DNA of 64,000 nucleotides, taken from assembly GCF_009184635.1 (NCBI RefSeq), contig NZ_WELI01000006.1:62001-126000 (forward strand). Direction: 5' to 3'. This DNA is from Rudanella paleaurantiibacter. Its GTDB lineage: Bacteria > Bacteroidota > Bacteroidia > Cytophagales > Spirosomataceae. Positions 1 to 64,000 of this stretch are shown one piece after another (positions within the stretch are counted from its first letter, which is position 1; each line of letters begins with the position of its first letter). Under the pieces are notes generated by a model, which was not told where the DNA came from, searched no databases, and saw only the letters and a program-made list of their open reading frames with translations. Position numbers and translations under genes: made by a program.

Positions 1-585
1 AACTTCCGTGATCCGCATTTTTTGTTTGGCGGCCTTCAACTGCATCTCAACCGTCCATCCGTAGGTTTGGTCGCGCATGTCGAGGGCCAGCAGCCGGTCC
101 ATCCGAATGGCCCGAAATGGCCCCAGATCCGTGTACCGAACGTTGTACAACCATCGGAGCAGGGTGGTTGCCAGCCAGTTGCCAAACACCTGTTGCGGAG
201 TCATCGAACCCCGTTGCCGATTGCCCAGCGCCCGCGAACCAATTACCATGTCGTAGCCCTCGTTCAGAATGGGAGCCACTACCTGCGGCAATTCGGCGGG
301 ATAATCGGAATAGTCGGCATCCAGAAAAACGACCACGTCGGGTTTTGGTTCTAAATTCTGAGCATAAGCAATGCCGGTCAGGCAGGCCCGTCCGTAGCCC
401 TGCACGGGTTCGTCGAGCACGGTAGCCCCGGCCCGGCGGGCCTCAACGGCGGTTTGGTCGTTGGAGTTATTATTGACCACGATCACCTCCTGCACGTAAT
501 CGGCCGGGATTTCACGGATTACGTTGCCCACGGAGTTCTCTTCGTTGAAGGCCGGGATGATGACGACTATACGGGGTAAATTCAA
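1..585 (-). CDS. Glycosyltransferase family 2 (DPM1-like), 3' end outside window
   Basis: The reverse strand reads as an uninterrupted GT-A glycosyltransferase of about 195 residues that continues past position 1. It begins LNLPRIVVIIPAFNEEN, the nucleotide-sugar binding beta-strand typical of GT2. It then shows VVNNNSND and the metal-binding LDADYSDYP (DxD-like), followed by VIGSRALG and QRGSMTPQQ, all usual in dolichyl-phosphate mannosyl/glucosyltransferase-type members. Such enzymes transfer sugar from a nucleotide sugar to a lipid carrier or glycan at the inner membrane. No ATG precedes the domain, so the likely start is the TTG at 583-585. It lies just downstream of the carbonic anhydrase terminator, so it should have its own promoter. 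The donor and acceptor cannot be told from the sequence. Confidence 0.85.
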   Translation of the reverse strand, partial: MNLPRIVVIIPAFNEENSVGNVIREIPADYVQEVIVVNNNSNDQTAVEARRAGATVLDEPVQGYGRACLTGIAYAQNLEPKPDVVVFLDADYSDYPAELPQVVAPILNEGYDMVIGSRALGNRQRGSMTPQQVFGNWLATTLLRWLYNVRYTDLGPFRAIRMDRLLALDMRDQTYGWTVEMQLKAAKQKMRITEV

Positions 586-602
586 GTGTCTGAATGTAAA
601 AA

Positions 603-633
603 TGCCCGTCAAAAATACACATTCTGACGGGCA
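603..633 (-). terminator. Rho-independent terminator after carbonic anhydrase
   Basis: A perfect 9-bp stem (TGCCCGTCA/TGACGGGCA) closes a 13-nt loop. On the reverse strand it is followed directly by TTTTTACATT. It sits 52 nt past the carbonic anhydrase stop codon and just before the glycosyltransferase start. Confidence 0.8.
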
Positions 634-684
634 ACTTCTGATTAGGCAACGGCCACCGGGCAGGTTGGGGCTCTGATTGGGCGA

Positions 685-1287
685 CTACACCCCCGGCGGT
701 GACAGGTTAATGACGTCTTTGATCAGACCCGTGCGCAGGTTAAATACCCAGCCGTGCAGGTTTGGAATGGTATGACTCGCCCACATTTTCTTGACGCTAT
801 CGGTAGCGGCCAGATTTCGTACCTGCTCCTGCGTGTTCAGTTCCACCAGCCGGTCGAACCGTTCGTGGTCATCGGCAATCTGGTCGAGTTCGGCCTGGTA
901 CATGGTTTTTACCCGGGCAATATTATCCAGCCACCCGTCAATCAGGCCCAGTTTGGTACCGGCCATGGCTGTTTTCACGCCCCCGCACTCGTAATGGCCG
1001 CACACAATCACGTCGGTCACTTGTAGCACCTCAACGGCATACTGCACTACGCTCAAGGTGTTCAGGTCGCCGGGTACCACCAGGTTGGCAATGTTGCGGT
1101 GAACAAACATCTCGCCGGGGTCAGCACCGGTAATCTGCTCGGCCGTTACGCGGCTGTCGGAACAGCCAATCCACAGAAAGTCGGGCTTCTGCCCCGACGA
1201 AAGGGTATCAAAGTAGCCGTCGTTGAGTTCAAGACGATCCTGAACCCAGGCTTTATTCATGAGCAATAAGCGATCAAATGGGCGCAT
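685..1287 (-). CDS. can: Beta-class carbonic anhydrase
   Basis: A 200-residue beta-carbonic anhydrase, colinear with the E. coli Can type. It interconverts CO2 and bicarbonate in the cytoplasm. The zinc site is visible as C42-S-D44-S-R46 in WIGCSDSR and H98/C101 in CGHYECGG. The start at 1287 is supported because the first residues (MRPFDRLLLMNKAWV) align with the N-terminal helix of Can. The gene overlaps the end of the upstream SulP transporter by 14 nt in another frame, which implies translational coupling: bicarbonate brought in by SulP would be equilibrated by this enzyme. A strong terminator follows at 603-633. The family call is certain; the in vivo direction of the reaction is inference. 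Confidence 0.95.
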   Translation of the reverse strand: MRPFDRLLLMNKAWVQDRLELNDGYFDTLSSGQKPDFLWIGCSDSRVTAEQITGADPGEMFVHRNIANLVVPGDLNTLSVVQYAVEVLQVTDVIVCGHYECGGVKTAMAGTKLGLIDGWLDNIARVKTMYQAELDQIADDHERFDRLVELNTQEQVRNLAATDSVKKMWASHTIPNLHGWVFNLRTGLIKDVINLSPPGV

Positions 1288-2851
1288 AGGTGGGTTCGTT
1301 TCGTTTCCGTTGGGTTACCTGCCGCAATTCATACTTTATTCCCTGATTTTTGGCCGTCTCGGCAAAATCAACCAGCAGGGTGTACACGTCACTATCCACA
1401 AACGTAGCGTACCGGCCGTCGACGAGCACCGAATCGCCGGGACGTAGCGATTGCAGGGCTTCTTTCAACTGCGGCTTGCTCAGAAAGTACATATCGCGCT
1501 GAAACTTGATGAGTACGTTGTTGCCCTCCCGAATCACCCGGAACGAAGCCTGCGAGTTGGTGTACAGCACAAACAACAAACCAACCACCGCGCCCATGGC
1601 GATACCAATAAGAAGGTCGGTGAAAATGATGCCTACTACGGTCACCAGAAACGGGATAAACTGACTCATGCCTTCGCCATAAATGGCCGCCAACACGCGG
1701 GGTTTAATCAGGTTAACACCCACCACAATGAGCAGGGCCGCCAAACACGCGAGCGGAATGTGGTTCAGGATAGAACCGGCAAAAAACAGAGATAACAGCA
1801 ACAGACCACCATTCACCAGCGTAGAAAGCCGGGTCTGGGCTCCACTCACGATGTTGGTTGTGGTCCGAACGACCACCGATGTTACCGGTAGGCCACCGAC
1901 CAACCCTGACGTGATGTTGCCAATTCCCTGCGCCACTAGTTCGCGGCTCGACGAGGGCACGCGCCGGAGGGGGTCAAGGCGCTCCGATGCTTCGAGGTTG
2001 AGCAGGGCTTCCAGGCTGGCTACCAGCGCTAACGTAAGGGCAACTACGTACACACGTCCGCTGCCGAGGGCGCTCAGGTCGGGGAAGTTCATCAGTGAAG
2101 ACAAACTCGCCCCCGACAGATCAGGAATCCGAACCATGTGGCCACTCGAATCGCCAAGGTACCACTCGGGCATCGAGACCCGGAATAGCTGGTTCAGGCC
2201 CACGCCCGCAACTACCACCACCAGCGCAGCCGGTAGCCAGTCGAAAAAGCGATTGCCCCGGTTGGTCATGGCGCTCCAGCCGAGCAAAATGGCGAGCGAA
2301 ACCACGCTGATGATAACGGCCCCCGGTGCCGGGTCGGCAAAGGCCCGCACCAGTTCGGTGAGGGTGTTTTCGCGGTCGGCCAGTTGCTGAAACTCAAAAT
2401 CACCTTCGAAATCGGTGTCGCGACCGAGTGCGTGCGGAATCTGCTTTAGTATAATCACAATGCCAATACCCACCAGCATCCCCCGCACGACTGAGTTGGG
2501 GAAGAAACTGCTGAGCCGCCCGGCTTTCAGAAAACCAAGCACTAACTGAATAAGGCCGGCCAATACCAGCGCGACCAGAAAACTCTCGTACGAGCCGAGC
2601 GACCGGATGGCATCGGCGACGATAACAGCCAAACCGGCTGCAGGGCCACTTACGCTCACTTCGGAGTCGGAAAGGGCGCCAACTACTAAGCCGCCGATGA
2701 TGCCCGCAATGAGGCCAGACAGTGAGGGGCCGCCCGAGGCCAGCGCAATACCCAGACAAAGAGGGAGCGAGGCCAGAAAGAGCGAGACCGAGGCCGTCAG
2801 ATCCTTGCGGATATGGTCGGTCGGGTGACGAACAGGAAGATCAGGAGCCAT
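1274..2851 (-). CDS. SulP-family anion (bicarbonate/sulfate) transporter, CA-linked
   Basis: A 525-residue SulP (SLC26) transporter. The N-terminus carries the family signature (ASLPLCLGIALASG, then GLIAGIIGGLVVG and SGPAAGLAVIVADAI), followed by many hydrophobic segments. A short C-terminal STAS-like domain (about 425-520) contains VLVDGRYATFVDSDV. The family moves sulfate, bicarbonate and other anions, usually coupled to Na+ or H+. Overlap with a carbonic anhydrase gene makes bicarbonate the best guess here; SulP-CA pairs and fusions are known in bacteria. The start ATG at 2851 has a TTCCTTTG stretch immediately before it. It is a paralogue of the SulP gene at 7856-9484, which has a different promoter architecture. 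Confidence 0.92.
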   Translation of the reverse strand: MAPDLPVRHPTDHIRKDLTASVSLFLASLPLCLGIALASGGPSLSGLIAGIIGGLVVGALSDSEVSVSGPAAGLAVIVADAIRSLGSYESFLVALVLAGLIQLVLGFLKAGRLSSFFPNSVVRGMLVGIGIVIILKQIPHALGRDTDFEGDFEFQQLADRENTLTELVRAFADPAPGAVIISVVSLAILLGWSAMTNRGNRFFDWLPAALVVVVAGVGLNQLFRVSMPEWYLGDSSGHMVRIPDLSGASLSSLMNFPDLSALGSGRVYVVALTLALVASLEALLNLEASERLDPLRRVPSSSRELVAQGIGNITSGLVGGLPVTSVVVRTTTNIVSGAQTRLSTLVNGGLLLLSLFFAGSILNHIPLACLAALLIVVGVNLIKPRVLAAIYGEGMSQFIPFLVTVVGIIFTDLLIGIAMGAVVGLLFVLYTNSQASFRVIREGNNVLIKFQRDMYFLSKPQLKEALQSLRPGDSVLVDGRYATFVDSDVYTLLVDFAETAKNQGIKYELRQVTQRKRNEPTYAPI

Positions 2852-3142
2852 ACAAAGGAAATAAGGTTACTGGGTCATTAAACAATCTACAGTTTTACGT
2901 GTACCAAATTGGTTTCGTGTACGACAAATTGACCGGCAATAATCCTGCCGGTTGCCGTCGGTTATCAGCCATTTGTACCTATTAAACTGATTTAAACGGA
3001 CTACTTACTACTATTTAGGGGATGAATTGAATCAACTAAAAAAGAAGTAGTAAAAGTAATTTGCCTTAAATATAGATTAAAACCGGTGTTTTGTTTCCAG
3101 AGGGAAGGCAGCTTATGCTTTCTTTTTTGTGGGTTAAAACCG
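2852..3142. other. Intergenic region between SulP operon promoter and dabB terminator
   Basis: This AT-rich spacer holds the upstream region of the leftward SulP-carbonic anhydrase unit. On the reverse strand two GTTTAA words lie 10 bp apart near 2982-2996. This does not match the 11-bp arrays at dabA. No gene was seen. Confidence 0.5.
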
Positions 3143-3175
3143 AAAAAGCCAGCCTACCTCAAGGGCAGGCTGGCT
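3143..3175 (-). terminator. Rho-independent terminator of dabA-dabB
   Basis: Stem AGCCAGCCT (3147-3155) pairs with AGGCTGGCT (3167-3175). The reverse-strand transcript continues into TTTTTCGG. It lies 66 nt downstream of the dabB stop. Confidence 0.85.
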
Positions 3176-3240
3176 GGCAAATTGGTTAAAACGAGGAAAG
3201 TAGCCGGTACCCGGCAAGGCGGGCGGGCCGGATGCGTTTA

Positions 3241-5109
3241 TTACGACGATCGGTAGGCCATATCGAATACCGACCGTACGTGTGGGCCCAGAAAAACGCG
3301 GGCGTAAATGCGGATAAGCGCCAGACCATCGACAATGAAACTGAGCGCGGTGAAGAAGGCCAGCGCCAGCTGATTCTCGTGAATGTGGGTGAAAATGAGG
3401 TCTTCGCCCACAAACGTCGGTGTGATCGGGAAGCCCGAAACCCCCAGGCAACAGAGCAGAAACAGGAACGCCAGCAGCCGGTGTTTATAGGCATGGCCGT
3501 GGAACCGCCCGAGGTCGATACTGGTTTCGAGCGTTTTCAGGCGGGTGAGTACCACATACCCAAGAATGCCAGCTACCACAATCCCGCTCAGGTACAGCAG
3601 GGTCTGTTCGAACCGGAAATGCTCGTTGAATGAGATGGCCAGCGCCACAAAAAAGTGATTCATCAGAATCAGAACCCAGCTCTTCCGGGCTTTTTTGCGT
3701 TCGGTGAAGGCTTTCAGGACCATCAGCAGCCCCATGAGCGAGAATACCATCGGTAGGGCGTGCACCAGGTCGGGAGCGAGGGCATCTTCGTTGACCAACA
3801 GGAGCAAACCGAGCCCGTAGATCGGTACAAAGAAAAGCAGCACCCGATTGAGCGTCAGAAAATCGAGCCGACGGCCAACTGCTTTGAGCGGATTCCACAG
3901 AAACCGGTACATGAACGAGTCGAGGTTCCACTCTTTAAGGCAAAGCATGTAGAACGTGTACGCGATTTTTTTCGGGTAAAACCGCTCAATCGACTGCGGA
4001 TGCGGTGAAAAATGATAAAACTGCTCCCGAATCTGATAGCTTACTACCGAAGGCGACACTAGTAATTGGTACGTCCGCAAAAACGCGTTACCCGCAAAGT
4101 GAAATAGGGCCAGATGCCCCCAACCGGCCGCAATCTCAATAAACATGAGGCCAATCTGTGCAATGGATGCGTAGGCAATCTGACTTTTTACGGACGACTG
4201 TACCCGCGCAATACCCGTAGCTACCAGGGCCGAACACAGGCCTACGGTCCCAATGAGTACCCGTACCGACACTTGTTGCTCCCAGAACGGATAGGTGCGC
4301 AACAACAGAAAAACACCCAGGTGTACCGATAGCGATCCGTAGAAAATCGCGCTCGACGGGGTGGGGCCTTCCATAGCTCGGGGCAACCACGACGAAAACG
4401 GCAGCTGCGCCGATTTGACGGCCGCCGACAGCAGAATCATCACCGAAATAAATACCCCGATCAGGGTGTGGCTTTGCAGGTGCTCATGCACCAGCTCGTA
4501 GTTGCGCAGTTGCAGAAACGTGGTGTTCTGATGCCAAAGGTGGTGACTCATCCACATGGCCAGAATCAGACCCACGTCGCCAATGCGATACAGCGAAAAC
4601 ACTTTTACGGCGTTCTTAACCGGCAGATACCGGTCGCGGTAGAAGGCAATCAGCAAAAATGACGAGATGCCCAGAATTTCCCAGCCAACAAACAGGGTTT
4701 CGAGGTTGCCCGACAAAATAGTGAGCGTGTACCCGACATAGAAAAAGAGAATGGTATTGAAAAAGCGTTTGTAGCCCGCTTCGCGGTGCATGTACGCCCG
4801 GCTATACCGCGTGATCAGAAACGTTAGAAACGCCCCCACAAACAGATACACCGCCGTGACCGTGTCGAAATCAAAGTCGACAAAAAACTCGTAGCCGCTT
4901 GTCTGGAGCAACACAATCTCTTTTACATCGAGCGTAGGGTGGCCGTCCAGTAGCCAGACACCCATAAACAGCACGGCCCCCAGCAGATGCAGGCCAACGG
5001 TGAGTACGGCAATCTGCGAAATAAGCGTTTCGCGCCGGGCCGGAACCAGCAGGCTGACCACGTAGCCTGCGAGGGGCAAAAGAACAAAGAAAGGAAGTAA
5101 CGAAGCCAT
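3241..5109 (-). CDS. dabB: DabB, NuoL-like membrane subunit of the DIC accumulation pump
   Basis: A 622-residue polytopic membrane protein of the complex I/Mrp antiporter family (NuoL/ND5-like). It shows the conserved GWEILGISSFLLI (E144) and AAVKSAQLPFSSWLPRAM (K232) proton-channel motifs. It is only 9 nt downstream of dabA and followed by a terminator, so the two genes form a two-gene operon. In the DAB system, established in Halothiobacillus and other bacteria, DabB is the cation-driven membrane partner that energises vectorial CO2 hydration by DabA. It is not part of a nuo operon: no other complex I gene lies nearby. The C-terminal ~200 residues contain further hydrophobic segments ending in a short charged tail. 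Assignment as dabB rests mainly on the DabA neighbour. Confidence 0.92.
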   Translation of the reverse strand: MASLLPFFVLLPLAGYVVSLLVPARRETLISQIAVLTVGLHLLGAVLFMGVWLLDGHPTLDVKEIVLLQTSGYEFFVDFDFDTVTAVYLFVGAFLTFLITRYSRAYMHREAGYKRFFNTILFFYVGYTLTILSGNLETLFVGWEILGISSFLLIAFYRDRYLPVKNAVKVFSLYRIGDVGLILAMWMSHHLWHQNTTFLQLRNYELVHEHLQSHTLIGVFISVMILLSAAVKSAQLPFSSWLPRAMEGPTPSSAIFYGSLSVHLGVFLLLRTYPFWEQQVSVRVLIGTVGLCSALVATGIARVQSSVKSQIAYASIAQIGLMFIEIAAGWGHLALFHFAGNAFLRTYQLLVSPSVVSYQIREQFYHFSPHPQSIERFYPKKIAYTFYMLCLKEWNLDSFMYRFLWNPLKAVGRRLDFLTLNRVLLFFVPIYGLGLLLLVNEDALAPDLVHALPMVFSLMGLLMVLKAFTERKKARKSWVLILMNHFFVALAISFNEHFRFEQTLLYLSGIVVAGILGYVVLTRLKTLETSIDLGRFHGHAYKHRLLAFLFLLCCLGVSGFPITPTFVGEDLIFTHIHENQLALAFFTALSFIVDGLALIRIYARVFLGPHVRSVFDMAYRSS

Positions 5110-5118
5110 TCCGGAAGG

Positions 5119-7626
5119 TTATGAGAGGATAAAGACCGGGAAATTTTCCCCGTTCGATTCAACCAGCGGTTCCACGTCGGCAACGGCGTCGAGGTGGTCG
5201 GTAAGGGGATAGTAATCGACAAAGTCGCCTGCTTTGAACACGTACAGGGCGCGGGTTTCGGGGTGTACCGCCACCAGATTGATCCAGTTGTTGCTGTACC
5301 ACTCGTACACCGCCGGAATTTTCTGGATGGTAGCGAGTACTACGTCCGGGTAATGCTCCACAATCATCAGCAACCGCAATGGGTCGTGTACCTCGATCAT
5401 CTGGCTGGGTAGGCCCGGCCGCAGATCGCCGTCGATACCGTTGGCTACCCCAATCAGGCCCATTACGTTATGCGGCAGCTTGGTACCCGCCCCCAGCTTC
5501 TGGTTGTCCATCCGGGAGAAAAAGTACTCCAGATTAATGCCTCCGCAAACGGGCGTGGCCGCTTTCAGAATATTGAGCAAATAGTGGCCGTCGGGGTCAA
5601 TGGCATAATTGTACGAGTTCATGAGCGCCCGCCGGTCCAGAAAAAGCCCCTTCGTCATGGCCCGCCGACCCACAATGCACAGAGCGTTGGTGGCGTGGTT
5701 GAGCTCAGGGCGCGGTTCAAACAACGACACCGACCGGATTTTTACCTTGTCGTGAATTTGTTCGGGTGTGAGGCTCGAATCAATCGACTCGAACCGGCGC
5801 GACCGTTCCTTGGCGTTCAGGTCGAGGGCTTCGGCGAAGGTTTGCCGGTTGAGTTGGTGGAACTCCCGATTGCCAACCTGTAGCGCCTGATCGTCGAAAA
5901 ACGCAATCTCGTCGCGGGTGGTGTCGTGCAGGGCTCCTACAAACTGCGTATCGTCAGGAATGTCAATACCCCGTTCGTGGAGCAACACCCGTACCTGCGG
6001 GTGGTTGGCCATGTAGCACAGTACCCGCGCATTGGCCGAGCCCGACCGCCCCGAGCAGGCACCACAGTCGTAGGCTGCGTAGTGGGGGTTGTTTATCGTG
6101 CTGGAGCCATGCCCAACTACGTACACGAGCGAGGCAAAATTTTTGACCAGCCCGATGCTTTTGAGGACTCCCTCGACCCGGTCGGCCATTTCGGGTACAG
6201 TAAACCCTACCTGTAGGTCATTTTCGGGGGCGTGCTGATGTTTATGCTCAATAGTCAGCCGTGCCGCTCCATCCATGTGCCGAAACGACGACGCCATTGA
6301 CGGGCTCATGGTAGGCCGGAAAATATTCAGGAACAACCGCAGTGCCGACCAGAAACCGAGGGTTTGCGAAATAAGCCAGCCGCTGTAAAACGAGTGCGCG
6401 TGCTTGTTGAAATGCACGTCTTTTTGCTTCTTGGTTGTGCGTCCCTGCTCTTTGATGAGGTACTTGGGCGTAACCGGAGCGGGGCAAACTTTTTCGTAGA
6501 ATTTGCCGGTTTCGGGCTGGAAGAAAAATTCAACCCCGAAGAAACCGGGTGTCCCGAAGGTTTCGCAACGAGGGTCGAGCTGTTCCAGATACCGACGCAT
6601 CGACTCCTCCCGGTCGTCGATACAAAATAGGGCCTGAAAACTTTTGCCGAGCGTTTGTTTGCGGGCGAGTTTGTTCTGCTGAATCCCCGCCAGCACCTGA
6701 TCGTAATAGCTCCACTCAAACGCTTCCTGCCACATCATCAGTACCTCGTCGCGCTCGGTAACGGGGGCGTTGGCAAACAGGTCGGTCGGTTTATGGGCTA
6801 ATTTCTGGCTCAGGGGTTGCCATTGGGTACCGAAATGGGCGTCGAGCGCGTCAATTTCGAGTAGCAGTTCAAACGTAATCAGGTCGTGCAGGGAGAGCTG
6901 CCGGCGGTCGAGCAGAGTTTGGGGGCCATCCTCAATGGCCGACACCATGCCCGACCAGCCCTGATGCGCAAATTGCCCATCGAAGAGGTAGGTTTCGTAC
7001 AGGGCTTCGTCGCCCACGAGCAGAGCGAGCAACTCGCTGATGGAGGGGGTGCCGTCGAGCAAAAGCCGCCGGGCCCGGCGCGTCCGGAAAAAGCTGGTAA
7101 AGCTATGGCGTTCCATCTCGCGTAGGGCGTCCAGAAACGTTCTGTTGGTTACCGGAAACCCCCAGATCGCGATGCCCTGATCGAGGTACGAGCAAAGAAT
7201 CCGAAACAGAAGCGGATGCACCAGCGAGTCGAGGTCAATATGGTATTGCTTTTTCCAGGTGCTGCGCAGGGAGCCTATGCGCGGGGTACCGGTGGCAGGG
7301 TAGGGTTTCTGGAGCAGCTTTTCGAGCCAGCTTTCGAGCCGGGCTTCGCCTTTGTGCCCAACAATTACTTTTTTCAGCACAACGGGGCTGATCTGCCCAC
7401 TGCTGTACATTGCCCGGTATTCATCCAGGGCCAGCGCTACCTTGTAGCCGAACACCTGAGACGCCGACCGGATGGCGTCGAAAAACGGCCGATCCTGAAA
7501 CGAATGGAGTGTATTGTGGTGAACAAAGTCTTTCAGCGGGGCTTGGGCGGGTAGGTAGTGCTTGAGGCTGTGAATGACCCGGTGTTCGTCGAACCCAGAG
7601 TGGTTTGTTTCCATAAACGGTTGCAT
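5119..7626 (-). CDS. dabA: DabA (DUF2309/UPF0753), cytoplasmic zinc subunit of the DIC pump
   Basis: An 835-residue DUF2309 protein, the carbonic anhydrase-like subunit of the DAB inorganic-carbon pump. The expected zinc/catalytic set is present: C335 and D337 in FCIDDREES, H506 in VVGHGSS and C521 in YDCGACSGRSG. The 15-residue H-to-C spacing agrees with characterised DabA. The frame is open upstream to a TTG at 7662, but that TTG overlaps the likely -7 element CACCTTTG (7660-7667). The first ATG (7626) is therefore preferred, with 7614 (METNHSG) as an alternative. With dabB it should convert CO2 entering the cell to bicarbonate and trap it. The promoter carries a four-box TTAA array (7679-7715). 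The predicted role is to supply bicarbonate for anaplerotic and biosynthetic carboxylation, since no Calvin-cycle gene is seen here. Confidence 0.93.
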   Translation of the reverse strand: MQPFMETNHSGFDEHRVIHSLKHYLPAQAPLKDFVHHNTLHSFQDRPFFDAIRSASQVFGYKVALALDEYRAMYSSGQISPVVLKKVIVGHKGEARLESWLEKLLQKPYPATGTPRIGSLRSTWKKQYHIDLDSLVHPLLFRILCSYLDQGIAIWGFPVTNRTFLDALREMERHSFTSFFRTRRARRLLLDGTPSISELLALLVGDEALYETYLFDGQFAHQGWSGMVSAIEDGPQTLLDRRQLSLHDLITFELLLEIDALDAHFGTQWQPLSQKLAHKPTDLFANAPVTERDEVLMMWQEAFEWSYYDQVLAGIQQNKLARKQTLGKSFQALFCIDDREESMRRYLEQLDPRCETFGTPGFFGVEFFFQPETGKFYEKVCPAPVTPKYLIKEQGRTTKKQKDVHFNKHAHSFYSGWLISQTLGFWSALRLFLNIFRPTMSPSMASSFRHMDGAARLTIEHKHQHAPENDLQVGFTVPEMADRVEGVLKSIGLVKNFASLVYVVGHGSSTINNPHYAAYDCGACSGRSGSANARVLCYMANHPQVRVLLHERGIDIPDDTQFVGALHDTTRDEIAFFDDQALQVGNREFHQLNRQTFAEALDLNAKERSRRFESIDSSLTPEQIHDKVKIRSVSLFEPRPELNHATNALCIVGRRAMTKGLFLDRRALMNSYNYAIDPDGHYLLNILKAATPVCGGINLEYFFSRMDNQKLGAGTKLPHNVMGLIGVANGIDGDLRPGLPSQMIEVHDPLRLLMIVEHYPDVVLATIQKIPAVYEWYSNNWINLVAVHPETRALYVFKAGDFVDYYPLTDHLDAVADVEPLVESNGENFPVFILS

Positions 7627-7659
7627 GGCGTTAGCACTTCCTGATACCAGGAACGGGGG

Positions 7660-7667
7660 CAAAGGTG
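7660..7667 (-). promoter_or_regulatory. Putative dabA -7 element
   Basis: Reverse-strand CACCTTTG differs at one base from the Bacteroidota -7 consensus TAnnTTTG. It lies 11 nt downstream of the last TTAA box of the array at 7679-7715. This places the transcript start near 7653, downstream of the TTG at 7662. Confidence 0.5.
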
Positions 7668-7678
7668 ATTGGCACCAG

Positions 7679-7715
7679 TTAAAAAGTACTTAAGGTGAGT
7701 TTAAGAAGTGATTAA
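7679..7715 (-). promoter_or_regulatory. Four TTAA boxes at exact 11-bp spacing, dabA side
   Basis: TTAA occurs at 7679, 7690, 7701 and 7712, each exactly 11 bp from the next. Read toward dabA, the boxes have a [CT]TTTAA or CTTAA character. An 11-bp direct-repeat period is the footprint of winged-helix response regulators of the OmpR/PhoB family; Bacillus PhoP and cyanobacterial Pho boxes also have TTAA-centred repeats. The regulator itself is not in this window. Confidence 0.65.
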
Positions 7716-7761
7716 AGACCGGGCCAGTAAGCCGTTCTGAAAGCAGGGAGCGCCTTTTTCA

Positions 7762-7798
7762 TTAATCTTCTTTTAATATGGGCTTAAGGGTGGCTTAA
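7762..7798 (+). promoter_or_regulatory. Four TTAA boxes at exact 11-bp spacing, SulP side
   Basis: TTAA occurs at 7762, 7773, 7784 and 7795, again with exact 11-bp spacing. The array lies 57 nt upstream of the rightward SulP ATG. The two arrays face away from each other across 46 bp. A clear -7 element for the SulP gene was not found; TAAATTG near 7843 is the closest match. Confidence 0.65.
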
Positions 7799-7855
7799 CT
7801 CGCCCGGCCGAACGTTGCAGGGCATTTACGAACGGAATACATCTAAATTGACGTA

Positions 7856-9484
7856 ATGGAGACCACTTCCAAAGCCCCTACACATTATGTGCCTGCCAAA
7901 GGATTTGCTGGTTTAACGCAAAACTGGCAGTCGGACCTACTGTCTGGTTTTCTCGTTTCACTCATCGCGCTGCCTCTCAGTCTGGGCATTGCGTCGGCTA
8001 GTAATTTTCCGCCGATTATGGGCGTACTGACGGCCATTGTAGGCGGTATGGTGGTGGCCTTTTTTGCCGGTTCTGAGCCGACTATCAAAGGTCCGGCGGC
8101 TGGTTTGATTGTGATTGTAGCGGGGGCGGTCGAAGAACTCGGTCGGGGAAATGTAGAGATTGGCTGGAAGCTGGCGCTGGGGGTTATTCTGGTGGCGGGT
8201 GTTGTGCAGGTGCTGTTTGGGGTGCTGAAAGTGGCTAAACTGGCCGATTTCTTCCCGCTCTCGGCGGTGCACGGAATGCTGGCCGCCATCGGCATCATCA
8301 TCATGTCGAAGCAAATTCACCTGGCGGTAGGGGCTCACCCAGCCGATCTGAAAGGCAAGGAGCCCCTCGAACTGATTGCCATGGTACCCCATAGCATTGC
8401 CACTATGGAGTGGCATGTGGCCGTTATCGGGTTTGTGAGCCTAGTGATTATGTTTGGCTGGCCAATGCTCAAAAGCGCAACCATCAAGCGTATTCCGCCC
8501 GCACTGGTTGTCTTGGTCGTGGCTATTGCGCTGGGCCTGTACTTCCACCTCTCCGACACCCGGCAGTATGGCGATATCAAGCCGCTGGTAAACCCCGGTG
8601 AGTTTAAGCTGGCGCTCAACGTTGATTTTGGGGCCTGGTCTGGCGACCTTTTGCCGATTGCCCTGAAATACCTGGCTATGTTTGCCCTTATTGGCTCGCT
8701 CGAATCGTTACTGACGGGTAAAGCCATTGACCTGCTCGATCCGTACAAGCGCAAATCGAACCTGAGTGCCGACCTGACCGCCGTTGGTATCGGCAATATG
8801 GTGTCGGCTTTGTTGGGTGGCCTGCCCATGATTTCGGAAGTGGCCCGTTCGTCGGCCAACCTCAACAACGGCGGCAAAACCCGCTGGGCCAATTTCTTCC
8901 ACGGCTTGTTTTTGCTGGTATTTGTGGTGGCACTGGTGCCGCTGATCAAGCTGGTTCCGGTAGCAGCTCTGGCGGCTATTCTGATCTCGGTCGGGTTCCG
9001 GTTGGCCAACCCGAAAGAGTTTCGGCACATGTACGAAATCGGGCCGGAGCAGCTTATTGTCTTCGTCGTTACCATCATTGCGACCCTCGCCACCGATTTG
9101 CTCATTGGTATTGCCGTTGGGATTGTGGCCGAGTTTATCATTCAGGTTGTGCTGGGGCTGCCGCTTAAGTACCTCTTCAATCCTGATCAGTACATGAAGT
9201 CGAACGGTAACCAACATACGCTGGTAATCAACGGGGCTGCGGTTTTTACCAATTATCTGAGCATCAAAAAGCAGTTAGACACCATTCCGCAACAGGAAGG
9301 GCAGTGCGTGACCGTCGATTTGCACCACGCCCGGTACGTTGACCATACGGTTATGGAGAACCTACATAACTACGAGCGCGATTTCCAACTGGCTGGCGGC
9401 CAATTCAACGTTATCAATCTGGATGAGCACAAACCTTTGTCGACTCACCCGTTGGCGGCCCGCCGGAAGCAACCTGCCTTGTAA
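7856..9484 (+). CDS. SulP-family anion transporter, divergent from dabAB
   Basis: A 542-residue SulP/SLC26 protein with the family signature LIALPLSLGIASASN near residue 40, then TAIVGGMVVAFFAGS and KGPAAGLIVIVAGAVEE. About a dozen hydrophobic segments follow. A C-terminal STAS-like domain (about 445-530) contains VTVDLHHARYVDHTV. It is transcribed divergently from dabA and shares the same style of phased TTAA operator, so it is probably co-regulated with the DIC pump and likely carries bicarbonate. Sulfate transport cannot be excluded from sequence. The start ATG at 7856 is the first in frame. A terminator follows at 9568-9598. Confidence 0.92.
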   Translation: METTSKAPTHYVPAKGFAGLTQNWQSDLLSGFLVSLIALPLSLGIASASNFPPIMGVLTAIVGGMVVAFFAGSEPTIKGPAAGLIVIVAGAVEELGRGNVEIGWKLALGVILVAGVVQVLFGVLKVAKLADFFPLSAVHGMLAAIGIIIMSKQIHLAVGAHPADLKGKEPLELIAMVPHSIATMEWHVAVIGFVSLVIMFGWPMLKSATIKRIPPALVVLVVAIALGLYFHLSDTRQYGDIKPLVNPGEFKLALNVDFGAWSGDLLPIALKYLAMFALIGSLESLLTGKAIDLLDPYKRKSNLSADLTAVGIGNMVSALLGGLPMISEVARSSANLNNGGKTRWANFFHGLFLLVFVVALVPLIKLVPVAALAAILISVGFRLANPKEFRHMYEIGPEQLIVFVVTIIATLATDLLIGIAVGIVAEFIIQVVLGLPLKYLFNPDQYMKSNGNQHTLVINGAAVFTNYLSIKKQLDTIPQQEGQCVTVDLHHARYVDHTVMENLHNYERDFQLAGGQFNVINLDEHKPLSTHPLAARRKQPAL

Positions 9485-9567
9485 AGGATGTTTTGTTGTA
9501 GGGTTATAGTCTATTATTCAGTGCCAAGTGCCCTAAATTCTCTCAGAAGTTTGTTTGTATTTGGGAA

Positions 9568-9598
9568 ACAGCATCCGCGTTACGGGTGCTGTTTTTTT
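9568..9598 (+). terminator. Rho-independent terminator after SulP gene
   Basis: Stem ACAGCA (9568-9573) pairs with TGCTGT (9587-9592), extended inward by CC/GG around one mismatch, and is followed by six T residues. It lies 84 nt beyond the SulP stop. Confidence 0.8.
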
Positions 9599-9635
9599 AT
9601 GTCTGGCGGTGGACGGTAAAGCCGCTGTGCAGTAT

Positions 9636-9763
9636 TGATGAATTGGCACGCGGATGACACCGGTTAAGCCCATTTTCGCGGACTGATACAGGGAATCGGC
9701 GTACATCTGCCCGATCCGTGTCGTTCGCGCGCTATTGGTATCCATTATGCATAATTCACGTTA
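9636..9763. repeat. Dispersed repeat, CGCGGATGACA family, copy 1
   Basis: This segment begins GATGAATTGGCACGCGGATG, identical to the start of the repeat at 51176. It contains an imperfect inverted copy (CGCGGATGACAC against GTGTCGTTCGCG). It ends in the 20-bp end sequence ATTATGCATAATTCACGTTA that also bounds the 165-bp elements at 9871 and 14839. The short open frame across it is not a gene. Confidence 0.6.
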
Positions 9764-9782
9764 CTCAACTTCTGAAACGATT

Positions 9783-9825
9783 AAAGCCGCAAGGTAGAGT
9801 CTGATGTCGACTCCCTTGCGGCTTT
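9783..9825. terminator. Perfect two-part hairpin
   Basis: AAAGCCGCAAGG pairs perfectly with CCTTGCGGCTTT. An inner GAGTC/GACTC stem gives a 43-nt cruciform-like structure. No long T-tract follows on either side, so termination is possible but weak. Confidence 0.45.
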
Positions 9826-9870
9826 GTGTCCCCGTGAAGACGCCTAATACACCTTAAAAAACATCTTAAA

Positions 9871-10034
9871 TAACGCGAATTATGCATATTGGCTGACGCC
9901 AGGGCCTTCGACAGGCTCAGGCTGACTGGGGACTCTCAAGCCGAATGTCAGCTTGAGCCTGTCGAAGGCCCTGGCGTCAGCAACTACTTGTAGGACAGGG
10001 ATTTTGTCGTGCGTATTATATATAACTCACGTTA
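9871..10034. repeat. ~165-bp palindromic element, copy 1
   Basis: The ends are imperfect inverted repeats related to TAACGTGAATTATGCATAAT (9871-9890 and 10015-10034). Inside is a 35-bp hairpin arm GCTGACGCCAGGGCC...GGCTGAC (9892-9926) with its complement at 9947-9981. One mismatch and the loop word CTCTCAAG are visible. The core word GGCCTTCGACAGGCTCAG is a widespread bacterial palindromic repeat. The same architecture recurs at 14839-15003. The right end overlaps the porin stop codon. Confidence 0.75.
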
Positions 10035-11474
10035 AATAAACACCTGATATTGCAACGTCAGCTGACCACGACGACCCGCCGGGGCGAGTTGCGTGCCCGA
10101 TGTCCCGTAGTAAGGCCGATTCTGGTAGTCGAGGGTCATTTTTGAGTTGTGCCCCCGAATGAGCCAGTTCAGGCCGATGTTGTACACGCCCAGAGGCTCG
10201 GTCAGGCGGGTGTAACGGGCAATCTGCGCCTGCGCGTACGGCATCAGGGCACCGTTGCCCCGACCCAGCAAATCCTGAGGTAGCAGATACCCGACCTGAC
10301 TGTACAGCACATTGCCCGTTCCGAACATCGGGAAGGCATTTCCCTGAATACCCGATACGCCCGGCAGCGTAACTGTAGAGCCGCTGGCAGGGTTCATAAT
10401 GCCGTTGAAACGCAGGTAGTCTTTGCCGTAATCAGTATGGAAGTAGCCCAGATAGGCGTTGATCGCGCTGCCTTTCGCCGGGCTGACCGGCATGTCCAGA
10501 AAAGCCGCTACCGACCACAAATTCAGGTTCTGATACACGGTGTCGGCTACGTTTTCGCGGTGCCAAACGGCGTTTTTCTGGTAAACGAAACCGCCTTCGA
10601 GGTTGAGCATTCGCTTCTTTCCCAAATAGGTGCCCGTCATGTAGCCGGGTGTCTGATTCGTCTCTTTGTCCAGAAACTGATACGCCACAAAACCCTGAAC
10701 CTGTTTGTGGTGCCCCTTCAGCGCAAACGTTGCGTTCGACGAGAGGGCCGGGGGCGTCGCTCCAGTGGTTTGAATCGGAAACGGGTCGCTCAGGGCAAAT
10801 CGGTAGTCGATTTTGCCTACCTGCCCACGGGCATATACGGTCAGCTTGCGCGAAAATTCGTCGGTTTGGTCGACGGTGGCCTGGGCAAATACCGGCACAT
10901 CCATGCTCATAATCGAACTGACGCTCGGCTGGCTAAACCGCGAGAGGCCGTTCACAATGGTGAGCCCACCACCTACTTTCAGGTAATCTTTATCGCGGAA
11001 AACCAAGTATTCGCCCACGGCATCGTGAAAAAAGGCCGCAATTTTCCGGTTGCTGGGTGTACCGGCTGTATTGAAGCCCGGAAATCCGTTCAGGTAATTG
11101 AAGTTGTTCATCCCAAACTGGAGATAGATGAACGCACGGTCGTTGAGTTGCCCGAACATCTGCATCCGGGTTCGGCGGAGGCCAATATCGAGGGTTTGGG
11201 GTTTGGCTTCCTGAATAACGGTTGTACCTGGGTTGCTCTGATTGAGCCGCAGCCAGGTCTGGTTTAGAAATGTGACCTTGAAAAAGTGGGTGCCCGATGT
11301 ATTCAGGTTGTATTTCAGCTCGTTTTTGTCGGCCACCGGTGCCGGTTTGGGTTGCACAACCTCGACAGCGTGGCTGAGACTATCTCGGGCAGCCGGGGCG
11401 GTTGTCGGCGAAACAGATTGGCCTGGCACGGCTCGGGAGGCCAGCAGGGCCCCGGCAAAAAGCAGTTTTTTCAT
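10032..11474 (-). CDS. Outer-membrane porin
   Basis: A 480-residue outer-membrane beta-barrel porin. It has a Sec signal peptide (MKKLLFAGALLASRAVPGQS) and a proline/alanine-rich linker. A barrel follows with alternating strands such as FKVTFLNQTWLRLNQ and RAFIYLQFGMNNF, ending in LTLQYQVFI with an aromatic near the C-terminus. It resembles the OprO/OprP-type porin fold but is not assigned a substrate. The promoter region has three TTAA boxes at 11-bp register and a TAGTTTGG -7 element, like dabA, so it may form the outer-membrane entry route of the same regulon (inference). Its TAA stop lies within the right terminal repeat of the palindromic element at 9871-10034. Confidence 0.8.
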   Translation of the reverse strand: MKKLLFAGALLASRAVPGQSVSPTTAPAARDSLSHAVEVVQPKPAPVADKNELKYNLNTSGTHFFKVTFLNQTWLRLNQSNPGTTVIQEAKPQTLDIGLRRTRMQMFGQLNDRAFIYLQFGMNNFNYLNGFPGFNTAGTPSNRKIAAFFHDAVGEYLVFRDKDYLKVGGGLTIVNGLSRFSQPSVSSIMSMDVPVFAQATVDQTDEFSRKLTVYARGQVGKIDYRFALSDPFPIQTTGATPPALSSNATFALKGHHKQVQGFVAYQFLDKETNQTPGYMTGTYLGKKRMLNLEGGFVYQKNAVWHRENVADTVYQNLNLWSVAAFLDMPVSPAKGSAINAYLGYFHTDYGKDYLRFNGIMNPASGSTVTLPGVSGIQGNAFPMFGTGNVLYSQVGYLLPQDLLGRGNGALMPYAQAQIARYTRLTEPLGVYNIGLNWLIRGHNSKMTLDYQNRPYYGTSGTQLAPAGRRGQLTLQYQVFI

Positions 11475-11578
11475 AACTGATGCGTGGCTTCCGAATGTTC
11501 GGAAACCAATAAACGGATTGGTATAAACGACAATTGGGCCGAAGACCGGCGCTCATTTCTGAACCTCCTGCCTTCGGC

Positions 11579-11586
11579 CCAAACTA
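11579..11586 (-). promoter_or_regulatory. Putative porin -7 element
   Basis: Reverse-strand TAGTTTGG is close to TAnnTTTG. It lies 12 nt downstream of the last TTAA box, nearly the same geometry as at dabA (11 nt). It would give a leader of about 100 nt. Confidence 0.45.
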
Positions 11587-11598
11587 CCGGCCTACCCG

Positions 11599-11635
11599 TT
11601 AAAAGCATCTGACGATGTTGTTAAAATGGCATTAA
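11599..11635 (-). promoter_or_regulatory. TTAA boxes in 11-bp register upstream of porin
   Basis: TTAA occurs at 11599, 11621 and 11632, with spacings of 22 and 11 bp, so one position of a four-box array is degenerate. Read toward the porin, the words CTTTAAT, TTTTAAC and TTTTAAC resemble the dabA array. Confidence 0.55.
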
Positions 11636-11641
11636 AGCAAA

Positions 11642-12697
11642 TTAGTGCCAGCTATCTAACCCGAGCAATTTTTTGCCCAGTGGTGATAGGGGTGCGGTTT
11701 GGTAACGCGTTTTCTCCCAACCGCGCGGGTCGCCCGGAAACGCGTAGCCTTCGGGGGCCACGCGGTCGCGCCAGGAGGTGATGCGCCACTGTCGCAGGGG
11801 TTCGTTGTCTTCCTGCGCGGGCATCATTGAAATATACTGGGCTATACGCACTTTGTCGGTGGTGAGGTTGGGCCGAATCCCGTGCGGGAGTGTACTGTTG
11901 AAAATGAGCAGGTCGCCCGCTTCCATCTTCACTTTTACCAGCTCAAAGCCGGTAGTGTCGGGTTTGAACCGGTCACGGTCGGCGGGTTGGGTCAGTTTCC
12001 AGGTGTCGTAGGTCCGGTACAGCTCGGGTATGCACTGAAAACCGCCCATGTTCTCATCGGTTTGGTCGGCGAGGGCCAATACGCCCTGCACATTTTGCGG
12101 CCGGGTTTCAGGGTCGTAGTCCCAGTGGATAAACCCTTTGAACTCGTGCCCCGGCCGAACCGGGAAATTCAGATTGGCCCGGTCGATGGTAACCCACAGT
12201 TCTTCAACGCCCCAGATGTCGACAAAGGCGTCGTACACGCGCTCGCTCTGCCGGTTGTCCCACTGGTACGGGTGGTTGTACAGTTCAACCATACCGCTGT
12301 TGGTCAACTCCTTCATTTTCATTTCGGCGCGGGGCGGAGCGTACCAGGTAGCGGGGTCGTTAGGGTCTTTTTCTTCAAACTCCCAAAGCAGATTAGCCAG
12401 CCGTTCGGCCTGCTCTCTGGGTACAGCCTGTTTGATAACAATATAGCCGTTTTCCTGCCAGAACTGCCAGTCGGCTTCGGAGAGAACCCGCAGGGGTTTG
12501 CCATTGCTGCGGTCGTTGAGGGCAATGGCGCTGCTGGTTGCGGTCGATGGGTTGCCCGGAATATCCGTATGGGCGTTGTTCAGAAGAATGGCCGCGGGGG
12601 CCATCGTCGGCTGCATGGTTTCCATCTGAATAAAATCTTTACGTGGTTTATGGTCAGGACAAACTGTTACCATCCGCTTCCGTTCAGGAAACAGCAT
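11642..12697 (-). CDS. Phytanoyl-CoA dioxygenase (PhyH) family protein
   Basis: A 351-residue Fe(II)/2-oxoglutarate-dependent dioxygenase of the PhyH family. The facial triad is visible as the HxD in GFIHWDYD and the distal histidine in TLPHGIRPN, with the R of that motif as the likely 2-oxoglutarate ligand. The catalytic domain starts near residue 70, after a poorly structured N-terminus. The ATG at 12697 overlaps the upstream hydroxylase gene by 14 nt. An internal ATG at 12625 (METMQPTM) is equally plausible and lies outside the overlap. Members hydroxylate varied small molecules and lipids; the substrate here is unknown. The operon partner is an AGMO-like hydroxylase, which suggests a lipid or alkyl substrate (inference). 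Confidence 0.85.
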   Translation of the reverse strand: MLFPERKRMVTVCPDHKPRKDFIQMETMQPTMAPAAILLNNAHTDIPGNPSTATSSAIALNDRSNGKPLRVLSEADWQFWQENGYIVIKQAVPREQAERLANLLWEFEEKDPNDPATWYAPPRAEMKMKELTNSGMVELYNHPYQWDNRQSERVYDAFVDIWGVEELWVTIDRANLNFPVRPGHEFKGFIHWDYDPETRPQNVQGVLALADQTDENMGGFQCIPELYRTYDTWKLTQPADRDRFKPDTTGFELVKVKMEAGDLLIFNSTLPHGIRPNLTTDKVRIAQYISMMPAQEDNEPLRQWRITSWRDRVAPEGYAFPGDPRGWEKTRYQTAPLSPLGKKLLGLDSWH

Positions 12698-13940
12698 CGG
12701 TATGGCTTACCGGGTTAAGCTCGGCTGTATTGAGTTCGGTACGAGACAGCCGCCACAGCCAAACGAGTGAAATGGCGCCCAGCCCGCCCACGGCACCCGC
12801 TACCCAAAGCCCTGCCGGAATGGGCAGAAGTAGCCAGACTCCCAGCCCGGTGCAGGCCAGCAGCCGGAAGGCTTCAAAGCGGTACGCCCACGGACGCCCT
12901 TCAAAAAAGAAACCGAAGTTGACCACTGTCATCCCAATCAACAGGGCAATAGCCCCTTTTTCGCCCCAGCCCAACTGCCCCTGAAATTGTAGAAACGGGA
13001 AAGTTGCCAGCACCAGCAGCGTGTATTGAAACAGGACGTAGTAGTTGACTCCCTGCGGCACTTCAGTGTCAAATTTCTGGTACGACTCCCGGCTGACGTC
13101 GGGAATGGGGTGGTAAACGGCCATTTTGGCGTCCCAACCGGGTTTGTAAAACAGCACTTTGAGTTTGTCGGTCAGGGTAGGGGCATTCCGTAGCTGATGG
13201 CCGATGTGTTCGTAGTGCGAAAAGTTGGCCCAGACGGGGTTCCAGCTGTTAATGGGCGTGGTGATGCCGTACACGGGTCGTTCTTCCTCAACCTGAAATG
13301 TACCAAACAGTCGGTCCCAGATGATAAACGTACCACCGTGGTTTTTGTCGATGTACTTGGGGTTGCGCCCATGATGTACGCGGTGGTGCGAGGGGGTGTT
13401 CATAAACCATTCCAGCACGCCCATGCGGTCAATCATTTCGGTATGAATCCAGAACTGATAAATCAGGTTGATGCCGCCAACCACCAGCAGTTGCGTGGTG
13501 TCGAAACCCAGCAAGGCCATGGGCAGGTAGACCGGTGCCGTCCAGACGCCCTGAAACCAGCTCTGACGCAGGGCCACCGAGAGGTTGTACTCTTCGCTTT
13601 GGTGGTGTACCACGTGCCCGCTCCAGAACAGGTTAACCTCGTGACTGAGCCGGTGCGCCCAGTAGTAACATAAATCATACAGTACAAAAGCCAGAATCCA
13701 GCTCCACCAGGTATGCGGTACCTGAAACAGGGCAAAATTGGCATGCACGGCTTCGTAAAGCCCCAACGTAATCACTTTCAGAAAAATACCGACTACTTGT
13801 TGTGAGGTGCCCGCACTCAGGTTGGTAATGCTGTCGTTGAGCCGGTACAGCTTGGTTTGCCGGTAGCGATCGAGCCAGATTTCGATACCCATTGCCAGGA
13901 AAAAGAACGGGATTGCCAGCATGATGGGGTTGAAGTTCAT
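12684..13940 (-). CDS. Fatty acid hydroxylase/sterol desaturase family, AGMO-like
   Basis: A 418-residue integral-membrane di-iron hydroxylase. The histidine boxes are clear: H96RLSH100, H109VVHH113 and H185HRVHH190, plus H166 in WIHTEMID. The pattern HHRVHHGRNPKYIDKNHGG and the SHEVNLFWSGHVVHHQSEEYN region resemble alkylglycerol monooxygenase (AGMO/TMEM195) more than sterol desaturases. A C-terminal region of about 120 residues adds four or more membrane segments. AGMO cleaves ether lipids; whether this protein does so or hydroxylates another lipid is not known. It is first in a two-gene leftward operon with a PhyH dioxygenase. Confidence 0.88.
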   Translation of the reverse strand: MNFNPIMLAIPFFFLAMGIEIWLDRYRQTKLYRLNDSITNLSAGTSQQVVGIFLKVITLGLYEAVHANFALFQVPHTWWSWILAFVLYDLCYYWAHRLSHEVNLFWSGHVVHHQSEEYNLSVALRQSWFQGVWTAPVYLPMALLGFDTTQLLVVGGINLIYQFWIHTEMIDRMGVLEWFMNTPSHHRVHHGRNPKYIDKNHGGTFIIWDRLFGTFQVEEERPVYGITTPINSWNPVWANFSHYEHIGHQLRNAPTLTDKLKVLFYKPGWDAKMAVYHPIPDVSRESYQKFDTEVPQGVNYYVLFQYTLLVLATFPFLQFQGQLGWGEKGAIALLIGMTVVNFGFFFEGRPWAYRFEAFRLLACTGLGVWLLLPIPAGLWVAGAVGGLGAISLVWLWRLSRTELNTAELNPVSHTDAVS

Positions 13941-14074
13941 ACGCGTGAAGTGCTAAAGTCGGAGCGAATGCCGCAACGTGGTTTCTTGATTATGAAATAG
14001 AAACAAATTTAGAAAATACTAGACAAAATAGGCGATTTCTGGTCGGGTATTGCATTGGCTGGTGCGCCAACAAA

Positions 14075-14114
14075 AATCCCTACAGAGGCTTTTGATAAGC
14101 CACCTGTAGGGATT
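14075..14114 (-). terminator. Rho-independent terminator after yceI
   Basis: AATCCCTACAG pairs perfectly with CTGTAGGGATT, with an inner GGCTT/AAGCC stem. On the reverse strand TTTTTG follows. It is 95 nt past the yceI stop. Confidence 0.8.
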
Positions 14115-14208
14115 GGATCTATTCTCCAGATATCAGTTGGGTAATTCCCCCAACAAGTCGGGTGCGTAGCTTGACGACAAACGCTAAGCCAGAAACAACA
14201 AACGAAGC

Positions 14209-14748
14209 TTACGCCTGCTTGGTTACCTGAATGTTCAGAACCAGACGAACGTCATCGCTGACAACCACCCCACCGGCTTCGGTAACGGCATCCCAGTTCA
14301 GACCAAATTCTTTACGCTTTACCACACCCGCCAGTTCAAAACCAGCCTTGGTCTGACCGTAGAAGTCAACCATTTGGCCGCCGTACTCAGCTTTCAGGGT
14401 TACGGGCTTCGTTACACCGCGCATGGTCAGGTCACCGTGCAGCTCATACGTATCGTTGCCGGTTTTCTTCATGCTCGTTGACACGAACGTGAGCTGTGGG
14501 AAGCCCGCTGCATCGAAGAAATCGCCTGACTTCAGGTGGCCGTCGCGCTGCTCGTTGCCTGTGCTGATGCTATCAATTTCGGCTGAAAATGAAACGCTTG
14601 CGTTCTCGAAATCGTCGCCGGTTGTTTCAATTTTGCCGTCGTACTGTCCAAATGAGCCGGTCACGGTCGAAACCATCAGGTGCTTTACTTTGAACTGTAC
14701 TTCTGAGTGTGAAGGGTCGATAACCCAGGTGGTAGTTGCGGTTGCCAT
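14209..14748 (-). CDS. yceI: YceI family protein, cytoplasmic form
   Basis: A 179-residue YceI-like lipocalin-fold protein. The N-terminus TTWVIDPSHSEVQFKVKHLM and the internal KSGDFFDAAGFPQLTF are typical of the family, which binds polyisoprenoid or other long-chain lipids. The ATG at 14748 is chosen because the domain begins immediately there; upstream in-frame codons run through the promoter. It lacks a signal peptide, unlike E. coli YceI, so it probably acts in the cytoplasm. A long near-palindromic operator lies about 30-55 nt upstream, suggesting control by a dimeric repressor such as MarR type. It is monocistronic, with a terminator at 14075-14114. Confidence 0.9.
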   Translation of the reverse strand: MATATTTWVIDPSHSEVQFKVKHLMVSTVTGSFGQYDGKIETTGDDFENASVSFSAEIDSISTGNEQRDGHLKSGDFFDAAGFPQLTFVSTSMKKTGNDTYELHGDLTMRGVTKPVTLKAEYGGQMVDFYGQTKAGFELAGVVKRKEFGLNWDAVTEAGGVVVSDDVRLVLNIQVTKQA

Positions 14749-14778
14749 GAGATGTAAGGAATTGTTCTGTGTAATTAC

Positions 14779-14803
14779 ATTTAATGTATATACATCTAAA
14801 TGA
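14779..14803. promoter_or_regulatory. Near-palindromic operator upstream of yceI
   Basis: The core ATGTATATACAT (14784-14795) is a perfect 12-bp palindrome. It is flanked by CATTTA on one side and TAAATG on the other with a single-base offset. The position fits the yceI promoter. Confidence 0.6.
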
Positions 14804-14838
14804 AATGAATTGTTCCAACGGGTCAAAAATTTTTAGAA

Positions 14839-15003
14839 TTAACGTGAATTATGGATAATACGAACTTCTAAATCCATGTTCTACTGGTTTTTGCTGACGC
14901 CAGGGCCATCGACAGGCTCAGGCTGACCGGTAGCTCTCAAGTTAGAGGTCAGCCTGAGCCTGTCGAAGGCCCTGGCGTCAGCCATTATGCATAATTCACG
15001 TTA
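14839..15003. repeat. ~165-bp palindromic element, copy 2
   Basis: The ends are inverted repeats TTAACGTGAATTATG... and ...ATAATTCACGTTA. The inner 36-bp arms (14893-14928 and 14947-14982) are GCTGACGCCAGGGCC-type, with one mismatch. The loop word CTCTCAAG is in the same orientation as in the copy at 9871-10034, so the two copies are direct repeats about 5 kb apart. Confidence 0.75.
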
Positions 15004-15006
15004 GAA

Positions 15007-15120
15007 TTAACGTGCATAATCGACTATTCTTCCATAAACACGCATCGGATAGATGACTGCTTATCGATGGGTAATCCGCGACAATCTGCCCAATCTGTGT
15101 CATTCGCAGGCCAATTCGCT
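15007..15120. repeat. Degenerate dispersed repeat, CGCGGATGACA family, copy 2
   Basis: It starts with another copy of the element end sequence (TTAACGTGCATAAT). It contains CAATCTGCCCAATCTGTGTC followed by ATTCGC, matching the ATCTGCCCGATCCGTGTCGT segment at 9696-9722. The open frame across it is not regarded as coding. No gene is seen between 15004 and 15277. Confidence 0.5.
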
Positions 15121-15277
15121 TGGGTTCGAAAACCTATGTAGTCAGAACGCGGATACACGCTGTACCGAAACTGTAAATCAGGTAACCGAAGAGCTGTAAA
15201 CGCCCGCATCCCGAATAGCCCCAGTTATTACGAGCTGTTCGGGATGCGGACTGGATAATAAGCTACCTAAAACCAGC

Positions 15278-17791
15278 TCAATGCCAGCTACAGCCATCGA
15301 GCCACTCCTGACCGGGATCGATGGGCGCGCCATCGGGGGCTACGAGCGCCGTAGTCGCCACTGGGGCTTGTTGCGGGTTCTGCTCATACTGCCGAATCAT
15401 CCAGTGCAGGTAGCCGGGGTTTCGGTTCGATGTCCGATACTGCAACTCAGTTTTGTACTCTACCTCGGTTGAACGACCGCGCAGGTATTTCTTCTTGATG
15501 GCCATGAGCCCGTTGTGTGCCACCTCGCGTACCCGCGCGTCGGTGTCTTTGTTGGTTGCCAGCCCGATAAGGCCTTCCACCAATTTATGCCGCAGCAACA
15601 ACTGAATCTGATCGCTGTGGTTGTACTGCCCTGTCAGGCGCATACCGAACGCTTGCCCCATCAGTGCGCTGACCAGTTCGCTCATGCCGGGTTGTTGCGG
15701 GTCCAGCGCCTGCTGATTGATGAGCCGGGCGCACCGCTCAGGGTTGAGTAAAAGCCGGAGCGTGAGGTTGATAGCGGCTTCGGGCGGGCCTAGCGGATCG
15801 AACGTGATACCCGTTCGGCGTTTAAATACCTCGCGGGGGTTGGCGTTGAACCCATAAGCGCGGGGTGGAATAAGCTTCAAAATCGGTTCAGGAAGAACCA
15901 GGTTTGTTGGTAATATGGTGTTCATCAAGCTACTCAGAGCCTGCCGTTGCGTTTGGGCAGGTACCACCTGCGTAACGAGTTGGCCATCGCCCCGGGTGGC
16001 GTAGGTGTAATCGAGGCCACCCAGCACTTTCACGGCCGCTTCGACCTGATACCGGTGGAACATATACAGTGGCACCAGCACTTCTTCCAGATTAGCCATA
16101 GGCGTGCCAACCGGGATTTTCTTTTCATTGAACTGATTCAGGGCAATATGCCGAATCTGCATCACCCGGTTCAGTTCGGCCACGGCATCGGTGCCATTGT
16201 CCCAGAGGTGCGTTTGGGGGTGAGCACCGCCCTCGGGCCGCCCGTCCTGATCGCTCAGGTATTTGAGGCCGCGCCTGATGTAGTTGGTAATGATCTTGTC
16301 GAGTTCGGCTTTTTCGTTGGCCCCTTTCGGAAAATGCTGATACCCGTAGGCAATGGCCACTTTATCCCATTCGCCAATTTCGGTGGTGTAGGCATTGGCT
16401 AATGAGAGTTTGGGGTTTCCCGCGTTATCCACGATATCCACCTGCGGGTGTGGATAATCCATGACCGAGGCCCGGCTGTTTACACTGGCGGCATAGTTGT
16501 GGGGTAGGCCGAGCGTGTGGCCAATTTCGTGGGCGGCCAGTTGCCGTAGCCGGGCCAACGCCATTTGTACGGCTTCGGTGGTGTCGGCGCCATTGGTATC
16601 AAAACTGCCCACCAGCCCCTGCGCAATGAGGTAATCCTGCCGAACCCGCAGCGAGCCGAGCGTTACTTTGCCTTTCAGAATTTGCCCGGTGCGTGGGTCG
16701 GTAATGCTGGCTCCGTACGACCAGCCCCGCGTAGAACGGTGTACCCACTGTACCAGATTATAGCGAACATCCATCGGGTCGGCATCGGGTGGCAGCAGTT
16801 TCACCTGAAACGCATTGCGGTAGCCGGCCGCTTCAAAAGCCTGATTCCACCACTTGGCACCATCCATCAGGGCCGACCGGATTGGCTCGGGAGCACCGGG
16901 GTCCATGTAGTACACAATGGGTTCAACGGGGTCGCTGATGGCGGCCGAGGGGTCTTTTTTCTGAAGCTTGTGACGGGCAATGTACCGTTTGCTGATAGGC
17001 TGGCTAAACGGCGAGGCATAATCGAAGAAGTCGATGCCAAAATACCCCGAACGGGAGTCCATTATGCGGGGTTTGTACGCGTCGGGGGCTGTCAGGTCGG
17101 GGAGTTGCACAAAGGAATGGTGCTGCCGCATGGTTACGATGGTTGGGGTAGGCACCACCTCGCGCAGGTACGGGCCCGGCGCATCGCCAGTGAGGGTAAT
17201 GGTTGCCTCAAATTCGGTGTTTTGCGGAAACGCCTTGGTGTGCGGCAGGTACAGCGCGCACCGGTTCGGGTCGATCCGGAACGTGCCCTGCCGGGTTTGG
17301 GCAATGGCCTGAATAGCGCCTACAGCATCCTGAAGCAGAAACGGGGTGAAATCGACCAGTACAGTGCCGTTCTCTTCGGCCACAATCTCAAAGCCCCCAT
17401 GTACCGACTGGGCAAATGATTCGGCTACGGCCCGACGCTCCAGTGAGTCGAGGCTGAGGGCGCGGTAACCGTAGTTGGTTTCGATGAGCAGAACGCGGTT
17501 GCCGCTCCGCTGAAACTGCACGACGTGCTCTTGACCAAGCCGCCCCCGGTCGAGGCCAATATCGTTGGAGCCGACGCCCTGCGCCAGCGTAGGGTAGTAA
17601 AGCAGCTCCTGATTAAACCGGCTAATTTCGAGCCAGATTTTGCCTTTTTTGGCGTCCCAGTAAAACGTCAGAAATCCCGGCCGCTTCTCCATCCCGTTGG
17701 TAAATGAGGTAATGGTTTGGGCACGGAGTAGCAAGGGAGAAAATAATAAAAGCAGATGAAGTAGTAGGGTACGGGTAGCAGTGCTAAGCAT
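15278..17791 (-). CDS. Secreted zinc-dependent metalloprotease (DUF4953/DUF5117 type)
   Basis: An 837-residue protein with a Sec signal peptide (MLSTATRTLLLHLLLLFSPL). The ATG at 17791 is preferred over the in-frame GTG at 17821 because it starts the signal peptide directly. The catalytic motif HEIGHTLGLPH (H421, E422, H425, H431) and the Met-turn ASVMDYP (M444) mark a metzincin-like zinc peptidase. The large N-terminal region (about 30-210) matches the beta-rich domain found in this Bacteroidota family, and a helical C-terminal domain follows. It is probably periplasmic or secreted; the substrate is unknown. It is monocistronic, and its 3' end at 15278 is followed by repeat DNA rather than a clear terminator. 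Confidence 0.88.
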   Translation of the reverse strand: MLSTATRTLLLHLLLLFSPLLLRAQTITSFTNGMEKRPGFLTFYWDAKKGKIWLEISRFNQELLYYPTLAQGVGSNDIGLDRGRLGQEHVVQFQRSGNRVLLIETNYGYRALSLDSLERRAVAESFAQSVHGGFEIVAEENGTVLVDFTPFLLQDAVGAIQAIAQTRQGTFRIDPNRCALYLPHTKAFPQNTEFEATITLTGDAPGPYLREVVPTPTIVTMRQHHSFVQLPDLTAPDAYKPRIMDSRSGYFGIDFFDYASPFSQPISKRYIARHKLQKKDPSAAISDPVEPIVYYMDPGAPEPIRSALMDGAKWWNQAFEAAGYRNAFQVKLLPPDADPMDVRYNLVQWVHRSTRGWSYGASITDPRTGQILKGKVTLGSLRVRQDYLIAQGLVGSFDTNGADTTEAVQMALARLRQLAAHEIGHTLGLPHNYAASVNSRASVMDYPHPQVDIVDNAGNPKLSLANAYTTEIGEWDKVAIAYGYQHFPKGANEKAELDKIITNYIRRGLKYLSDQDGRPEGGAHPQTHLWDNGTDAVAELNRVMQIRHIALNQFNEKKIPVGTPMANLEEVLVPLYMFHRYQVEAAVKVLGGLDYTYATRGDGQLVTQVVPAQTQRQALSSLMNTILPTNLVLPEPILKLIPPRAYGFNANPREVFKRRTGITFDPLGPPEAAINLTLRLLLNPERCARLINQQALDPQQPGMSELVSALMGQAFGMRLTGQYNHSDQIQLLLRHKLVEGLIGLATNKDTDARVREVAHNGLMAIKKKYLRGRSTEVEYKTELQYRTSNRNPGYLHWMIRQYEQNPQQAPVATTALVAPDGAPIDPGQEWLDGCSWH

Positions 17792-17852
17792 AGAGTGAGA
17801 GTTTGTCCGGGAAATTGCCACACAATCGGCAACGATGCAACTGCATTAAACC

Positions 17853-17889
17853 AAAAAGCGGCCCCACCATAATGGCGGGGCCGCTTTTT
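17853..17889. terminator. Bidirectional terminator hairpin
   Basis: AAAAAGCGGCCCC pairs perfectly with GGGGCCGCTTTTT, giving T-tracts on either strand. In the leftward direction it ends the OmpA-family gene (stop at 17907). Confidence 0.85.
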
Positions 17890-17906
17890 GCATACGTTGG
17901 CTGAGC

Positions 17907-18794
17907 TTATTTGCCCTGACCAGCCGTAAGCAGGTTGAAGAACTGATCGAGTTTCGGCGTCAGGATGATCTCCGTCCGGCGATTCGTTTTCCGACCAGTT
18001 GCCGTAGCATTATCATCTTTAGGCTCGTACTCGCCCCGGCCACCGGCCGTCAGACGCTCAGGAGCTACGCTGAACTTGCTTTGCAGCAACCGAACAACCG
18101 AGGTAGCACGCATTACGCTCAGGTCCCAGTTGTCTTTCACAAACTCACCCGCGATGGGGACAACGTCTGTGTGACCCTGTACCAGAACGTCCAGTTCTTT
18201 GTGGTCATTTACAACCGACGCTACCTTGCCCAGAACGGCCTCAGCAGCTTTGTTAACCTCGTAACGGCCCGATGCGAACAGCAGTTTGTCGGCAATCGAA
18301 ACGTATACAACGCCTTTTTTCACCTCAACCTGAATATCCTGATCGTTTACGTCGGCCAGTGAGCGCTTCAGGCTCATTACCAGCGCCAGGTTCAACGAGT
18401 CTTTCCGCTGAATCGACTGGTTCAGGTTGTTTACCTGCTTGGTTTGCTCGTTCAGTACTTCGAGCGACTTCTTAATGCTCTCGGCACCTTGCTTGCTCAC
18501 TACCGACAGGTCGGCCATCCGGTCGATGAGGCTGTTGTTATTCTTGCGCAGGTCAGCCAGCTGAGACTCCAGTTCGGCGATCCGGGTTTTATTGGTGGCC
18601 AGGTCCGTGTCACGGGTACGCAGGTCTGACTGAAGGCCCGTCAACTTGCGGTCACAGTCGCTCAAATCAGCAACAGCCTTGTTACGGGCGTTCTCTAATT
18701 CATTGTAGCTTGACTGTAATTGAGTCAGTTTCTTCTTGCTAACGCAGGATGATAGCAGTGACATTGCTACCAACACATAGATGGCTTGTTTCAT
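17907..18794 (-). CDS. OmpA-family lipoprotein with coiled coil
   Basis: A 295-residue lipoprotein. The signal peptide ends in lipobox LSSC (C17). Residues ~20-130 form a long heptad-like coiled coil (KLTQLQSSYNELENARNK, LESQLADLRKNNNSL). The C-terminal OmpA/MotB peptidoglycan-binding domain (about 165-285) is recognisable by VLVQGHTDVVP, DNWDLSVMRATSVV and ATGRKTNRRTEII. It should anchor the outer membrane to peptidoglycan. It is transcribed alone, with a promoter region of 109 bp and a strong terminator. Confidence 0.93.
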   Translation of the reverse strand: MKQAIYVLVAMSLLSSCVSKKKLTQLQSSYNELENARNKAVADLSDCDRKLTGLQSDLRTRDTDLATNKTRIAELESQLADLRKNNNSLIDRMADLSVVSKQGAESIKKSLEVLNEQTKQVNNLNQSIQRKDSLNLALVMSLKRSLADVNDQDIQVEVKKGVVYVSIADKLLFASGRYEVNKAAEAVLGKVASVVNDHKELDVLVQGHTDVVPIAGEFVKDNWDLSVMRATSVVRLLQSKFSVAPERLTAGGRGEYEPKDDNATATGRKTNRRTEIILTPKLDQFFNLLTAGQGK

Positions 18795-18903
18795 ACGGTT
18801 TTAAAACAAACAAAAACAGGAGGTTGATTTTTGTTAAACGATAACAAAATTACGTTTGTTTCACTATTTACTTAGCATTCGGTCAAGAATTTGTACTTTT
18901 TCG

Positions 18904-20397
18904 CTAAGCAAGTACAGGTTTTACCACTTTTCCGGCTACATCGGTCAGACGAAACGAGCGCCCCTGAAAAGGATAAGTAAGTTGTTCGTGATCAAAGCCT
19001 AACAGGTGCAGAATGGTGGCGTGTAAGTCGTGCACATGCACCTTATCCTTTACGCCGTAGTAACCTATATCGTCAGTTTCGCCATAACTGAATCCTTTCC
19101 GAACACCCCCGCCTGCCATCCAGACCGTAAACGCGTCGAGGTGGTGGTCCCGACCCATAAACGGTAGGGTTAGGCCGTCGCGATTTTCCTGCATGGGCGT
19201 GCGCCCAAACTCCCCGCCCCACACCACAAGTGTATCGTCGAGCAGGCCACGTTGTTTCAGGTCTTTGAGCAAACCGGCTACTGCCTGATCGGACTCCCGA
19301 CACTTGTTTTTCAGACCAATTTCGAGGGCTCCGTCGGCGCTGGTGCCGTGCGTATCCCAACCCCAGTCGAACAACTGCACAAACCGGACACCACGCTCAA
19401 CCAGCCGCCGGGCCAACAGGCAGTTGCGGGCAAACGACCCTACGTTGGGGTCGGCTCCGTACAGGTCCATGATGTACTGTGGTTCACTTTTGATGTCCAT
19501 GGCATCGGGTACGGACATCTGCATCCGAAAAGCCAGCTCATACTGGCTGATTCGGGTCAGGATCTCGGGGTCGTTGACCTCGTTGTAAGCCTGCTGGTTG
19601 ATTTCGGTGATGGCGTCGATGGTTTGTTTCCGAATATCGCGGTTCATGCCGGCCGGGTCCGATACGTACAGCACGGGGTCGCCGTCGGTACGGCACTGCA
19701 CACCCTGATATACTGTGGGCAGAAACCCGCTTCCCCATACCGACTTGCCCGCGTCGGGCTGTTTACCGCCCGAGGCCAGCACCACAAAGCCGGGCAGGTC
19801 GTCGTTTTCAGAACCCAGCCCGTAGGTCACCCACGAGCCGATGCTGGGCCGACCCAGCCGGGCGCTGCCCGTATGCATGAGCAACTGTGCGGGGGCGTGG
19901 TTAAACTGGTCGGTGTGCATAGCTTTGAGGAAGCTGATCTCGTCGACTACGCCCTGCAAATGAGGGAGATAATCGGAGAGCCAAGCCCCCGACTGCCCGT
20001 ACTGGGCAAATTTGCCCTGCGGCCCGAGCATTTTGGGTACCCCCCGGATAAACGCAAACTTTTTACCTTCGAGCAACTCCTGCGGGCAGTCGCGGCCGTG
20101 GTATTTGACCAGTTCGGGTTTATAGTCAAACAGTTCGAGCTGACTCGGTGAGCCGGCCATGTGAATGTAAATCACGCGTTTGGCCTTTGGGTTGAACTGG
20201 GCCGGCCGGGGCATCATGGGTTCGGTGGGGCCGGCTAAGCCCGATGCGGGCGTGGCTTTATTCCCTCCCCAGCCACAACTACTCAAAAAGGAGCCGAGGG
20301 CCATTGCGCCCAAACCCGTGGAGCAGGTCTGGAAAAAATGACGCCGGGTTTCGCGCTGTAAAGCGGCCTGCTGAAGTTCTTTGAGAAGCTTTTCCAT
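18904..20397 (-). CDS. DUF1501 protein (alkaline phosphatase-superfamily-like), Tat-exported
   Basis: A 497-residue DUF1501 protein. The N-terminus has a twin-arginine-like motif (ETRRHFFQ) followed by a hydrophobic stretch, as usual for this family. Inside are FNHAPAQLLMHTGSARLGRPSIGSW-type and WGGEFGRTP-type motifs that relate DUF1501 to sulfatase/phosphatase folds. These proteins are numerous in Planctomycetes and occur with DUF1549/DUF1553 cytochrome proteins, as here (the gene at 20534). Exact activity is not established. It is downstream gene of a leftward pair; the 136-bp spacer contains a CATTACA tandem repeat. Confidence 0.9.
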   Translation of the reverse strand: MEKLLKELQQAALQRETRRHFFQTCSTGLGAMALGSFLSSCGWGGNKATPASGLAGPTEPMMPRPAQFNPKAKRVIYIHMAGSPSQLELFDYKPELVKYHGRDCPQELLEGKKFAFIRGVPKMLGPQGKFAQYGQSGAWLSDYLPHLQGVVDEISFLKAMHTDQFNHAPAQLLMHTGSARLGRPSIGSWVTYGLGSENDDLPGFVVLASGGKQPDAGKSVWGSGFLPTVYQGVQCRTDGDPVLYVSDPAGMNRDIRKQTIDAITEINQQAYNEVNDPEILTRISQYELAFRMQMSVPDAMDIKSEPQYIMDLYGADPNVGSFARNCLLARRLVERGVRFVQLFDWGWDTHGTSADGALEIGLKNKCRESDQAVAGLLKDLKQRGLLDDTLVVWGGEFGRTPMQENRDGLTLPFMGRDHHLDAFTVWMAGGGVRKGFSYGETDDIGYYGVKDKVHVHDLHATILHLLGFDHEQLTYPFQGRSFRLTDVAGKVVKPVLA

Positions 20398-20465
20398 GTC
20401 TTACCCTACCCCCGGCCGTCTGAAAACAGAGTACGGCGACCGATACGGACATTATTGGTTAAAAA

Positions 20466-20532
20466 CATTACACATTACACATTACACATTACACATTACA
20501 CATTACACATTACACATTACACATTACACATT
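20466..20532. repeat. CATTACA tandem repeat, about 9.5 copies
   Basis: A perfect 7-bp unit is repeated over 67 bp between the DUF1553 stop (20534) and the DUF1501 start (20397). It is uninterrupted and therefore likely to vary in copy number by slippage. Confidence 0.95.
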
Positions 20533-20533
20533 G

Positions 20534-23347
20534 TTATTCTTTCGTAATCACTTCGTCCAGATTCAATACCGTGTTGGTCGTCACGGTCAGGGCCGCCAGA
20601 GCCGGACTTGCCTGCTCGAAGCCCATTAGTTGTTGGGCCTCGTCGGGGTGTTGCCGGTAGTGTTGCTCCGTGTTTCGGTACAACCGGAGAAGCACCGCCA
20701 GTTTGCGCGGCTCAATTTCACGCAGGGCTACCCGCCGAAACGCGGCCTTGATTTGCTCCTCAGGCGTTCGGGCCTGTTCACGAACACAGTCGGCCAGGGT
20801 CCGGGCGGCCTCTACATACACTGGGTCGTTGAGGGTCACCAGTGCCTGAAGGGGCGTGTTAGTCCGGAGCCGCCGAACCTGACAAAACTCGCGGCTCGGG
20901 CTGTCGAACGTAATCATGGATGGATAGGGAGCCGTGCGTTTCCAGTAGGTGTACAGAGCCCGGCGATTGCGGTCGGTAGCGTCGCTCAGCTTCCAGCTTT
21001 CGCCGTTGTAAGGCGACTGCCAGATACCGTCGGGTTGGGGAGGCATCACGCTGGGACCGTACATTTTAGGGTTGAGCAAGCCGCTCACGGCCAGGGCCTG
21101 ATCGCGTACCTGCTCAGCGGCCAGTCGCACCCGTGGCCCGCGCGCGAGGTATTTGTTTGTAGGGTCGGCCGTAACCAAAGCTGCCGGAGCTGCCGACTGC
21201 TGCCGGTACGTGGCCGACAGCACCATGCGCCGAAGCATTTTCTTTATCCGCCAGCCGTCGGTCTCCATAAACTCGGCGGCTAAATAGTCGAGTAAGGCGC
21301 GGTGTGTGGGCGTGCTGCCCTGCGTTCCGAGGTCTTCAACGGTTTCGACCAGGCCCGTGCCGAATAACTGCTCCCAAAACCGATTGACGGCTACGCGGGC
21401 CGTGAGCGGGTGTTTCCGGTCCGTCATCCAGCGGGCGAGCCCCAGCCGGTTGCGGGGCAGGTCGGGCGAGAGAGGCAGAATGGACTTGGGTACATCGGGC
21501 TGTACGCGTTTGGTTTTGACGAGCCAGTTGCCCCGGTCAAATACCTGCGTTGGCCGGGCGAGGTCACCGGTGCCATCAAGCAGAATAGGCGTAGACTGTG
21601 GCCGCTTGTTGAGCAGCAGCGCGTACTCCATTTCAACTGCTCCCAGCCGGTGGGCGGATTGGCCGGGCATGGCCCGCTGAAAGGCAATCCATTTGATGCT
21701 CACCCATTTGTTGCCGCCTTTGGGGTTGTCGAGCCGAAAAAACAGGTTGTGCCGACCGGCAACTTCAGGAATCGGAAAGATCTGAACGGTATCACGGGCG
21801 GGTGCTGGTACGGGTAGGCTCACCAGCACGGGGCCATTGAGGCTGTCGCGCCGGATGGTGAGCGTGGCGCCGGGTGTTTCGTTCGACCAGGCTATGAGAA
21901 GCCGGTTTTGCCCCGTCAGGGTTACGTTGGGCAGCCGCCCAGAGCCCTCGTGCAGAATACCGAAAAATTTGGCGTCGAGCAGCGAGGCTTTCTGGTATTG
22001 GTCGAGCGCGTGCGAGTTAAATTTAGGCTCCAGCGTCCGTAAAAACTGGCGTTGTTGGGCCGTTTGTCCGGGTGGGGCTAGGCGGCCCATCCAGCTATAG
22101 AGTTCCTGCACCCGCACGGAGTCTTTGTCTTTGTAGAAACGGAGGGTTGGCGTGTCGGTTGTGACGTCTTCGTCGCGGGTGTTGTTGAAAAACGCCATGT
22201 ACTTGTAGTACTCTTCGTGTGTGAAGGGGTCGTAGGGGTGGCTGTGGCACTGCACGCAGGCAAAGGTAGTGCCCCCAAACACATCCCAGGTGGTGTTGAC
22301 CCGGTCGATAACGGCCGCCACCCGAAACTCTTCGTCCTGAGTGCCACCCTCATCGTTGTTCATGGTGTTGCGATGAAACCCGGTTGCCACGAGCTGATCG
22401 TCGGGTGGGAGGCCCGTAAGCGGATCGCGGTTGGGCATCAGGTCGCCCGCGAGCTGTTCGGTCAGGAAAAGGTTGTACGGTTTGTCGTCGTTAAATGCCT
22501 TGATGAGCCAGTCGCGGTAACGCCAGATTTGCCGACCGGGGTCACGCTCGTACCCTTTGGTATCGGCATACCGGGCGAGGTCGAGCCACATACCGGCCCA
22601 TTTTTCGCCATACGCCGACGAAGCCAGCAGTCGATCAACTTGTTTCTCGTAGGCATCGGGCGATGTATCGTTTACAAAGGCGCTTACCTGTTCGGGGGTT
22701 GGCGGCAGGCCCGTCAGGTCGAGCGAAACCCGGCGGAGCAGGGTAGCCCGGCTTGCCTCGGCCGATGGGCGCAGGGTTTTAGCCAGCTGGGCGTCGGCGG
22801 TGGTGTCCCGAACGGTGCGGAGACCGTCGAGCACAAAATAGTCGATTTCGTTTTTAGCCCAGGCCGTTTCGTCGCTTTCGGCAAGGCCCGGAATAACGCT
22901 CCCCAGTTGGTCCCAGAACGAGCCGGGCCGGGGTACTTCGGGTTTTTCAACGGGCGTGTAGGCCCAGTGGTCGCCCCACTCGGCACCCTGATCAACCCAG
23001 TCCCGGAGTAACTGGATTTCGTCTTCGCTCAGGGGCGGGCCATCGAGGGGCATCCGCTCCTCGGGATCATCGAGCGTGAGTCGGCGAATCATTTCGCTGG
23101 CGTCGGCGTCGCCGGGAACAATGGCGGGTTTGCCTGATTTGGTCGGGGCGAGGGCTTCGTGCCGGAACAGCAGGCTAAAACCAGCCGTTTTTTTCACCCC
23201 ACCATGACAGGCAATGCACTGCTTGTTCAGAATAGGCTTGATTTGGGTATTGTAGTCGACTTTTTGCTCGAAAACCCCCAACATTGAAAAGGAGGACAGC
23301 AGGACTACCGTACCCAAACCCCCGATCAGCAAACGTTTCGGCTTCAT
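20534..23347 (-). CDS. DUF1549/DUF1553 protein with cytochrome c-like domain
   Basis: A 937-residue PSCyt1-DUF1549-DUF1553 protein. After an N-terminal signal/anchor segment, the haem-binding CIACHGG (C44, C47, H48) opens the planctomycete-type cytochrome domain. A second CVQCHSHPYDPF motif lies within the DUF1549 part. The C-terminal DUF1553 region contains NRFWEQLFGTGLVETVEDLG and ATYRQQS, which are hallmark sequences. It pairs with DUF1501 downstream. Its role is probably in periplasmic oxidation or processing of carbohydrate, but function is not established for the family. The gene is full-length. Confidence 0.92.
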   Translation of the reverse strand: MKPKRLLIGGLGTVVLLSSFSMLGVFEQKVDYNTQIKPILNKQCIACHGGVKKTAGFSLLFRHEALAPTKSGKPAIVPGDADASEMIRRLTLDDPEERMPLDGPPLSEDEIQLLRDWVDQGAEWGDHWAYTPVEKPEVPRPGSFWDQLGSVIPGLAESDETAWAKNEIDYFVLDGLRTVRDTTADAQLAKTLRPSAEASRATLLRRVSLDLTGLPPTPEQVSAFVNDTSPDAYEKQVDRLLASSAYGEKWAGMWLDLARYADTKGYERDPGRQIWRYRDWLIKAFNDDKPYNLFLTEQLAGDLMPNRDPLTGLPPDDQLVATGFHRNTMNNDEGGTQDEEFRVAAVIDRVNTTWDVFGGTTFACVQCHSHPYDPFTHEEYYKYMAFFNNTRDEDVTTDTPTLRFYKDKDSVRVQELYSWMGRLAPPGQTAQQRQFLRTLEPKFNSHALDQYQKASLLDAKFFGILHEGSGRLPNVTLTGQNRLLIAWSNETPGATLTIRRDSLNGPVLVSLPVPAPARDTVQIFPIPEVAGRHNLFFRLDNPKGGNKWVSIKWIAFQRAMPGQSAHRLGAVEMEYALLLNKRPQSTPILLDGTGDLARPTQVFDRGNWLVKTKRVQPDVPKSILPLSPDLPRNRLGLARWMTDRKHPLTARVAVNRFWEQLFGTGLVETVEDLGTQGSTPTHRALLDYLAAEFMETDGWRIKKMLRRMVLSATYRQQSAAPAALVTADPTNKYLARGPRVRLAAEQVRDQALAVSGLLNPKMYGPSVMPPQPDGIWQSPYNGESWKLSDATDRNRRALYTYWKRTAPYPSMITFDSPSREFCQVRRLRTNTPLQALVTLNDPVYVEAARTLADCVREQARTPEEQIKAAFRRVALREIEPRKLAVLLRLYRNTEQHYRQHPDEAQQLMGFEQASPALAALTVTTNTVLNLDEVITKE

Positions 23348-23528
23348 GGTGCTCTACTGTGGTTTCTGGTGTTTCGTTTCTGGCTTTTGGGACCGATCAG
23401 GCCATCGAACCCAAACCGATTTACGAACTACCGAGGTTGTCTGGTGCTTTGCTATCAAAGGCGTAAGGAGGGCCGTTTTTACGCCTGTAGATCCGTAAAA
23501 TTTACAAGTACATCCGGGAAAAAAGCAA

Positions 23529-23554
23529 AACAGCCCGACTTTTGCCGGGCTGTT
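23529..23554 (-). terminator. Rho-independent terminator of the sugar-isomerase transcript
   Basis: AACAGCCCG pairs with CGGGCTGTT, and the reverse strand continues into TTGCTTTTTT. It lies just past the stop at 23579 and separates this transcript from the DUF1553 operon. Confidence 0.85.
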
Positions 23555-23578
23555 GCATGTTGGTATGGGTTGCTGCGG

Positions 23579-24469
23579 CTACACGTCGCAGATTTGAACC
23601 CCTTTCTTGAGCGATTCGAGCATACCGGCCTTGTCTTTGGGAGTCGGTACGTACTCCTGCCCAATGAAACCTTTGTAGCCGGTGGCCACAATCGCTTTCA
23701 CAATAGCGGGGTAATAAATCTCCTGCGTATCGTCGATTTCCTTGCGGCCGGGCATCCCGCCCGTGTGGTAGTGGCTGAAATACTGCCCGTACCGACGGAT
23801 GTTGCGGATGTGGTCGCCCTGCATACTCTGCATGTGGAAAATGTCGTACAGCAGTTTGAATTTCGACGAGCCCACCATTTCGCACAACACAGCTCCCCAC
23901 TGCGGGTTATCGCACTGGTAATCGGGGTGGCTGTCGCGCGAGCTGAGTAGCTCCATCGTGATGGTCACGTCGTGCTTCTCGGCAATAGGCATGATCTTTT
24001 TCAGACCCGCCTGGCAGTTGAGCAGGCCCTCGTAGTCGCCCAGGCCATTGCGGTTGCCTGAAAACGTGATGAGGTTTTTCACGCCCATGCTTGCCGCCTG
24101 CGGAATCAGCTCGGTGTACAAAGCCACCAGGGCATCGTGGTTTTTGGGGTTGTTGAAACAACTGGGCAGACCCAGTCCTTTGGGCCAGGCATCGGGTTGC
24201 CCCATAGCCGAGGTAAGGCCGTATTTCTTCAACACCTCCCACTCTTTGGGGCCGGTCAGTTCGATCGACTCAATGCCGATGGCCTTGCAGCCCTCAGCGA
24301 GTTCTTCGAGCGGGATACTACCATAGCACCACCGGCTTACCGAGTGGCGGATGTTTCCTTTCAGGGCAGGCATGGCGGTAGTTGTTTCCATCGGGTTGGC
24401 GAGGGCGTCGGTCAGCGACAGCGTGAGGGCGCTGCCGGTGAGGGTTTTGAGGGCATTTCGGCGTTTCAT
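23579..24469 (-). CDS. Hydroxypyruvate isomerase-like sugar isomerase/epimerase, exported
   Basis: A 296-residue xylose-isomerase-type TIM barrel. The N-terminus MKRRNALKTLTGSALTLSL has an RRNALK twin-arginine-like motif and a hydrophobic core, implying Tat export. Metal-site motifs typical of Hyi/IolE-like enzymes are present: TMELLSSRDSHPDYQC, LLYDIFHMQSMQGD and YHTGGMPGRKEI. The exact substrate is not predictable. It is the downstream partner of a DUF1080 gene, a pairing common in glycoside-processing clusters of Bacteroidota and Planctomycetes. The intercistronic spacer holds an octamer-repeat hairpin. Confidence 0.88.
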   Translation of the reverse strand: MKRRNALKTLTGSALTLSLTDALANPMETTTAMPALKGNIRHSVSRWCYGSIPLEELAEGCKAIGIESIELTGPKEWEVLKKYGLTSAMGQPDAWPKGLGLPSCFNNPKNHDALVALYTELIPQAASMGVKNLITFSGNRNGLGDYEGLLNCQAGLKKIMPIAEKHDVTITMELLSSRDSHPDYQCDNPQWGAVLCEMVGSSKFKLLYDIFHMQSMQGDHIRNIRRYGQYFSHYHTGGMPGRKEIDDTQEIYYPAIVKAIVATGYKGFIGQEYVPTPKDKAGMLESLKKGVQICDV

Positions 24470-24470
24470 A

Positions 24471-24569
24471 ATGAGTGAATGAGTGAATGAGTGAATGGGC
24501 GAATGAGTTGAAGGCAGCCATTGACGAAAAGGCTTGCCTATTCACTCAATCGCTCATTCACTCAATCGC
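24471..24569. repeat. Octamer-repeat hairpin (GAATGAGT) between DUF1080 and isomerase genes
   Basis: The left arm (24471-24510) is tandem GAATGAGT-like units. The right arm (24541-24569) is its inverted form, TTCACTCAATCGCTCATTCA-like. A smaller GGCA...TGCC stem lies in the loop. There is no T-tract, so the hairpin more likely shapes the mRNA than ends it. Confidence 0.75.
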
Positions 24570-24571
24570 AA

Positions 24572-25279
24572 TTATAATTCGCGAATGCGGATGTTACGAT
24601 ACCAAACTTTGTCGCCGTGGTCTTGCAGGGCCAGGTGGCCTTTAGCGAACTTACCGAACCCTTCCCAGCTCTTAAACTTGCTGTTGGCTACCATTTTGTC
24701 CCACTCAGGGCCATTGGTTGCGTATTCAACAATTTTCTTACCGTTGAGGTAGTGCTCGGCGCGGCCGTCTTTAATCACGAGTTTGGCCTTGTTCCACTCA
24801 CCGGCAGGCTTCACGGCCGTTAGGTCGTTGGGGGGCAGCATGTCGTACAGCGAACCTGCTTTGTGGTTACCCGCCGATCCGGCAAATGAGTCGGGGTGCT
24901 TGGCGTCGTCGAGTACCTGCATTTCGGGGCCAGTGCTGTAGGTGGCACCGTATTTGGGGTCTTCGTTGACGTGGTAGATAATCCCGCTATTGCCCTTCTC
25001 CGAAATTTTCCATTCGATCTCCAGCTCGAAATCGCCGTATTCTTTATCCGTCACCAAATCGCCCGCGCCCCGGCCGCCGGTGAAATGAATAGCGCCATCG
25101 TCAATGGTCCATTTATCCGAAACAGGCTGACCGGCTTTTTTGTACGTATGCCAGCCCGCCAGCGACTTGCCGTCGAACAACTTTTCCCATTTTCCTTTTT
25201 TCGGACGGGCATCAGCGTCGGCGGTGAAGAGCATCGCAAAAGCAGCCAATGCCAGGGTTGTGTGTTTGAGGTATTTCAT
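24572..25279 (-). CDS. DUF1080 (3-keto-disaccharide hydrolase-type) protein
   Basis: A 235-residue secreted protein with a Sec signal peptide and a single DUF1080 concanavalin-like domain. Hallmarks are KLFDGKSLAGWHTYK, DFELEIEWKISEKGNSGIIY and GPEMQVLDD. Some members hydrolyse 3-keto-glycosides. Together with the exported TIM-barrel protein downstream, and perhaps with the DUF1553/DUF1501 pair, it suggests periplasmic breakdown of oxidised sugars (inference). It is the first gene of the pair, with the start ATG at 25279. Confidence 0.9.
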   Translation of the reverse strand: MKYLKHTTLALAAFAMLFTADADARPKKGKWEKLFDGKSLAGWHTYKKAGQPVSDKWTIDDGAIHFTGGRGAGDLVTDKEYGDFELEIEWKISEKGNSGIIYHVNEDPKYGATYSTGPEMQVLDDAKHPDSFAGSAGNHKAGSLYDMLPPNDLTAVKPAGEWNKAKLVIKDGRAEHYLNGKKIVEYATNGPEWDKMVANSKFKSWEGFGKFAKGHLALQDHGDKVWYRNIRIREL

Positions 25280-25389
25280 GAAGGTAAATTAATAATCGTT
25301 TATTCCTGTAGTACGTAAAGTCTCCAATCGGGCTTCACGTGTTAAAAAGAGTTGTTAAAATCGGCTCTACCCGTGCGTAAGCTGGTCGG

Positions 25390-26256
25390 CTACTGGTCGG
25401 CCGTAATTTCTTTCAAAAATCGGCGGAACGGCTCGGCAAATTCGGGGCGCTTAAGGGCAAACTCAACGGTTGTTTTCAGGAAATCAAGCTTGTTGCCAAT
25501 GTCGTGCCGTTTGCCTTCAATCCGGTGGGCGTACAGGTTTTCGCGCCGGAGGAGCAACTGCATGGCATCGGTGAGTTGGAGTTCACCGTTTTTGCCCATT
25601 TCGGTTTGGTCGAGAGCCGCAAAAATACCCGGCGTAAGCACGTACCGGCCGGCAATGGCTAGGTTCGAGGGGGCTTCATTCACGGCTGGTTTTTCAACCA
25701 GCTGGTCGAGGGCCATAATCCGGTCGCTGAGGGCGCTGCCGCCCACAATACCGTACCGGTTTACTTTCTCGTGCGGTACTTCTTCCACCGCAATTACCGA
25801 CCCGCCGTACTGCTCGTAGGTGTCGAGGAGTTGCTGGGTTACCGGAATCACGGCGTCCATGATGGTGTCGCCGAGTAGTACCGCAAAAGCCTCGTTACCC
25901 ACGTGATGCCGGGCGTACCGGATGGCGTCGCCGAGGCCGTTGAGCTGCCGTTGCCGTACGTAGTGGATGTTGGCCATGTCTGAGAGTCGGCGCATCTCAT
26001 TCAGCAGCATCTGATCTTCTTTCTCTTCGAGCCGCTCTTCCAGCTCGTAGTTGCGGTCGAAATGGTCTTCGATAGCTCGCTTGCCCTTTCCGGTGATAAT
26101 CAGAATGTCTTCGATACCCGAATCAACGGCTTCCTGCACCACATACTGAATGGTGGGCCGGTCGATGATGGGCAGCATTTCTTTGGGCTGAGCCTTGGTA
26201 GCAGGCAGGAATCGGGTGCCCAGACCAGCGGCTGGGATAACGGCTTTACGAATCAT
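25390..26256 (-). CDS. galU: UTP-glucose-1-phosphate uridylyltransferase
   Basis: A 288-residue GalU-type nucleotidyltransferase with PAAGLGTRFLPATKAQPKEM at the N-terminus (nucleotide-binding loop). Further motifs are LNGLGDAIRYA, FAVLLGDTI, VEKPAVNEAPS and a C-terminal EGKRHDIGNKLDFLK. It makes UDP-glucose from UTP and glucose-1-phosphate in the cytoplasm. The length is normal. The upstream gene is a GHMP kinase resembling glucuronokinase, so this enzyme or a relaxed paralogue could also convert a sugar-1-phosphate made by that kinase (inference). The two genes are separated by a palindromic repeat. Confidence 0.95.
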   Translation of the reverse strand: MIRKAVIPAAGLGTRFLPATKAQPKEMLPIIDRPTIQYVVQEAVDSGIEDILIITGKGKRAIEDHFDRNYELEERLEEKEDQMLLNEMRRLSDMANIHYVRQRQLNGLGDAIRYARHHVGNEAFAVLLGDTIMDAVIPVTQQLLDTYEQYGGSVIAVEEVPHEKVNRYGIVGGSALSDRIMALDQLVEKPAVNEAPSNLAIAGRYVLTPGIFAALDQTEMGKNGELQLTDAMQLLLRRENLYAHRIEGKRHDIGNKLDFLKTTVEFALKRPEFAEPFRRFLKEITADQ

Positions 26257-26263
26257 AATTTTT

Positions 26264-26390
26264 GTAGAGCCGCAATAGGTTGCGGCTCCTGTGCGTCAGC
26301 ACGTTTTGTGAGAATTAGAATCAAGATACCCGGTCAGAAGACGCAAGATGGTACTATCCAGCGGTGAGCCGCAAGATGTTGCGGCTCTAC
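26264..26390. repeat. Paired palindromic repeat, GAGCCGCAA family
   Basis: Two perfect 9-bp hairpins, GAGCCGCAA-TAGG-TTGCGGCTC (26267-26288) and GAGCCGCAA-GATG-TTGCGGCTC (26366-26387), are themselves in inverted arrangement within GTAGAGCC...GGCTCTAC. The right end touches the stop codon of the GHMP kinase. Confidence 0.8.
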
Positions 26391-27385
26391 TAATTAATAA
26401 AAGGCTTGATAACGCGTGCATTTAACTTCCGCAGCTCCACAAAAAGCTGGTTGAGCATGGTGTCGTCCTGATAAACACCGATGATAGACCCACCAGAGCC
26501 CGTAAACGAAGCGGAAGCCCCGCAGGCGCGGGCCGCCCGAATCAGGGCCAGATTGCGCTCACTGATGTTGTAGATCTGGGTACGCAAATCGAAGTTGCGG
26601 TTAATAAGATCGTGCAACAGGTGCGTTTGGTTGTTCACAATGGCGTCGCGGCCCTGCTGGGCTACGTCGGCAATGTCGGCCAGGGTCTGTACCACTTTTT
26701 CCTCGCCTTTGAGCCAGCGGGCGCGCACATCGTTGTGTACCCGCCCCGACTGTTTGCCCAGGTCGGTATCGTACGCAATGTACAACTTGGGCAGCAGACG
26801 CGGGTCGAGGGGTTCGTATTCGCCATGCCCCTGCCGGTCCATAATGCTCCGGTCGAAGTCCATGTACACGCAGCCCTCGTAGCACTGAATCACCCGATCT
26901 TGCAGGCCGGCTGTGATTCCCAGTTCGTCCATTTCGGAGCCCAGCACCAGGTTGGGCAAAATGGGCAGCGGAATCTCGACGTTGTAGAATGTCATGAGTG
27001 CCCGGAAAGCCGCCACAATAATGGCACTCGACCCCGACAGGCCCACCTGCCTCGGAATGGAGGTGTTGTAGCGAATGGAAAAGTTACGGTTGGCCAGCCG
27101 GATACCCTCGCGGTCGCAGTGGTCCACAAAGGTTTTGATGGCCGCTTTGAGCAAGGGTACACCACCATGATACCCCAGGGTGCTGACGGCGTCGCGCAGG
27201 TCGTACAAAGACCGGAACTGGTTGGTGTCCTGGGGTTGCGGTTCAATGTTCAGCTCGGGCGATTCGTAGAGCGTAATCGATGCCCCGAAGTTGCGGACAC
27301 TGATCGAGATGGTTTTACCAAAAAAGCCGTCCGACGGATTCCCCATGAGGCCCGCCCGGGCGTAGGCGCGGGTTTCGATAATCAA
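26390..27385 (-). CDS. GHMP kinase, glucuronokinase-like
   Basis: A 331-residue GHMP-superfamily sugar kinase. The ATP-binding GLSGSSA (115-121) is preceded by SIPRQV. The MGNPSDGFFGKTIS N-terminus and the later GITAGLQDRVIQCYEGCVYMDF are very like plant-type glucuronokinase. The C-terminal motif GASASFTGSGGSIIG is the usual GHMP motif 3. The likely reaction is ATP-dependent phosphorylation at C1 of glucuronate or a related sugar. The start is a TTG at 27385; no ATG fits the conserved N-terminus. Co-orientation with galU suggests a salvage route to a UDP-sugar. Substrate assignment is by motif resemblance only. Confidence 0.82.
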   Translation of the reverse strand: MIIETRAYARAGLMGNPSDGFFGKTISISVRNFGASITLYESPELNIEPQPQDTNQFRSLYDLRDAVSTLGYHGGVPLLKAAIKTFVDHCDREGIRLANRNFSIRYNTSIPRQVGLSGSSAIIVAAFRALMTFYNVEIPLPILPNLVLGSEMDELGITAGLQDRVIQCYEGCVYMDFDRSIMDRQGHGEYEPLDPRLLPKLYIAYDTDLGKQSGRVHNDVRARWLKGEEKVVQTLADIADVAQQGRDAIVNNQTHLLHDLINRNFDLRTQIYNISERNLALIRAARACGASASFTGSGGSIIGVYQDDTMLNQLFVELRKLNARVIKPFIN

Positions 27386-27497
27386 AGCTAAAAAGACGTT
27401 GGATTAAGGGTTCGGGACGCTGGAAATGGCCGGGTAGCAAAGGCTCAGAAAACCAGTGCGCCGGTGGCCGGCGTCTTTCAACGCCCAAAAATACAAA

Positions 27498-27529
27498 AGC
27501 GACCGAAGACTATACTGTCCTCGGCCGCT
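27498..27529 (-). terminator. Terminator of the repressor-side transcript
   Basis: An imperfect stem (AGCGACCGA against TCGGCCGCT, with a G-T type pair) is followed on the reverse strand by TTTTGTATTTTT. Confidence 0.7.
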
Positions 27530-27555
27530 TCGTTACTAACAGCGCTCTACTTCTG

Positions 27556-28038
27556 TTATTGACGGTCGGAGCCTTGCTCCTTTGGATTATGGTCATATCC
27601 CTTATTATGAGGATCATAGCCCTGGTTTGGGTTGTCGCCCGCTTCCAGGTATGTCGCATCATTCCGATCAAATAAAGCTTCGTCGGACGGATTTTCGGAG
27701 ATGGCGCTCAGTTTGGCCGCGGCTTCGTCCGACATCAGGCGTCCGGTTTGCTCGCCCTCGATCATGGCGCGGGGGTCTACATCCCATCCCTGCGTACTGT
27801 CGAAGCTTTCGCCGGTTGGCAGGGCTACCTCGCCCTCGCGGGCGTGGCTCTCTTTTGTTGCCTGATTGTCGCGCATGTGGGCGGTGTCCATGTCCATGCC
27901 CGACGTAGCATCTCTGAATTCATTCGTACCAACCCCTTCTGATACCCGACCGTAGTCAGAATCACCGTGTTGGTTTGGGTTTTGCGAGTAAAACTCGCCA
28001 TCGACGTTTTCGGGGTCGAATTGTGATTTGGTAGCCAT
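27556..28038 (-). CDS. Unknown hydrophilic acidic protein in regulator operon
   Basis: A 160-residue protein I do not recognise. It is hydrophilic, rich in D, N, E and G, and has no cysteine, signal peptide or membrane segment. It looks largely disordered, with near-repeated phrases such as NPNQHGDSDYG, DNPNQGYDPHNKGYDHNPK. It lies 40 nt downstream of the Cro/cI-like regulator on the same strand and is followed by a terminator, so it probably belongs to the same transcript. A role as an anti-repressor or other partner of the regulator is possible, but the only evidence is position. Confidence 0.65.
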   Translation of the reverse strand: MATKSQFDPENVDGEFYSQNPNQHGDSDYGRVSEGVGTNEFRDATSGMDMDTAHMRDNQATKESHAREGEVALPTGESFDSTQGWDVDPRAMIEGEQTGRLMSDEAAAKLSAISENPSDEALFDRNDATYLEAGDNPNQGYDPHNKGYDHNPKEQGSDRQ

Positions 28039-28078
28039 AACGTTGGAGTGATTTGTCGATATAACTCAACGTCATGGG

Positions 28079-28471
28079 TCAATGTTCTAAAAATGGGCCG
28101 CCCTTTTTCTGAACGGCATCGCGCAGTTCGGCCCGGAGATCGTCGGTGGTTTGCTGGAGTAAATTTACCCGCTCATTGAGCTGAAACAGGAGGTATTCCA
28201 TGTTGCGGAGCCGCTCGTCGGTGGTGATGGCGGCTGAGGGTGATGGCGGCATTGACCGAAACATGAGGCCCTCGCCCCGCAGCAGCCAATCGCCGTTGAC
28301 GTTCGGAAAAGCCACCAGAATTTTCTCCAGTGTGTCATAACGGGGTTTTAGCCGGCCGTGTAAGACGTGGTATATTTTTTCGCCCCGATGTTCGCCCAAA
28401 TGGCGAGAAAATTCGAGAACGCTCAGGTCGAGGGCGTCAATCAGTTGTTGCAGTCGGTGGTGAATCGTCAT
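28079..28471 (-). CDS. Cro/cI-like helix-turn-helix regulator
   Basis: A 130-residue protein. Residues ~5-60 form an XRE-type HTH domain of the kind found in Bacteroidota phage-like regulators (LSVLEFSRHLG...KIYHVLHGRLKPRYDTLEKILVAFPNVNGDWLLRGEG). Residues ~85-120 form a predicted coiled coil (ERLRNMEYLLFQLNERVNLL), probably for dimerisation. There is no peptidase domain, so it is not a LexA/cI-type self-cleaving repressor. It is divergent from a nuclease operon. Two matching dyads lie in the shared upstream region, one 22 bp before its own start, consistent with autoregulation. Confidence 0.85.
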   Translation of the reverse strand: MTIHHRLQQLIDALDLSVLEFSRHLGEHRGEKIYHVLHGRLKPRYDTLEKILVAFPNVNGDWLLRGEGLMFRSMPPSPSAAITTDERLRNMEYLLFQLNERVNLLQQTTDDLRAELRDAVQKKGGPFLEH

Positions 28472-28492
28472 AGGCTGTGGTGAGTTGAAGGC

Positions 28493-28508
28493 TACACAAA
28501 ACTATGTA
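28493..28508. promoter_or_regulatory. Operator-like dyad O1 (TACACA-AAAC-TATGTA)
   Basis: A 16-bp dyad in which 5 of 6 half-site positions are complementary. It lies 22 bp upstream of the regulator ATG. The same sequence pattern with the same AAAC centre recurs at 28665-28680. Confidence 0.6.
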
Positions 28509-28664
28509 AAAACTAAACTGATTAAACGGCCCGGGAGGATGCGTTATTTTTCGGAATGTTTACGGGCGGAATAGCGTTTTGATTACGTGTAAAGCCGTCT
28601 TTGTGCGGGTTACGTGGCCTTGAGTAGCGGGGCTGTGTTTTGGGTGGGGCGGGTCTTGGAAATT

Positions 28665-28680
28665 TACGCAAAACTGTGTA
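28665..28680. promoter_or_regulatory. Operator-like dyad O2 (TACGCA-AAAC-TGTGTA)
   Basis: A second copy of the dyad, again with 5 of 6 half-site positions complementary and an identical AAAC centre. It lies 86 bp before the first gene of the rightward operon, so it is well placed to control that promoter. The rest of 28472-28766 shows no gene. Confidence 0.6.
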
Positions 28681-28766
28681 TTTTTACTTGCTTGCTGGCA
28701 CCCCTGTAAAAGGCAAAAGGGACCGCAATGTGGGCCCCCTGCTTGAACAGTAAACAACAAATACTA

Positions 28767-29450
28767 ATGAACACGCAAAACAAAAACATCGCTGAGACAA
28801 ATCAAAACGGTACCGGGTTAAAACCTGATCAAAAAATCGGATCGGGTGGGTACCCGCACGGCGAAATCGACCCTTCGGTGGGCGGTTTACCGGCATACAA
28901 GTACCTCGAAGGACATCCCCGGCAGTATCGGTTCGACGCCAAAGAAGGGGTGTTCAATATCAACGGGGTGGAGAAGCTCGGTCGTTCGCTCACCTTTCAG
29001 CCGATTGCCTGGCGCATTTTTACGGACAATATCCTGAACATGGGCACCAAAAACTGGGCGGAGATTTTTTTCATTGATGAGAAAAACTGCGTGTCGGCGG
29101 TGCTGTTTCACGGCTACTCGGTCGATAACATCTTCCGGCTCATCGAACCTTTGTACTACGACGACCAGACCCTGGCCGATGTGGTGATTACGGCCGTGGC
29201 TGAGAAAAAGGAAAACACCAAGATTCAGCCGAAAGGGGTGTATTTCATTGCTTCGTTTTCGTACCAGATGGGTGAGCCAACCCGCACGGCCCAACTGAAA
29301 CAGTACGCCCGGTCGGTGAAGCTGTTTCGGCAGGAGACCCTCACGGACATTGCCAACATCAAAACGGCGTACAATTACTACAACCCGTTTTACAACGAAC
29401 AACTGCCGGCCACCAACGAACCGTTGGCCCTAAACGCCGACCCTGTTTAA
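28767..29450 (+). CDS. Unknown protein, first gene of nuclease operon
   Basis: A 227-residue protein I do not recognise. The ATG at 28767 is preferred over the in-frame codon at 28728. An N-terminal disordered stretch of about 50 residues is followed by a compact domain with phrases such as FNINGVEKLGRSLTF, NWAEIFFIDEKNCVSAVLFHGY and KGVYFIASFSYQMG. This domain looks like an alpha/beta or OB-type fold. It is 4 nt upstream of a PD-(D/E)XK nuclease gene. In phage recombination modules the nuclease's neighbour is typically a single-strand annealing or binding protein, so such a role is a reasonable guess. No motif confirms it. Confidence 0.8.
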   Translation: MNTQNKNIAETNQNGTGLKPDQKIGSGGYPHGEIDPSVGGLPAYKYLEGHPRQYRFDAKEGVFNINGVEKLGRSLTFQPIAWRIFTDNILNMGTKNWAEIFFIDEKNCVSAVLFHGYSVDNIFRLIEPLYYDDQTLADVVITAVAEKKENTKIQPKGVYFIASFSYQMGEPTRTAQLKQYARSVKLFRQETLTDIANIKTAYNYYNPFYNEQLPATNEPLALNADPV

Positions 29451-29454
29451 GCCT

Positions 29455-30237
29455 ATGCATGTTTATTCACAACCGCGGTTAGCGGACCGTTGGGCACCGG
29501 GCTCCGACAATTGGCTGCCCATGCCCGACTACCGGGCCATTGCGCGGGTATCAAACTCCGACCTGACCCGGCTCAAAGAAGAACACCTGGGGTTGGGTAA
29601 CAGCCTGCCGGGTGGGGGGCAGTCGGCCCGGCAACCTTCCGAGCAGACCCAAACGGTGGGTAAGGCGTTTCATCAGCACTTGCTTGAACCGGAGTCGGTT
29701 GGTACCATCTTGCGGCAGCTCATGCCCGATTTGCTCGCACCGGGGCAACTGGAGCGGGCGCAGACAGAGCAGGTAGCCGAGCTGATGGATGTGGTTCGGC
29801 AAGATGCCTTTTGCCGCCGGTACTTGCAGAAAGCCGAAAAAGAGCGGGTAGTGCTTTTCACCGAGCCTGAGACCGGCATTGCCTGCAAGGCCCGGCTTGA
29901 TCTGGTGTACACGAGCCCCAAACGGCAAAATGCGCTCGTGCTCGATTTTAAAACGACCTCGGCCCGTACACAGGCCCAATTTTTACAGAGTTGCTACGAT
30001 TACGATTACGACCGGCAGGCGGCTTTTTACCTCGATAGCCTCCGGTACGCGGGCGACGAGTGGGCCGCTACCCGTCAGTTTCGGTTTGTGTTTATCGGGG
30101 TGATGAAGCAGCAGCCCCATCGGCTGTTTGCCGTTGATGCCACCTCGCTACCGGGGTTTGTGGAGTACGGCCGTAAAAAATACCGGTTCTGGCTCCGCAA
30201 GTGGCAACAGGAAAATGGTGTATCGCTTTCGGATTAG
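29455..30237 (+). CDS. PD-(D/E)XK nuclease, RecE/Cas4-like
   Basis: A 260-residue nuclease of the PD-(D/E)XK superfamily, resembling phage exonuclease VIII/DUF3799 proteins. Visible elements, in order: VSNSDLTRL (~32-40), the motif-I histidine in GKAFHQHLLEPE (H73), CKARLDLVY (D149), VLDFKTT (D164, K166) and motif IV YDRQAAFYLDSL (Q188, Y192). This full set predicts an active Mg2+-dependent DNA exonuclease. It lies 4 nt after an unknown gene and 49 nt before another, within an operon that has an operator-like upstream region and a strong terminator. There is no Cys cluster, so it is not an iron-sulfur Cas4/AddB type. Confidence 0.85.
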   Translation: MHVYSQPRLADRWAPGSDNWLPMPDYRAIARVSNSDLTRLKEEHLGLGNSLPGGGQSARQPSEQTQTVGKAFHQHLLEPESVGTILRQLMPDLLAPGQLERAQTEQVAELMDVVRQDAFCRRYLQKAEKERVVLFTEPETGIACKARLDLVYTSPKRQNALVLDFKTTSARTQAQFLQSCYDYDYDRQAAFYLDSLRYAGDEWAATRQFRFVFIGVMKQQPHRLFAVDATSLPGFVEYGRKKYRFWLRKWQQENGVSLSD

Positions 30238-30286
30238 GGCTGCCTGACGCAGCCTGCCGAAATCGGTAGCCGCAAACGAGACAATC

Positions 30287-30670
30287 ATGGAAACGTTCAC
30301 AATAGAGCCGCCAATGACCAGCAGCCTGACGTTACTGACCGTAACGCCGTCGGCCTTGCAGTACAATTGGGGTATCGATGGGCTAGTGCTTTGGATCGAA
30401 GACCTCAGCAGCGATAATAGCCTGCTGGCGCGCATGCCCGACTTGCTCCAACGCATCGGGTTTGCCATTGAACTGCAGACCGGCTGGGACCACCGGTACG
30501 ATTCGGGAACCCTGCACCCGCTGTACGGCTACCGGATTCTGCTGCGCGATGGCACCGGCCTCTGGCACGCCATTCGGGTCGACGAAGCAGGGCGGTTTGT
30601 GCACACGGTGCCGCTCGAAGAGCTGGACTACGAAATCGCCTATGATATGGTGATGTGGGTGGACCTGTAG
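30287..30670 (+). CDS. Unknown small protein, third gene of nuclease operon
   Basis: A 127-residue protein I do not recognise. It has no signal peptide or membrane segment. It contains many tryptophans and aromatics (YNWGIDGLVLWIEDL, GWDHRYDSG, GLWHAIRVDE) and an acidic C-terminus. It is followed 27 nt later by the terminator at 30698-30722, so it is the last gene of the operon. It could be a regulator or partner of the nuclease; position is the only evidence. Confidence 0.75.
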   Translation: METFTIEPPMTSSLTLLTVTPSALQYNWGIDGLVLWIEDLSSDNSLLARMPDLLQRIGFAIELQTGWDHRYDSGTLHPLYGYRILLRDGTGLWHAIRVDEAGRFVHTVPLEELDYEIAYDMVMWVDL

Positions 30671-30697
30671 GGGCCGTACCCGTTGAGATAAAAACAG

Positions 30698-30722
30698 AAC
30701 GCGGGCCTCCCGCGTTTTTTTA
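30698..30722 (+). terminator. Rho-independent terminator of nuclease operon
   Basis: AACGCGGG pairs with CCCGCGTT around a three-base CCT loop, and a T7 tract follows. It cleanly closes the operon of 28767-30670. Confidence 0.9.
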
Positions 30723-30745
30723 TTCATTACCAACTACTCAACGTC

Positions 30746-31927
30746 TTGAAACGAACAACCAAAATACTACTGGCACTGCTGGTGCTGCTCATTGTGGGGC
30801 GGTTGCTGCTGCCTTATGTCGTGCTGCGGTACGTGAACAAGGTGCTGGCCGATATGGGTAGCTATACGGGCCGTATCGAAGATGTAAACATTGCCCTGCT
30901 GCGGGGCGCTTACCAGATCGAAGACCTGCGGATTCGTAAAATCAATGGTAAGGTCAAAGAGCCGTTTCTGTACATCCCCAAAGCCGACTTGTCTATTGAA
31001 TGGAAATCGCTGTTCAAAGGCGAGCTGGTGGGCGAGGTCGAGGCTTACGAACCGGAGCTAAACTTTGCGTTCAGCAACAACGAGTCGGAGCGGCAAACCG
31101 GAGAAGAAGTCGACTGGACGGTGCTGGTAAAAGACCTGTTGCCCATACAGATCAACCGGTTTGCCGTAATCAATGGCCGCATCGACCTCGCCAGCCTGAT
31201 TACCAAACCCCGTGCCGACCTGTCCATGCAGCGGTTCAATGGCGAAATTCGCAATATCCGAAACGTAGAAGAGGTGACGGGAAAGCTGCCCTCGCCCGTG
31301 TGGGCCACAGGCGACATTCCGGGCTATGGCGGTACCATGCGCTTTGATGCCAATATGTACCTGCTCAAACCCATGCCCGATTTTAACTACGACCTGCGGT
31401 TCACGAACATCGAGATGACCAAGCTCAACGAGATGGCCCGGGCCTATGCCAACATCGACTTCGAACGGGGCCGATTAAACGTGTTCAGTGAGATGGCCAT
31501 GAATGATGGTAAGCTGAACGGCTACGTAAAGCCGTTGACGAAGGAGATGAAAATCTTTAAGCTCGACGAAAACGATAACCGGTCGGTCGGTCGGTTTTTT
31601 ACCGAGTTGCTGGCGCAGGGTGGAACGGCCCTGCTCAAAAACCAGAAACTCGATCAGGTAGCCACCCGTATTCCGTTATCGGGCACCGTTGATGACGTTA
31701 AAACAGGCTTGTGGCCGACCATTTTTGGTGTTTTACGCAATGCTTACATTCAGGCGTTCAAAGGTGAGTTCGACAATGACATCACGTTTAAAGATGCCTT
31801 GAGCAATTTCCGGGAAGACCTGAAAGAGAAGCGAGCCGAGCGCAAAGCTGAACGGAAGGAGAAGCGCGAAAAACGGAAGGAAGAGCGGCAGCAACGCCGG
31901 GAACAACGCCGGGAAGGGCGCCCCTAA
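30746..31927 (+). CDS. AsmA/DUF748-like envelope protein
   Basis: A 393-residue protein with an N-terminal membrane anchor (ILLALLVLLIVGRLLLPYVV). A long beta-rich region follows with phrases typical of AsmA/DUF748 proteins (VNIALLRGAYQIEDLRI, VEAYEPELNFAF, INRFAVINGRIDL). It ends in a very basic, lysine/arginine-rich coiled tail (~360-393, KAERKEKREKRKEERQ). Family members form periplasmic bridges linked to lipid transport or outer-membrane biogenesis. The start is the TTG at 30746, since no ATG precedes the anchor. The basic tail is unusual: in this orientation it would lie in the periplasm. Confidence 0.75.
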   Translation: MKRTTKILLALLVLLIVGRLLLPYVVLRYVNKVLADMGSYTGRIEDVNIALLRGAYQIEDLRIRKINGKVKEPFLYIPKADLSIEWKSLFKGELVGEVEAYEPELNFAFSNNESERQTGEEVDWTVLVKDLLPIQINRFAVINGRIDLASLITKPRADLSMQRFNGEIRNIRNVEEVTGKLPSPVWATGDIPGYGGTMRFDANMYLLKPMPDFNYDLRFTNIEMTKLNEMARAYANIDFERGRLNVFSEMAMNDGKLNGYVKPLTKEMKIFKLDENDNRSVGRFFTELLAQGGTALLKNQKLDQVATRIPLSGTVDDVKTGLWPTIFGVLRNAYIQAFKGEFDNDITFKDALSNFREDLKEKRAERKAERKEKREKRKEERQQRREQRREGRP

Positions 31928-31954
31928 AAGCCCCGCGAAGCCGTACAATTTGGG

Positions 31955-31962
31955 TATCTTTG
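31955..31962 (+). promoter_or_regulatory. TATCTTTG -7 element upstream of the 37-residue gene
   Basis: It matches the Bacteroidota consensus TAnnTTTG exactly. It ends 4 nt before the ATG at 31967, implying a leaderless or nearly leaderless transcript. Confidence 0.5.
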
Positions 31963-31966
31963 CGGC

Positions 31967-32080
31967 ATGAAATGGCTCCGTGACTTTTACCGCGAGTACA
32001 AACCGTATGTGTTTTCCGACGGGTGGTACTATATCTTCATCGTGGTTTTCATTATTCTGATGTTTGTTTTCTTTTCCTGA
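31967..32080 (+). CDS. 37-residue single-span membrane protein
   Basis: A short reading frame encodes MKWLRDFYREYKPYVFSDGW and then a strongly hydrophobic helix (YYIFIVVFIILMFVFFS). Its TGA stop is followed immediately by the ATG of the diacylglycerol kinase-like gene, so the two are translationally coupled. A perfect TATCTTTG -7 element (31955-31962) lies only a few bases before the start. The amphipathic basic N-terminus plus one transmembrane helix suggests a small membrane-bound partner, possibly recruiting the lipid kinase. I do not recognise a family. Confidence 0.7.
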   Translation: MKWLRDFYREYKPYVFSDGWYYIFIVVFIILMFVFFS

Positions 32081-32959
32081 ATGGCCAATACATCCACGTT
32101 ACTGGCCATTGTGAACCCTTTGTCGGGGACCGCCACAGCGGCTCAGAAAGCAACGCTTCAGCAATACCTCGCAGATCGGGCCAATCGGGCTGGCTACACC
32201 CCCGAAGTCGTTGTGACTACCCACGCAGGCCATGCTACCCAGCTGGCTACGGCGGCCGTGCAGCGCGGTGTAGGCCGTGTAATAGCTATCGGGGGCGACG
32301 GCACTATTAACGAAACAGCACGAGCCCTCCGGCAGTCGGGTACGGCCCTTGGCATTGTACCGATGGGTTCGGGCAACGGGCTGGCGCGGCACCTCGGCGT
32401 GCCGTTGGATGCCCGCCGGGCTATTGATAAAGCCGTCGACGGGCGGCCGGTGCTTATCGACAGCGGAGAAATAGGCGGGCACCCTTTTTTCTGCACGGCT
32501 GGTTTGGGCTTCGAGGCTCATGTGGCGCATTTGTTTGCCCAACAGCCCGTGCGGGGTCTGTCTACGTACATCCGAACGGCCTACGGGGCTTTCTGGAGTT
32601 ACAAGCCCGGCCGGTACGTGATCAACGGGATCGAAAAAAACCTGTTTTCGCTTGCATTTGCCAACGCCGGGCAGTTTGGCAATAATGCTTGGATTGCCCC
32701 CAAGGCTAACATCGCCGACGGGCGGCTCGACCAGTGCGAGGTACGCCCGTTTCCGAAGTCGATGAGTGGGGGACTGGTTTGGCGGTTATTCAACAAAACG
32801 CTCGAAGCGTCGCCGTACTGGCACGGGGAACCGGTTGTTAAAGCCACCGTTGAAGCCGACGGACCACTGTCAATCCATGCCGATGGTGAACCGCTACTGC
32901 TACCTGAATCGCAGTGCATGGTACAGGTGTTGCCGTCGAGCCTGCTGGTGTTACTGTAA
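32081..32959 (+). CDS. Diacylglycerol kinase-like lipid kinase (YegS/DagK family)
   Basis: A 292-residue cytosolic lipid kinase. The catalytic GGDGTINE (71-78) and the substrate loop GSGNGLAR (96-103) are intact. VNPLSG at the N-terminus and ADGRLDQCEV further on complete the family pattern. It phosphorylates diacylglycerol or a related lipid using ATP, supplying phosphatidate. The ATG begins immediately after the TGA of the 37-residue membrane protein gene. The length is normal. Confidence 0.92.
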   Translation: MANTSTLLAIVNPLSGTATAAQKATLQQYLADRANRAGYTPEVVVTTHAGHATQLATAAVQRGVGRVIAIGGDGTINETARALRQSGTALGIVPMGSGNGLARHLGVPLDARRAIDKAVDGRPVLIDSGEIGGHPFFCTAGLGFEAHVAHLFAQQPVRGLSTYIRTAYGAFWSYKPGRYVINGIEKNLFSLAFANAGQFGNNAWIAPKANIADGRLDQCEVRPFPKSMSGGLVWRLFNKTLEASPYWHGEPVVKATVEADGPLSIHADGEPLLLPESQCMVQVLPSSLLVLL

Positions 32960-32989
32960 ACAATCAACGAACTCAATTTCTTTACACCG

Positions 32990-33337
32990 ATGAGCAAGAA
33001 ATCCCGCTCCGACCGCCATACGGGCCCGTTTGTGTATTCTACAGACCCCGATTTTACGTTTCCGTCTGACGAGACTCCTATAGAAACCCCACCACCGGCC
33101 GCGCAACAACTCAAAATCTGGCTCGACCGAATGGGGGGCGGTAAAGTGGTAACGGCCGTGCGCGGATTTGTGGGTACCGACGGCGACCTGAGCGATTTGG
33201 CCAAACAACTAAAAGCCGCCTGCGGAACAGGCGGCTCGGCCAAAGAAGGTGAAGTGCTGATTCAGGGCGACCACCGCGATAAAGTGCTGACCTGGCTCAC
33301 TAACAAGGGCTACAAAGCCAAGAAAGCGGGAGGCTAA
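32990..33337 (+). CDS. yciH: SUI1/eIF1-like translation factor
   Basis: A 115-residue protein. The first ~40 residues are charged and flexible, and the SUI1 domain (about 40-112) is recognisable by LDRMGGGKVVTAVRGF, DLAKQLKAACGTGGS and the terminal EVLIQGDHRDKVLTWLTNKGYK. Bacterial YciH-type proteins bind the small ribosomal subunit and influence start-site fidelity. It is 30 nt downstream of the lipid kinase gene and probably on the same transcript. Confidence 0.93.
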   Translation: MSKKSRSDRHTGPFVYSTDPDFTFPSDETPIETPPPAAQQLKIWLDRMGGGKVVTAVRGFVGTDGDLSDLAKQLKAACGTGGSAKEGEVLIQGDHRDKVLTWLTNKGYKAKKAGG

Positions 33338-33347
33338 AGTAGCAGTG

Positions 33348-33400
33348 GGCAGTGGCAGTAGGCAGAAAAACTTGCGCCAGCACTGCCTACTGCCACTGCC
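33348..33400. repeat. 18-bp perfect palindrome at convergent junction (GGCAGTGGCAGTAGGCAG)
   Basis: GGCAGTGGCAGTAGGCAG (33348-33365) is the exact complement of 33383-33400. The arms consist of a repeated GGCAGT-like word. It lies between the convergent SUI1 and POT genes with no T-tract on either side. Confidence 0.85.
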
Positions 33401-33414
33401 GACCTAAGAACAGC

Positions 33415-34932
33415 CTACTCAATACCTCCCATCCATTTCTTCATGGGTTTCGACAGCAGCAACAACAGCAGGCCAAACCCGAGGCTGAACAGGGCAACAC
33501 TCTGGAACATGGCTGGCATTTGCTGCACGTTTTCCTCATCGAAACCACCCGCAAACAGGCCAGCAATGAGGTTGCCCAGCGAAGCTCCAACAAACCAGAT
33601 ACCCATGAGCTGGCTCGTGTAGCGTTTGGGGGCCAGTTTTGAGAAGGCGCTAAGACCTACGGGGCTGAGGAACAACTCGCCCAGGGTGTGAAACAGGTAC
33701 GTAAACGTCAGAAACAAGGGCGAAACCAGCGTGCCGGTGGCCTGTCCGGCCAATGCCTGATTGGAGGCTACCACCATAAACAGGTAGCCCGACCCCAGCA
33801 ATAAAAGCCCCGTAGCCAGCTTGGCCGGTGCCGGGTAGCTAAGCTTACGCTTATCAATAAATACCCAGAGCGAAGCCAGAACCGGCGAGAAGATCAGGAT
33901 AAACGCCGGATTGAAGTTCTGAAACCAGCTCGACGGCATCTGCCAGCCCAAAATATTCAGGTCGGTATAGCGGTCGGAGAACAGTTGCAGCGAAGAACCC
34001 TGCTGCTCGAAGCCAGCCCAGAACATGGCGGCCGCCAGAAAGAACGCAAACAACACCACAACGCGCTTTTTCTCAACGGTAGTAAGGCCGCCACCCAGCA
34101 GGATGTACGCAAAGTACCCGATAGCTACGAGCGAGATAATGGTGCCCATAGCCTGGGCCAGTCCCTGCGCCGTGGTCATGTCGATAACCCCGGTGAGCTG
34201 CAAACCAGCCAGCAGCAATACTAGCGCGGCCAGGAAAATAAGCATGGAGCGATTGCCACCGGTTGTCGCAGCTGCGTCGGTGGGGGTTTGGGCAAGTACA
34301 TTGCCATGATCGCCCAGGTACCGCTTACTGAAAATCTTGAACGTAGTCAGACCCAGAAACATGGCTACAGCTGCCGCCCCGAATCCGTAGTGCCAGCCCA
34401 CTTTCTGACCCAGGTAGCCAACAATGGAAATGCCCAGCAGCGAACCGATGTTGATGCCCATGTAGAAAATCGAAAAGGCTGAGTCTTTGCGAGCGCCCCC
34501 TTCAGGGTACAGTTCGCCCACAATGCTGCTGATATTGGGCTTGAGCAGACCCGTACCGATGGCAACCGTGCAGAGTCCGGCAAAAAATAAGGCTTCACTG
34601 CCCGGAATAGCCAGAATAATGTGGCCCAGCATAATGATGATACCGCCGTACCAGATCGATTTTTGCTGGCCCAGCAGGTTGTCGGCAATCCAGCCACCGG
34701 GTAATGAGAGCAGGTAAACCGAGGCTGTATAAATGCCGTAGATAGCGGCCCCTTCCGATTCGTTAAGCCCCATGCCACCGCCTACTTTATCGAGCAAAAA
34801 GAGGAGCAGAATGGCCCGCATACCGTAGTAGCTGAACCGTTCCCACATTTCGGTAAAGAAAAGAACGAAGAGACCGACTGGGTGGCCAAATAAAGTGGTC
34901 GAAGGTATTGTTTTCGTTGCCGTAGATTCCAT
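33415..34932 (-). CDS. POT-family proton-dependent oligopeptide transporter
   Basis: A 505-residue MFS transporter of the POT/PTR2 family. Signature motifs are FFTEMWERFSYYGMRAILLLF (the ExxERF helix-1 motif) near residue 28 and FSIFYMGINIGSLLG (PTR2 motif) near residue 153. Hydrophobic segments are spread over the full length, as expected for the 14-helix type. It imports di- and tripeptides with protons across the inner membrane. It is monocistronic. Its 3' end faces the SUI1 gene across a perfect palindrome. Confidence 0.95.
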   Translation of the reverse strand: MESTATKTIPSTTLFGHPVGLFVLFFTEMWERFSYYGMRAILLLFLLDKVGGGMGLNESEGAAIYGIYTASVYLLSLPGGWIADNLLGQQKSIWYGGIIIMLGHIILAIPGSEALFFAGLCTVAIGTGLLKPNISSIVGELYPEGGARKDSAFSIFYMGINIGSLLGISIVGYLGQKVGWHYGFGAAAVAMFLGLTTFKIFSKRYLGDHGNVLAQTPTDAAATTGGNRSMLIFLAALVLLLAGLQLTGVIDMTTAQGLAQAMGTIISLVAIGYFAYILLGGGLTTVEKKRVVVLFAFFLAAAMFWAGFEQQGSSLQLFSDRYTDLNILGWQMPSSWFQNFNPAFILIFSPVLASLWVFIDKRKLSYPAPAKLATGLLLLGSGYLFMVVASNQALAGQATGTLVSPLFLTFTYLFHTLGELFLSPVGLSAFSKLAPKRYTSQLMGIWFVGASLGNLIAGLFAGGFDEENVQQMPAMFQSVALFSLGFGLLLLLLSKPMKKWMGGIE

Positions 34933-35200
34933 TCAGAAAATGTAAAAAGCAGATGAAGTTTTGCGTGTAAGTCAAACCGAAGTTGCTTATGCACAAAAAC
35001 GGGAAAAAATGTTGGTAAATATACTCCCGAAGTAGAAAATACCCAATCTGGAGCCGCCATAGCATCCAGGGGCAACCGGCTCACAATCATTCCAGATGGG
35101 GGGTGCCCGTAAACCCGGCGAGGTAAGGTTACCCATTATCGTCTTCAAAACAACTCGCCCGCAGCTATACAACTCAACCGCTCTTTTCCGAATTTTGGGT

Positions 35201-35848
35201 ATGAAATCTGGCATGGCTGCAATTCTTCCGTTTGATCTCTCCCGAGCCTTACCGCTCGATTTTTCGGCAACAAACCCCGACCTTCTGCCCGATTCGGGCC
35301 TCGACCTGACCAATACCGCCCTATTCAGCGCGTATGTATTTGGTAAACTACAAGCAGCCGGGGCGCAGGTGGGTATTGGCGGGTATAACGAGCACCGGGT
35401 CATCTACCGCCGGAGTGCGCACTTCGGTGACGTGCAGGCCGAACCCCGCGAAATTCATCTTGGTATTGACCTGTGGGCCGAAGCCGGTACGCCCGTATAT
35501 GCGCCCAAAGCAGGAGTTGTGCACAGCTTTGCCGATAACGCCAACTTTGGTGATTATGGCCCGACCATTATTCTGCAACACGATGTGGAGGGCGCGCCTG
35601 TATTCAGTCTGTACGGTCACCTCTCAAGGGCGTCGCTGGAAGGCCTGTACGAAGGCAAGGTTTTCAACGCAGGTGATAAACTAGCCGAGATTGGTCCCTT
35701 CCCCGAAAACGGCGATTGGCCACCTCATCTTCATTTTCAGCTCATGACCGATATGCTCGGCCATCGGGGCGATTTCCCCGGCGTGTGCTCCCTTACCGAC
35801 CGGGCGCGGTTTCTGCAACTATGCCCCGACCCGGCGGGCTGGCTCTGA
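35201..35848 (+). CDS. M23-family (LytM-type) metallopeptidase-like protein
   Basis: A 215-residue protein with an M23 peptidase domain: REIHLGIDLWAEAGTPVYAP (the HxxxD zinc motif) and PPHLHFQL (HxH). The conserved FSLYGHLS between them is also present. It lacks a signal peptide in the chosen frame (ATG at 35201), so it may be cytoplasmic. A longer open frame starts at 35096 but its extra N-terminus looks non-coding. The compact form resembles stand-alone M23 proteins found beside aminotransferases; a cell-wall role is not certain. A bidirectional terminator follows at 35854-35900. Confidence 0.82.
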   Translation: MKSGMAAILPFDLSRALPLDFSATNPDLLPDSGLDLTNTALFSAYVFGKLQAAGAQVGIGGYNEHRVIYRRSAHFGDVQAEPREIHLGIDLWAEAGTPVYAPKAGVVHSFADNANFGDYGPTIILQHDVEGAPVFSLYGHLSRASLEGLYEGKVFNAGDKLAEIGPFPENGDWPPHLHFQLMTDMLGHRGDFPGVCSLTDRARFLQLCPDPAGWL

Positions 35849-35853
35849 ACGTA

Positions 35854-35900
35854 AAACGGGTTGGTGTAAGCCGGGCGAACCAGACTACACCAACCCGTTT
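35854..35900. terminator. Bidirectional terminator between convergent genes
   Basis: AAACGGGTTGGTGTA (35854-35868) is perfectly complementary to TACACCAACCCGTTT (35886-35900). It lies between the M23 gene and the leftward lysine-rich gene. Confidence 0.8.
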
Positions 35901-35921
35901 GGGTACGTACCAACCTGGCGC

Positions 35922-36461
35922 TTAGTCGCGCAGGCTGCTCAGGTATGTTTTGTTGCCGTTTTTATTGATGTAGTACTTGCCTCCCCGGGGGCCGGTGTAC
36001 ACGGGTTCGCCGTTGGGGCCTTTCTGGCTACGGTCAACCGGCGCTTTGTAATCGGCGGGGCTGGCTTTTTCTTCTTTGGCTTTCGCTACTTTCTTGTCGG
36101 CCTTGGCCATGGCCTTGTCGTCGGCTTTAGCGGTTTTCTTATCCGTTTTATCGTCAACTTTAGCCGCTTTTTTGTCTTCTTTGGCTTCCTTCTTATCGGC
36201 TTTGGCGTCGGCTTTATCGGCCTTGGCCGCTTTCTTATCTTCTTTAGCCTCTTTCTTGGCTACGTTATCGCCTTCGTCTTTAGCCTTCTTCTTGTCCGCT
36301 TTCGCTTCTTTCTTGTCTTCTTTGGCTTCCTTCTTCTCTTTTTTCTCTGCTTTAGCCTCTTTTTTCGCCTTCTCTTTCTTCGGCTTTTCGTCCTGGGCTG
36401 GGCTGTTAAACGCTACCAGTACGCTCAATACAAATGCGAGTAATGCCACATAGTTTTTCAT
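35922..36461 (-). CDS. Secreted Lys/Ala-rich repeat protein with PBCV-type basic adaptor motif
   Basis: A 179-residue protein with a Sec signal peptide (MKNYVALLAFVLSVLVAFNS). A ~115-residue region of tandem KEAKEDKK/KADKK repeats resembles histone H1-like tails and is probably extended or helical. The C-terminal ~30 residues (GPNGEPVYTGPRGGKYYIN, then GNKTYL) match the small PBCV-specific basic adaptor domain first named from chlorovirus proteins. Highly basic repeats exported to the periplasm or surface could bind nucleic acid or anionic polymers (inference). It is monocistronic. Confidence 0.8.
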   Translation of the reverse strand: MKNYVALLAFVLSVLVAFNSPAQDEKPKKEKAKKEAKAEKKEKKEAKEDKKEAKADKKKAKDEGDNVAKKEAKEDKKAAKADKADAKADKKEAKEDKKAAKVDDKTDKKTAKADDKAMAKADKKVAKAKEEKASPADYKAPVDRSQKGPNGEPVYTGPRGGKYYINKNGNKTYLSSLRD

Positions 36462-36553
36462 TGTAATGCAATGGTTTTGAGTTAGAATAAAGGTTTAGCA
36501 CTTGAGACGGTAAGATGGGTAGAAAATCACTAACGCAACAGAAAAACAGGCAG

Positions 36554-36569
36554 AATTTACGTAAATTTG
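36554..36569 (+). promoter_or_regulatory. recQ promoter: palindrome overlapping a TAAATTTG -7 element
   Basis: AATTTACGTAAATT (36554-36567) is a perfect 14-bp palindrome. TAAATTTG (36562-36569), an exact TAnnTTTG match, overlaps its right half. A regulator bound here would block the recQ promoter. Confidence 0.5.
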
Positions 36570-36585
36570 AATTTATACCCGTTAC

Positions 36586-38754
36586 GTGCCCATGCTTGCC
36601 GACGCCCCGTTTGAGCCGCTCAATACCGATAGTAGTACCCCCTCTGACCGTAGCCCCGTAGCCTATCTGAAGCGGTATTATGGTTACGACCATTTCCGGC
36701 CCATGCAGGAGGCTATCATTCAGTCGGTACTGGCCGGAAAAGATACCGTGGTACTCATGCCTACCGGGGGCGGTAAGTCGGTGTGCTTTCAGATTCCGGC
36801 GCTTATGCTGCCGGGCATCACGGTGGTAGTCTCACCCCTGATTGCGCTCATGAAAGATCAGGTGGAGGCCCTTCAGCTCAACGGGGTGGCCGCTGTGTAC
36901 CTCAACAGTACCCAATCGGCCCGTGAACAACGGCAAATTGAAGACGATTGCCTTGCCGGGAAAATCAAGCTGCTGTACACCTCGCCCGAAAAACTGCTGA
37001 GTGAGTCGTTTTTCATTTTTTTACAACAGCTCAACCTGTCGCTCTTCGCCATCGACGAAGCACACTGTATCTCGTCATGGGGGCATGATTTCCGGCCAGA
37101 ATACACCCAACTGCACGCCCTGCGGGCGCAGTTTCCGGCTATTCCGATGATTGCCCTGACAGCTACGGCCGACAAACTCACCCGGCAGGATATTGCCACC
37201 CGGCTCGGCATGGTAGACCCGCAGGTGTTTGTGGCTTCGTTTAACCGCCCCAACCTGAGCCTTCAGGTATTGCCGGGTACGAATCGGTTGCAGCAAATTG
37301 TCCGGCTGTTGCAGATGAAACCCGACACCTCGGGGATTATTTACTGCCTCAGCCGCAAAGCCACCGAGAACCTGGCGGCCAAATTGCAGGAAAAGGGCCT
37401 GATGGCGGGTTTTTATCATGCCGGGATGAGCAATTCGGAGCGGAGCATGGTGCAGGAGATGTTTTTGAAAGACGACATCCGCATTATGTGCGCCACCATT
37501 GCCTTCGGGATGGGAATCGACAAATCGAATGTGCGGTGGGTGATCCACTACAACATGCCCAAAAATATGGAGGGGTTTTACCAGGAAATCGGGCGGGCGG
37601 GCCGCGATGGTAGCCCGGCCGATACGGTGCTCTTCTATAGTTTTGCCGACGTAGCGACGTACAAAGACATGCTGAGCGAGGCCAAGCCCGCCAATTTGGG
37701 GGTTCAGTTAGCCAAGCTCGAACGGATGCAGCAATACGCCGATGCCCACACCTGCCGTCGGCGGATTTTGCTTAGCTATTTTTCCGAAGAACTCACCGAG
37801 CCCTGCGGTAACTGCGATGTGTGCCGTAACCCACGGGTCACCTTCGACGGGACAATTCTGGCTCAGAAAGCCCTGTCGGCCATTGTACGGGTGCAGGAGC
37901 GGGTGCCCATGAATCTGCTGATCGACATTTTACGCGGTTCGCGGAGCCAAACCGTGTTGCAGTACGGGTATGATAAGGTAAAAACCTACGGTGCCGGTAA
38001 AGACCTTAAATTCGATGAGTGGCGGAGTTACCTGCACCAACTGATCAATATTGGGGTGATTGAGATTGCGTACGATCAGCATTACGCGCTCAAAAAGGGG
38101 ATTCTGGGCGATGCTGTTCTGTTTGAAGGGCGCAAAATTGAACTCGTCCGGCCCGAAGATGTGCTGAAACCGGTGGTTGAGAAACCCAAGGCTAAAAATC
38201 AGCAGGCTAAAGATGATCTGTTTGAGCAGCTCCGTACCCTCCGCAAGCAAGTGGCCGACGAGCAGAATGTACCACCGTACGTTATCTTCACCGATACTAC
38301 GCTCGAAGATATGGCCCGCCAACGCCCAACCACGCCCGACGGCCTGCGCAATGTAAGCGGGGTGGGCGAGCGCAAGCTGCAACTGTTTGGCCGTCGGTTC
38401 CTCGACGTGATTACGGGCTACGTGCGGGGGCAGGCCCGCGAGGGCAACAACCTGCGTGGCTCTACCCATCTGGTAACGCTCGAACTCTACGAAAAAGGCT
38501 ATTCGATGGAGGAAATTGCCGCCGAGCGGCAGGTGACTACCCAGACCGTTTTGAGCCATTTATTGTACCTGCGCCGGTCTGGTTACAGCATTGATCTGGA
38601 GGGCATGATTACCTCCGCCGAACGGGCGGAAATCGAAGAGGCCATCAACCAGATTGGCTTTGATAACAACAGCGCCAAGCCCGTGTACGAGCACCTGGGT
38701 GGGCGTTTCAGCTACGATAAAATCAGGCTCACAGCAGCTCTGATGGAGATATGA
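36586..38754 (+). CDS. recQ: RecQ-family ATP-dependent DNA helicase
   Basis: A 722-residue RecQ helicase. Visible elements in order: the aromatic-rich start YYGYDHFRPMQEAII, Walker A PTGGGKS (59-65), DEAH (157-160) in AIDEAHCISSWGHDFRPEY and the motif VI-type QEIGRAGRDG. A zinc-binding cluster in the RQC part reads CRRRILLSYF...CGNCDVC. Then come a winged-helix region and an HRDC domain (PTTPDGLRNVSGVGERKLQLFG). An extra C-terminal winged HTH (~630-715) is typical of Bacteroidota RecQ1. It unwinds DNA 3' to 5' in recombination and repair. GTG at 36586 or ATG at 36592 may start translation. Confidence 0.95.
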   Translation: MPMLADAPFEPLNTDSSTPSDRSPVAYLKRYYGYDHFRPMQEAIIQSVLAGKDTVVLMPTGGGKSVCFQIPALMLPGITVVVSPLIALMKDQVEALQLNGVAAVYLNSTQSAREQRQIEDDCLAGKIKLLYTSPEKLLSESFFIFLQQLNLSLFAIDEAHCISSWGHDFRPEYTQLHALRAQFPAIPMIALTATADKLTRQDIATRLGMVDPQVFVASFNRPNLSLQVLPGTNRLQQIVRLLQMKPDTSGIIYCLSRKATENLAAKLQEKGLMAGFYHAGMSNSERSMVQEMFLKDDIRIMCATIAFGMGIDKSNVRWVIHYNMPKNMEGFYQEIGRAGRDGSPADTVLFYSFADVATYKDMLSEAKPANLGVQLAKLERMQQYADAHTCRRRILLSYFSEELTEPCGNCDVCRNPRVTFDGTILAQKALSAIVRVQERVPMNLLIDILRGSRSQTVLQYGYDKVKTYGAGKDLKFDEWRSYLHQLINIGVIEIAYDQHYALKKGILGDAVLFEGRKIELVRPEDVLKPVVEKPKAKNQQAKDDLFEQLRTLRKQVADEQNVPPYVIFTDTTLEDMARQRPTTPDGLRNVSGVGERKLQLFGRRFLDVITGYVRGQAREGNNLRGSTHLVTLELYEKGYSMEEIAAERQVTTQTVLSHLLYLRRSGYSIDLEGMITSAERAEIEEAINQIGFDNNSAKPVYEHLGGRFSYDKIRLTAALMEI

Positions 38755-38850
38755 AAAATCCAGTTTTGGCCGAGACCGTTGGATAATTCCGGGGTTACGG
38801 ATTAGGGTTCTTGCAGATTATCAGCTATATTCGTACTATAGTTATTGACT

Positions 38851-38875
38851 AACCCGTTACTTAGTGACGGGTTTT
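38851..38875 (+). terminator. Rho-independent terminator after recQ
   Basis: AACCCGT...ACGGGTT, extended by AC/GT pairing through one G-T pair, is followed by TTTTG. Confidence 0.75.
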
Positions 38876-38909
38876 GTCGTCTGAATGAACCTCAACAAAT
38901 ACGACTGCT

Positions 38910-40025
38910 TTGATCAAGGAAATTAGTATTACACTGCTTTTGGCAACCGGGAAATCAGTTGCTGGGGCGGTACCTACCAAGCTTGCTGCCACCTTATTCG
39001 ACACATCGCGTACCTCATTTTCGGGCCGGAATCTGGACAATCCAACCCTGCTCAGTGTGGACTCGGCAAACCGGGTTTTTCCGGTTTATTTCTGTGGAGA
39101 AGAAGTGCCCGTAGGTCAGCCAGGTGTCTGGCGTCGGTGGATTCAAACCCTGCGCGGGTTTAGTAGCAAAGATGACTGTTTGTACGATGTACGGCAGCGC
39201 GCTACCTCCTTTTTCCCCATTATCGACCCCATCCTCCGCAAGTACCGAATCCCCCGTGATTTTCGGTACCTTCCGCTGGCCGAAAGCGAACTGGTCAACG
39301 ACTGTGTGTCGCCCCGTGGGGCATCGGGTTATTGGCAGCTCATGCCCGAAACCGCCCGCGAACTGGGTCTGCGCGTTGATGGCAACGTGGATGAACGTTA
39401 TGACCTCCGAAAAGCAACCGTAGCGGTTTGCCATTACCTGCACCAATTGTACCGTCAGCTGGGGTCGTGGTCGCTGGTAGCAGCAGCTTACAACGGAGGA
39501 TTGGGACACGTACAGTCGCGGATGCAGCAACAGCGCCAGAAAAACTATTTCAAGCTGAGCTTGCACCGCGAAACCAGCCATTACCTGTTTCGGATTCTGG
39601 CGTACAAAGAGCTGATCTCGAACCCCAAACAGTACGAACTGCTCTTGTCGAAATCGGCAGTAGCCCGGCTTACTAAGCCGCTCCCCCGGTTTATCAAGCC
39701 TGTTCCGCTCAATATGGCGCGGAATGGTAATGAGCTGATCCCGACGGAGCCGGAGCCGCTCGAATCAGATATGGACAGTGGAGCACCGGTAAATCCGACC
39801 TGGGGACCGCGCCCCGACAAGTCGCTTGCATCGCCTTCGGAGTTTGAGCGGATTCTGGCGCAGGCCCTGTACCCTGAGGCCGATACCGACCTACAGGGGC
39901 AACAGGCTCGATTCCCCATTACCCGGCTTCTGGCCATTATGGCTATCCGGTTCCGGCGGCCCCGATACCTGCAATATCAGGAGGGAGAAGGCTTGCGGCC
40001 GGTGCATGAAATGGAGTGGATTTAA
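38910..40025 (+). CDS. Lytic transglycosylase (MltD-like), tandem copy 1
   Basis: A 371-residue SLT-type lytic transglycosylase. The catalytic glutamate lies in PLAESEL, followed by SPRGASGYWQLMPETARELGL and YLHQLYRQLGSWSLVAAAYNGG, the family's other conserved blocks. The start is the TTG at 38910; the N-terminus is a weak signal peptide. It is closely related to the next two genes. Unlike them, its C-terminus (~270-371) lacks the TraM-like beta domain. It cleaves peptidoglycan glycan strands without hydrolysis. VYFCGEEVP before the domain is shared with copy 2 (VYFCGEAVP). Confidence 0.88.
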   Translation: MIKEISITLLLATGKSVAGAVPTKLAATLFDTSRTSFSGRNLDNPTLLSVDSANRVFPVYFCGEEVPVGQPGVWRRWIQTLRGFSSKDDCLYDVRQRATSFFPIIDPILRKYRIPRDFRYLPLAESELVNDCVSPRGASGYWQLMPETARELGLRVDGNVDERYDLRKATVAVCHYLHQLYRQLGSWSLVAAAYNGGLGHVQSRMQQQRQKNYFKLSLHRETSHYLFRILAYKELISNPKQYELLLSKSAVARLTKPLPRFIKPVPLNMARNGNELIPTEPEPLESDMDSGAPVNPTWGPRPDKSLASPSEFERILAQALYPEADTDLQGQQARFPITRLLAIMAIRFRRPRYLQYQEGEGLRPVHEMEWI

Positions 40026-40241
40026 GCCATTCGGCACGTTACCAAAGCACGCAGTTAACGCATCTGGCACTCTTAACGGAATTTAAATCCGTCTGAAAAG
40101 GGCCATTCCCGCGTCTACTGCGTGTTTTTTGTGTTTGCAGGGAAGTGGGCCGTGCCCGATGCGGTTACGGGTAGTCTATTTTGTCGTCTAAATCGGTAGA
40201 GTAACCTTAATCCATAAAAAGAAAAAGGATCTGCCGTAACG

Positions 40242-41456
40242 ATGAGACGATGGATAGTGGTGTTGATACTGGTCTGTGTGACCGGTATGCGGCTTGTGTA
40301 TGCAGGTACCGATGTGGCAGGGCGCTCCACGGTGTCGCTGGACGATAAATCGGGCTGGGCGAACTTGCCGCCCGTCTATTTTTGTGGTGAAGCTGTACCG
40401 GTGCATGAAGAGGCTGTGGCCCGCCGGTTGGTATCGGCCCTGGTGCAAAACACCAATTACAACCGGACGCTCTACACCATCCGGCAACGGGCGTCTACGT
40501 TTTTCCCGCTTATTGAGCCCATTCTTGAGCGCTACAAAATCCCGGCCGACTTCAAATACCTGCCTTTAGTAGAGAGTGCCCTGCGGAGCCGGGCCGTGTC
40601 GCCAGCGGGAGCTATGGGCTATTGGCAACTCATGCCTGCTACGGCCCGCGAGCTGGGGCTTACCGTGCGTGGCTCAAACGACGAACGGCAGCACCTCCTG
40701 AAGTCGACCGACGCGGCCTGCCGCTATTTACGGTATCTCTACAACCGGCTAGGGTCGTGGACACTGGCAGCCGCTGCCTACAACAACGGTATTGGAAATC
40801 TGCTGGCAAGCATCCGGCGGCAGGGCGAACGGGATTATTACTACCTCCGGCTCAATGCCGAAACGGGCAAATACCTCTACCGAATTCTGGCGTTTAAAGA
40901 GCTTTTTGGGAATTATCAGTGCTACCGGCTGGTGCTGCCCCCGCAGGTATGGCGCACCCTGAGCGAACCGTTGCCCAACGTAGGGCCGGAAAGCGTACCC
41001 GAGCAGGAGCTGATTACAGAATCGTTCATAACTGATGTGACGCGGACTGCCGTGGCCGAGTCGATGGGAGCCAAGCAGGCTGCCCCTGCCAACCGGCAGC
41101 AGGATTTACCTTTGCCTAATGCGGCCGATGTGTTTCGGGGGGGCATAAAAGCCCGGCTGGCGGAGGCTGGTACCTTGCAGCGTGGCCAAATCTGGGTGTT
41201 TCACCTAACCCGCGACGGTATGGCCGACGGCCGACCCGTGGATCAGGGTGATATTTTGTATGCTATCGTGGAAGATATTGACCCGAAAACAAATAAAGTT
41301 TTCCTGCGGGCCGACAAACTGTTTTCGCTCGAGAATCGGCAGACGTACACCCTCGGTTTATCGGCCGTGGATGCGTCGACGGGCCGAATTGGGATTAGCC
41401 TGCCCGATATGGAACAGGTAAAAGCGGGCTGGATTTCGACCTGGAAAATCCTATAG
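40242..41456 (+). CDS. Lytic transglycosylase, tandem copy 2, with C-terminal TraM-like domain
   Basis: A 404-residue paralogue with a Sec signal peptide (MRRWIVVLILVCVTGMRLVYA). The transglycosylase domain shows PLVESALRSRAVSPAGAMGY, WQLMPATARELGL and LGSWTLAAAAYNNG. The C-terminal ~100 residues (VFHLTRDGMADGRPVDQGDI, LYAIVEDID, VFLRADKLF, GRIGISLPD) resemble the beta domain at the C-terminus of conjugative-transposon TraM proteins. It follows copy 1 by 216 nt and precedes copy 3 by 106 nt. It acts in the periplasm on peptidoglycan. Confidence 0.88.
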   Translation: MRRWIVVLILVCVTGMRLVYAGTDVAGRSTVSLDDKSGWANLPPVYFCGEAVPVHEEAVARRLVSALVQNTNYNRTLYTIRQRASTFFPLIEPILERYKIPADFKYLPLVESALRSRAVSPAGAMGYWQLMPATARELGLTVRGSNDERQHLLKSTDAACRYLRYLYNRLGSWTLAAAAYNNGIGNLLASIRRQGERDYYYLRLNAETGKYLYRILAFKELFGNYQCYRLVLPPQVWRTLSEPLPNVGPESVPEQELITESFITDVTRTAVAESMGAKQAAPANRQQDLPLPNAADVFRGGIKARLAEAGTLQRGQIWVFHLTRDGMADGRPVDQGDILYAIVEDIDPKTNKVFLRADKLFSLENRQTYTLGLSAVDASTGRIGISLPDMEQVKAGWISTWKIL

Positions 41457-41562
41457 GTTGGGCCGTATGGGCGGTTCATTTAGGCTACGGCGCCAACGGA
41501 CCGAACTATACCGGAAAGCGGGTTGTTTTCGTTGGGTCTATAGTCAACCAAACGGATCGCTT

Positions 41563-42780
41563 GTGATAAAACGCAGTAAAGAAATTTATAACTGGCTGTC
41601 AACGAGTATTCTTCTGGGACTTGTTTTTGCATTTTCGACAGTTCAGGCCCAGCGAGTACGCTCTACTCCAACCCCGGCCGGACGTATGCATTTCAGCGGT
41701 GAGATGGTACCAACCGAGCAGGCTGATGTTTCGATGAAGCTGGCCGTCACGCTGGCGAGTAGCGGGGGATACCTGCGGCACGTAAATGGCCTGAAACAAC
41801 GCTCGGCTCCTTACTTTGCCATTATTGAGCCGATTCTGGCCCGTCATAAAGTCCCCAACGATTTTAAGTACCTGCCCCTGATCGAGAGCAACTGGAAAGC
41901 CGATGCCGTATCGACGGCGGGCGCGGTGGGGTACTGGCAGTTTATGGACGAAACCGCCAAAGACATGGGTCTGAAAATCAACGGACCCGTAGATGAGCGC
42001 AAAGACCTGCGGAAATCGACCGAGGCTGCGGCTCGTTACATCAAGTTCCTGTACAATAAACTGGGTTCCTGGACACTCGTGGCGGCTGCCTACAATGGCG
42101 GCATCGGAATGCTTCAGAACAAAATGCGTCGGGCGGGCCACCGCGATTACTATGCTCTGACCTTGAACGAAGAAACCGGGTATTATCTGTACCGGATTCT
42201 GGCTATGAAAGAGTTGTTCAACCGGGCCAATTACTACGCAGGTATGGCCGATAGCGGCCTGATGGCGTCGATTGGTAACCCTTACGAGCGCGAACGGGCG
42301 CAGGCCCGCGAGATGGGCTGGCTCCGCGACACCGAGCCCGAGCTGACCGGTACCCCCGTGGGTAACGATCCGTTTATGGCAGTTGGCAACCGCCCTGAAT
42401 CGGTGGTGATGGATAGTGTTTTGGTGCGATTGCTTGCCTCCAACACACCCGCCGAGGGGGGCAGTTTCTCCGGCGATGTGTCGGCCCGGTTGCTCAAAGC
42501 TGGCAAGTCTAAACTGGGCGAGCGGTGGTCGTTTAAATTAACGCAGGATATAACGATTGGTGAAGACGAATTCCGGGCGGGCGATGTGCTCTACGCCCTC
42601 GTCGACGATGTGGATGCGCGCGGTATGGTTTACCTACGGGCCACCAAACTTGTATCGTCGGTATCGAACGCGGTGGTTCCCGTAACGTTGCTGGCCATGA
42701 ACCCCCGCACGGGCTTAGCAGGTATAGCCGTTCCCAAAGCCCCTCAGCCCGACTGGGAAGTGAGCTGGAAGGTGCAATAA
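41563..42780 (+). CDS. Lytic transglycosylase, tandem copy 3, with C-terminal TraM-like domain
   Basis: A 405-residue paralogue. GTG at 41563 is chosen because it starts a good signal peptide (IYNWLSTSILLGLVFAFSTV); the open frame continues upstream to 41458 without one. The catalytic region shows PLIESNWKADAVSTAGAVGY, WQFMDETAKDMGL and LGSWTLVAAAYNGG. The C-terminal region (FKLTQDITIGEDEFRAGDVL, YALVDDVDARGMVYLRATKL, GLAGIAVPK) matches copy 2 and resembles conjugative-transposon TraM. Three adjacent genes with graded divergence indicate local duplication. The 3' end is convergent with a photolyase gene. Confidence 0.88.
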   Translation: MIKRSKEIYNWLSTSILLGLVFAFSTVQAQRVRSTPTPAGRMHFSGEMVPTEQADVSMKLAVTLASSGGYLRHVNGLKQRSAPYFAIIEPILARHKVPNDFKYLPLIESNWKADAVSTAGAVGYWQFMDETAKDMGLKINGPVDERKDLRKSTEAAARYIKFLYNKLGSWTLVAAAYNGGIGMLQNKMRRAGHRDYYALTLNEETGYYLYRILAMKELFNRANYYAGMADSGLMASIGNPYERERAQAREMGWLRDTEPELTGTPVGNDPFMAVGNRPESVVMDSVLVRLLASNTPAEGGSFSGDVSARLLKAGKSKLGERWSFKLTQDITIGEDEFRAGDVLYALVDDVDARGMVYLRATKLVSSVSNAVVPVTLLAMNPRTGLAGIAVPKAPQPDWEVSWKVQ

Positions 42781-42784
42781 AAGA

Positions 42785-42864
42785 GGGTGAAAGGAGAAGG
42801 GAGGAAGGAGGAAAGGAACGCAAGCGTTCTCACTTTGACCCTTTCCTCCTTTCTCCTTTCATCC
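42785..42864. repeat. Purine-rich/pyrimidine-rich palindrome at convergent junction
   Basis: A GGTGAAAGGAGAAGGGAGGA-type left arm is complementary, with small gaps, to CCTTTCCTCCTTTCTCCTTT plus CATCC on the right. A perfect GAACGC-AA-GCGTTC hairpin forms the tip. It lies between the convergent transglycosylase and photolyase genes. Poly-pyrimidine tracts follow on the right. Confidence 0.7.
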
Positions 42865-42873
42865 TTTTTCCCT

Positions 42874-44196
42874 CTATTCCTTTTCCTCTTTTTTCAATCC
42901 CCGTTTATAGGTGTCAATGGCTCGTTGCCGGGCCATGGCATGATCGACCATAGGCCGGGCGTAGCGCAGGCTGTTGAATTCGGGGACCCATTTTCGGATG
43001 TACTCGCCTTTGGGGTCGAATTTTTCGGCTTGCGCCGTGGGGTTGAAGACCCGGAAGTAAGGGGCAGCGTCGGTGCCTGAACCGGCGGCCCACTGCCAGC
43101 CCCCATTGTTGGCCGAGAGGTCGTAGTCGCGGAGTTTGCGGGCAAAATAAGCCTCGCCCCACCGCCAGTCGATGAGCAGATGCTTACACAAAAAGCTGGC
43201 CGTAACCATCCGTACCCGGTTGTGCATCCAGCCAATGGTGTTGAGTTGGCGCATACCCGCATCTACGAGTGGGTAGCCGGTTTCGCCCCGGCACCATTTA
43301 TCAAACTCTTCTTCGTTGTTTCGCCAGGCAATATGGTCGTATTCGCGCCGGAACGAGTGTTTCTCTACATGTGGGAAATGGTGCAGCACCTGAAAATAAA
43401 AGTCGCGCCAGCACAGCTCGTTCAGAAAAGTGGCGGAGCCGCTCTCACGGGCTTGCCGCGCCAAATCGCGAATGCTGATGGTGCCAAACCGCAGGTGAAT
43501 GCTTAGTTCGCTGGTGCCGGGTTTGGCGGGTAAGTCGCGGGTATCTTTGTAATGCTGGAGCAGGGAGTCCGACACGGTCATGGCCGGAAACGATTCGCCC
43601 AGCGGGGCAAAATTCATTTGGGCCAGTGTGGGCACCGGCATCCGGTTGGGTACCTTCAGGAAATGGTGGAAATACGTTTCGGTAGGGTACGATTTCAGGT
43701 AGAAATCGTTCAGTTTATCGTGCCACCGGCGGCTGTAGGGAGTAAACACAGTATAGGGCGTTTGGCCTCCGGTCAGTACCTCGTCGTGATCGAAAATGGC
43801 GGTATCTTTCGATGCGGTGAACGGAATACCTGCTTCGGCGAGCAGGCCCGCTACCTGAGCATCGCGCTCTTTGGCGTAGACTTCGTAATCATGATTGGTA
43901 AATACCTCCTCAATGGGGTATTCCTGTAATAGCTCCTGCCAAACGTCCAGTGGAGTGCCGTACCGAACCACCATGCCCGATCCCATACGGGCCAATTGGG
44001 TTTGAAGTTCCTCAATTTGCTGATGAATGAACTCCACCCGCCGGTCTTGCCGGTCGTCGAGGGCATCCAGAATGGTACGATCAAAAATAAATACGGGAAG
44101 CACGGGCCGCCCCGATGTGAGGGCGTGGTATAAAGCCGCGTTGTTGTGCAGCCGCAGGTCGCGCCGAAGCCAGACGACCGAAAGGGGTTGTGTCAT
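42874..44196 (-). CDS. phrB: Deoxyribodipyrimidine photolyase/cryptochrome
   Basis: A 440-residue photolyase. The N-terminal antenna-binding domain begins LSVVWLRRDLRLHNNAAL. The FAD-binding domain shows KPGTSELSIHLRFGTISIR, LCWRDFYFQVLH, GYPLVDAGMRQLNTIGWMHN and RDYDLSANNGGWQWAAG. The pattern fits class I CPD photolyases, which repair UV-induced pyrimidine dimers with blue light. A cryptochrome-type photoreceptor role is less likely. It is leftward and followed by the palindromic junction. A very charged C-terminal tail (KRGLKKEEKE) ends the protein. Confidence 0.93.
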   Translation of the reverse strand: MTQPLSVVWLRRDLRLHNNAALYHALTSGRPVLPVFIFDRTILDALDDRQDRRVEFIHQQIEELQTQLARMGSGMVVRYGTPLDVWQELLQEYPIEEVFTNHDYEVYAKERDAQVAGLLAEAGIPFTASKDTAIFDHDEVLTGGQTPYTVFTPYSRRWHDKLNDFYLKSYPTETYFHHFLKVPNRMPVPTLAQMNFAPLGESFPAMTVSDSLLQHYKDTRDLPAKPGTSELSIHLRFGTISIRDLARQARESGSATFLNELCWRDFYFQVLHHFPHVEKHSFRREYDHIAWRNNEEEFDKWCRGETGYPLVDAGMRQLNTIGWMHNRVRMVTASFLCKHLLIDWRWGEAYFARKLRDYDLSANNGGWQWAAGSGTDAAPYFRVFNPTAQAEKFDPKGEYIRKWVPEFNSLRYARPMVDHAMARQRAIDTYKRGLKKEEKE

Positions 44197-44210
44197 GAAT
44201 GAGAGGTGAG

Positions 44211-44549
44211 TTACCTCACAAACCTCAATCGGACGGTGTATGTTTCGAACGGATTGGGGTCGGCCAACCGGATTTTTTTGCCCACCAGTTGCCGCGTAAT
44301 ATCATCGTTGAGCTGCTGATTGGCCGAATGTACCTGTAATTTGGCCACCCGCTGCTCTTCGCTGACGCTAAACGTAACCACCACAATTCCCTCGCGGTTG
44401 CGCTCGCCCAGTACGGCCGGGTACGTCACGTACGAGGCCACCTGTTGCGTCAGTTCAGCCGGTTGGGCGGCCGGGCGTTTGATTTCACGAGGCTTTGCCA
44501 TGAGTGAGCCTGTCGTGAGAATCAGCGAGAAGAGCAGCAGTCGGTTCAT
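44211..44549 (-). CDS. Small secreted TonB C-terminal domain-like protein
   Basis: A 112-residue protein with a Sec signal peptide (MNRLLLFSLILTTGSLMA). A TonB_C-like domain follows, recognisable from YVTYPAVLGERNREGIVVVT, then FSVSEEQRV and the C-terminal YTVRLRFVR. Stand-alone domains of this type are common in Bacteroidota, where they may bind outer-membrane partners. There is no transmembrane anchor or proline-rich spacer, so it is not a functional energy transducer itself. It is just upstream of the photolyase on the same strand (14 nt gap) and may be co-transcribed. Confidence 0.75.
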   Translation of the reverse strand: MNRLLLFSLILTTGSLMAKPREIKRPAAQPAELTQQVASYVTYPAVLGERNREGIVVVTFSVSEEQRVAKLQVHSANQQLNDDITRQLVGKKIRLADPNPFETYTVRLRFVR

Positions 44550-44719
44550 GGTACGTTCGGTTTGGGGCCGGGGCCAGATTACGCAAATGTTATGTCAATG
44601 TTACCAAATTGTTAACAAAAGCGCAATGCCTGCCCGAATGTTTCGGGAAGCAATCGCGCGGAATTCTGTATGTATAGTCCCAAACGGCTAATTTTGGCCT
44701 TTTAGCTGTTGCTTCGATT

Positions 44720-46162
44720 ATGTCTGTTTCGTCTGCCCTGACTGCCGATGTGGCTTTAGCCCGCCAATTGTTCGACGCGTACCCGGCTTTCCGGGAGCCG
44801 TTGTTTACGCACCGGCGTTTCAAACATGCCGATATTCAACCCCTGCTGGATCGGTTGTCGGGAGTGGGGCCGCTGTCGATAACAACGGTGGGCGAGTCGA
44901 CGGAGAAACGCTGTATTCGGAAAGTGCAGGCCGGAACCGGGGCTATTCCGGTACTGCTTTGGTCGCAGATGCATGGCGACGAGGCTACGGCTACCATGGC
45001 CCTGTTTGATCTGTTCAACTTCCTGACTGCTTCGGGCGATGCGTTTGATGCCCTCCGGCAACATCTTCTGACCCGGCTGACCCTCCATGCCGTGCCGATG
45101 CTCAACCCCGACGGGGCCGAACGCTGGCAACGCCGAACGGCGCTCGATATCGACATGAACCGCGATGCCCTGCGGCTGCAATCGCCGGAGTCGGTGCTGC
45201 TGAAGTCGTTGCAACAGACGCTCCGGCCGTTGGTGGGATTCAACCTGCACGATCAGAACCCGCGCTACAGTGTGGGCCATTCGGGGCGGCAGGCCGTGAT
45301 GTCGTTTCTGGCAACGGCCTACGACGAAGACCGTACCATAAACGAGGTGCGGCTGCGCTCCATGCAGCTCATTGCGGGCCTAAACCGGGTGTTGCAACCG
45401 CTGATTCCGGGGCAGATTGCCCGGTTCGACGACGAGTTTGAGCCCCGGGCCTTTGGTGATAATATTCAGAAGTGGGGCACTACGCTCATCTTGATCGAGT
45501 CGGGTGGGTACAAAGGCGATACTGAGAAAATGGCCATCCGGCAGCTGAATTTTGTGGCCATTTTGTCGGCACTCAACGCCATTGCAGCCGGTAGTTACGC
45601 AGCCGAACAAACGGCTGATTACGTGGCTATTCCTGAAAACGGTCGGCTGTTGTTCGATGTGCTGATTCGCAACGTGGGGGTGGTGCGCGATGGCGTTCGG
45701 ACGATCATGGATGTGGCGTTGAATCAGTACGAAGAAAACACCGACGGTGCCCGCGATTTTCGGTACGAAAGCACGATTGAAGACCTCGGCGACCTGTCGA
45801 CGTTTTACGGCTTAACCGAAATCGACGCGACTGGTCTGGATCTGGTGCCCGCCGGGGTGTACCCCGACACACTCGGGTCGGTGGCCGATCTGGCCAACCT
45901 CAACCTGACTGCCCTGCGGCAAGCCGGTACAGTGGTGTTTCGGGTGAACCGCACAGACCCTGCCGATCCGTACCGGGCGTTGCCCAATGAGCCGGTGCAT
46001 ATTCTGGCGGAGGGGGAGTTGCCCGCGGCTCCACTGGCGTTGGGACAGGTGCCTACGTTTCTACTCAAACAAGGCGATCAAATCCGGTATGTGTTCGTAA
46101 ACGGATACAGCGTTGAAGCGGGAGCCGGTACGGAAGCCCATCGTTTTGGCCGGATCGACTGA
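44720..46162 (+). CDS. M14-family zinc carboxypeptidase-like protein
   Basis: A 480-residue cytoplasmic M14 metallopeptidase. The zinc ligands are visible as H85 and E88 in SQMHGDEAT and H177 in GFNLHDQNP. The catalytic glutamate is E260 in LILIESGG. The substrate-binding DIDMNRDA lies between. There is no signal peptide. A C-terminal region of ~200 residues has no recognised domain. It may act on peptides or on amidated metabolites such as succinylglutamate-like compounds; substrate is unknown. It is monocistronic. Confidence 0.88.
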   Translation: MSVSSALTADVALARQLFDAYPAFREPLFTHRRFKHADIQPLLDRLSGVGPLSITTVGESTEKRCIRKVQAGTGAIPVLLWSQMHGDEATATMALFDLFNFLTASGDAFDALRQHLLTRLTLHAVPMLNPDGAERWQRRTALDIDMNRDALRLQSPESVLLKSLQQTLRPLVGFNLHDQNPRYSVGHSGRQAVMSFLATAYDEDRTINEVRLRSMQLIAGLNRVLQPLIPGQIARFDDEFEPRAFGDNIQKWGTTLILIESGGYKGDTEKMAIRQLNFVAILSALNAIAAGSYAAEQTADYVAIPENGRLLFDVLIRNVGVVRDGVRTIMDVALNQYEENTDGARDFRYESTIEDLGDLSTFYGLTEIDATGLDLVPAGVYPDTLGSVADLANLNLTALRQAGTVVFRVNRTDPADPYRALPNEPVHILAEGELPAAPLALGQVPTFLLKQGDQIRYVFVNGYSVEAGAGTEAHRFGRID

Positions 46163-46400
46163 CCGAAAACCGGAGAAAACACACCGAAAGCCCAATCTGA
46201 CGAGTCCGTTTGACCCGGTCGGGGAGAGCTGTCAGGTTACCGGAATATTACGGGAAGGTCATCCAAAAAGCTCTTTCTGAATGCATATAAGCCCTTTTGG
46301 GGTCTCGGTTGCTGCTCCTCTGCGGCCTCGTGGGTAGTTTGTTAACATTGGCCTAATGCCTTTGGGATAAACATAACCCATCGGTAACGCTGGCTTCATA

Positions 46401-46428
46401 TTGGCGTAATATTGACGGGATAGTTTTG
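46401..46428 (+). promoter_or_regulatory. Promoter of the TonB-dependent receptor
   Basis: TTG at 46401-46403 and TAGTTTTG at 46421-46428 (an exact TAnnTTTG match) are separated by 17 nt, close to the Bacteroidota -33/-7 spacing. TAAC/TAAT words lie 11 bp apart in two pairs just upstream (46343/46354 and 46374/46385). Confidence 0.55.
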
Positions 46429-46452
46429 CGCTGTCAATTACGACATACCAAT

Positions 46453-49353
46453 ATGAAAAGCGCAACGCTACTTGTTTTCTTCTTCTCACTAATCGGCCTT
46501 CCGGCCGCGCTGGCGCAAACGGGCGTCATTCGCGGATCGGTGAAGGATGCCAAAACGAAAGAGGCCCTGATCGGCTGTACCGTTCGGATCGACGGAACTA
46601 CGATGGGCGCTGCTACTGACATTGAAGGCAATTTTACCATTGCCAACGTGTCGGCTACTACGCACAAACTGATTGTCTCGTACGTATCCTACGTGACCTC
46701 CGAAATTCCGAACGTGCGGGTTGAGTCGGGTAACACGACGCAGATCGACACCGAATTGCAGGAAGAAGGTAAAAACCTGCAGGAGGTTGTGGTAAAAGCA
46801 GGCCGGACCACCAATACCGAGGTTGCCGTAATTACCGAAATCAAGCAACTGAAACCCATCGCGGTGGGTATTTCGGCCCAGCAAATTCAGAAATCGCAGG
46901 ATCGGGATGCCGCGGCTGCTATTCGGCGGGTGCCGGGGGTGAGTATCCTCGATAACCGCTTTGTGCTGATCCGGGGGCTGGGCTCGCGCTACAATGCCGT
47001 GCTCATCAACGACGTGATAGCCCCCTCGACCGAGGTCGAAACCCGGTCGTTTTCGTTCGATATTATTCCAAGCAACATCCTCGACCGGATGATTGTCTAC
47101 AAGTCGGGTGCGGCTTCGCTACCCGGCGATTTTGCCGGTGGCGTGGTCAATATTTACACCAAACGTCGGCCTACGAACAACTTCATCGACGCAGGTTTCA
47201 CCCTTGGTTATCGCGCCGGTACAACCGGACAGGCCGTACAAACCCACTCGCGGGGTGGCCTGAGCGCCCTCGGCCTGTGGTCGCCTAACCAAACGATTCC
47301 AACGAGTTTTCCTACGCGCTCGGCCGATTTCAACGCCCTGGGCTCGGCCCAACGGGCGGCCTATGCGCGGTTGTTGCCCAACTCATGGGGGCTTCAGAAC
47401 GTAACGGCAATGCCCGACTTCCGGTTTGCGCTGAACACCGGCCGCCGGTTCGACGTGGGTAATGTGCAACTAAGCAACCTCACGAGCCTGAACTACAGTC
47501 TGACCAATCAGCTCACCGACATTGATTTCCGGGTTTACGAAAACGGGGCCGTTGCTAACGCCGTTAATCAGCAGTACAACGATGTAAGTTATGCCCGGCA
47601 AGCCCGGCTTGGTTTGTTGCACAACTGGTCGGCGCGGTTCTCGCCCGTGTTCACGCTGGAATGGAAAACGCTTTTCAACCAGTTAGGCAATCAGGAAACG
47701 GTGGTGCGTCAGGGGCAAAACTTCGACTCAAATACCGACATCCGCAGCTACTCGCAGCGATTCGAAAACCGCACCATTGCCACCACGCAACTGGCCGGTG
47801 ATCACCAGCTGAATGAACTGACCAAGCTGAACTGGATTGCCGGATACGGCTACTCGGGCCGTTGGGAGCCCGATTGGAAGCGCGCCCGGTTTCAGGCTCC
47901 GCTCGGCAGTGGCGAAAACGGCACCTATACCCTTGTGACGCCCCTGGCCCCGAACCCAATCGACGTTGGCCGCTTTTACTCTAAGCTCAACGAGCAGACG
48001 CTCTCGCTGGTGGGTAATTTCGACCGGACACTCGGCAACCCCACTAACCGGGAGCCGGGTCACTTGCGGGCAGGTATCTATGCCGAACAGCGATCGCGGA
48101 CGTATTCGGCCCGGTTCTACGGCTACAACAGCATTCCGGGCGCATCGGCGGGGGCCGACGGGGTTATCGTGCAGCAGCAGCCCATCGAAACCATTTTCTC
48201 GCCAGCCAACGTAAACGGGCAGCCGGGCGGCTTCTCGCTGCAAGACGGCACCTCGGACCTGGACTCGTACCGGGGGCAAAACACCTACGGAGCCGCCTAC
48301 GTGAGTGGCGACCTCAACCTGGGGGCACGAACCAACGTGACGCTCGGTATGCGGGCTGAGTACAACGTGCAGGGCCTGCAAATTGACCGGCGGGGTGTTG
48401 AACAGAAACTGGTGAACCGGGGTATTTTCAGCCCGCTGCCATCCGTTAACCTGACGCACAAACTGACTGATAAGCACAACCTCCGGCTGGCTTACTCCGC
48501 TACCGTAAACCGGCCCGAACTCCGCGAATTAGCCCCTTTCCAGTACTTCGACTTTAATCTGCTGGCCGTTGTGACGGGCAATACCGAACTGACCACGGCC
48601 ACTATTCAGAATATCGACGCCAAGTGGGAGTTCTACCCCTCGGCCAACGAGCTGGTGTCGGTAACGGGCTTTTACAAGCACTTTACCAACCCCATTGAGA
48701 GTTTTCTGCTGCCTACCGGTAATGGCTTCAACTACACATTTATCAACGCGCCATCGGCCCGCAACTACGGGGTTGAGGTAGAGGTTCGGAAAGGCTTTGC
48801 CAACTCGTCGAGCGCGTTTTTACAAAATATTCAGCTGGTGGCCAACGGCTCGCTCATCAACAGCCGTGTGAGTCTGGGCGACTTTGTCCGGGCCCCGGAT
48901 GCTACGGCTACCGTGGTCGATGTGCCCCTCAAAGATCTGGCCGACCGTCAGCGTCCGCTGGCCAATCAGTCGCCGTATCTGTTCAATGCGGGCGTGTATT
49001 ACCAGGCACCGGCCGGTGGGTTGCAGTGGAACGTGCTGTACAACGTGTATGGCCCCCGGATTTTTGCCGTGGGAACCCGCAACAACCCCACCATTTATGA
49101 ACTACCCCGGCACGCTATTGACCTGAACATCAGTAAGACGTTCAATCAAAAGCTGGAGGTACGGCTGGGTATTCAGGATATCCTGAATCAAGCCACTCGC
49201 TTTGCCCAGGACTTCAACGGCGATGGCCGGATCGGTCGCGATCTGACCTCGCAGACGGTCGGTGCCGATCAGGTGTTCCGGCAGTTCCGGCGGGGACAGT
49301 ATTTCACGCTGACGGGGGTGTACACCTTCGGTCGGCGCACGGTGGTGCCCTAA
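46453..49353 (+). CDS. TonB-dependent receptor with carboxypeptidase-regulatory N-domain
   Basis: A 966-residue outer-membrane receptor with a Sec signal peptide (MKSATLLVFFFSLIGLPAALA). The CarboxypepD_reg-like domain spans about 25-105 (VIRGSVKDAKTKEALIGCTV). The plug domain spans about 125-240 (AIRRVPGVSILDNRFVLIRG, then GLGSRYNAVLINDV). A 22-strand-type barrel ends in FTLTGVYTFGRRT. It imports an unknown ligand with TonB energy. There is no SusD gene; instead a TIG lipoprotein gene follows 46 nt later, which is a recurrent pairing in Cytophagales. The ATG at 46453 starts the signal peptide directly. Confidence 0.93.
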   Translation: MKSATLLVFFFSLIGLPAALAQTGVIRGSVKDAKTKEALIGCTVRIDGTTMGAATDIEGNFTIANVSATTHKLIVSYVSYVTSEIPNVRVESGNTTQIDTELQEEGKNLQEVVVKAGRTTNTEVAVITEIKQLKPIAVGISAQQIQKSQDRDAAAAIRRVPGVSILDNRFVLIRGLGSRYNAVLINDVIAPSTEVETRSFSFDIIPSNILDRMIVYKSGAASLPGDFAGGVVNIYTKRRPTNNFIDAGFTLGYRAGTTGQAVQTHSRGGLSALGLWSPNQTIPTSFPTRSADFNALGSAQRAAYARLLPNSWGLQNVTAMPDFRFALNTGRRFDVGNVQLSNLTSLNYSLTNQLTDIDFRVYENGAVANAVNQQYNDVSYARQARLGLLHNWSARFSPVFTLEWKTLFNQLGNQETVVRQGQNFDSNTDIRSYSQRFENRTIATTQLAGDHQLNELTKLNWIAGYGYSGRWEPDWKRARFQAPLGSGENGTYTLVTPLAPNPIDVGRFYSKLNEQTLSLVGNFDRTLGNPTNREPGHLRAGIYAEQRSRTYSARFYGYNSIPGASAGADGVIVQQQPIETIFSPANVNGQPGGFSLQDGTSDLDSYRGQNTYGAAYVSGDLNLGARTNVTLGMRAEYNVQGLQIDRRGVEQKLVNRGIFSPLPSVNLTHKLTDKHNLRLAYSATVNRPELRELAPFQYFDFNLLAVVTGNTELTTATIQNIDAKWEFYPSANELVSVTGFYKHFTNPIESFLLPTGNGFNYTFINAPSARNYGVEVEVRKGFANSSSAFLQNIQLVANGSLINSRVSLGDFVRAPDATATVVDVPLKDLADRQRPLANQSPYLFNAGVYYQAPAGGLQWNVLYNVYGPRIFAVGTRNNPTIYELPRHAIDLNISKTFNQKLEVRLGIQDILNQATRFAQDFNGDGRIGRDLTSQTVGADQVFRQFRRGQYFTLTGVYTFGRRTVVP

Positions 49354-49399
49354 CAAGCTTACTAACTGATGCGTGTATAAATAACCAAATTGCCTGATT

Positions 49400-51091
49400 A
49401 TGAACCATTCTCTTCGGTGGGGTAGCCTTTGTCTGCTCGTGCTTGCTCTGTTCGGTCTGATGACTGCCTGCGACAATAACGATACCCCGGAGCCAATACT
49501 CAGCGTTACCGGAATCAGCCCAACGTCGGCTCCGGCTGGTACAACCGTAACCATCTCGGGTACCAACTTCGGCACCACGCCTGCCAGCAATACCGTGACG
49601 TTTGGTACGGTTCCGGCCACAGTGCTTACGGCCACATCGACCCAACTTGTGGTAACGGTCCCCGCCAATGCAGGATCGCCCGTGACAGTAGCCGCCAACG
49701 GTGCTACGGCTCAGGGCCCGGTGTTCACAGTCAGTGCGAAACCTGTGGTTTCGGTGGCGGGCTCTATTTCGGCCAATACCACCTGGACCAACAACAATGT
49801 GTACCTGCTCCGTGGCTTTGTGTACGTGAGCCCCGGCGCTACGCTGACCATTCAGCCGGGAACGGTGATCAAGGGCGGTGGTGTTGATGATGACCCCACC
49901 GGTGCAAAGCGGGGCGGTACCCTCATTGTTGAGCAGGGTGCCAAGCTGGAAGCAGCCGGTACGGCCCAGCAACCCATTGTGTTCACCTCGAACAAGCCCG
50001 CTGGTTCACGGAAATACGGCGATTGGGGCGGTATTATCCTGATCGGTAAAGCGCCACATAACCGCCCGGCGAGCCAACAGGCCGAAGGGGGTATTGGTCG
50101 GGCGCTGAACGCCCTCAACGAGCCTGCCGACAACTCGGGCACGCTCCGGTATGTACGGATTGAGTTTGGCGGCATTGCCCTGACCAACGAACCGAATAGC
50201 GAAATCAACGGCCTGACACTCTACGGTGTAGGTTCGGGTACAACCATCGACCACGTGCAGGTGTCGTACAGTGGCGACGACTCATTCGAGTGGTTTGGCG
50301 GAACGGTTAACGCAAAATATCTGGTGGCCTACCGGGGTTTCGACGATGATTTCGATACGGACTGGGGCTTCGTGGGTAAAGTACAGTTCGGGGTATCGCT
50401 GCGCGACCCGCAGGTAGCCGACCAGTCGGGGTCAAACTGCTTTGAATCGGATAATTTCAACTCTGGCGAAAACGCCGGTGGGGTTGCCCTGACACCTAAC
50501 AACGGTTTGCCGCTCACGCAGCCTATTTTCGCCAATATCAGCGCCTTTGTGACCAACGGTACGCCAAGCAACGCATCGACCTCTGGAACAGGTGGCAGCG
50601 GGGCTTACCAGTCGGCCATGCACCTCCGCCGGAACACGGCCATTAGTGTGTTCAACTCAGTATTTGTTGGCTATCCCGAAGGGTTGCGGCTCGACGGGAC
50701 AGCGACCGGCACGCTGGCCAACGCCAACAGCGGGGCTCTCGATGTACAGGCTGTTACGGTAGCTAACTCGCTCACGGCGGTGCGGGGCGTGGGCGCCATT
50801 ACCAACGATGTGGCCACCACGTTCTTTAACACGCCAGCCAAGCGAAATGCCATTGTCCCTTCGTCGGACATTGCGGCTCTGCTCAACGCCCAGTCGTTTA
50901 ACCTGACGGCGCCCAACTTCCTGCCGCCTGCGAGCTCAGCATTGCTGGTAGCGGGCAATGCCGCAACGGGTGGTAAACTGGCCGATTCGTTCTTTACGGC
51001 GGCTGCTTACCGGGGTGCTTTCAGCGGTACCGATAACTGGCTCACGGGCTGGACCAACTTCGATCCGCAGAATACCAACTACGATCGCTAA
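49400..51091 (+). CDS. TIG/IPT-domain surface lipoprotein, receptor partner
   Basis: A 563-residue lipoprotein: lipobox LMTAC with C24, then an IPT/TIG immunoglobulin-like domain (~36-113, VTGISPTSAPAGTTVTISGT). A long repetitive beta region follows (NVYLLRGFVYVSPGATLTIQ, GGTLIVEQGAKLEAAG, YGDWGGIILIGKAP) that looks like a parallel beta-helix. It ends in NWLTGWTNFDPQNTNYDR. It probably sits on the outer face of the outer membrane and works with the TonB receptor upstream as a binding partner, in place of SusD (inference). The substrate is unknown. A terminator follows at 51125-51154. Confidence 0.85.
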   Translation: MNHSLRWGSLCLLVLALFGLMTACDNNDTPEPILSVTGISPTSAPAGTTVTISGTNFGTTPASNTVTFGTVPATVLTATSTQLVVTVPANAGSPVTVAANGATAQGPVFTVSAKPVVSVAGSISANTTWTNNNVYLLRGFVYVSPGATLTIQPGTVIKGGGVDDDPTGAKRGGTLIVEQGAKLEAAGTAQQPIVFTSNKPAGSRKYGDWGGIILIGKAPHNRPASQQAEGGIGRALNALNEPADNSGTLRYVRIEFGGIALTNEPNSEINGLTLYGVGSGTTIDHVQVSYSGDDSFEWFGGTVNAKYLVAYRGFDDDFDTDWGFVGKVQFGVSLRDPQVADQSGSNCFESDNFNSGENAGGVALTPNNGLPLTQPIFANISAFVTNGTPSNASTSGTGGSGAYQSAMHLRRNTAISVFNSVFVGYPEGLRLDGTATGTLANANSGALDVQAVTVANSLTAVRGVGAITNDVATTFFNTPAKRNAIVPSSDIAALLNAQSFNLTAPNFLPPASSALLVAGNAATGGKLADSFFTAAAYRGAFSGTDNWLTGWTNFDPQNTNYDR

Positions 51092-51124
51092 ACCCTTTTT
51101 TTAATTTCATATTGGTGTCGCACG

Positions 51125-51154
51125 AAAAGGCCGGGGCTTTGCCCTGGCTTTTTT
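51125..51154 (+). terminator. Rho-independent terminator of receptor operon
   Basis: An imperfect GC-rich stem, AAAAGGCCGGGGC against GCCCTGGCTTTT, is followed by T6. Confidence 0.75.
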
Positions 51155-51175
51155 CTTTTATCAGGATTTGGCTCG

Positions 51176-51336
51176 GATGAATTGGCACGCGGATGACAGG
51201 GATTTGGCGGATTCACACAGATGAATGGGTACACGCGGATTACGGGGATTGGGTGGATGTGCGCGAATAATCATAAATCCGCGTCAACCTGTTCAATCTG
51301 TGTCATCCGCGTGACCATTGAAATCATCCGCGTACC
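51176..51336. repeat. Dispersed repeat, CGCGGATGACA family, copy 3
   Basis: It starts GATGAATTGGCACGCGGATG, identical to 9636, and contains several ACGCGGATkAC words. An inverted copy, AATCTGTGTCATCCGCGTGA, lies near 51294-51313. It fills most of the 51092-51450 intergenic region; no gene was seen there. Confidence 0.65.
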
Positions 51337-51450
51337 TCTGGCTCAGATTTGCCATTCTTTGCCGCCCAATAGCAAACAATTGGGTCTTATAGATACTTAA
51401 TTGTTAGTAGAGTATCTCTAGTATTCAAGCCTTATTTACGACTCAACGGA

Positions 51451-53790
51451 ATGCAATCAAGCGATTATACAAACCAACCGTGGAACCCCACCGGTGCGCC
51501 GGCCGCGCCCAAAAACGTAGCGTTTATCGGCGATTATCTCCCCCGACAGTGTGGAATCGCCACGTTTACGGCCGACCTGTATCAATCGTATGCTTCGTTC
51601 ATACCCGAATCCAGACCCATTGTGGTGTCGGTCAACGACACGCTCGAAGGGTACGACTATCCCTCAGAAGTGCGTTATGAGTTTTACCAGCACGATCAGG
51701 ATTCGTATCGGAAGGCGGCTGAGTTTCTTAACTCCAAAACCACCGAGGTTGTCTGTCTCCAGCACGAGTACGGCATTTTCGGCGGCCCTGCCGGGAGTTA
51801 TATTCTGACCCTATTGCGCAACCTGAATATGCCGGTTGTGACTACCTTCCACACCATTCTGCAAAGCCCGAGCGAAGAGCAGATGCTGGTGCTCAAAAGT
51901 ATTGCTGACCTGTCGGCACGGGTGGTGTGTATGTCGGAGCGGGGGCGCGACTTTCTCATTAACATCTACGACATCCCCGCCGAAAAAATCGACCTGATTC
52001 CACACGGTATTCCCGACCATCCGTTTGTTGATCCGCATTTTTACAAAGATCGGTTCGGCATGGAGTCGAAGTGTACGTTGCTGACCTTCGGGCTGTTGTC
52101 GCCCAACAAGGGAATTGAAAACATGATTCAGGCGATGCCCCGGATTGTGGAACGCTTCCCCGATGCGGTGTACATGGTACTCGGCGCCACGCACCCGCAC
52201 CTGATCCGGCACGAGGGTGAAGCTTACCGCGATAAGCTCAAACAAATGGCTGAAGACCTGGGTGTGGGCGATCATGTGCGGTTCTACAACCAGTTTGTGG
52301 AGCAGCATGACCTGCTCGAATACCTCGGGGCTGCCGATATTTACGTGACGCCTTACCTCAACGAAGCCCAGATTACCTCAGGCACGCTTTCGTATGCGTT
52401 TGGCGGTGGCCGCGCTGTGGTTTCCACGCCCTACTGGCATGCAAGCGAACTTCTGGCCGACGGGCGGGGTGTGCTGGTGCCGTTCAACGACGCCGGGGCG
52501 CTGGCCGATGCGATTATCAACCTGCTGACTGACTCGCCCATGCGGCACTCCATGCGCAAGCGCGCGTATCTGCTGGGGCGCGAGATGACCTGGGAACGGG
52601 TTATTGGCCTTTACGGCGACAGTTTTGCGCGAGCCCGCTACGAACGGATGCGCGCCTTCACGAACCAGTTGCCGTACGAAACAAGCGTGAGTGGCTCGTT
52701 TCAGTTGCCAACGCTCAAGCTCGACCACCTGTTTCGCCTGAGCGATTCGACGGGCATCATTCAGCACGCCCGCTATCACCTGCCTTTTTACGAAGAAGGC
52801 TACTGCACCGACGATGTGGCCCGGGCCCTAGTTCTGACCCTGATGCTAACCCAGACGGATGCCTACGCCAACGACACCCGCCTGCATCAGCTGACGGATA
52901 CGTACTCGGCTTTTCTGAATCACGCGTACAATGCCGATAAGCAGCAGTTTCGCAACTTTATGAGTTACGACCGCACGTGGCTCGAAGAAGTAGGCTCCGA
53001 CGATAGCAGCGGCCGGGCTATCTGGGCGGTTGGCACCTGTTTGGGGCGCTCAACCAACCCTAATCTGACCATTTGGGCCATGCGGATTATGGAGTCGGCC
53101 TTGCCAACGATTCCGGCCATGACCTCGCCCCGGGCCTGGGCATTTACCTTGCTGGGTATCCATGAGTATCAGAAACGTTTCCGCAACGACCGGCTGGCCA
53201 AAACGATTCAGCAGCAATTGCTCGATAAGCTGAACCGGTGTTTTGCCGCTACGGCTACAGACGAGTGGCCCTGGTTTGAAAACTCCCTCAGCTACGACAA
53301 CGCGAAGCTGGCTCATGCCCTGATCCTGGCCGACGAACCGGCACTGTCTGATATTGGACTCAAAGCCCTGCGCTGGCTCGTGAAGGTGCAAACGGCCCCC
53401 AAAACGGGTCATTTTCAGCCCATCGGCTCCAACGGGTTTTATGTGAAAGGCGAGACCCGCGCCTATTTCGACCAGCAGCCGCTGGAGTCGCACAGTATGG
53501 TGTCGGCCTGTTTGGCAGCCTATCGCAAAACGGGCGACGAAATGTGGTACAACCGCGCTGTTCGAATCTTCCGCTGGTTTACGGGGCATAACGACCTGGG
53601 CCTGCCGCTCTACGACACGCGCACGGGTGGGTGCTGCGATGGCCTGCATACCGACCGGGTAAACCTCAACCAGGGTGCCGAGTCGACCCTGTCGTACCTG
53701 CTGGCACTGACCGAACTTCAGGCCGCTGGCCGGGAGAGGGCGGGCGCCCGGCAACTCGATAACTCATTAACCGCGTTGCTCAATCCGTAA
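51451..53790 (+). CDS. GT4 glycosyltransferase fused to a helical (alpha/alpha-barrel-like) domain
   Basis: A 779-residue two-domain protein. Residues ~20-400 form a GT-B glycosyltransferase family 4 domain (FIGDYLPRQCGIATFTADLY, LTFGLLSPNKGIENMIQAMP, NEAQITSGTLSYAFGGGRAV). Residues ~440-770 form a helical domain with YCTDDVARALVLTLML and SLSYDNAKLAHALILADEPA, resembling an (alpha/alpha) barrel of glycoside-active proteins. A GH130 gene follows directly, so the pair probably makes and turns over a mannose-containing glycan (inference). The start ATG at 51451 follows a spacer with an AGATACT/AGTATCT dyad (51391-51417). Confidence 0.88.
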   Translation: MQSSDYTNQPWNPTGAPAAPKNVAFIGDYLPRQCGIATFTADLYQSYASFIPESRPIVVSVNDTLEGYDYPSEVRYEFYQHDQDSYRKAAEFLNSKTTEVVCLQHEYGIFGGPAGSYILTLLRNLNMPVVTTFHTILQSPSEEQMLVLKSIADLSARVVCMSERGRDFLINIYDIPAEKIDLIPHGIPDHPFVDPHFYKDRFGMESKCTLLTFGLLSPNKGIENMIQAMPRIVERFPDAVYMVLGATHPHLIRHEGEAYRDKLKQMAEDLGVGDHVRFYNQFVEQHDLLEYLGAADIYVTPYLNEAQITSGTLSYAFGGGRAVVSTPYWHASELLADGRGVLVPFNDAGALADAIINLLTDSPMRHSMRKRAYLLGREMTWERVIGLYGDSFARARYERMRAFTNQLPYETSVSGSFQLPTLKLDHLFRLSDSTGIIQHARYHLPFYEEGYCTDDVARALVLTLMLTQTDAYANDTRLHQLTDTYSAFLNHAYNADKQQFRNFMSYDRTWLEEVGSDDSSGRAIWAVGTCLGRSTNPNLTIWAMRIMESALPTIPAMTSPRAWAFTLLGIHEYQKRFRNDRLAKTIQQQLLDKLNRCFAATATDEWPWFENSLSYDNAKLAHALILADEPALSDIGLKALRWLVKVQTAPKTGHFQPIGSNGFYVKGETRAYFDQQPLESHSMVSACLAAYRKTGDEMWYNRAVRIFRWFTGHNDLGLPLYDTRTGGCCDGLHTDRVNLNQGAESTLSYLLALTELQAAGRERAGARQLDNSLTALLNP

Positions 53791-53816
53791 CGGTTGAGCT
53801 ACTCCATAGATAAAAA

Positions 53817-53845
53817 AACAAGACGTCAATATCGTCTTGTTTTTT
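53817..53845 (+). terminator. Rho-independent terminator after GT4 gene
   Basis: AACAAGACG pairs perfectly with CGTCTTGTT, and T-rich sequence follows. It would separate the GT4 and GH130 transcripts, or attenuate the second. Confidence 0.85.
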
Positions 53846-53875
53846 GCGTTTAGGGCAAAGTAGTTTCTATACATT

Positions 53876-55369
53876 ATGAGCGTTAAAGCCACTCGCACCG
53901 GAATTGTGCTCCGGCCTGATCCCACCCGCGTATTGTTCCGGTCGTTCGACCTCGGAAGCAGTAATCGGACGCTGAAGATTGTTGCCCGTGTTAGTTCGCT
54001 GACCGAAGACGAGGTGACCCTCAAACTGGAAGAGGTCATTCGTGAATTTGGCAATCGGCACCATCGGTTGGAGCGTTTTCTGCTCAAACGGTTCGAGCAG
54101 ATTAAAGGAAACCTGCTTACCGATGAGCCCCTCACCACCGAGCGAAAGCTGCTTTTGGGGGCCTATTTTACGATGGAATATTCGCTCGAATCGGCCGCGT
54201 TGTTCAACCCGTCCATGATCTGGCATCCTGACCAGACCAATGTGCCGCCTGGGTATAAGCGGTTCATTATCAGCTTACGGGCTACGGGTGAGGGCCACGT
54301 GTCTTCCATTTCGTTTCGGATGGGGTATATCGACGAAAAAAGTAAAATTGTGCTGCGGAAACCCTCGCGGTATGTGACCTCGCCCGAAATTGAGCCGAAC
54401 CAGCATTTCAACAAAGCACAGTTTGAGCGGAAGCTGTACGAGTTGCGGCTGGTCAACAGCATTTCGGAGCGGATTATGGGGGCCATGGGCGATGAGTTTA
54501 CGCTCGATGATCTGGAAGATTTCACGAAACGACTGACCACGCAGTATCGGTACAATGCCGAGTACGAAACCATTTCGAGCGCCATTCTGGCCTTGGCCCG
54601 GTCTAACTACAAGCTGCACTTCGACGACGATCAGCAACTCGATGAACGCTGTATTTTCCCGTCGTCGCCCAACGAAACGAACGGTATTGAGGATGCCCGT
54701 TTTGTCAGTTTTGTTGACGACAACGGTGAGGTAACGTACTACGCCACGTATACGGCCTACAACGGCCGGGTTACGTTTCCGCAATTGCTCGAAACAAAAG
54801 ATTTTCTGTCGTTTACGGTCAGTACGCTCAACGGGGCCGAAGTGTCGAACAAGGGGATGGCCCTTTTTCCGCGTAAAATCAACGGGAAGTACGTGATGAT
54901 TTCGCGGCAGGACGGCGAGAACATCTATATCATGTTTTCCGACGATCTGTACTTCTGGCAAACCAAAGAACTACTGCTGAAACCAACGTACCCGTGGGAG
55001 TATGTGCAATTGGGCAATTGCGGGTCGCCAATTGAAACCGAAGAAGGGTGGCTGGTGCTGAGTCATGGCGTTGGGCCCATGCGGAAATATGCGATTGGGG
55101 CGTTTCTGCTCGACCTGAACGACCCCTGCAAAGTACTGGGCCGTACAACAGAGCCTATTCTGAGCCCCGACGAAAACGAGCGGGAAGGCTACGTACCCAA
55201 CGTGGTGTATAGCTGCGGGGGGCTCATCAATGGCGATGACCTGATAATACCGTACGCCATGTCGGACTATGCCAGCAGTTTTGCTACGGTCAACGTACAC
55301 GAACTACTCGCTGAGCTGACCGGAAAGGAGCCCGTCAGCCCGGCAACATCTGAGGAGAAGCAAGGGTGA
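53876..55369 (+). CDS. GH130-family beta-mannoside phosphorylase/hydrolase
   Basis: A 497-residue GH130 protein. The five-bladed propeller motifs include NGIEDARFVSF (catalytic Asp D273), GVGPMRKYAIGAFLLDLNDP and EREGYVPNVVYSCGGLI. GH130 enzymes act on beta-mannosides, especially beta-1,2 or beta-1,4 linkages, by phosphorolysis or, in some subfamilies, hydrolysis. There is no signal peptide, so it acts in the cytoplasm. Closely following a GT4 gene, it could remodel a storage or surface mannan. The choice between phosphorylase and hydrolase was not made from the sequence. Confidence 0.9.
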   Translation: MSVKATRTGIVLRPDPTRVLFRSFDLGSSNRTLKIVARVSSLTEDEVTLKLEEVIREFGNRHHRLERFLLKRFEQIKGNLLTDEPLTTERKLLLGAYFTMEYSLESAALFNPSMIWHPDQTNVPPGYKRFIISLRATGEGHVSSISFRMGYIDEKSKIVLRKPSRYVTSPEIEPNQHFNKAQFERKLYELRLVNSISERIMGAMGDEFTLDDLEDFTKRLTTQYRYNAEYETISSAILALARSNYKLHFDDDQQLDERCIFPSSPNETNGIEDARFVSFVDDNGEVTYYATYTAYNGRVTFPQLLETKDFLSFTVSTLNGAEVSNKGMALFPRKINGKYVMISRQDGENIYIMFSDDLYFWQTKELLLKPTYPWEYVQLGNCGSPIETEEGWLVLSHGVGPMRKYAIGAFLLDLNDPCKVLGRTTEPILSPDENEREGYVPNVVYSCGGLINGDDLIIPYAMSDYASSFATVNVHELLAELTGKEPVSPATSEEKQG

Positions 55370-55474
55370 ATAAAAAGTCTGAATGCATCGAAAAAAAAGT
55401 TTTCGCCGGAAGGGAGTACGTAAAAAGGTTACGTTCTGGGGGAGCTTTCTTTGTTCATAAATCGAACAGAAAAA

Positions 55475-55723
55475 GTGAATATTACCCAGCAAAAACTCAC
55501 ACGGCAGGCCGTGCGTATGACGGCCACAACGCTTATCCTGGCTCAGGGATGTACAACGGCGGTACTGGTAAAAAATGCTCTTCGTCGGCGCGGCTACAAC
55601 GTCTACCTGTCCGAAGTCTCGAAGCGACTGTTTGAGGTAGCCCGGCGTGAAGGTTGGTCGATTGAAGATATTGGCAGCGGGCGGGTTTTTTACTTCGCCC
55701 AGGTGATGCAGTCGGTGCAATAA
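55475..55723 (+). CDS. Small unknown protein (82 residues)
   Basis: An 82-residue reading frame starting at GTG 55475. It has protein-like composition with a basic, helical centre (VLVKNALRRRGYNVYLSEVS, then KRLFEVARREGWSIEDIGSG). I do not recognise a family. It lies 105 nt after GH130 and ends 65 nt before the convergent sugar-isomerase gene. An overlapping frame at 55366-55635 looks non-coding. An upstream TTG at 55451 is also possible. Confidence 0.5.
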   Translation: MNITQQKLTRQAVRMTATTLILAQGCTTAVLVKNALRRRGYNVYLSEVSKRLFEVARREGWSIEDIGSGRVFYFAQVMQSVQ

Positions 55724-55725
55724 AA

Positions 55726-55788
55726 AGGGAGGAAAGGGGCTCAAGCGTGTCGTTGCCCCTTTTTCCTTTCTCCCCTTCCTGCTTCCCT
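55726..55788. repeat. Purine-rich palindrome at convergent junction
   Basis: AGGGAGGAAAGGGGC (55726-55740) is complementary, with small gaps, to the GCCCCTTTTTCCTTTCTCCC run at 55755-55774 and beyond. It is the same style as the junction at 42785-42864. It separates the small unknown gene from the leftward isomerase gene. Confidence 0.6.
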
Positions 55789-56633
55789 TATTTATTCTCC
55801 CGCAAAAAGGCGACGCTCTGCGGCACCTGCTCCATTGATCGCGATGATTCGTCTTCGATGAAATGATGACGGACACCGGCTTTGCGGGCGGCTTTCATAA
55901 ATTCGGCAATGCCAATGTCGCCCTGTCCCAGCGTTACGTTGGTTTCCACATCGGCCCGGCCGTTTTGGGCACCGGGGGTGCCGGGTTTGCGGTCTTTCAG
56001 GTGCGACAGCAAAAACCGTTTGGGATATTTCTGGAGCAAGGCAACCGGATCTTCGCCGGGCATTTTGGCCCAAAACACATCGAGTTCGAAGTTGACGTAT
56101 TTGGGGTCAAGGTTTTTGGCCAGGTAATCGAAGTAGGTGCTGCCGTCGGTTCTTTTCTGAAACTCGTACCCGTGAATGTGGTAGCAAAACGTAAGGCCAT
56201 TTTGCGCCAGTAGTTTGCCCGCCGTGTTGAATACCTCCACGGCCCGGTCGGCGTCGAACTGCGTAAATGAGTCGCCGGGGTGCGGAATCCAGGCGCACGA
56301 GACGTACCGCGCCCCAAACTCTTTAGCCTCCCGGATAATACCCGGCACATCGGTTTCGAGCCGTTCGAAGGCCGCTCCTGTACTGATAGCTTTCAGCCCG
56401 TTCTGATCCAGCAGTTTTTTGAATTCAGCGTTCGATAGCCCGTAGGTGCCCGCCAGTTCGACCTCCCGAAAGCCCATCTCCCGGACTTTGGCCATCGTGC
56501 CGGGGACGTCTTTGGCAAATTGATTCCGGAAACTATACAGCTGCACCCCAACCGGGGCGGGGGTTACTTTCTGAGCCAGCCCTATGAGGTGTGTAGCCCC
56601 GAGTAGCCCAATTGACAAGAGTAGTGTTTTCAT
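55788..56633 (-). CDS. Secreted sugar phosphate isomerase/epimerase-like TIM-barrel protein
   Basis: A 281-residue xylose-isomerase-like TIM barrel with a Sec signal peptide (MKTLLLSIGLLGATHLIGLA). Metal-site residues appear in KFGARYVSCAWIPHPG-like, VNFELDVFWAK and FLLSHLKDRK segments. The family includes isomerases and epimerases of sugars. It is a paralogue in type of the exported gene at 23579 but uses a Sec rather than a Tat-like signal. It is monocistronic and convergent with the small unknown gene. The substrate is unknown. Confidence 0.85.
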   Translation of the reverse strand: MKTLLLSIGLLGATHLIGLAQKVTPAPVGVQLYSFRNQFAKDVPGTMAKVREMGFREVELAGTYGLSNAEFKKLLDQNGLKAISTGAAFERLETDVPGIIREAKEFGARYVSCAWIPHPGDSFTQFDADRAVEVFNTAGKLLAQNGLTFCYHIHGYEFQKRTDGSTYFDYLAKNLDPKYVNFELDVFWAKMPGEDPVALLQKYPKRFLLSHLKDRKPGTPGAQNGRADVETNVTLGQGDIGIAEFMKAARKAGVRHHFIEDESSRSMEQVPQSVAFLRENK

Positions 56634-56786
56634 AGCCAGCAGGCATATTTCGTAATGGGTACAATGATCTGCTGTAATAATACAAAAAATGGCTGCTTTG
56701 TTAGAGGGAGCAGTACAAGTTCACTTCTGAGTATGATCTGTATAAATTTATAGAGCTTTCGTGTCATGTAAAGTTCGGGTTGCTGA

Positions 56787-56817
56787 TTGGTGACTTATAG
56801 ATATTTGCATAGTTTTG
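56787..56817 (+). promoter_or_regulatory. Promoter of the giant metalloprotease gene
   Basis: TTG at 56787-56789 and TAGTTTTG at 56810-56817 are separated by 20 nt, an excellent match to the Bacteroidota -33/-7 consensus. The ATG follows at 56842. Confidence 0.6.
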
Positions 56818-56841
56818 AGGTTAACTCTTAACTAACAATTT

Positions 56842-59800
56842 ATGACTTTACGATTACCCACCATTTACTTTAAGTCTTCCACTTTCTTGCGTTTCTGCAC
56901 TATACTGGTGCTGATCGGTTGGGCAACGGTAGCCATGGGACAACGTTTGCGACTCGGCTCCGATTCGTTACGGCGCGATTCGGTTCTGTGCGCAACCCCC
57001 GAATTATCGTTAGAGCAACGCCGTCAGCTCGATGCTCTGGCAAAGTTGGCTTTTCAACTCAAAAAGTCATCCGACAAGGCCTTTGTCGGGATTACGCACG
57101 TACCGATTCGGCCGCATATTTTTCGGAATGCCACTGGTAAAGATGGGTTCGACCTCGCCCGGCTCAACAATGTAATTGCTCTGACCAACAGCTACTTTAT
57201 GACCAACGGTGTTGGTATTCAGTTTTATCTGGCTGGCACATCGCCCGATTATATCGACGACGACGCGCTCTTTAACTCGTTTTCCGGTGCGAACGAGTCA
57301 TTGCTCGACGGACGAGATGCGGTAAATGCCCTGAATATGTACTTTGTTAACGCCTTCGCTCAGAGTGGTTTGGGAGGGTATGCCTATTTTCCCGGAAACC
57401 AGTTAGTTACAACCCGTCAGTTCATTTTGGCTAACCTGAATTCGATCGAGAATGATCTCGGCAATCGTCTTATTCCGCACGAGTTGGGGCATACCTTCAA
57501 TCTGTATCACACGTTTCAGGGTAGTACCGGAACAGACCCGGAGTTGGTTACCCGCGGAGCCGGAGCCAATTGTAGCACTGCGGGCGATCTGGTGTGTGAT
57601 ACGCCTGCTGACCCGAACGGCCGTTCGGGAGCGTCGACAGCGTATGTCAACGGTTGTCAACAATACAACGGTACCGCCACCGACCCAACCGGCATGACGT
57701 ATTCGCCCTCGATTACCAACATCATGTCGTACTTTTTTCCGTGTACGCACGATTTTACTCCGGGGCAATACGACCGAATGGAGGCTGGGCTCGCCCTTCG
57801 GCAAACGCACACGGCTTACAGCCTCAACTACCCACCCACTGCCGTAACAGCCCCCACCAATCTGCTGGCCGTATTGGGCACATCCCGAAACGTTGTTATA
57901 ACCTGGCAAGACAATAGTGCCAACGAAATGGGCTTTTTCGTTGAACGGGCTACGTCTGCAACAGGGCCTTTTGTAGCCATTGGTGGTACGGCTCCTAACG
58001 TAACGTTTTTTACCGATGCAAAAACGAGTGCGAACTCCACGTACTACTATCGGGTGCGCCCCTCGAATACCACTACAGGCGCATACAGTAATGTGGGGAG
58101 CACAAACACGGCCTCTACTACGGTATGTGTACCGGTGTATGACGTAGGCTGTGTGCAGGGTGATGGCTTTCAGTCGGTAATGGTTAATGGAGAGCCACTT
58201 AGCACCAATTCGGGGTGTTCGCCGAATGCGTATCATGAGTTTGCCAGCCCAAGCCTGACCATAACCTCCGGGCAAACGGCCTACCTGACGGGGCAGTTGC
58301 TAGGTAGTTTGTACGTAACGGGCGTTTCGGTATGGCTCGACCTTAACCGCGATGGTCAGTACAGTAGTTCTGAGCGGCTGGTTGGCAGTCTGGCCACAGG
58401 TACATTTTCGGTGAGCATGACCGTGCCCGCGAACTTGTCGGCCGTGCCAATCGGAATGCGGATTGCGTCGGCACGTGGCTATTTCATGTCGGGTAGCTGC
58501 GACCGGCTTACCTACGGTGAAACCGAAGACTATACGCTTTTTGTGGCTTCGTCGGTATGTCAGGCACCAACTGCATTGGCTATCCATGGTCTGACCGAAA
58601 ACTCGGCTCAGTTAAACTGGCTGGGTAGTGGTGATGCGTTTTCGTACGAAGTGCGCTGGAAAGCACAGTCGTTGGCTACCTGGAATACAATAACCAACCT
58701 GTCGGGTTTATCGTATACACTCACAGGGCTCACGGCTGGTTCGGGGTATCAGTGGCAAGTACGGAGTATATGCGCCAATGGAGCCTCGGCGTATGTTGGT
58801 CAATCGTTTTTAGCAGCTTGTTCTAATCCAACGGGGCTGTCCACATCGGCTATTACCGAGACCTCGGCCACATTGAGCTGGTCTAATCTGGGCGCAGGTC
58901 GTAGCTACGATTTGGTGTGGCGCGTAATTGGTTTGGGCGGCTGGATATTGATAGAAGGGTTGTCTTCACCTACGTATTCGCTGACGGGCCTGCGCGCTGG
59001 TACGCAATATGAATGGCAGGTTCGGAGTTCATGCACCCCAACGGGTAGTCAGACATTTGCCGCCCCGGTTTCATTTGTTACGGTGGGTGTTTGCAAGCCT
59101 GGGTTTACCAATGGCTGTACAAGTTCGGATGGGCTGAATAGTTTTACCTTCAACGATGTTCTGATGAGCCAGAACTCGGGTTGCTCGCTCAACGGGTACA
59201 GGAGTCATACCACCCCTACTGCCCCCGTTGTGGCCGGGCGTCCGTATTCGTTTAGCGGCACGTTGTTGAGTAATTCATATAGACAGGGTATCGGGGTTTG
59301 GCTTGATCTCAACCGCAACGGGTCGTTTGAAGGGAGCGAACGGCTGTACGGTAGCCCCACTACGGTTGCGGGTTCTTTTTCGGGCAGCCTGACCATTCCG
59401 ACATCGGTTACAGCCGGTGCTATGGCTATGCGGGTTTTGGTGGCCTTTGAGACGTTTCCATACGATGCCTGCTCAAACTATTCGTATGGCGAAGCCGAAG
59501 ATTACGTACTGACCATATACCCGGCTAACCGGGTTCAAATCACTCAGCTAACCGACCCGGCCTGTGGGGCAACGCCCTTGCCTTTAGCTTTTGCCACTAC
59601 AGCGTCATTTGGCGGTGGAAATGTATTTTCAGTACAACTTTCCGATGCCGCCGGTGTGTTTGGCTCCTCGCCCCTGGTGATTGGATCGTTGGCTTCATCA
59701 ACGGGAGGCTCGGTTACGGTTACGATTCCGAATACCGTGACACCGGGGAATGAGTACCGGGTCCGAGTGGTATCGTCGAGCCCGGCCATCACCGACAATC

Positions 59801-62800
59801 CAGCTACGGCTCTGCGTATTTCGGCTACCTGCGATTGCCCCGAGCCCGCTGCCCTTACGAGCCTGAGTCTATTAAGCCGCGGGGCCAATCTGAGCTGGAG
59901 CAGTGCTACGTCGGGCAGTTTATTTGCGTTACGCTGGCGGGTGCAGGGGGCTACCGCCTGGTCGGTAGTTGATAATTTGCCGGGTGCGCCCTACTATCTG
60001 AATAACCTCACGCCGGGGGGCATGTATGAGTGGCAGGTGATGGCTCGCTGTGGCAACGGTCAAAGCTCGGTCTGGAGCTCCTCGGCCACGTTCCAGACGG
60101 TGACTTGCGGTACCGCAACGTTGGCCAGTACCTCGCAAACCCTCACGGCTGGGCAGGCGGCTACTTTATCGGTGAGTTTCACCGGGCAAAGCCCCTGGAG
60201 TTTTGAGTATCGCCGGAATGGCCTGTATCAGAGTTATTTCGGTGGGATAACCACCAGCCCCTATGTATTTACGGCTACCGTGCCGGGAAGTAGCACCTTT
60301 ACCGTTGCCAATGGGTCGAATGCCTGTGGTAGTTTGCTCGTCAGCGGAACAGCGGTTGTGTCGGCACCGTGTGTGGCTCCCGTAAGCCTGACCGAAGCCA
60401 GCCAAACAGCTACCAGTATCGAGTTGCGTTGGCCTTACGTAGCCGGCTTAAATTATTTCATCCAATGGAAAGAAAGTACGGCTACCACCTGGACCCAGTC
60501 CACCTCGTACTGTTGTTCTTCGTACTACGTGAGTGGTTTACAACTCGGAAAAACGTACCAATGGCGCCTTCAGACCATCTGTGCCGACGGAAGCCTGTCG
60601 GCCTGGTCGGCCGAGCGTACCTTTACCATGAATTGCCCCGTGCCGTTTGGTCAATCTGAATCCATCTCACCAATACAGGCCCGTTTGCGGTGGAATTATA
60701 TGAGCGCGTCCAATGGGAGCTCTCTGACCTATAATCTGCAATGGCGGCCAGTAGGTACAACCACCTGGACCAGTTTAAGCGCAATTTGTTGTAGCGAGTA
60801 TAACCTGACGGGTTTGCAGAATGGGCAAGCCTACGAATGGCGAATACAGAGCATCTGCCCCGACGGGGCAACCTCGGCCTATACAGCACCCCGCTCGTTT
60901 ACTACCGGGTGCTACGCTCCCGCCATTTCTAATTTTGACTTTGTTACCTCAACCTCATTCAGAGTATTCTGGAATGCTGTTCCGTCGGTGTCTTATGAGC
61001 TACAGTGGCGAGCATCAGGAAACTCGGCAACTCCCTTCTCGTCGGTTTCCGGCCTGACCACGTCGCCCCATACCCTAACTGGCCTGAGCAATGCAACTGT
61101 CTACGAGTTGCGTATGCGGGCCGTTTGTTCAACATCTGAAACAAGCGGCTTTAGTAATTCATACAATGTGCTCACAAGTTGCTCCACGCCTTATATGTAT
61201 GGTCCGTCGGTTGGGCCCGACAATGCCCGGCTCGAATGGCCTAATATGAGCCCCGACACCCGTTACAACCTGATTTGGCGCGTAGCCGGTTCACCGATCT
61301 CTACAACTATTACCTCGCTAACGAGTTCGTCGTACTCTCTGACGGGCCTGACCGTTAATACTACCTATCAAGTGCAACTACAACTTGTTTGTAGCGATGG
61401 CAACGTGTCGGGTTGGTCGTCGCCGGTATCGTTTACTACCAACTGTAACCCGCCATCGTACACCTACCTGAATAGCCGAAGTGTTGTATCCGCATGGGTG
61501 TATTGGGAAACCCGGGGAACCAATACACCCTACGTAGTAGAGTATCGGGCGGTAAGTAGCCCCAGCTGGACGAACTCCCTCACGGTAGTTGCCAGCAGCG
61601 TGAACCTCACGGGCTTATCGCCATCAACCGCCTATGAGTGGCGGGTTCGGTTAGCGTGTGGTACGGCCTACACCAGCCCTGTGCCGTTTACGACGCTTGC
61701 CTGTACCGTGCCTACGGCACTTACGTTGTACAGTGCGCCAGGAGCCAGTACGGCCTATCTGGACTGGGCCTATATCGACGTAAACCAGGGCTATGAATTA
61801 CAATGGCGCCCTGTTGGAACAACCACCTGGCCCAATGCCGTCACGACATCTATTTCTGAGTATGGGCTCTCCAATCTGGAGCCGGGAACCGTGTATGAGT
61901 GGCGGGTACGAACACGCTGTGGAAGTACGTCCTTTTCTGATTATTCGGGGGTAAGTTCGTTTACAACAACGGCTTGTGCCGCCCCCACCAACGCGACAGA
62001 AGTAGGTATGGGAACCAACTTTGTAGTTCTTGGCTGGGCAGGCCCTTCGGGGGGGTCGGGATATTCAGTCCGATGGCGCGAAGTGGGCACAACGAACTGG
62101 AATAGTTATACAACCTGTTGTGCGGGCACTAACTACCTATACAATGTGCAATATGGTCGTTCGTACGAATGGCAGGTGGCAGCTCGCTGTGGCTCGGTTC
62201 TAACCAGCTATACACCTGTGCGCACTTTTGGCATGAATTGCCCGACCCCATTTGGCTTGCGCGAAGTGGTGTCTGTATCCAGTGCCAAACTCTATTGGAA
62301 CTATCAGGGAGATGTATCGTATGTATTGCAGTGGCGGCCGCAGGGAACAGCTAACTGGAGTACAGTAACGGTTACGGGTACATTTTATCAGTTGACAGGG
62401 CTAACACAAAACCAAGTGTATGAATGGCGAATTCAGACCATTTGCCCCGATAATAGTACCTCGTCCTTTTCGAATATTCGCCTGTTTACTCCTCAATGTA
62501 GTGTGCCATCCGAAACGTACCTGCTTAGCTCTGGACCAACGTCGGTTTGGCTCATCTGGAATGCCTTTGCTGATGTTAGCTATACGGTTCGATACCGCCT
62601 TTCTGACACCACTAACTGGTCAGTTATTAATGGGATTACATCGTCGCCGTATAGCCTGACAGGCCTGATTTCGTACCGGGAGTATGAGATACAGATTCAA
62701 GCGGCATGTTCGGCTACAGCCGCGTCGGGTTTTTCATCTTCTATATATGCCTATACGGATTGTTGGTTTAAAAGATATAGCACTTCGGTTTCGGGTACAA

Positions 62801-63249
62801 ACGTTAGCTTATCTTTTGACACACCCGGTACGGATAGAACGTATGATTTGGTGTATCGGGTTGTTGGTTCGCCTACGTCGATAACCGTCGGCTCCCTCTC
62901 CGGTGCCGGCCCCATTCTGACACACACGCTGACCGGTCTGTTGCCCAATACCGCGTACGAGTGGTGGCTCACCATGCTTTGCCCCGGTTCAACAACGCCT
63001 ACGGTTTCGGATTTACGTACCTTCACAACCGGTAATGGTTGCTCAAGCATGTTTACCCTCAAAACCGGCTCGTGGACTGACCCCACCGTGTGGTCGTGTG
63101 GTCGGATCCCAACCAGCGCCGATCCGATCGAAATACGGCATGTGGTTACGATACCAGCCAACACGGCGGGCAATAGCAAACGAGTGGTCTACACGGCTGG
63201 GGGGAAGGTTGTGACGGAGACCGGCGCGACGCTTCGGTTAGGATTTTAG
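56842..63249 (+). CDS. Giant secreted M43-type metalloprotease with GEVED and ~14 fibronectin-III domains
   Basis: A 2135-residue secreted protein. The signal peptide ends near residue 33. The N-terminal pappalysin-like M43 peptidase (~75-330) has HELGHTFNLYH (H213, E214, H217, H223) and the Met-turn NIMSYF (M295). A fibronectin-III domain, two GEVED domains (WLDLNRDGQYSSSERL, WLDLNRNGSFEGSERL) and about 14 fibronectin-III modules in all follow, with two Ig-like modules among them. Each module of ~85 residues repeats YEWRVR..C and ends in a cysteine. The C-terminus GSWTDPTVWSCGRIPTSADP lacks a classical T9SS CTD. It likely acts outside the cell on protein substrates or in adhesion. Confidence 0.9.
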   Translation: MTLRLPTIYFKSSTFLRFCTILVLIGWATVAMGQRLRLGSDSLRRDSVLCATPELSLEQRRQLDALAKLAFQLKKSSDKAFVGITHVPIRPHIFRNATGKDGFDLARLNNVIALTNSYFMTNGVGIQFYLAGTSPDYIDDDALFNSFSGANESLLDGRDAVNALNMYFVNAFAQSGLGGYAYFPGNQLVTTRQFILANLNSIENDLGNRLIPHELGHTFNLYHTFQGSTGTDPELVTRGAGANCSTAGDLVCDTPADPNGRSGASTAYVNGCQQYNGTATDPTGMTYSPSITNIMSYFFPCTHDFTPGQYDRMEAGLALRQTHTAYSLNYPPTAVTAPTNLLAVLGTSRNVVITWQDNSANEMGFFVERATSATGPFVAIGGTAPNVTFFTDAKTSANSTYYYRVRPSNTTTGAYSNVGSTNTASTTVCVPVYDVGCVQGDGFQSVMVNGEPLSTNSGCSPNAYHEFASPSLTITSGQTAYLTGQLLGSLYVTGVSVWLDLNRDGQYSSSERLVGSLATGTFSVSMTVPANLSAVPIGMRIASARGYFMSGSCDRLTYGETEDYTLFVASSVCQAPTALAIHGLTENSAQLNWLGSGDAFSYEVRWKAQSLATWNTITNLSGLSYTLTGLTAGSGYQWQVRSICANGASAYVGQSFLAACSNPTGLSTSAITETSATLSWSNLGAGRSYDLVWRVIGLGGWILIEGLSSPTYSLTGLRAGTQYEWQVRSSCTPTGSQTFAAPVSFVTVGVCKPGFTNGCTSSDGLNSFTFNDVLMSQNSGCSLNGYRSHTTPTAPVVAGRPYSFSGTLLSNSYRQGIGVWLDLNRNGSFEGSERLYGSPTTVAGSFSGSLTIPTSVTAGAMAMRVLVAFETFPYDACSNYSYGEAEDYVLTIYPANRVQITQLTDPACGATPLPLAFATTASFGGGNVFSVQLSDAAGVFGSSPLVIGSLASSTGGSVTVTIPNTVTPGNEYRVRVVSSSPAITDNPATALRISATCDCPEPAALTSLSLLSRGANLSWSSATSGSLFALRWRVQGATAWSVVDNLPGAPYYLNNLTPGGMYEWQVMARCGNGQSSVWSSSATFQTVTCGTATLASTSQTLTAGQAATLSVSFTGQSPWSFEYRRNGLYQSYFGGITTSPYVFTATVPGSSTFTVANGSNACGSLLVSGTAVVSAPCVAPVSLTEASQTATSIELRWPYVAGLNYFIQWKESTATTWTQSTSYCCSSYYVSGLQLGKTYQWRLQTICADGSLSAWSAERTFTMNCPVPFGQSESISPIQARLRWNYMSASNGSSLTYNLQWRPVGTTTWTSLSAICCSEYNLTGLQNGQAYEWRIQSICPDGATSAYTAPRSFTTGCYAPAISNFDFVTSTSFRVFWNAVPSVSYELQWRASGNSATPFSSVSGLTTSPHTLTGLSNATVYELRMRAVCSTSETSGFSNSYNVLTSCSTPYMYGPSVGPDNARLEWPNMSPDTRYNLIWRVAGSPISTTITSLTSSSYSLTGLTVNTTYQVQLQLVCSDGNVSGWSSPVSFTTNCNPPSYTYLNSRSVVSAWVYWETRGTNTPYVVEYRAVSSPSWTNSLTVVASSVNLTGLSPSTAYEWRVRLACGTAYTSPVPFTTLACTVPTALTLYSAPGASTAYLDWAYIDVNQGYELQWRPVGTTTWPNAVTTSISEYGLSNLEPGTVYEWRVRTRCGSTSFSDYSGVSSFTTTACAAPTNATEVGMGTNFVVLGWAGPSGGSGYSVRWREVGTTNWNSYTTCCAGTNYLYNVQYGRSYEWQVAARCGSVLTSYTPVRTFGMNCPTPFGLREVVSVSSAKLYWNYQGDVSYVLQWRPQGTANWSTVTVTGTFYQLTGLTQNQVYEWRIQTICPDNSTSSFSNIRLFTPQCSVPSETYLLSSGPTSVWLIWNAFADVSYTVRYRLSDTTNWSVINGITSSPYSLTGLISYREYEIQIQAACSATAASGFSSSIYAYTDCWFKRYSTSVSGTNVSLSFDTPGTDRTYDLVYRVVGSPTSITVGSLSGAGPILTHTLTGLLPNTAYEWWLTMLCPGSTTPTVSDLRTFTTGNGCSSMFTLKTGSWTDPTVWSCGRIPTSADPIEIRHVVTIPANTAGNSKRVVYTAGGKVVTETGATLRLGF

Positions 63250-63265
63250 CCGCAATCAGCCAGCT

Positions 63266-63307
63266 AAAACGTCCCACTGCTCAGAGCAGTGGGACGTTTT
63301 TTTACCC
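63266..63307. terminator. Bidirectional terminator, metalloprotease and NFACT genes
   Basis: AAAACGTCCCACTGCT (63266-63281) is perfectly complementary to AGCAGTGGGACGTTTT around a CAG loop, with poly-T to the right. The leftward gene's stop codon (63302) lies within it. Confidence 0.9.
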
Positions 63308-64000
63308 CCTCGGTACCACCATCACTACCTCTTCCTTGTCGACTACCACCTGCCCTTCGGCCAGGCCTTTGGGTTTCCGAACGAACTTCTTGGGGGTGTA
63401 GATAACCGGGCATAGGCTGTCGGTTCGGCGTTTGGAGTACCAGGCCGCGAGTTCGGCGGCCCGCTCGATGACGGTTTTCGGGAACCGCTTGCCCGCCTGA
63501 TACTTCACCACCACGTGCGAGCCCGACACGTCGCGGGCGTGGAGCCACAAGTCTTCTTTGAAGGCGTAACGTTGGGTGAGCAAATCGTTGTTTTTGGCGT
63601 TGCGGCCAATCAGAATCGTGTACCCTTCGTGTTGGATCTGCTTGAACAACTCGGCGGGCCCGGCTGCCGGGCCGCCGTCGGTCAGCAGGCCATGCTGTTT
63701 TACGTATTTACGGAGAGCTTTCAGACCCTCAATACCGGCCAAAGCCTCTTGATGCTGCCGGATGGCCACCAGCTCAGCTTCGCGCTGTTCAATCTGCTGT
63801 TGCAGGTGCTCTACCTCAATCTTTTCGTTTTTCGCCTTGCGGTAGTAGCCTTCGGCGTTTTTCTGCGGACTGAGATCGGGCTTGAGTTTGATCAGAATAG
63901 GGCGGTCGCGGTAAAAATCGTATAGTTCTACCCGTTCGGGCGAGCGTTGGCCCGGCGGTTCGGGAATAGCGTGGAGGTTGGCCATCAGAATATTGGCCAT
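63302..64000 (-). CDS. NFACT/Rqc2-like RNA-binding protein, 5' part outside window
   Basis: The visible 232 residues are the C-terminal part of an NFACT-family protein (RqcH/FbpA/Rqc2-like). A coiled-coil region (~50-95, YYRKAKNEKIEVEHLQQQIE) precedes the NFACT-R domain, marked by EGYTILIGRNAKNNDLLT and DLWLHARDVSGSHVVVK. The frame begins with an internal methionine exactly at the window edge, so the N-terminal part lies to the right. Such proteins bind stalled large ribosomal subunits in quality control; Bacteroidota members are less studied. Confidence 0.85.
   Translation of the reverse strand: MANILMANLHAIPEPPGQRSPERVELYDFYRDRPILIKLKPDLSPQKNAEGYYRKAKNEKIEVEHLQQQIEQREAELVAIRQHQEALAGIEGLKALRKYVKQHGLLTDGGPAAGPAELFKQIQHEGYTILIGRNAKNNDLLTQRYAFKEDLWLHARDVSGSHVVVKYQAGKRFPKTVIERAAELAAWYSKRRTDSLCPVIYTPKKFVRKPKGLAEGQVVVDKEEVVMVVPRG

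Follow-up and report, generated by a model that had tools for sequence, protein, structure and literature searches.

The Pho boxes bound by PhoB have an 11-bp period and a position next to the -10 region, and in some groups of bacteria they are centred on TTAA. A TTAA direct repeat is also known for PmrA/BasR, whose box is given in a passage of PMC10927774 as a YTTAAK repeat or HTTAAD-N5-HTTAAD, with the form TTTAAG-N5-TTTAAG in A. baumannii; according to the same passage, PmrA of K. pneumoniae uses the half-sites CTTAAT and CCTAAG. The CiaR box of streptococci is NTTAAG-N5-TTTAAG, and the search pattern for CiaR-activated promoters places TATAAT ten bases after TTTAAG (passage of PMC3091779). 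For Bacteroidota, TTTG is the core of the -7 element TAnnTTTG (excerpt of PMC7366714). HaeR/RprY of P. gingivalis were considered as a further parallel and set aside, one paper passage giving no comparable box.

The window, i.e., the whole 64-kb stretch of Rudanella paleaurantiibacter DNA that was analysed, contains two arrays of this type. The eight TTAA boxes reported in a sequence-only reading of this DNA are present at 7679, 7690, 7701 and 7712 and at 7762, 7773, 7784 and 7795, and the claimed equal spacing is exact, all six intervals within the arrays being 11 bp. The first array (putative operator A, 7679–7715, minus strand) reads toward dabA and the second (putative operator B, 7762–7798, plus strand) toward a SulP gene. 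TTAA occurs 114 times in the window (GC content 0.549), and when periods of 5–30 were tried, runs of at least three boxes appeared only at period 11, as two runs of four. In 60 first-order Markov resamples the mean number of runs of at least three was 0.03, with no run of four, and about 7e-5 four-box arrays are expected in 6.72 Mb for independent boxes at the TTAA frequency of the window. A two-box run at 3066 was left as chance and another, at 11621, forms part of a weaker site (operator C) described below.

The genes next to the arrays are, as had been proposed, inorganic-carbon uptake genes. The dabA gene (5119–7662, minus strand; PF10070, 740 bits) has a listed ORF that opens with TTG; the likelier starts are two ATGs in the same frame, near 7626 and 7614. 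It is followed by a proton-antiporter-like partner (3241–5109, minus strand; PF00361), named dabB from its position and family. On the other side lies the gene of a SulP-family transporter (7856–9484, plus strand; PF00916), probably a bicarbonate transporter judging by its neighbours, with a BicA model score below the cut-off. Transcription from the dabA promoter may continue into a second SulP gene (1274–2851, minus strand) downstream of dabAB, behind which stands a beta-carbonic anhydrase gene (685–1287, minus strand; PF00484).

The proposal of the sequence-only reading depended on the pattern exceeding chance in the genome, and it does so. The own genome (6.72 Mb) holds five four-box TTAA arrays at four places against none for the reversed pattern, and 12 three-box matches at the 11-bp period against none in the reversed control. 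With free spacing (3–11 nt each) no excess was seen in the own genome (61 three-box matches vs 79 in the control), 12 of the 61 being those with 7/7 spacing, i.e., the 11-bp period. The array is present in 33 of 59 genomes, the own one included. The totals over the 59 genomes, summed by hand, were 92 array matches and 73 control matches, with 63 of the latter in a single genome (G038), and 89 against 10 when that genome was left out. In G038 and G442 this control (AATT at 11 bp) was counted 63 and 14 times, respectively, and perhaps represents a different repeat family. A set of 76 distinct arrays, from which the two arrays of the window were excluded, was used for ORF overlap, spacer motif and promoter register. 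None of the 76 lies inside an ORF according to a simple ORF caller, although in a few cases the array reaches over the end of an ORF, by at most 15 nt.

Outside the window, the own genome carries an array upstream of an OmpR-type regulator gene with its kinase (C1), one between YtxH and DUF2383 genes (C12), and one upstream of a 146-residue ORF that lacks a Pfam match and lies after a probable proB (C26). The array at C12 is directed toward a hydrophobic 29-residue ORF (L125:4880-4969) and a 51-residue ORF (5041-5196); a longer ORF after an array in G020 (L027) resembles the latter by eye. The probable proB (L126:3511-4614) before the C26 array and a probable proA (L124:7188-8453) behind the C1 regulator–kinase pair, both named from a look at the sequence and Pfam, hint at a proline or osmotic-stress link. 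Among relatives, the array neighbours include CusB/HlyD, outer-membrane efflux, AcrB-type, SulP and DabA genes, as well as universal stress protein, YtxH and genes without a common theme. As arrays stand at efflux, stress or unrelated genes in many relatives, carbon uptake is not the general function of the array. In eight genomes a 313–334-residue protein (L103:2006-2980 and relatives) follows kinase and array; by look it is a membrane-anchored coiled-coil protein, and the one tested had no Pfam match.

A TTTG that is the putative -7 element of dabA (7660–7663, minus strand) lies exactly 15 bp past the last TTAA of operator A, and a GTTG toward SulP (7814–7817, plus strand), one mismatch from TTTG, lies exactly 15 bp past the last TTAA of operator B. 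At these two sites the TA of TAnnTTTG is replaced by CA and GA, respectively. The claim that the arrays face outward thus holds in the sense that a -7-like element is placed 15 bp beyond the gene-side end of each. In the 76 arrays, TTTG at offset 15 was found on 41 of 152 sides, in 40 arrays, while other offsets gave a mean of 0.9 and a maximum of 3 of 152 sides; it was absent in register from the remaining 36 arrays. On a simple ORF call, 28 of the 41 TTTG sides were among the 87 facing a called 5' end and 13 among the other 65. The spacers also contain a directional motif (log-likelihood -2118 vs the best value of -2192 in 30 shuffles). Orientation read from spacer composition alone agreed with the direction of the genes by 30 to 13 and was ambiguous for the window arrays, so it was abandoned and their direction was set from the -7 register.

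Four of the five own-genome arrays have an exact TTTG at 15 bp and the fifth has GTTG; those of C1, C12 and C26 show TTTG in register in one direction. A promoter model of three boxes plus the -7 element, with no or one mismatch, gave exactly five sites in the own genome, namely those of the C1 regulator, the C12 small-ORF transcript, the C26 146-residue ORF, dabA and SulP. When up to three mismatches were allowed, 22 and 22 matches were obtained on the two strands, compared with 14 and 16 for the controls. One of the three-mismatch sites is operator C (11599–11635, minus strand), in which three of the four TTAA boxes are exact and the other is degenerate; it has a TTTG (11580–11583, minus strand) exactly 15 bp past the last box, and reads toward a porin-like outer-membrane protein gene (10032–11474, minus strand) named by look and without a Pfam match. 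Since such a site taken by itself is at background level, operator C is graded only as a probable operator of the porin-like gene, weaker than A and B. Homologues of the porin-like protein (63% identical) are preceded by an exact array in G013 and stand behind an array-preceded SulP gene in G040.

The C1 array lies 306 bp upstream of a regulator gene (G000:C1:113070-113744), with TTTG in register toward that gene. The protein has a receiver and a Trans_reg_C domain, and the adjacent gene encodes a HAMP-HisKA-HATPase histidine kinase, which makes them an OmpR/PhoB-type pair. The genome has 11 Trans_reg_C loci, and at the other 10 no run of even two boxes occurs in the stretches examined. Six paralogues were aligned and are 47–56% identical to the C1 regulator. 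The recognition helix of the C1 regulator carries an Asn-Phe pair, found in none of the nine other own-genome regulators (of 10) whose helix was read.

The relation between helix and array was followed in 132 distinct homologues of the C1 regulator, comprising matches down to an E-value of about 1.3e-72 and two weaker own-genome ones; a homologue had to share at least 44% identity across 170 aligned residues, and some 20 weaker matches of the listing, as well as all matches beyond it, were left out. Six loci (L016, L097, L100, L103, L112 and L231) had first been picked for their arrays, and their regulators were also among the matches of the homologue search. At least three exact TTAA boxes at 11 bp were present within 2.2 kb of 25 of the 44 Asn-Phe regulators, compared with 1 of 88 others (Fisher p 5e-14, kinship ignored), and arrays of at least four boxes beside 19 of 44 and 0 of 88, respectively. 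About 30 of the loci span only 1.5 kb on each side, and L163 was counted as array-less with an array 1.6 kb off (L116). The array of at least three boxes was absent from the stretch examined at 19 of the 44 Asn-Phe regulators, including the one beside dabAB in G040 and a subgroup whose helix starts with Leu-Asn. Conversely, an Asn-Phe regulator was found within 2.3 kb of 15 of the 76 arrays, as far as the loci were examined. A phylum-wide scan gave array matches in 113 of 395 genomes, control matches being present too; 8 of 20 regions chosen from it contain an Asn-Phe regulator, the others being phage-like or unrelated by look.

The paralogues with Asn-Tyr in the helix showed a different association. 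At least three CTAA boxes at 11 bp occurred at 14 of 66 such paralogues, typically just behind the kinase gene, vs 0 of 44 Asn-Phe regulators; CTAA runs at other periods (7–15) were seen at no more than 1 of 66, and at least three TTAA boxes beside none of the 66. The rule was noticed in loci L135-L184 and L246-L325, with TTCTAA/CTAA arrays beside Asn-Tyr and TTAA arrays beside Asn-Phe regulators. In the own genome, the sites C12:357923, C28:110284 and C28:115001 resemble the CTAA type with TTTG in register, the first having an Asn-Tyr regulator some 1.5 kb away. Six changes are required on the tree to explain the Asn-Phe state, of which at least three fall on well-supported branches. An independent-pairs test gave p 0.25 with three supported pairs, which are too few for significance; the pairs went in the same direction in 2.5 of 3 cases on average, with an opposite pair in one of 200 random pairings. 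Matched by eye, the variable Phe/Tyr position corresponds to Arg201 of PhoB and Asn196 of PmrA. PmrA Asn196 is reported as base-specific in a crystal-structure paper (PMC4660055); an earlier paper gives, in a passage, a specific PhoB Arg201–guanine bond and a docking model without a PmrA Asn196–DNA contact (PMC3973317). If it holds, the correlation of Phe/Tyr with TTAA/CTAA would provide a simple operator-assignment rule for a large Bacteroidota regulator family.

The arrays recur with carbon-uptake genes in three families. The full promoter model, applied with at most one mismatch in its 20 positions, picks out dabA in the own genome, G001, G031 and G040, and SulP genes with arrays occur in the own genome, G001, G033, G040, G047, G222 and G440. 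In G040, which belongs to another family, the divergent arrangement of the window is repeated, with porin–SulP and dabA–dabB leading away from two arrays. A kinase–regulator pair follows just behind dabB, and within 2.2 kb of its regulator gene there is no array belonging to that gene. A third family shows the order regulator–kinase–array–SulP–carbonic anhydrase (G047) or regulator–kinase–array–SulP (G440). At the SulP arrays of G047, G440 and G222 the -7 core has a single mismatch, being ATTG or CTTG. Conservation of the array at dabA, on which the sequence-only reading had made its proposal depend, is thus partial: it was found in 4 of 26 dabA-bearing genomes, the own one included, and an array of at least three exact boxes was absent from the dabA locus examined in the other 22, some of these loci being cut off at contig ends. 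For distant dabA homologues the whole locus was scanned, because the stretch taken as upstream begins inside the gene. A second, distant dabA of the own genome (L062, G000:C26:386012), about 31% identical, has no array in the locus examined. A partial literature search of titles and abstract starts found no description of two-component control of DAB carbon uptake.

The arrays of the window are most probably four-site operators of the CusR-like C1 regulator, which would activate dabA and SulP and perhaps the porin-like gene. The sequence evidence, namely the arrays and their period, the promoter register, the link between helix and array type, the array in front of the regulator gene itself and the repeated occurrence beside carbon-uptake genes, gives good support to an operator through which this one regulator acts on dabAB and SulP. 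Two dimers of the phosphorylated protein would occupy the four TTAA boxes in head-to-tail order, all on the same face of the DNA helix. The last box would lie near the position of the -33 element, 11 bp before that of TAnnTTTG, a placement which suggests recruitment of RNA polymerase (class II activation) at dabA and SulP, with perhaps the same action at the porin-like gene. The C1 regulator would also control its own gene.

Overlap of the last box with the presumed -33 region would also suit repression of dabA and SulP by the C1 regulator. The constant distance of 15 bp to the -7 element and a spacing equal to that of the CiaR search pattern quoted above argue against this and favour activation as the likelier mode, repression being unlikely. 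It is still less probable that another OmpR-type regulator of the own genome, an Asn-Tyr or other paralogue, binds the arrays alone or in competition. The similarity of the six paralogues and the combination of CTTAAT and CCTAAG half-sites reported for K. pneumoniae PmrA make cross-recognition conceivable, but Asn-Tyr regulators adjoin CTAA and not TTAA arrays, and Asn-Phe is present in none of the nine other own regulators aligned. That the arrays are AT-rich runs arisen by chance, or an element that bends DNA and has no dedicated regulator, can practically be dismissed: TTAA runs are AT-rich and nearly half of the 76 arrays lack a -7 element in register, but neither explanation accounts for the period, the result of the reversed-pattern control, the promoter register or the link with helix type.

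Control by a PhoB-like phosphate regulator, as suggested in the sequence-only reading, seems very improbable. Its broader part is retained, the OmpR/PhoB superfamily being the best explanation, and both the C1 regulator's membership of it and the TTAA-centred Pho boxes of some groups would agree with PhoB. However, no PstB over the cut-off was found in the own genome (best 155 bits, cut-off 343), no pho or pst gene was recognised beside the own-genome arrays, and boxes expected before pst/pho genes were lacking, as none of the relatives' five pstB loci over the cut-off had a run of at least two boxes (about 1.5 kb on each side). The most PhoB-like own regulator (L216, below the PhoB cut-off) has the helix ERTVDVHIRKLREKI and no array. 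On these grounds the PhoB reading was rejected. The C1 regulator itself scored 173.9 bits with the PhoB model (cut-off 296.2) and 166.8 with the Bacteroidota model (cut-off 270).

The analysis yields, for one strain, a candidate regulator, an operator defined to the base, a promoter register and five strong promoters. As to the kinase signal, the efflux targets in relatives would be consistent with metal or envelope stress, and the own genome with low inorganic carbon or pH. More speculatively, and with considerable doubt, the pair may be in some Bacteroidota a dedicated inorganic-carbon controller of porin, SulP, DabAB and carbonic anhydrase that senses low CO2/bicarbonate or a proxy such as envelope pH, with one helix residue (Phe/Tyr) deciding between TTAA and CTAA arrays across the paralogue family.

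Among described systems, PhoB and its Pho box share with this locus the superfamily, the 11-bp period and the position by the -10 region, and differ in helix and target genes. CusRS/CopRS/CzcRS (TIGR01387/TIGR01386) is the best-scoring family for both the C1 regulator and the kinase, and RND efflux genes follow the array in several relatives; in contrast, the arrays of the own genome have no recognised efflux gene next to them, and both proteins remain below the family cut-offs (260.4 vs 279.2 for the regulator with TIGR01387, 212.1 vs 292.55 for the kinase). CiaR, whose protein was compared only by the helix quoted in a passage of PMC3091779, resembles the present case in its 11-bp direct repeat and in the distance of 11 bp between the TTAA of the last box and the -10/-7 element, whereas it has two boxes, the helix VVEVYVSKVRKKL with Ser-Lys in place of Asn-Phe, and belongs to another phylum and promoter type. 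PmrA/BasR, as far as described in the passage of PMC10927774, shares the TTAA direct repeat with an 11-bp period and an OmpR/PhoB-family regulator; it differs in having two half-sites where four are present here and in targeting lipid A genes, and the C1 regulator scores 164.3 bits with the PmrA model against a cut-off of 330. As the box matches those of PmrA and CiaR and the proteins fall below the CusR/CusS cut-offs, the arrays would work like a PmrA/CiaR-type operator that is assigned to none of the PmrA, CiaR and CusR families.
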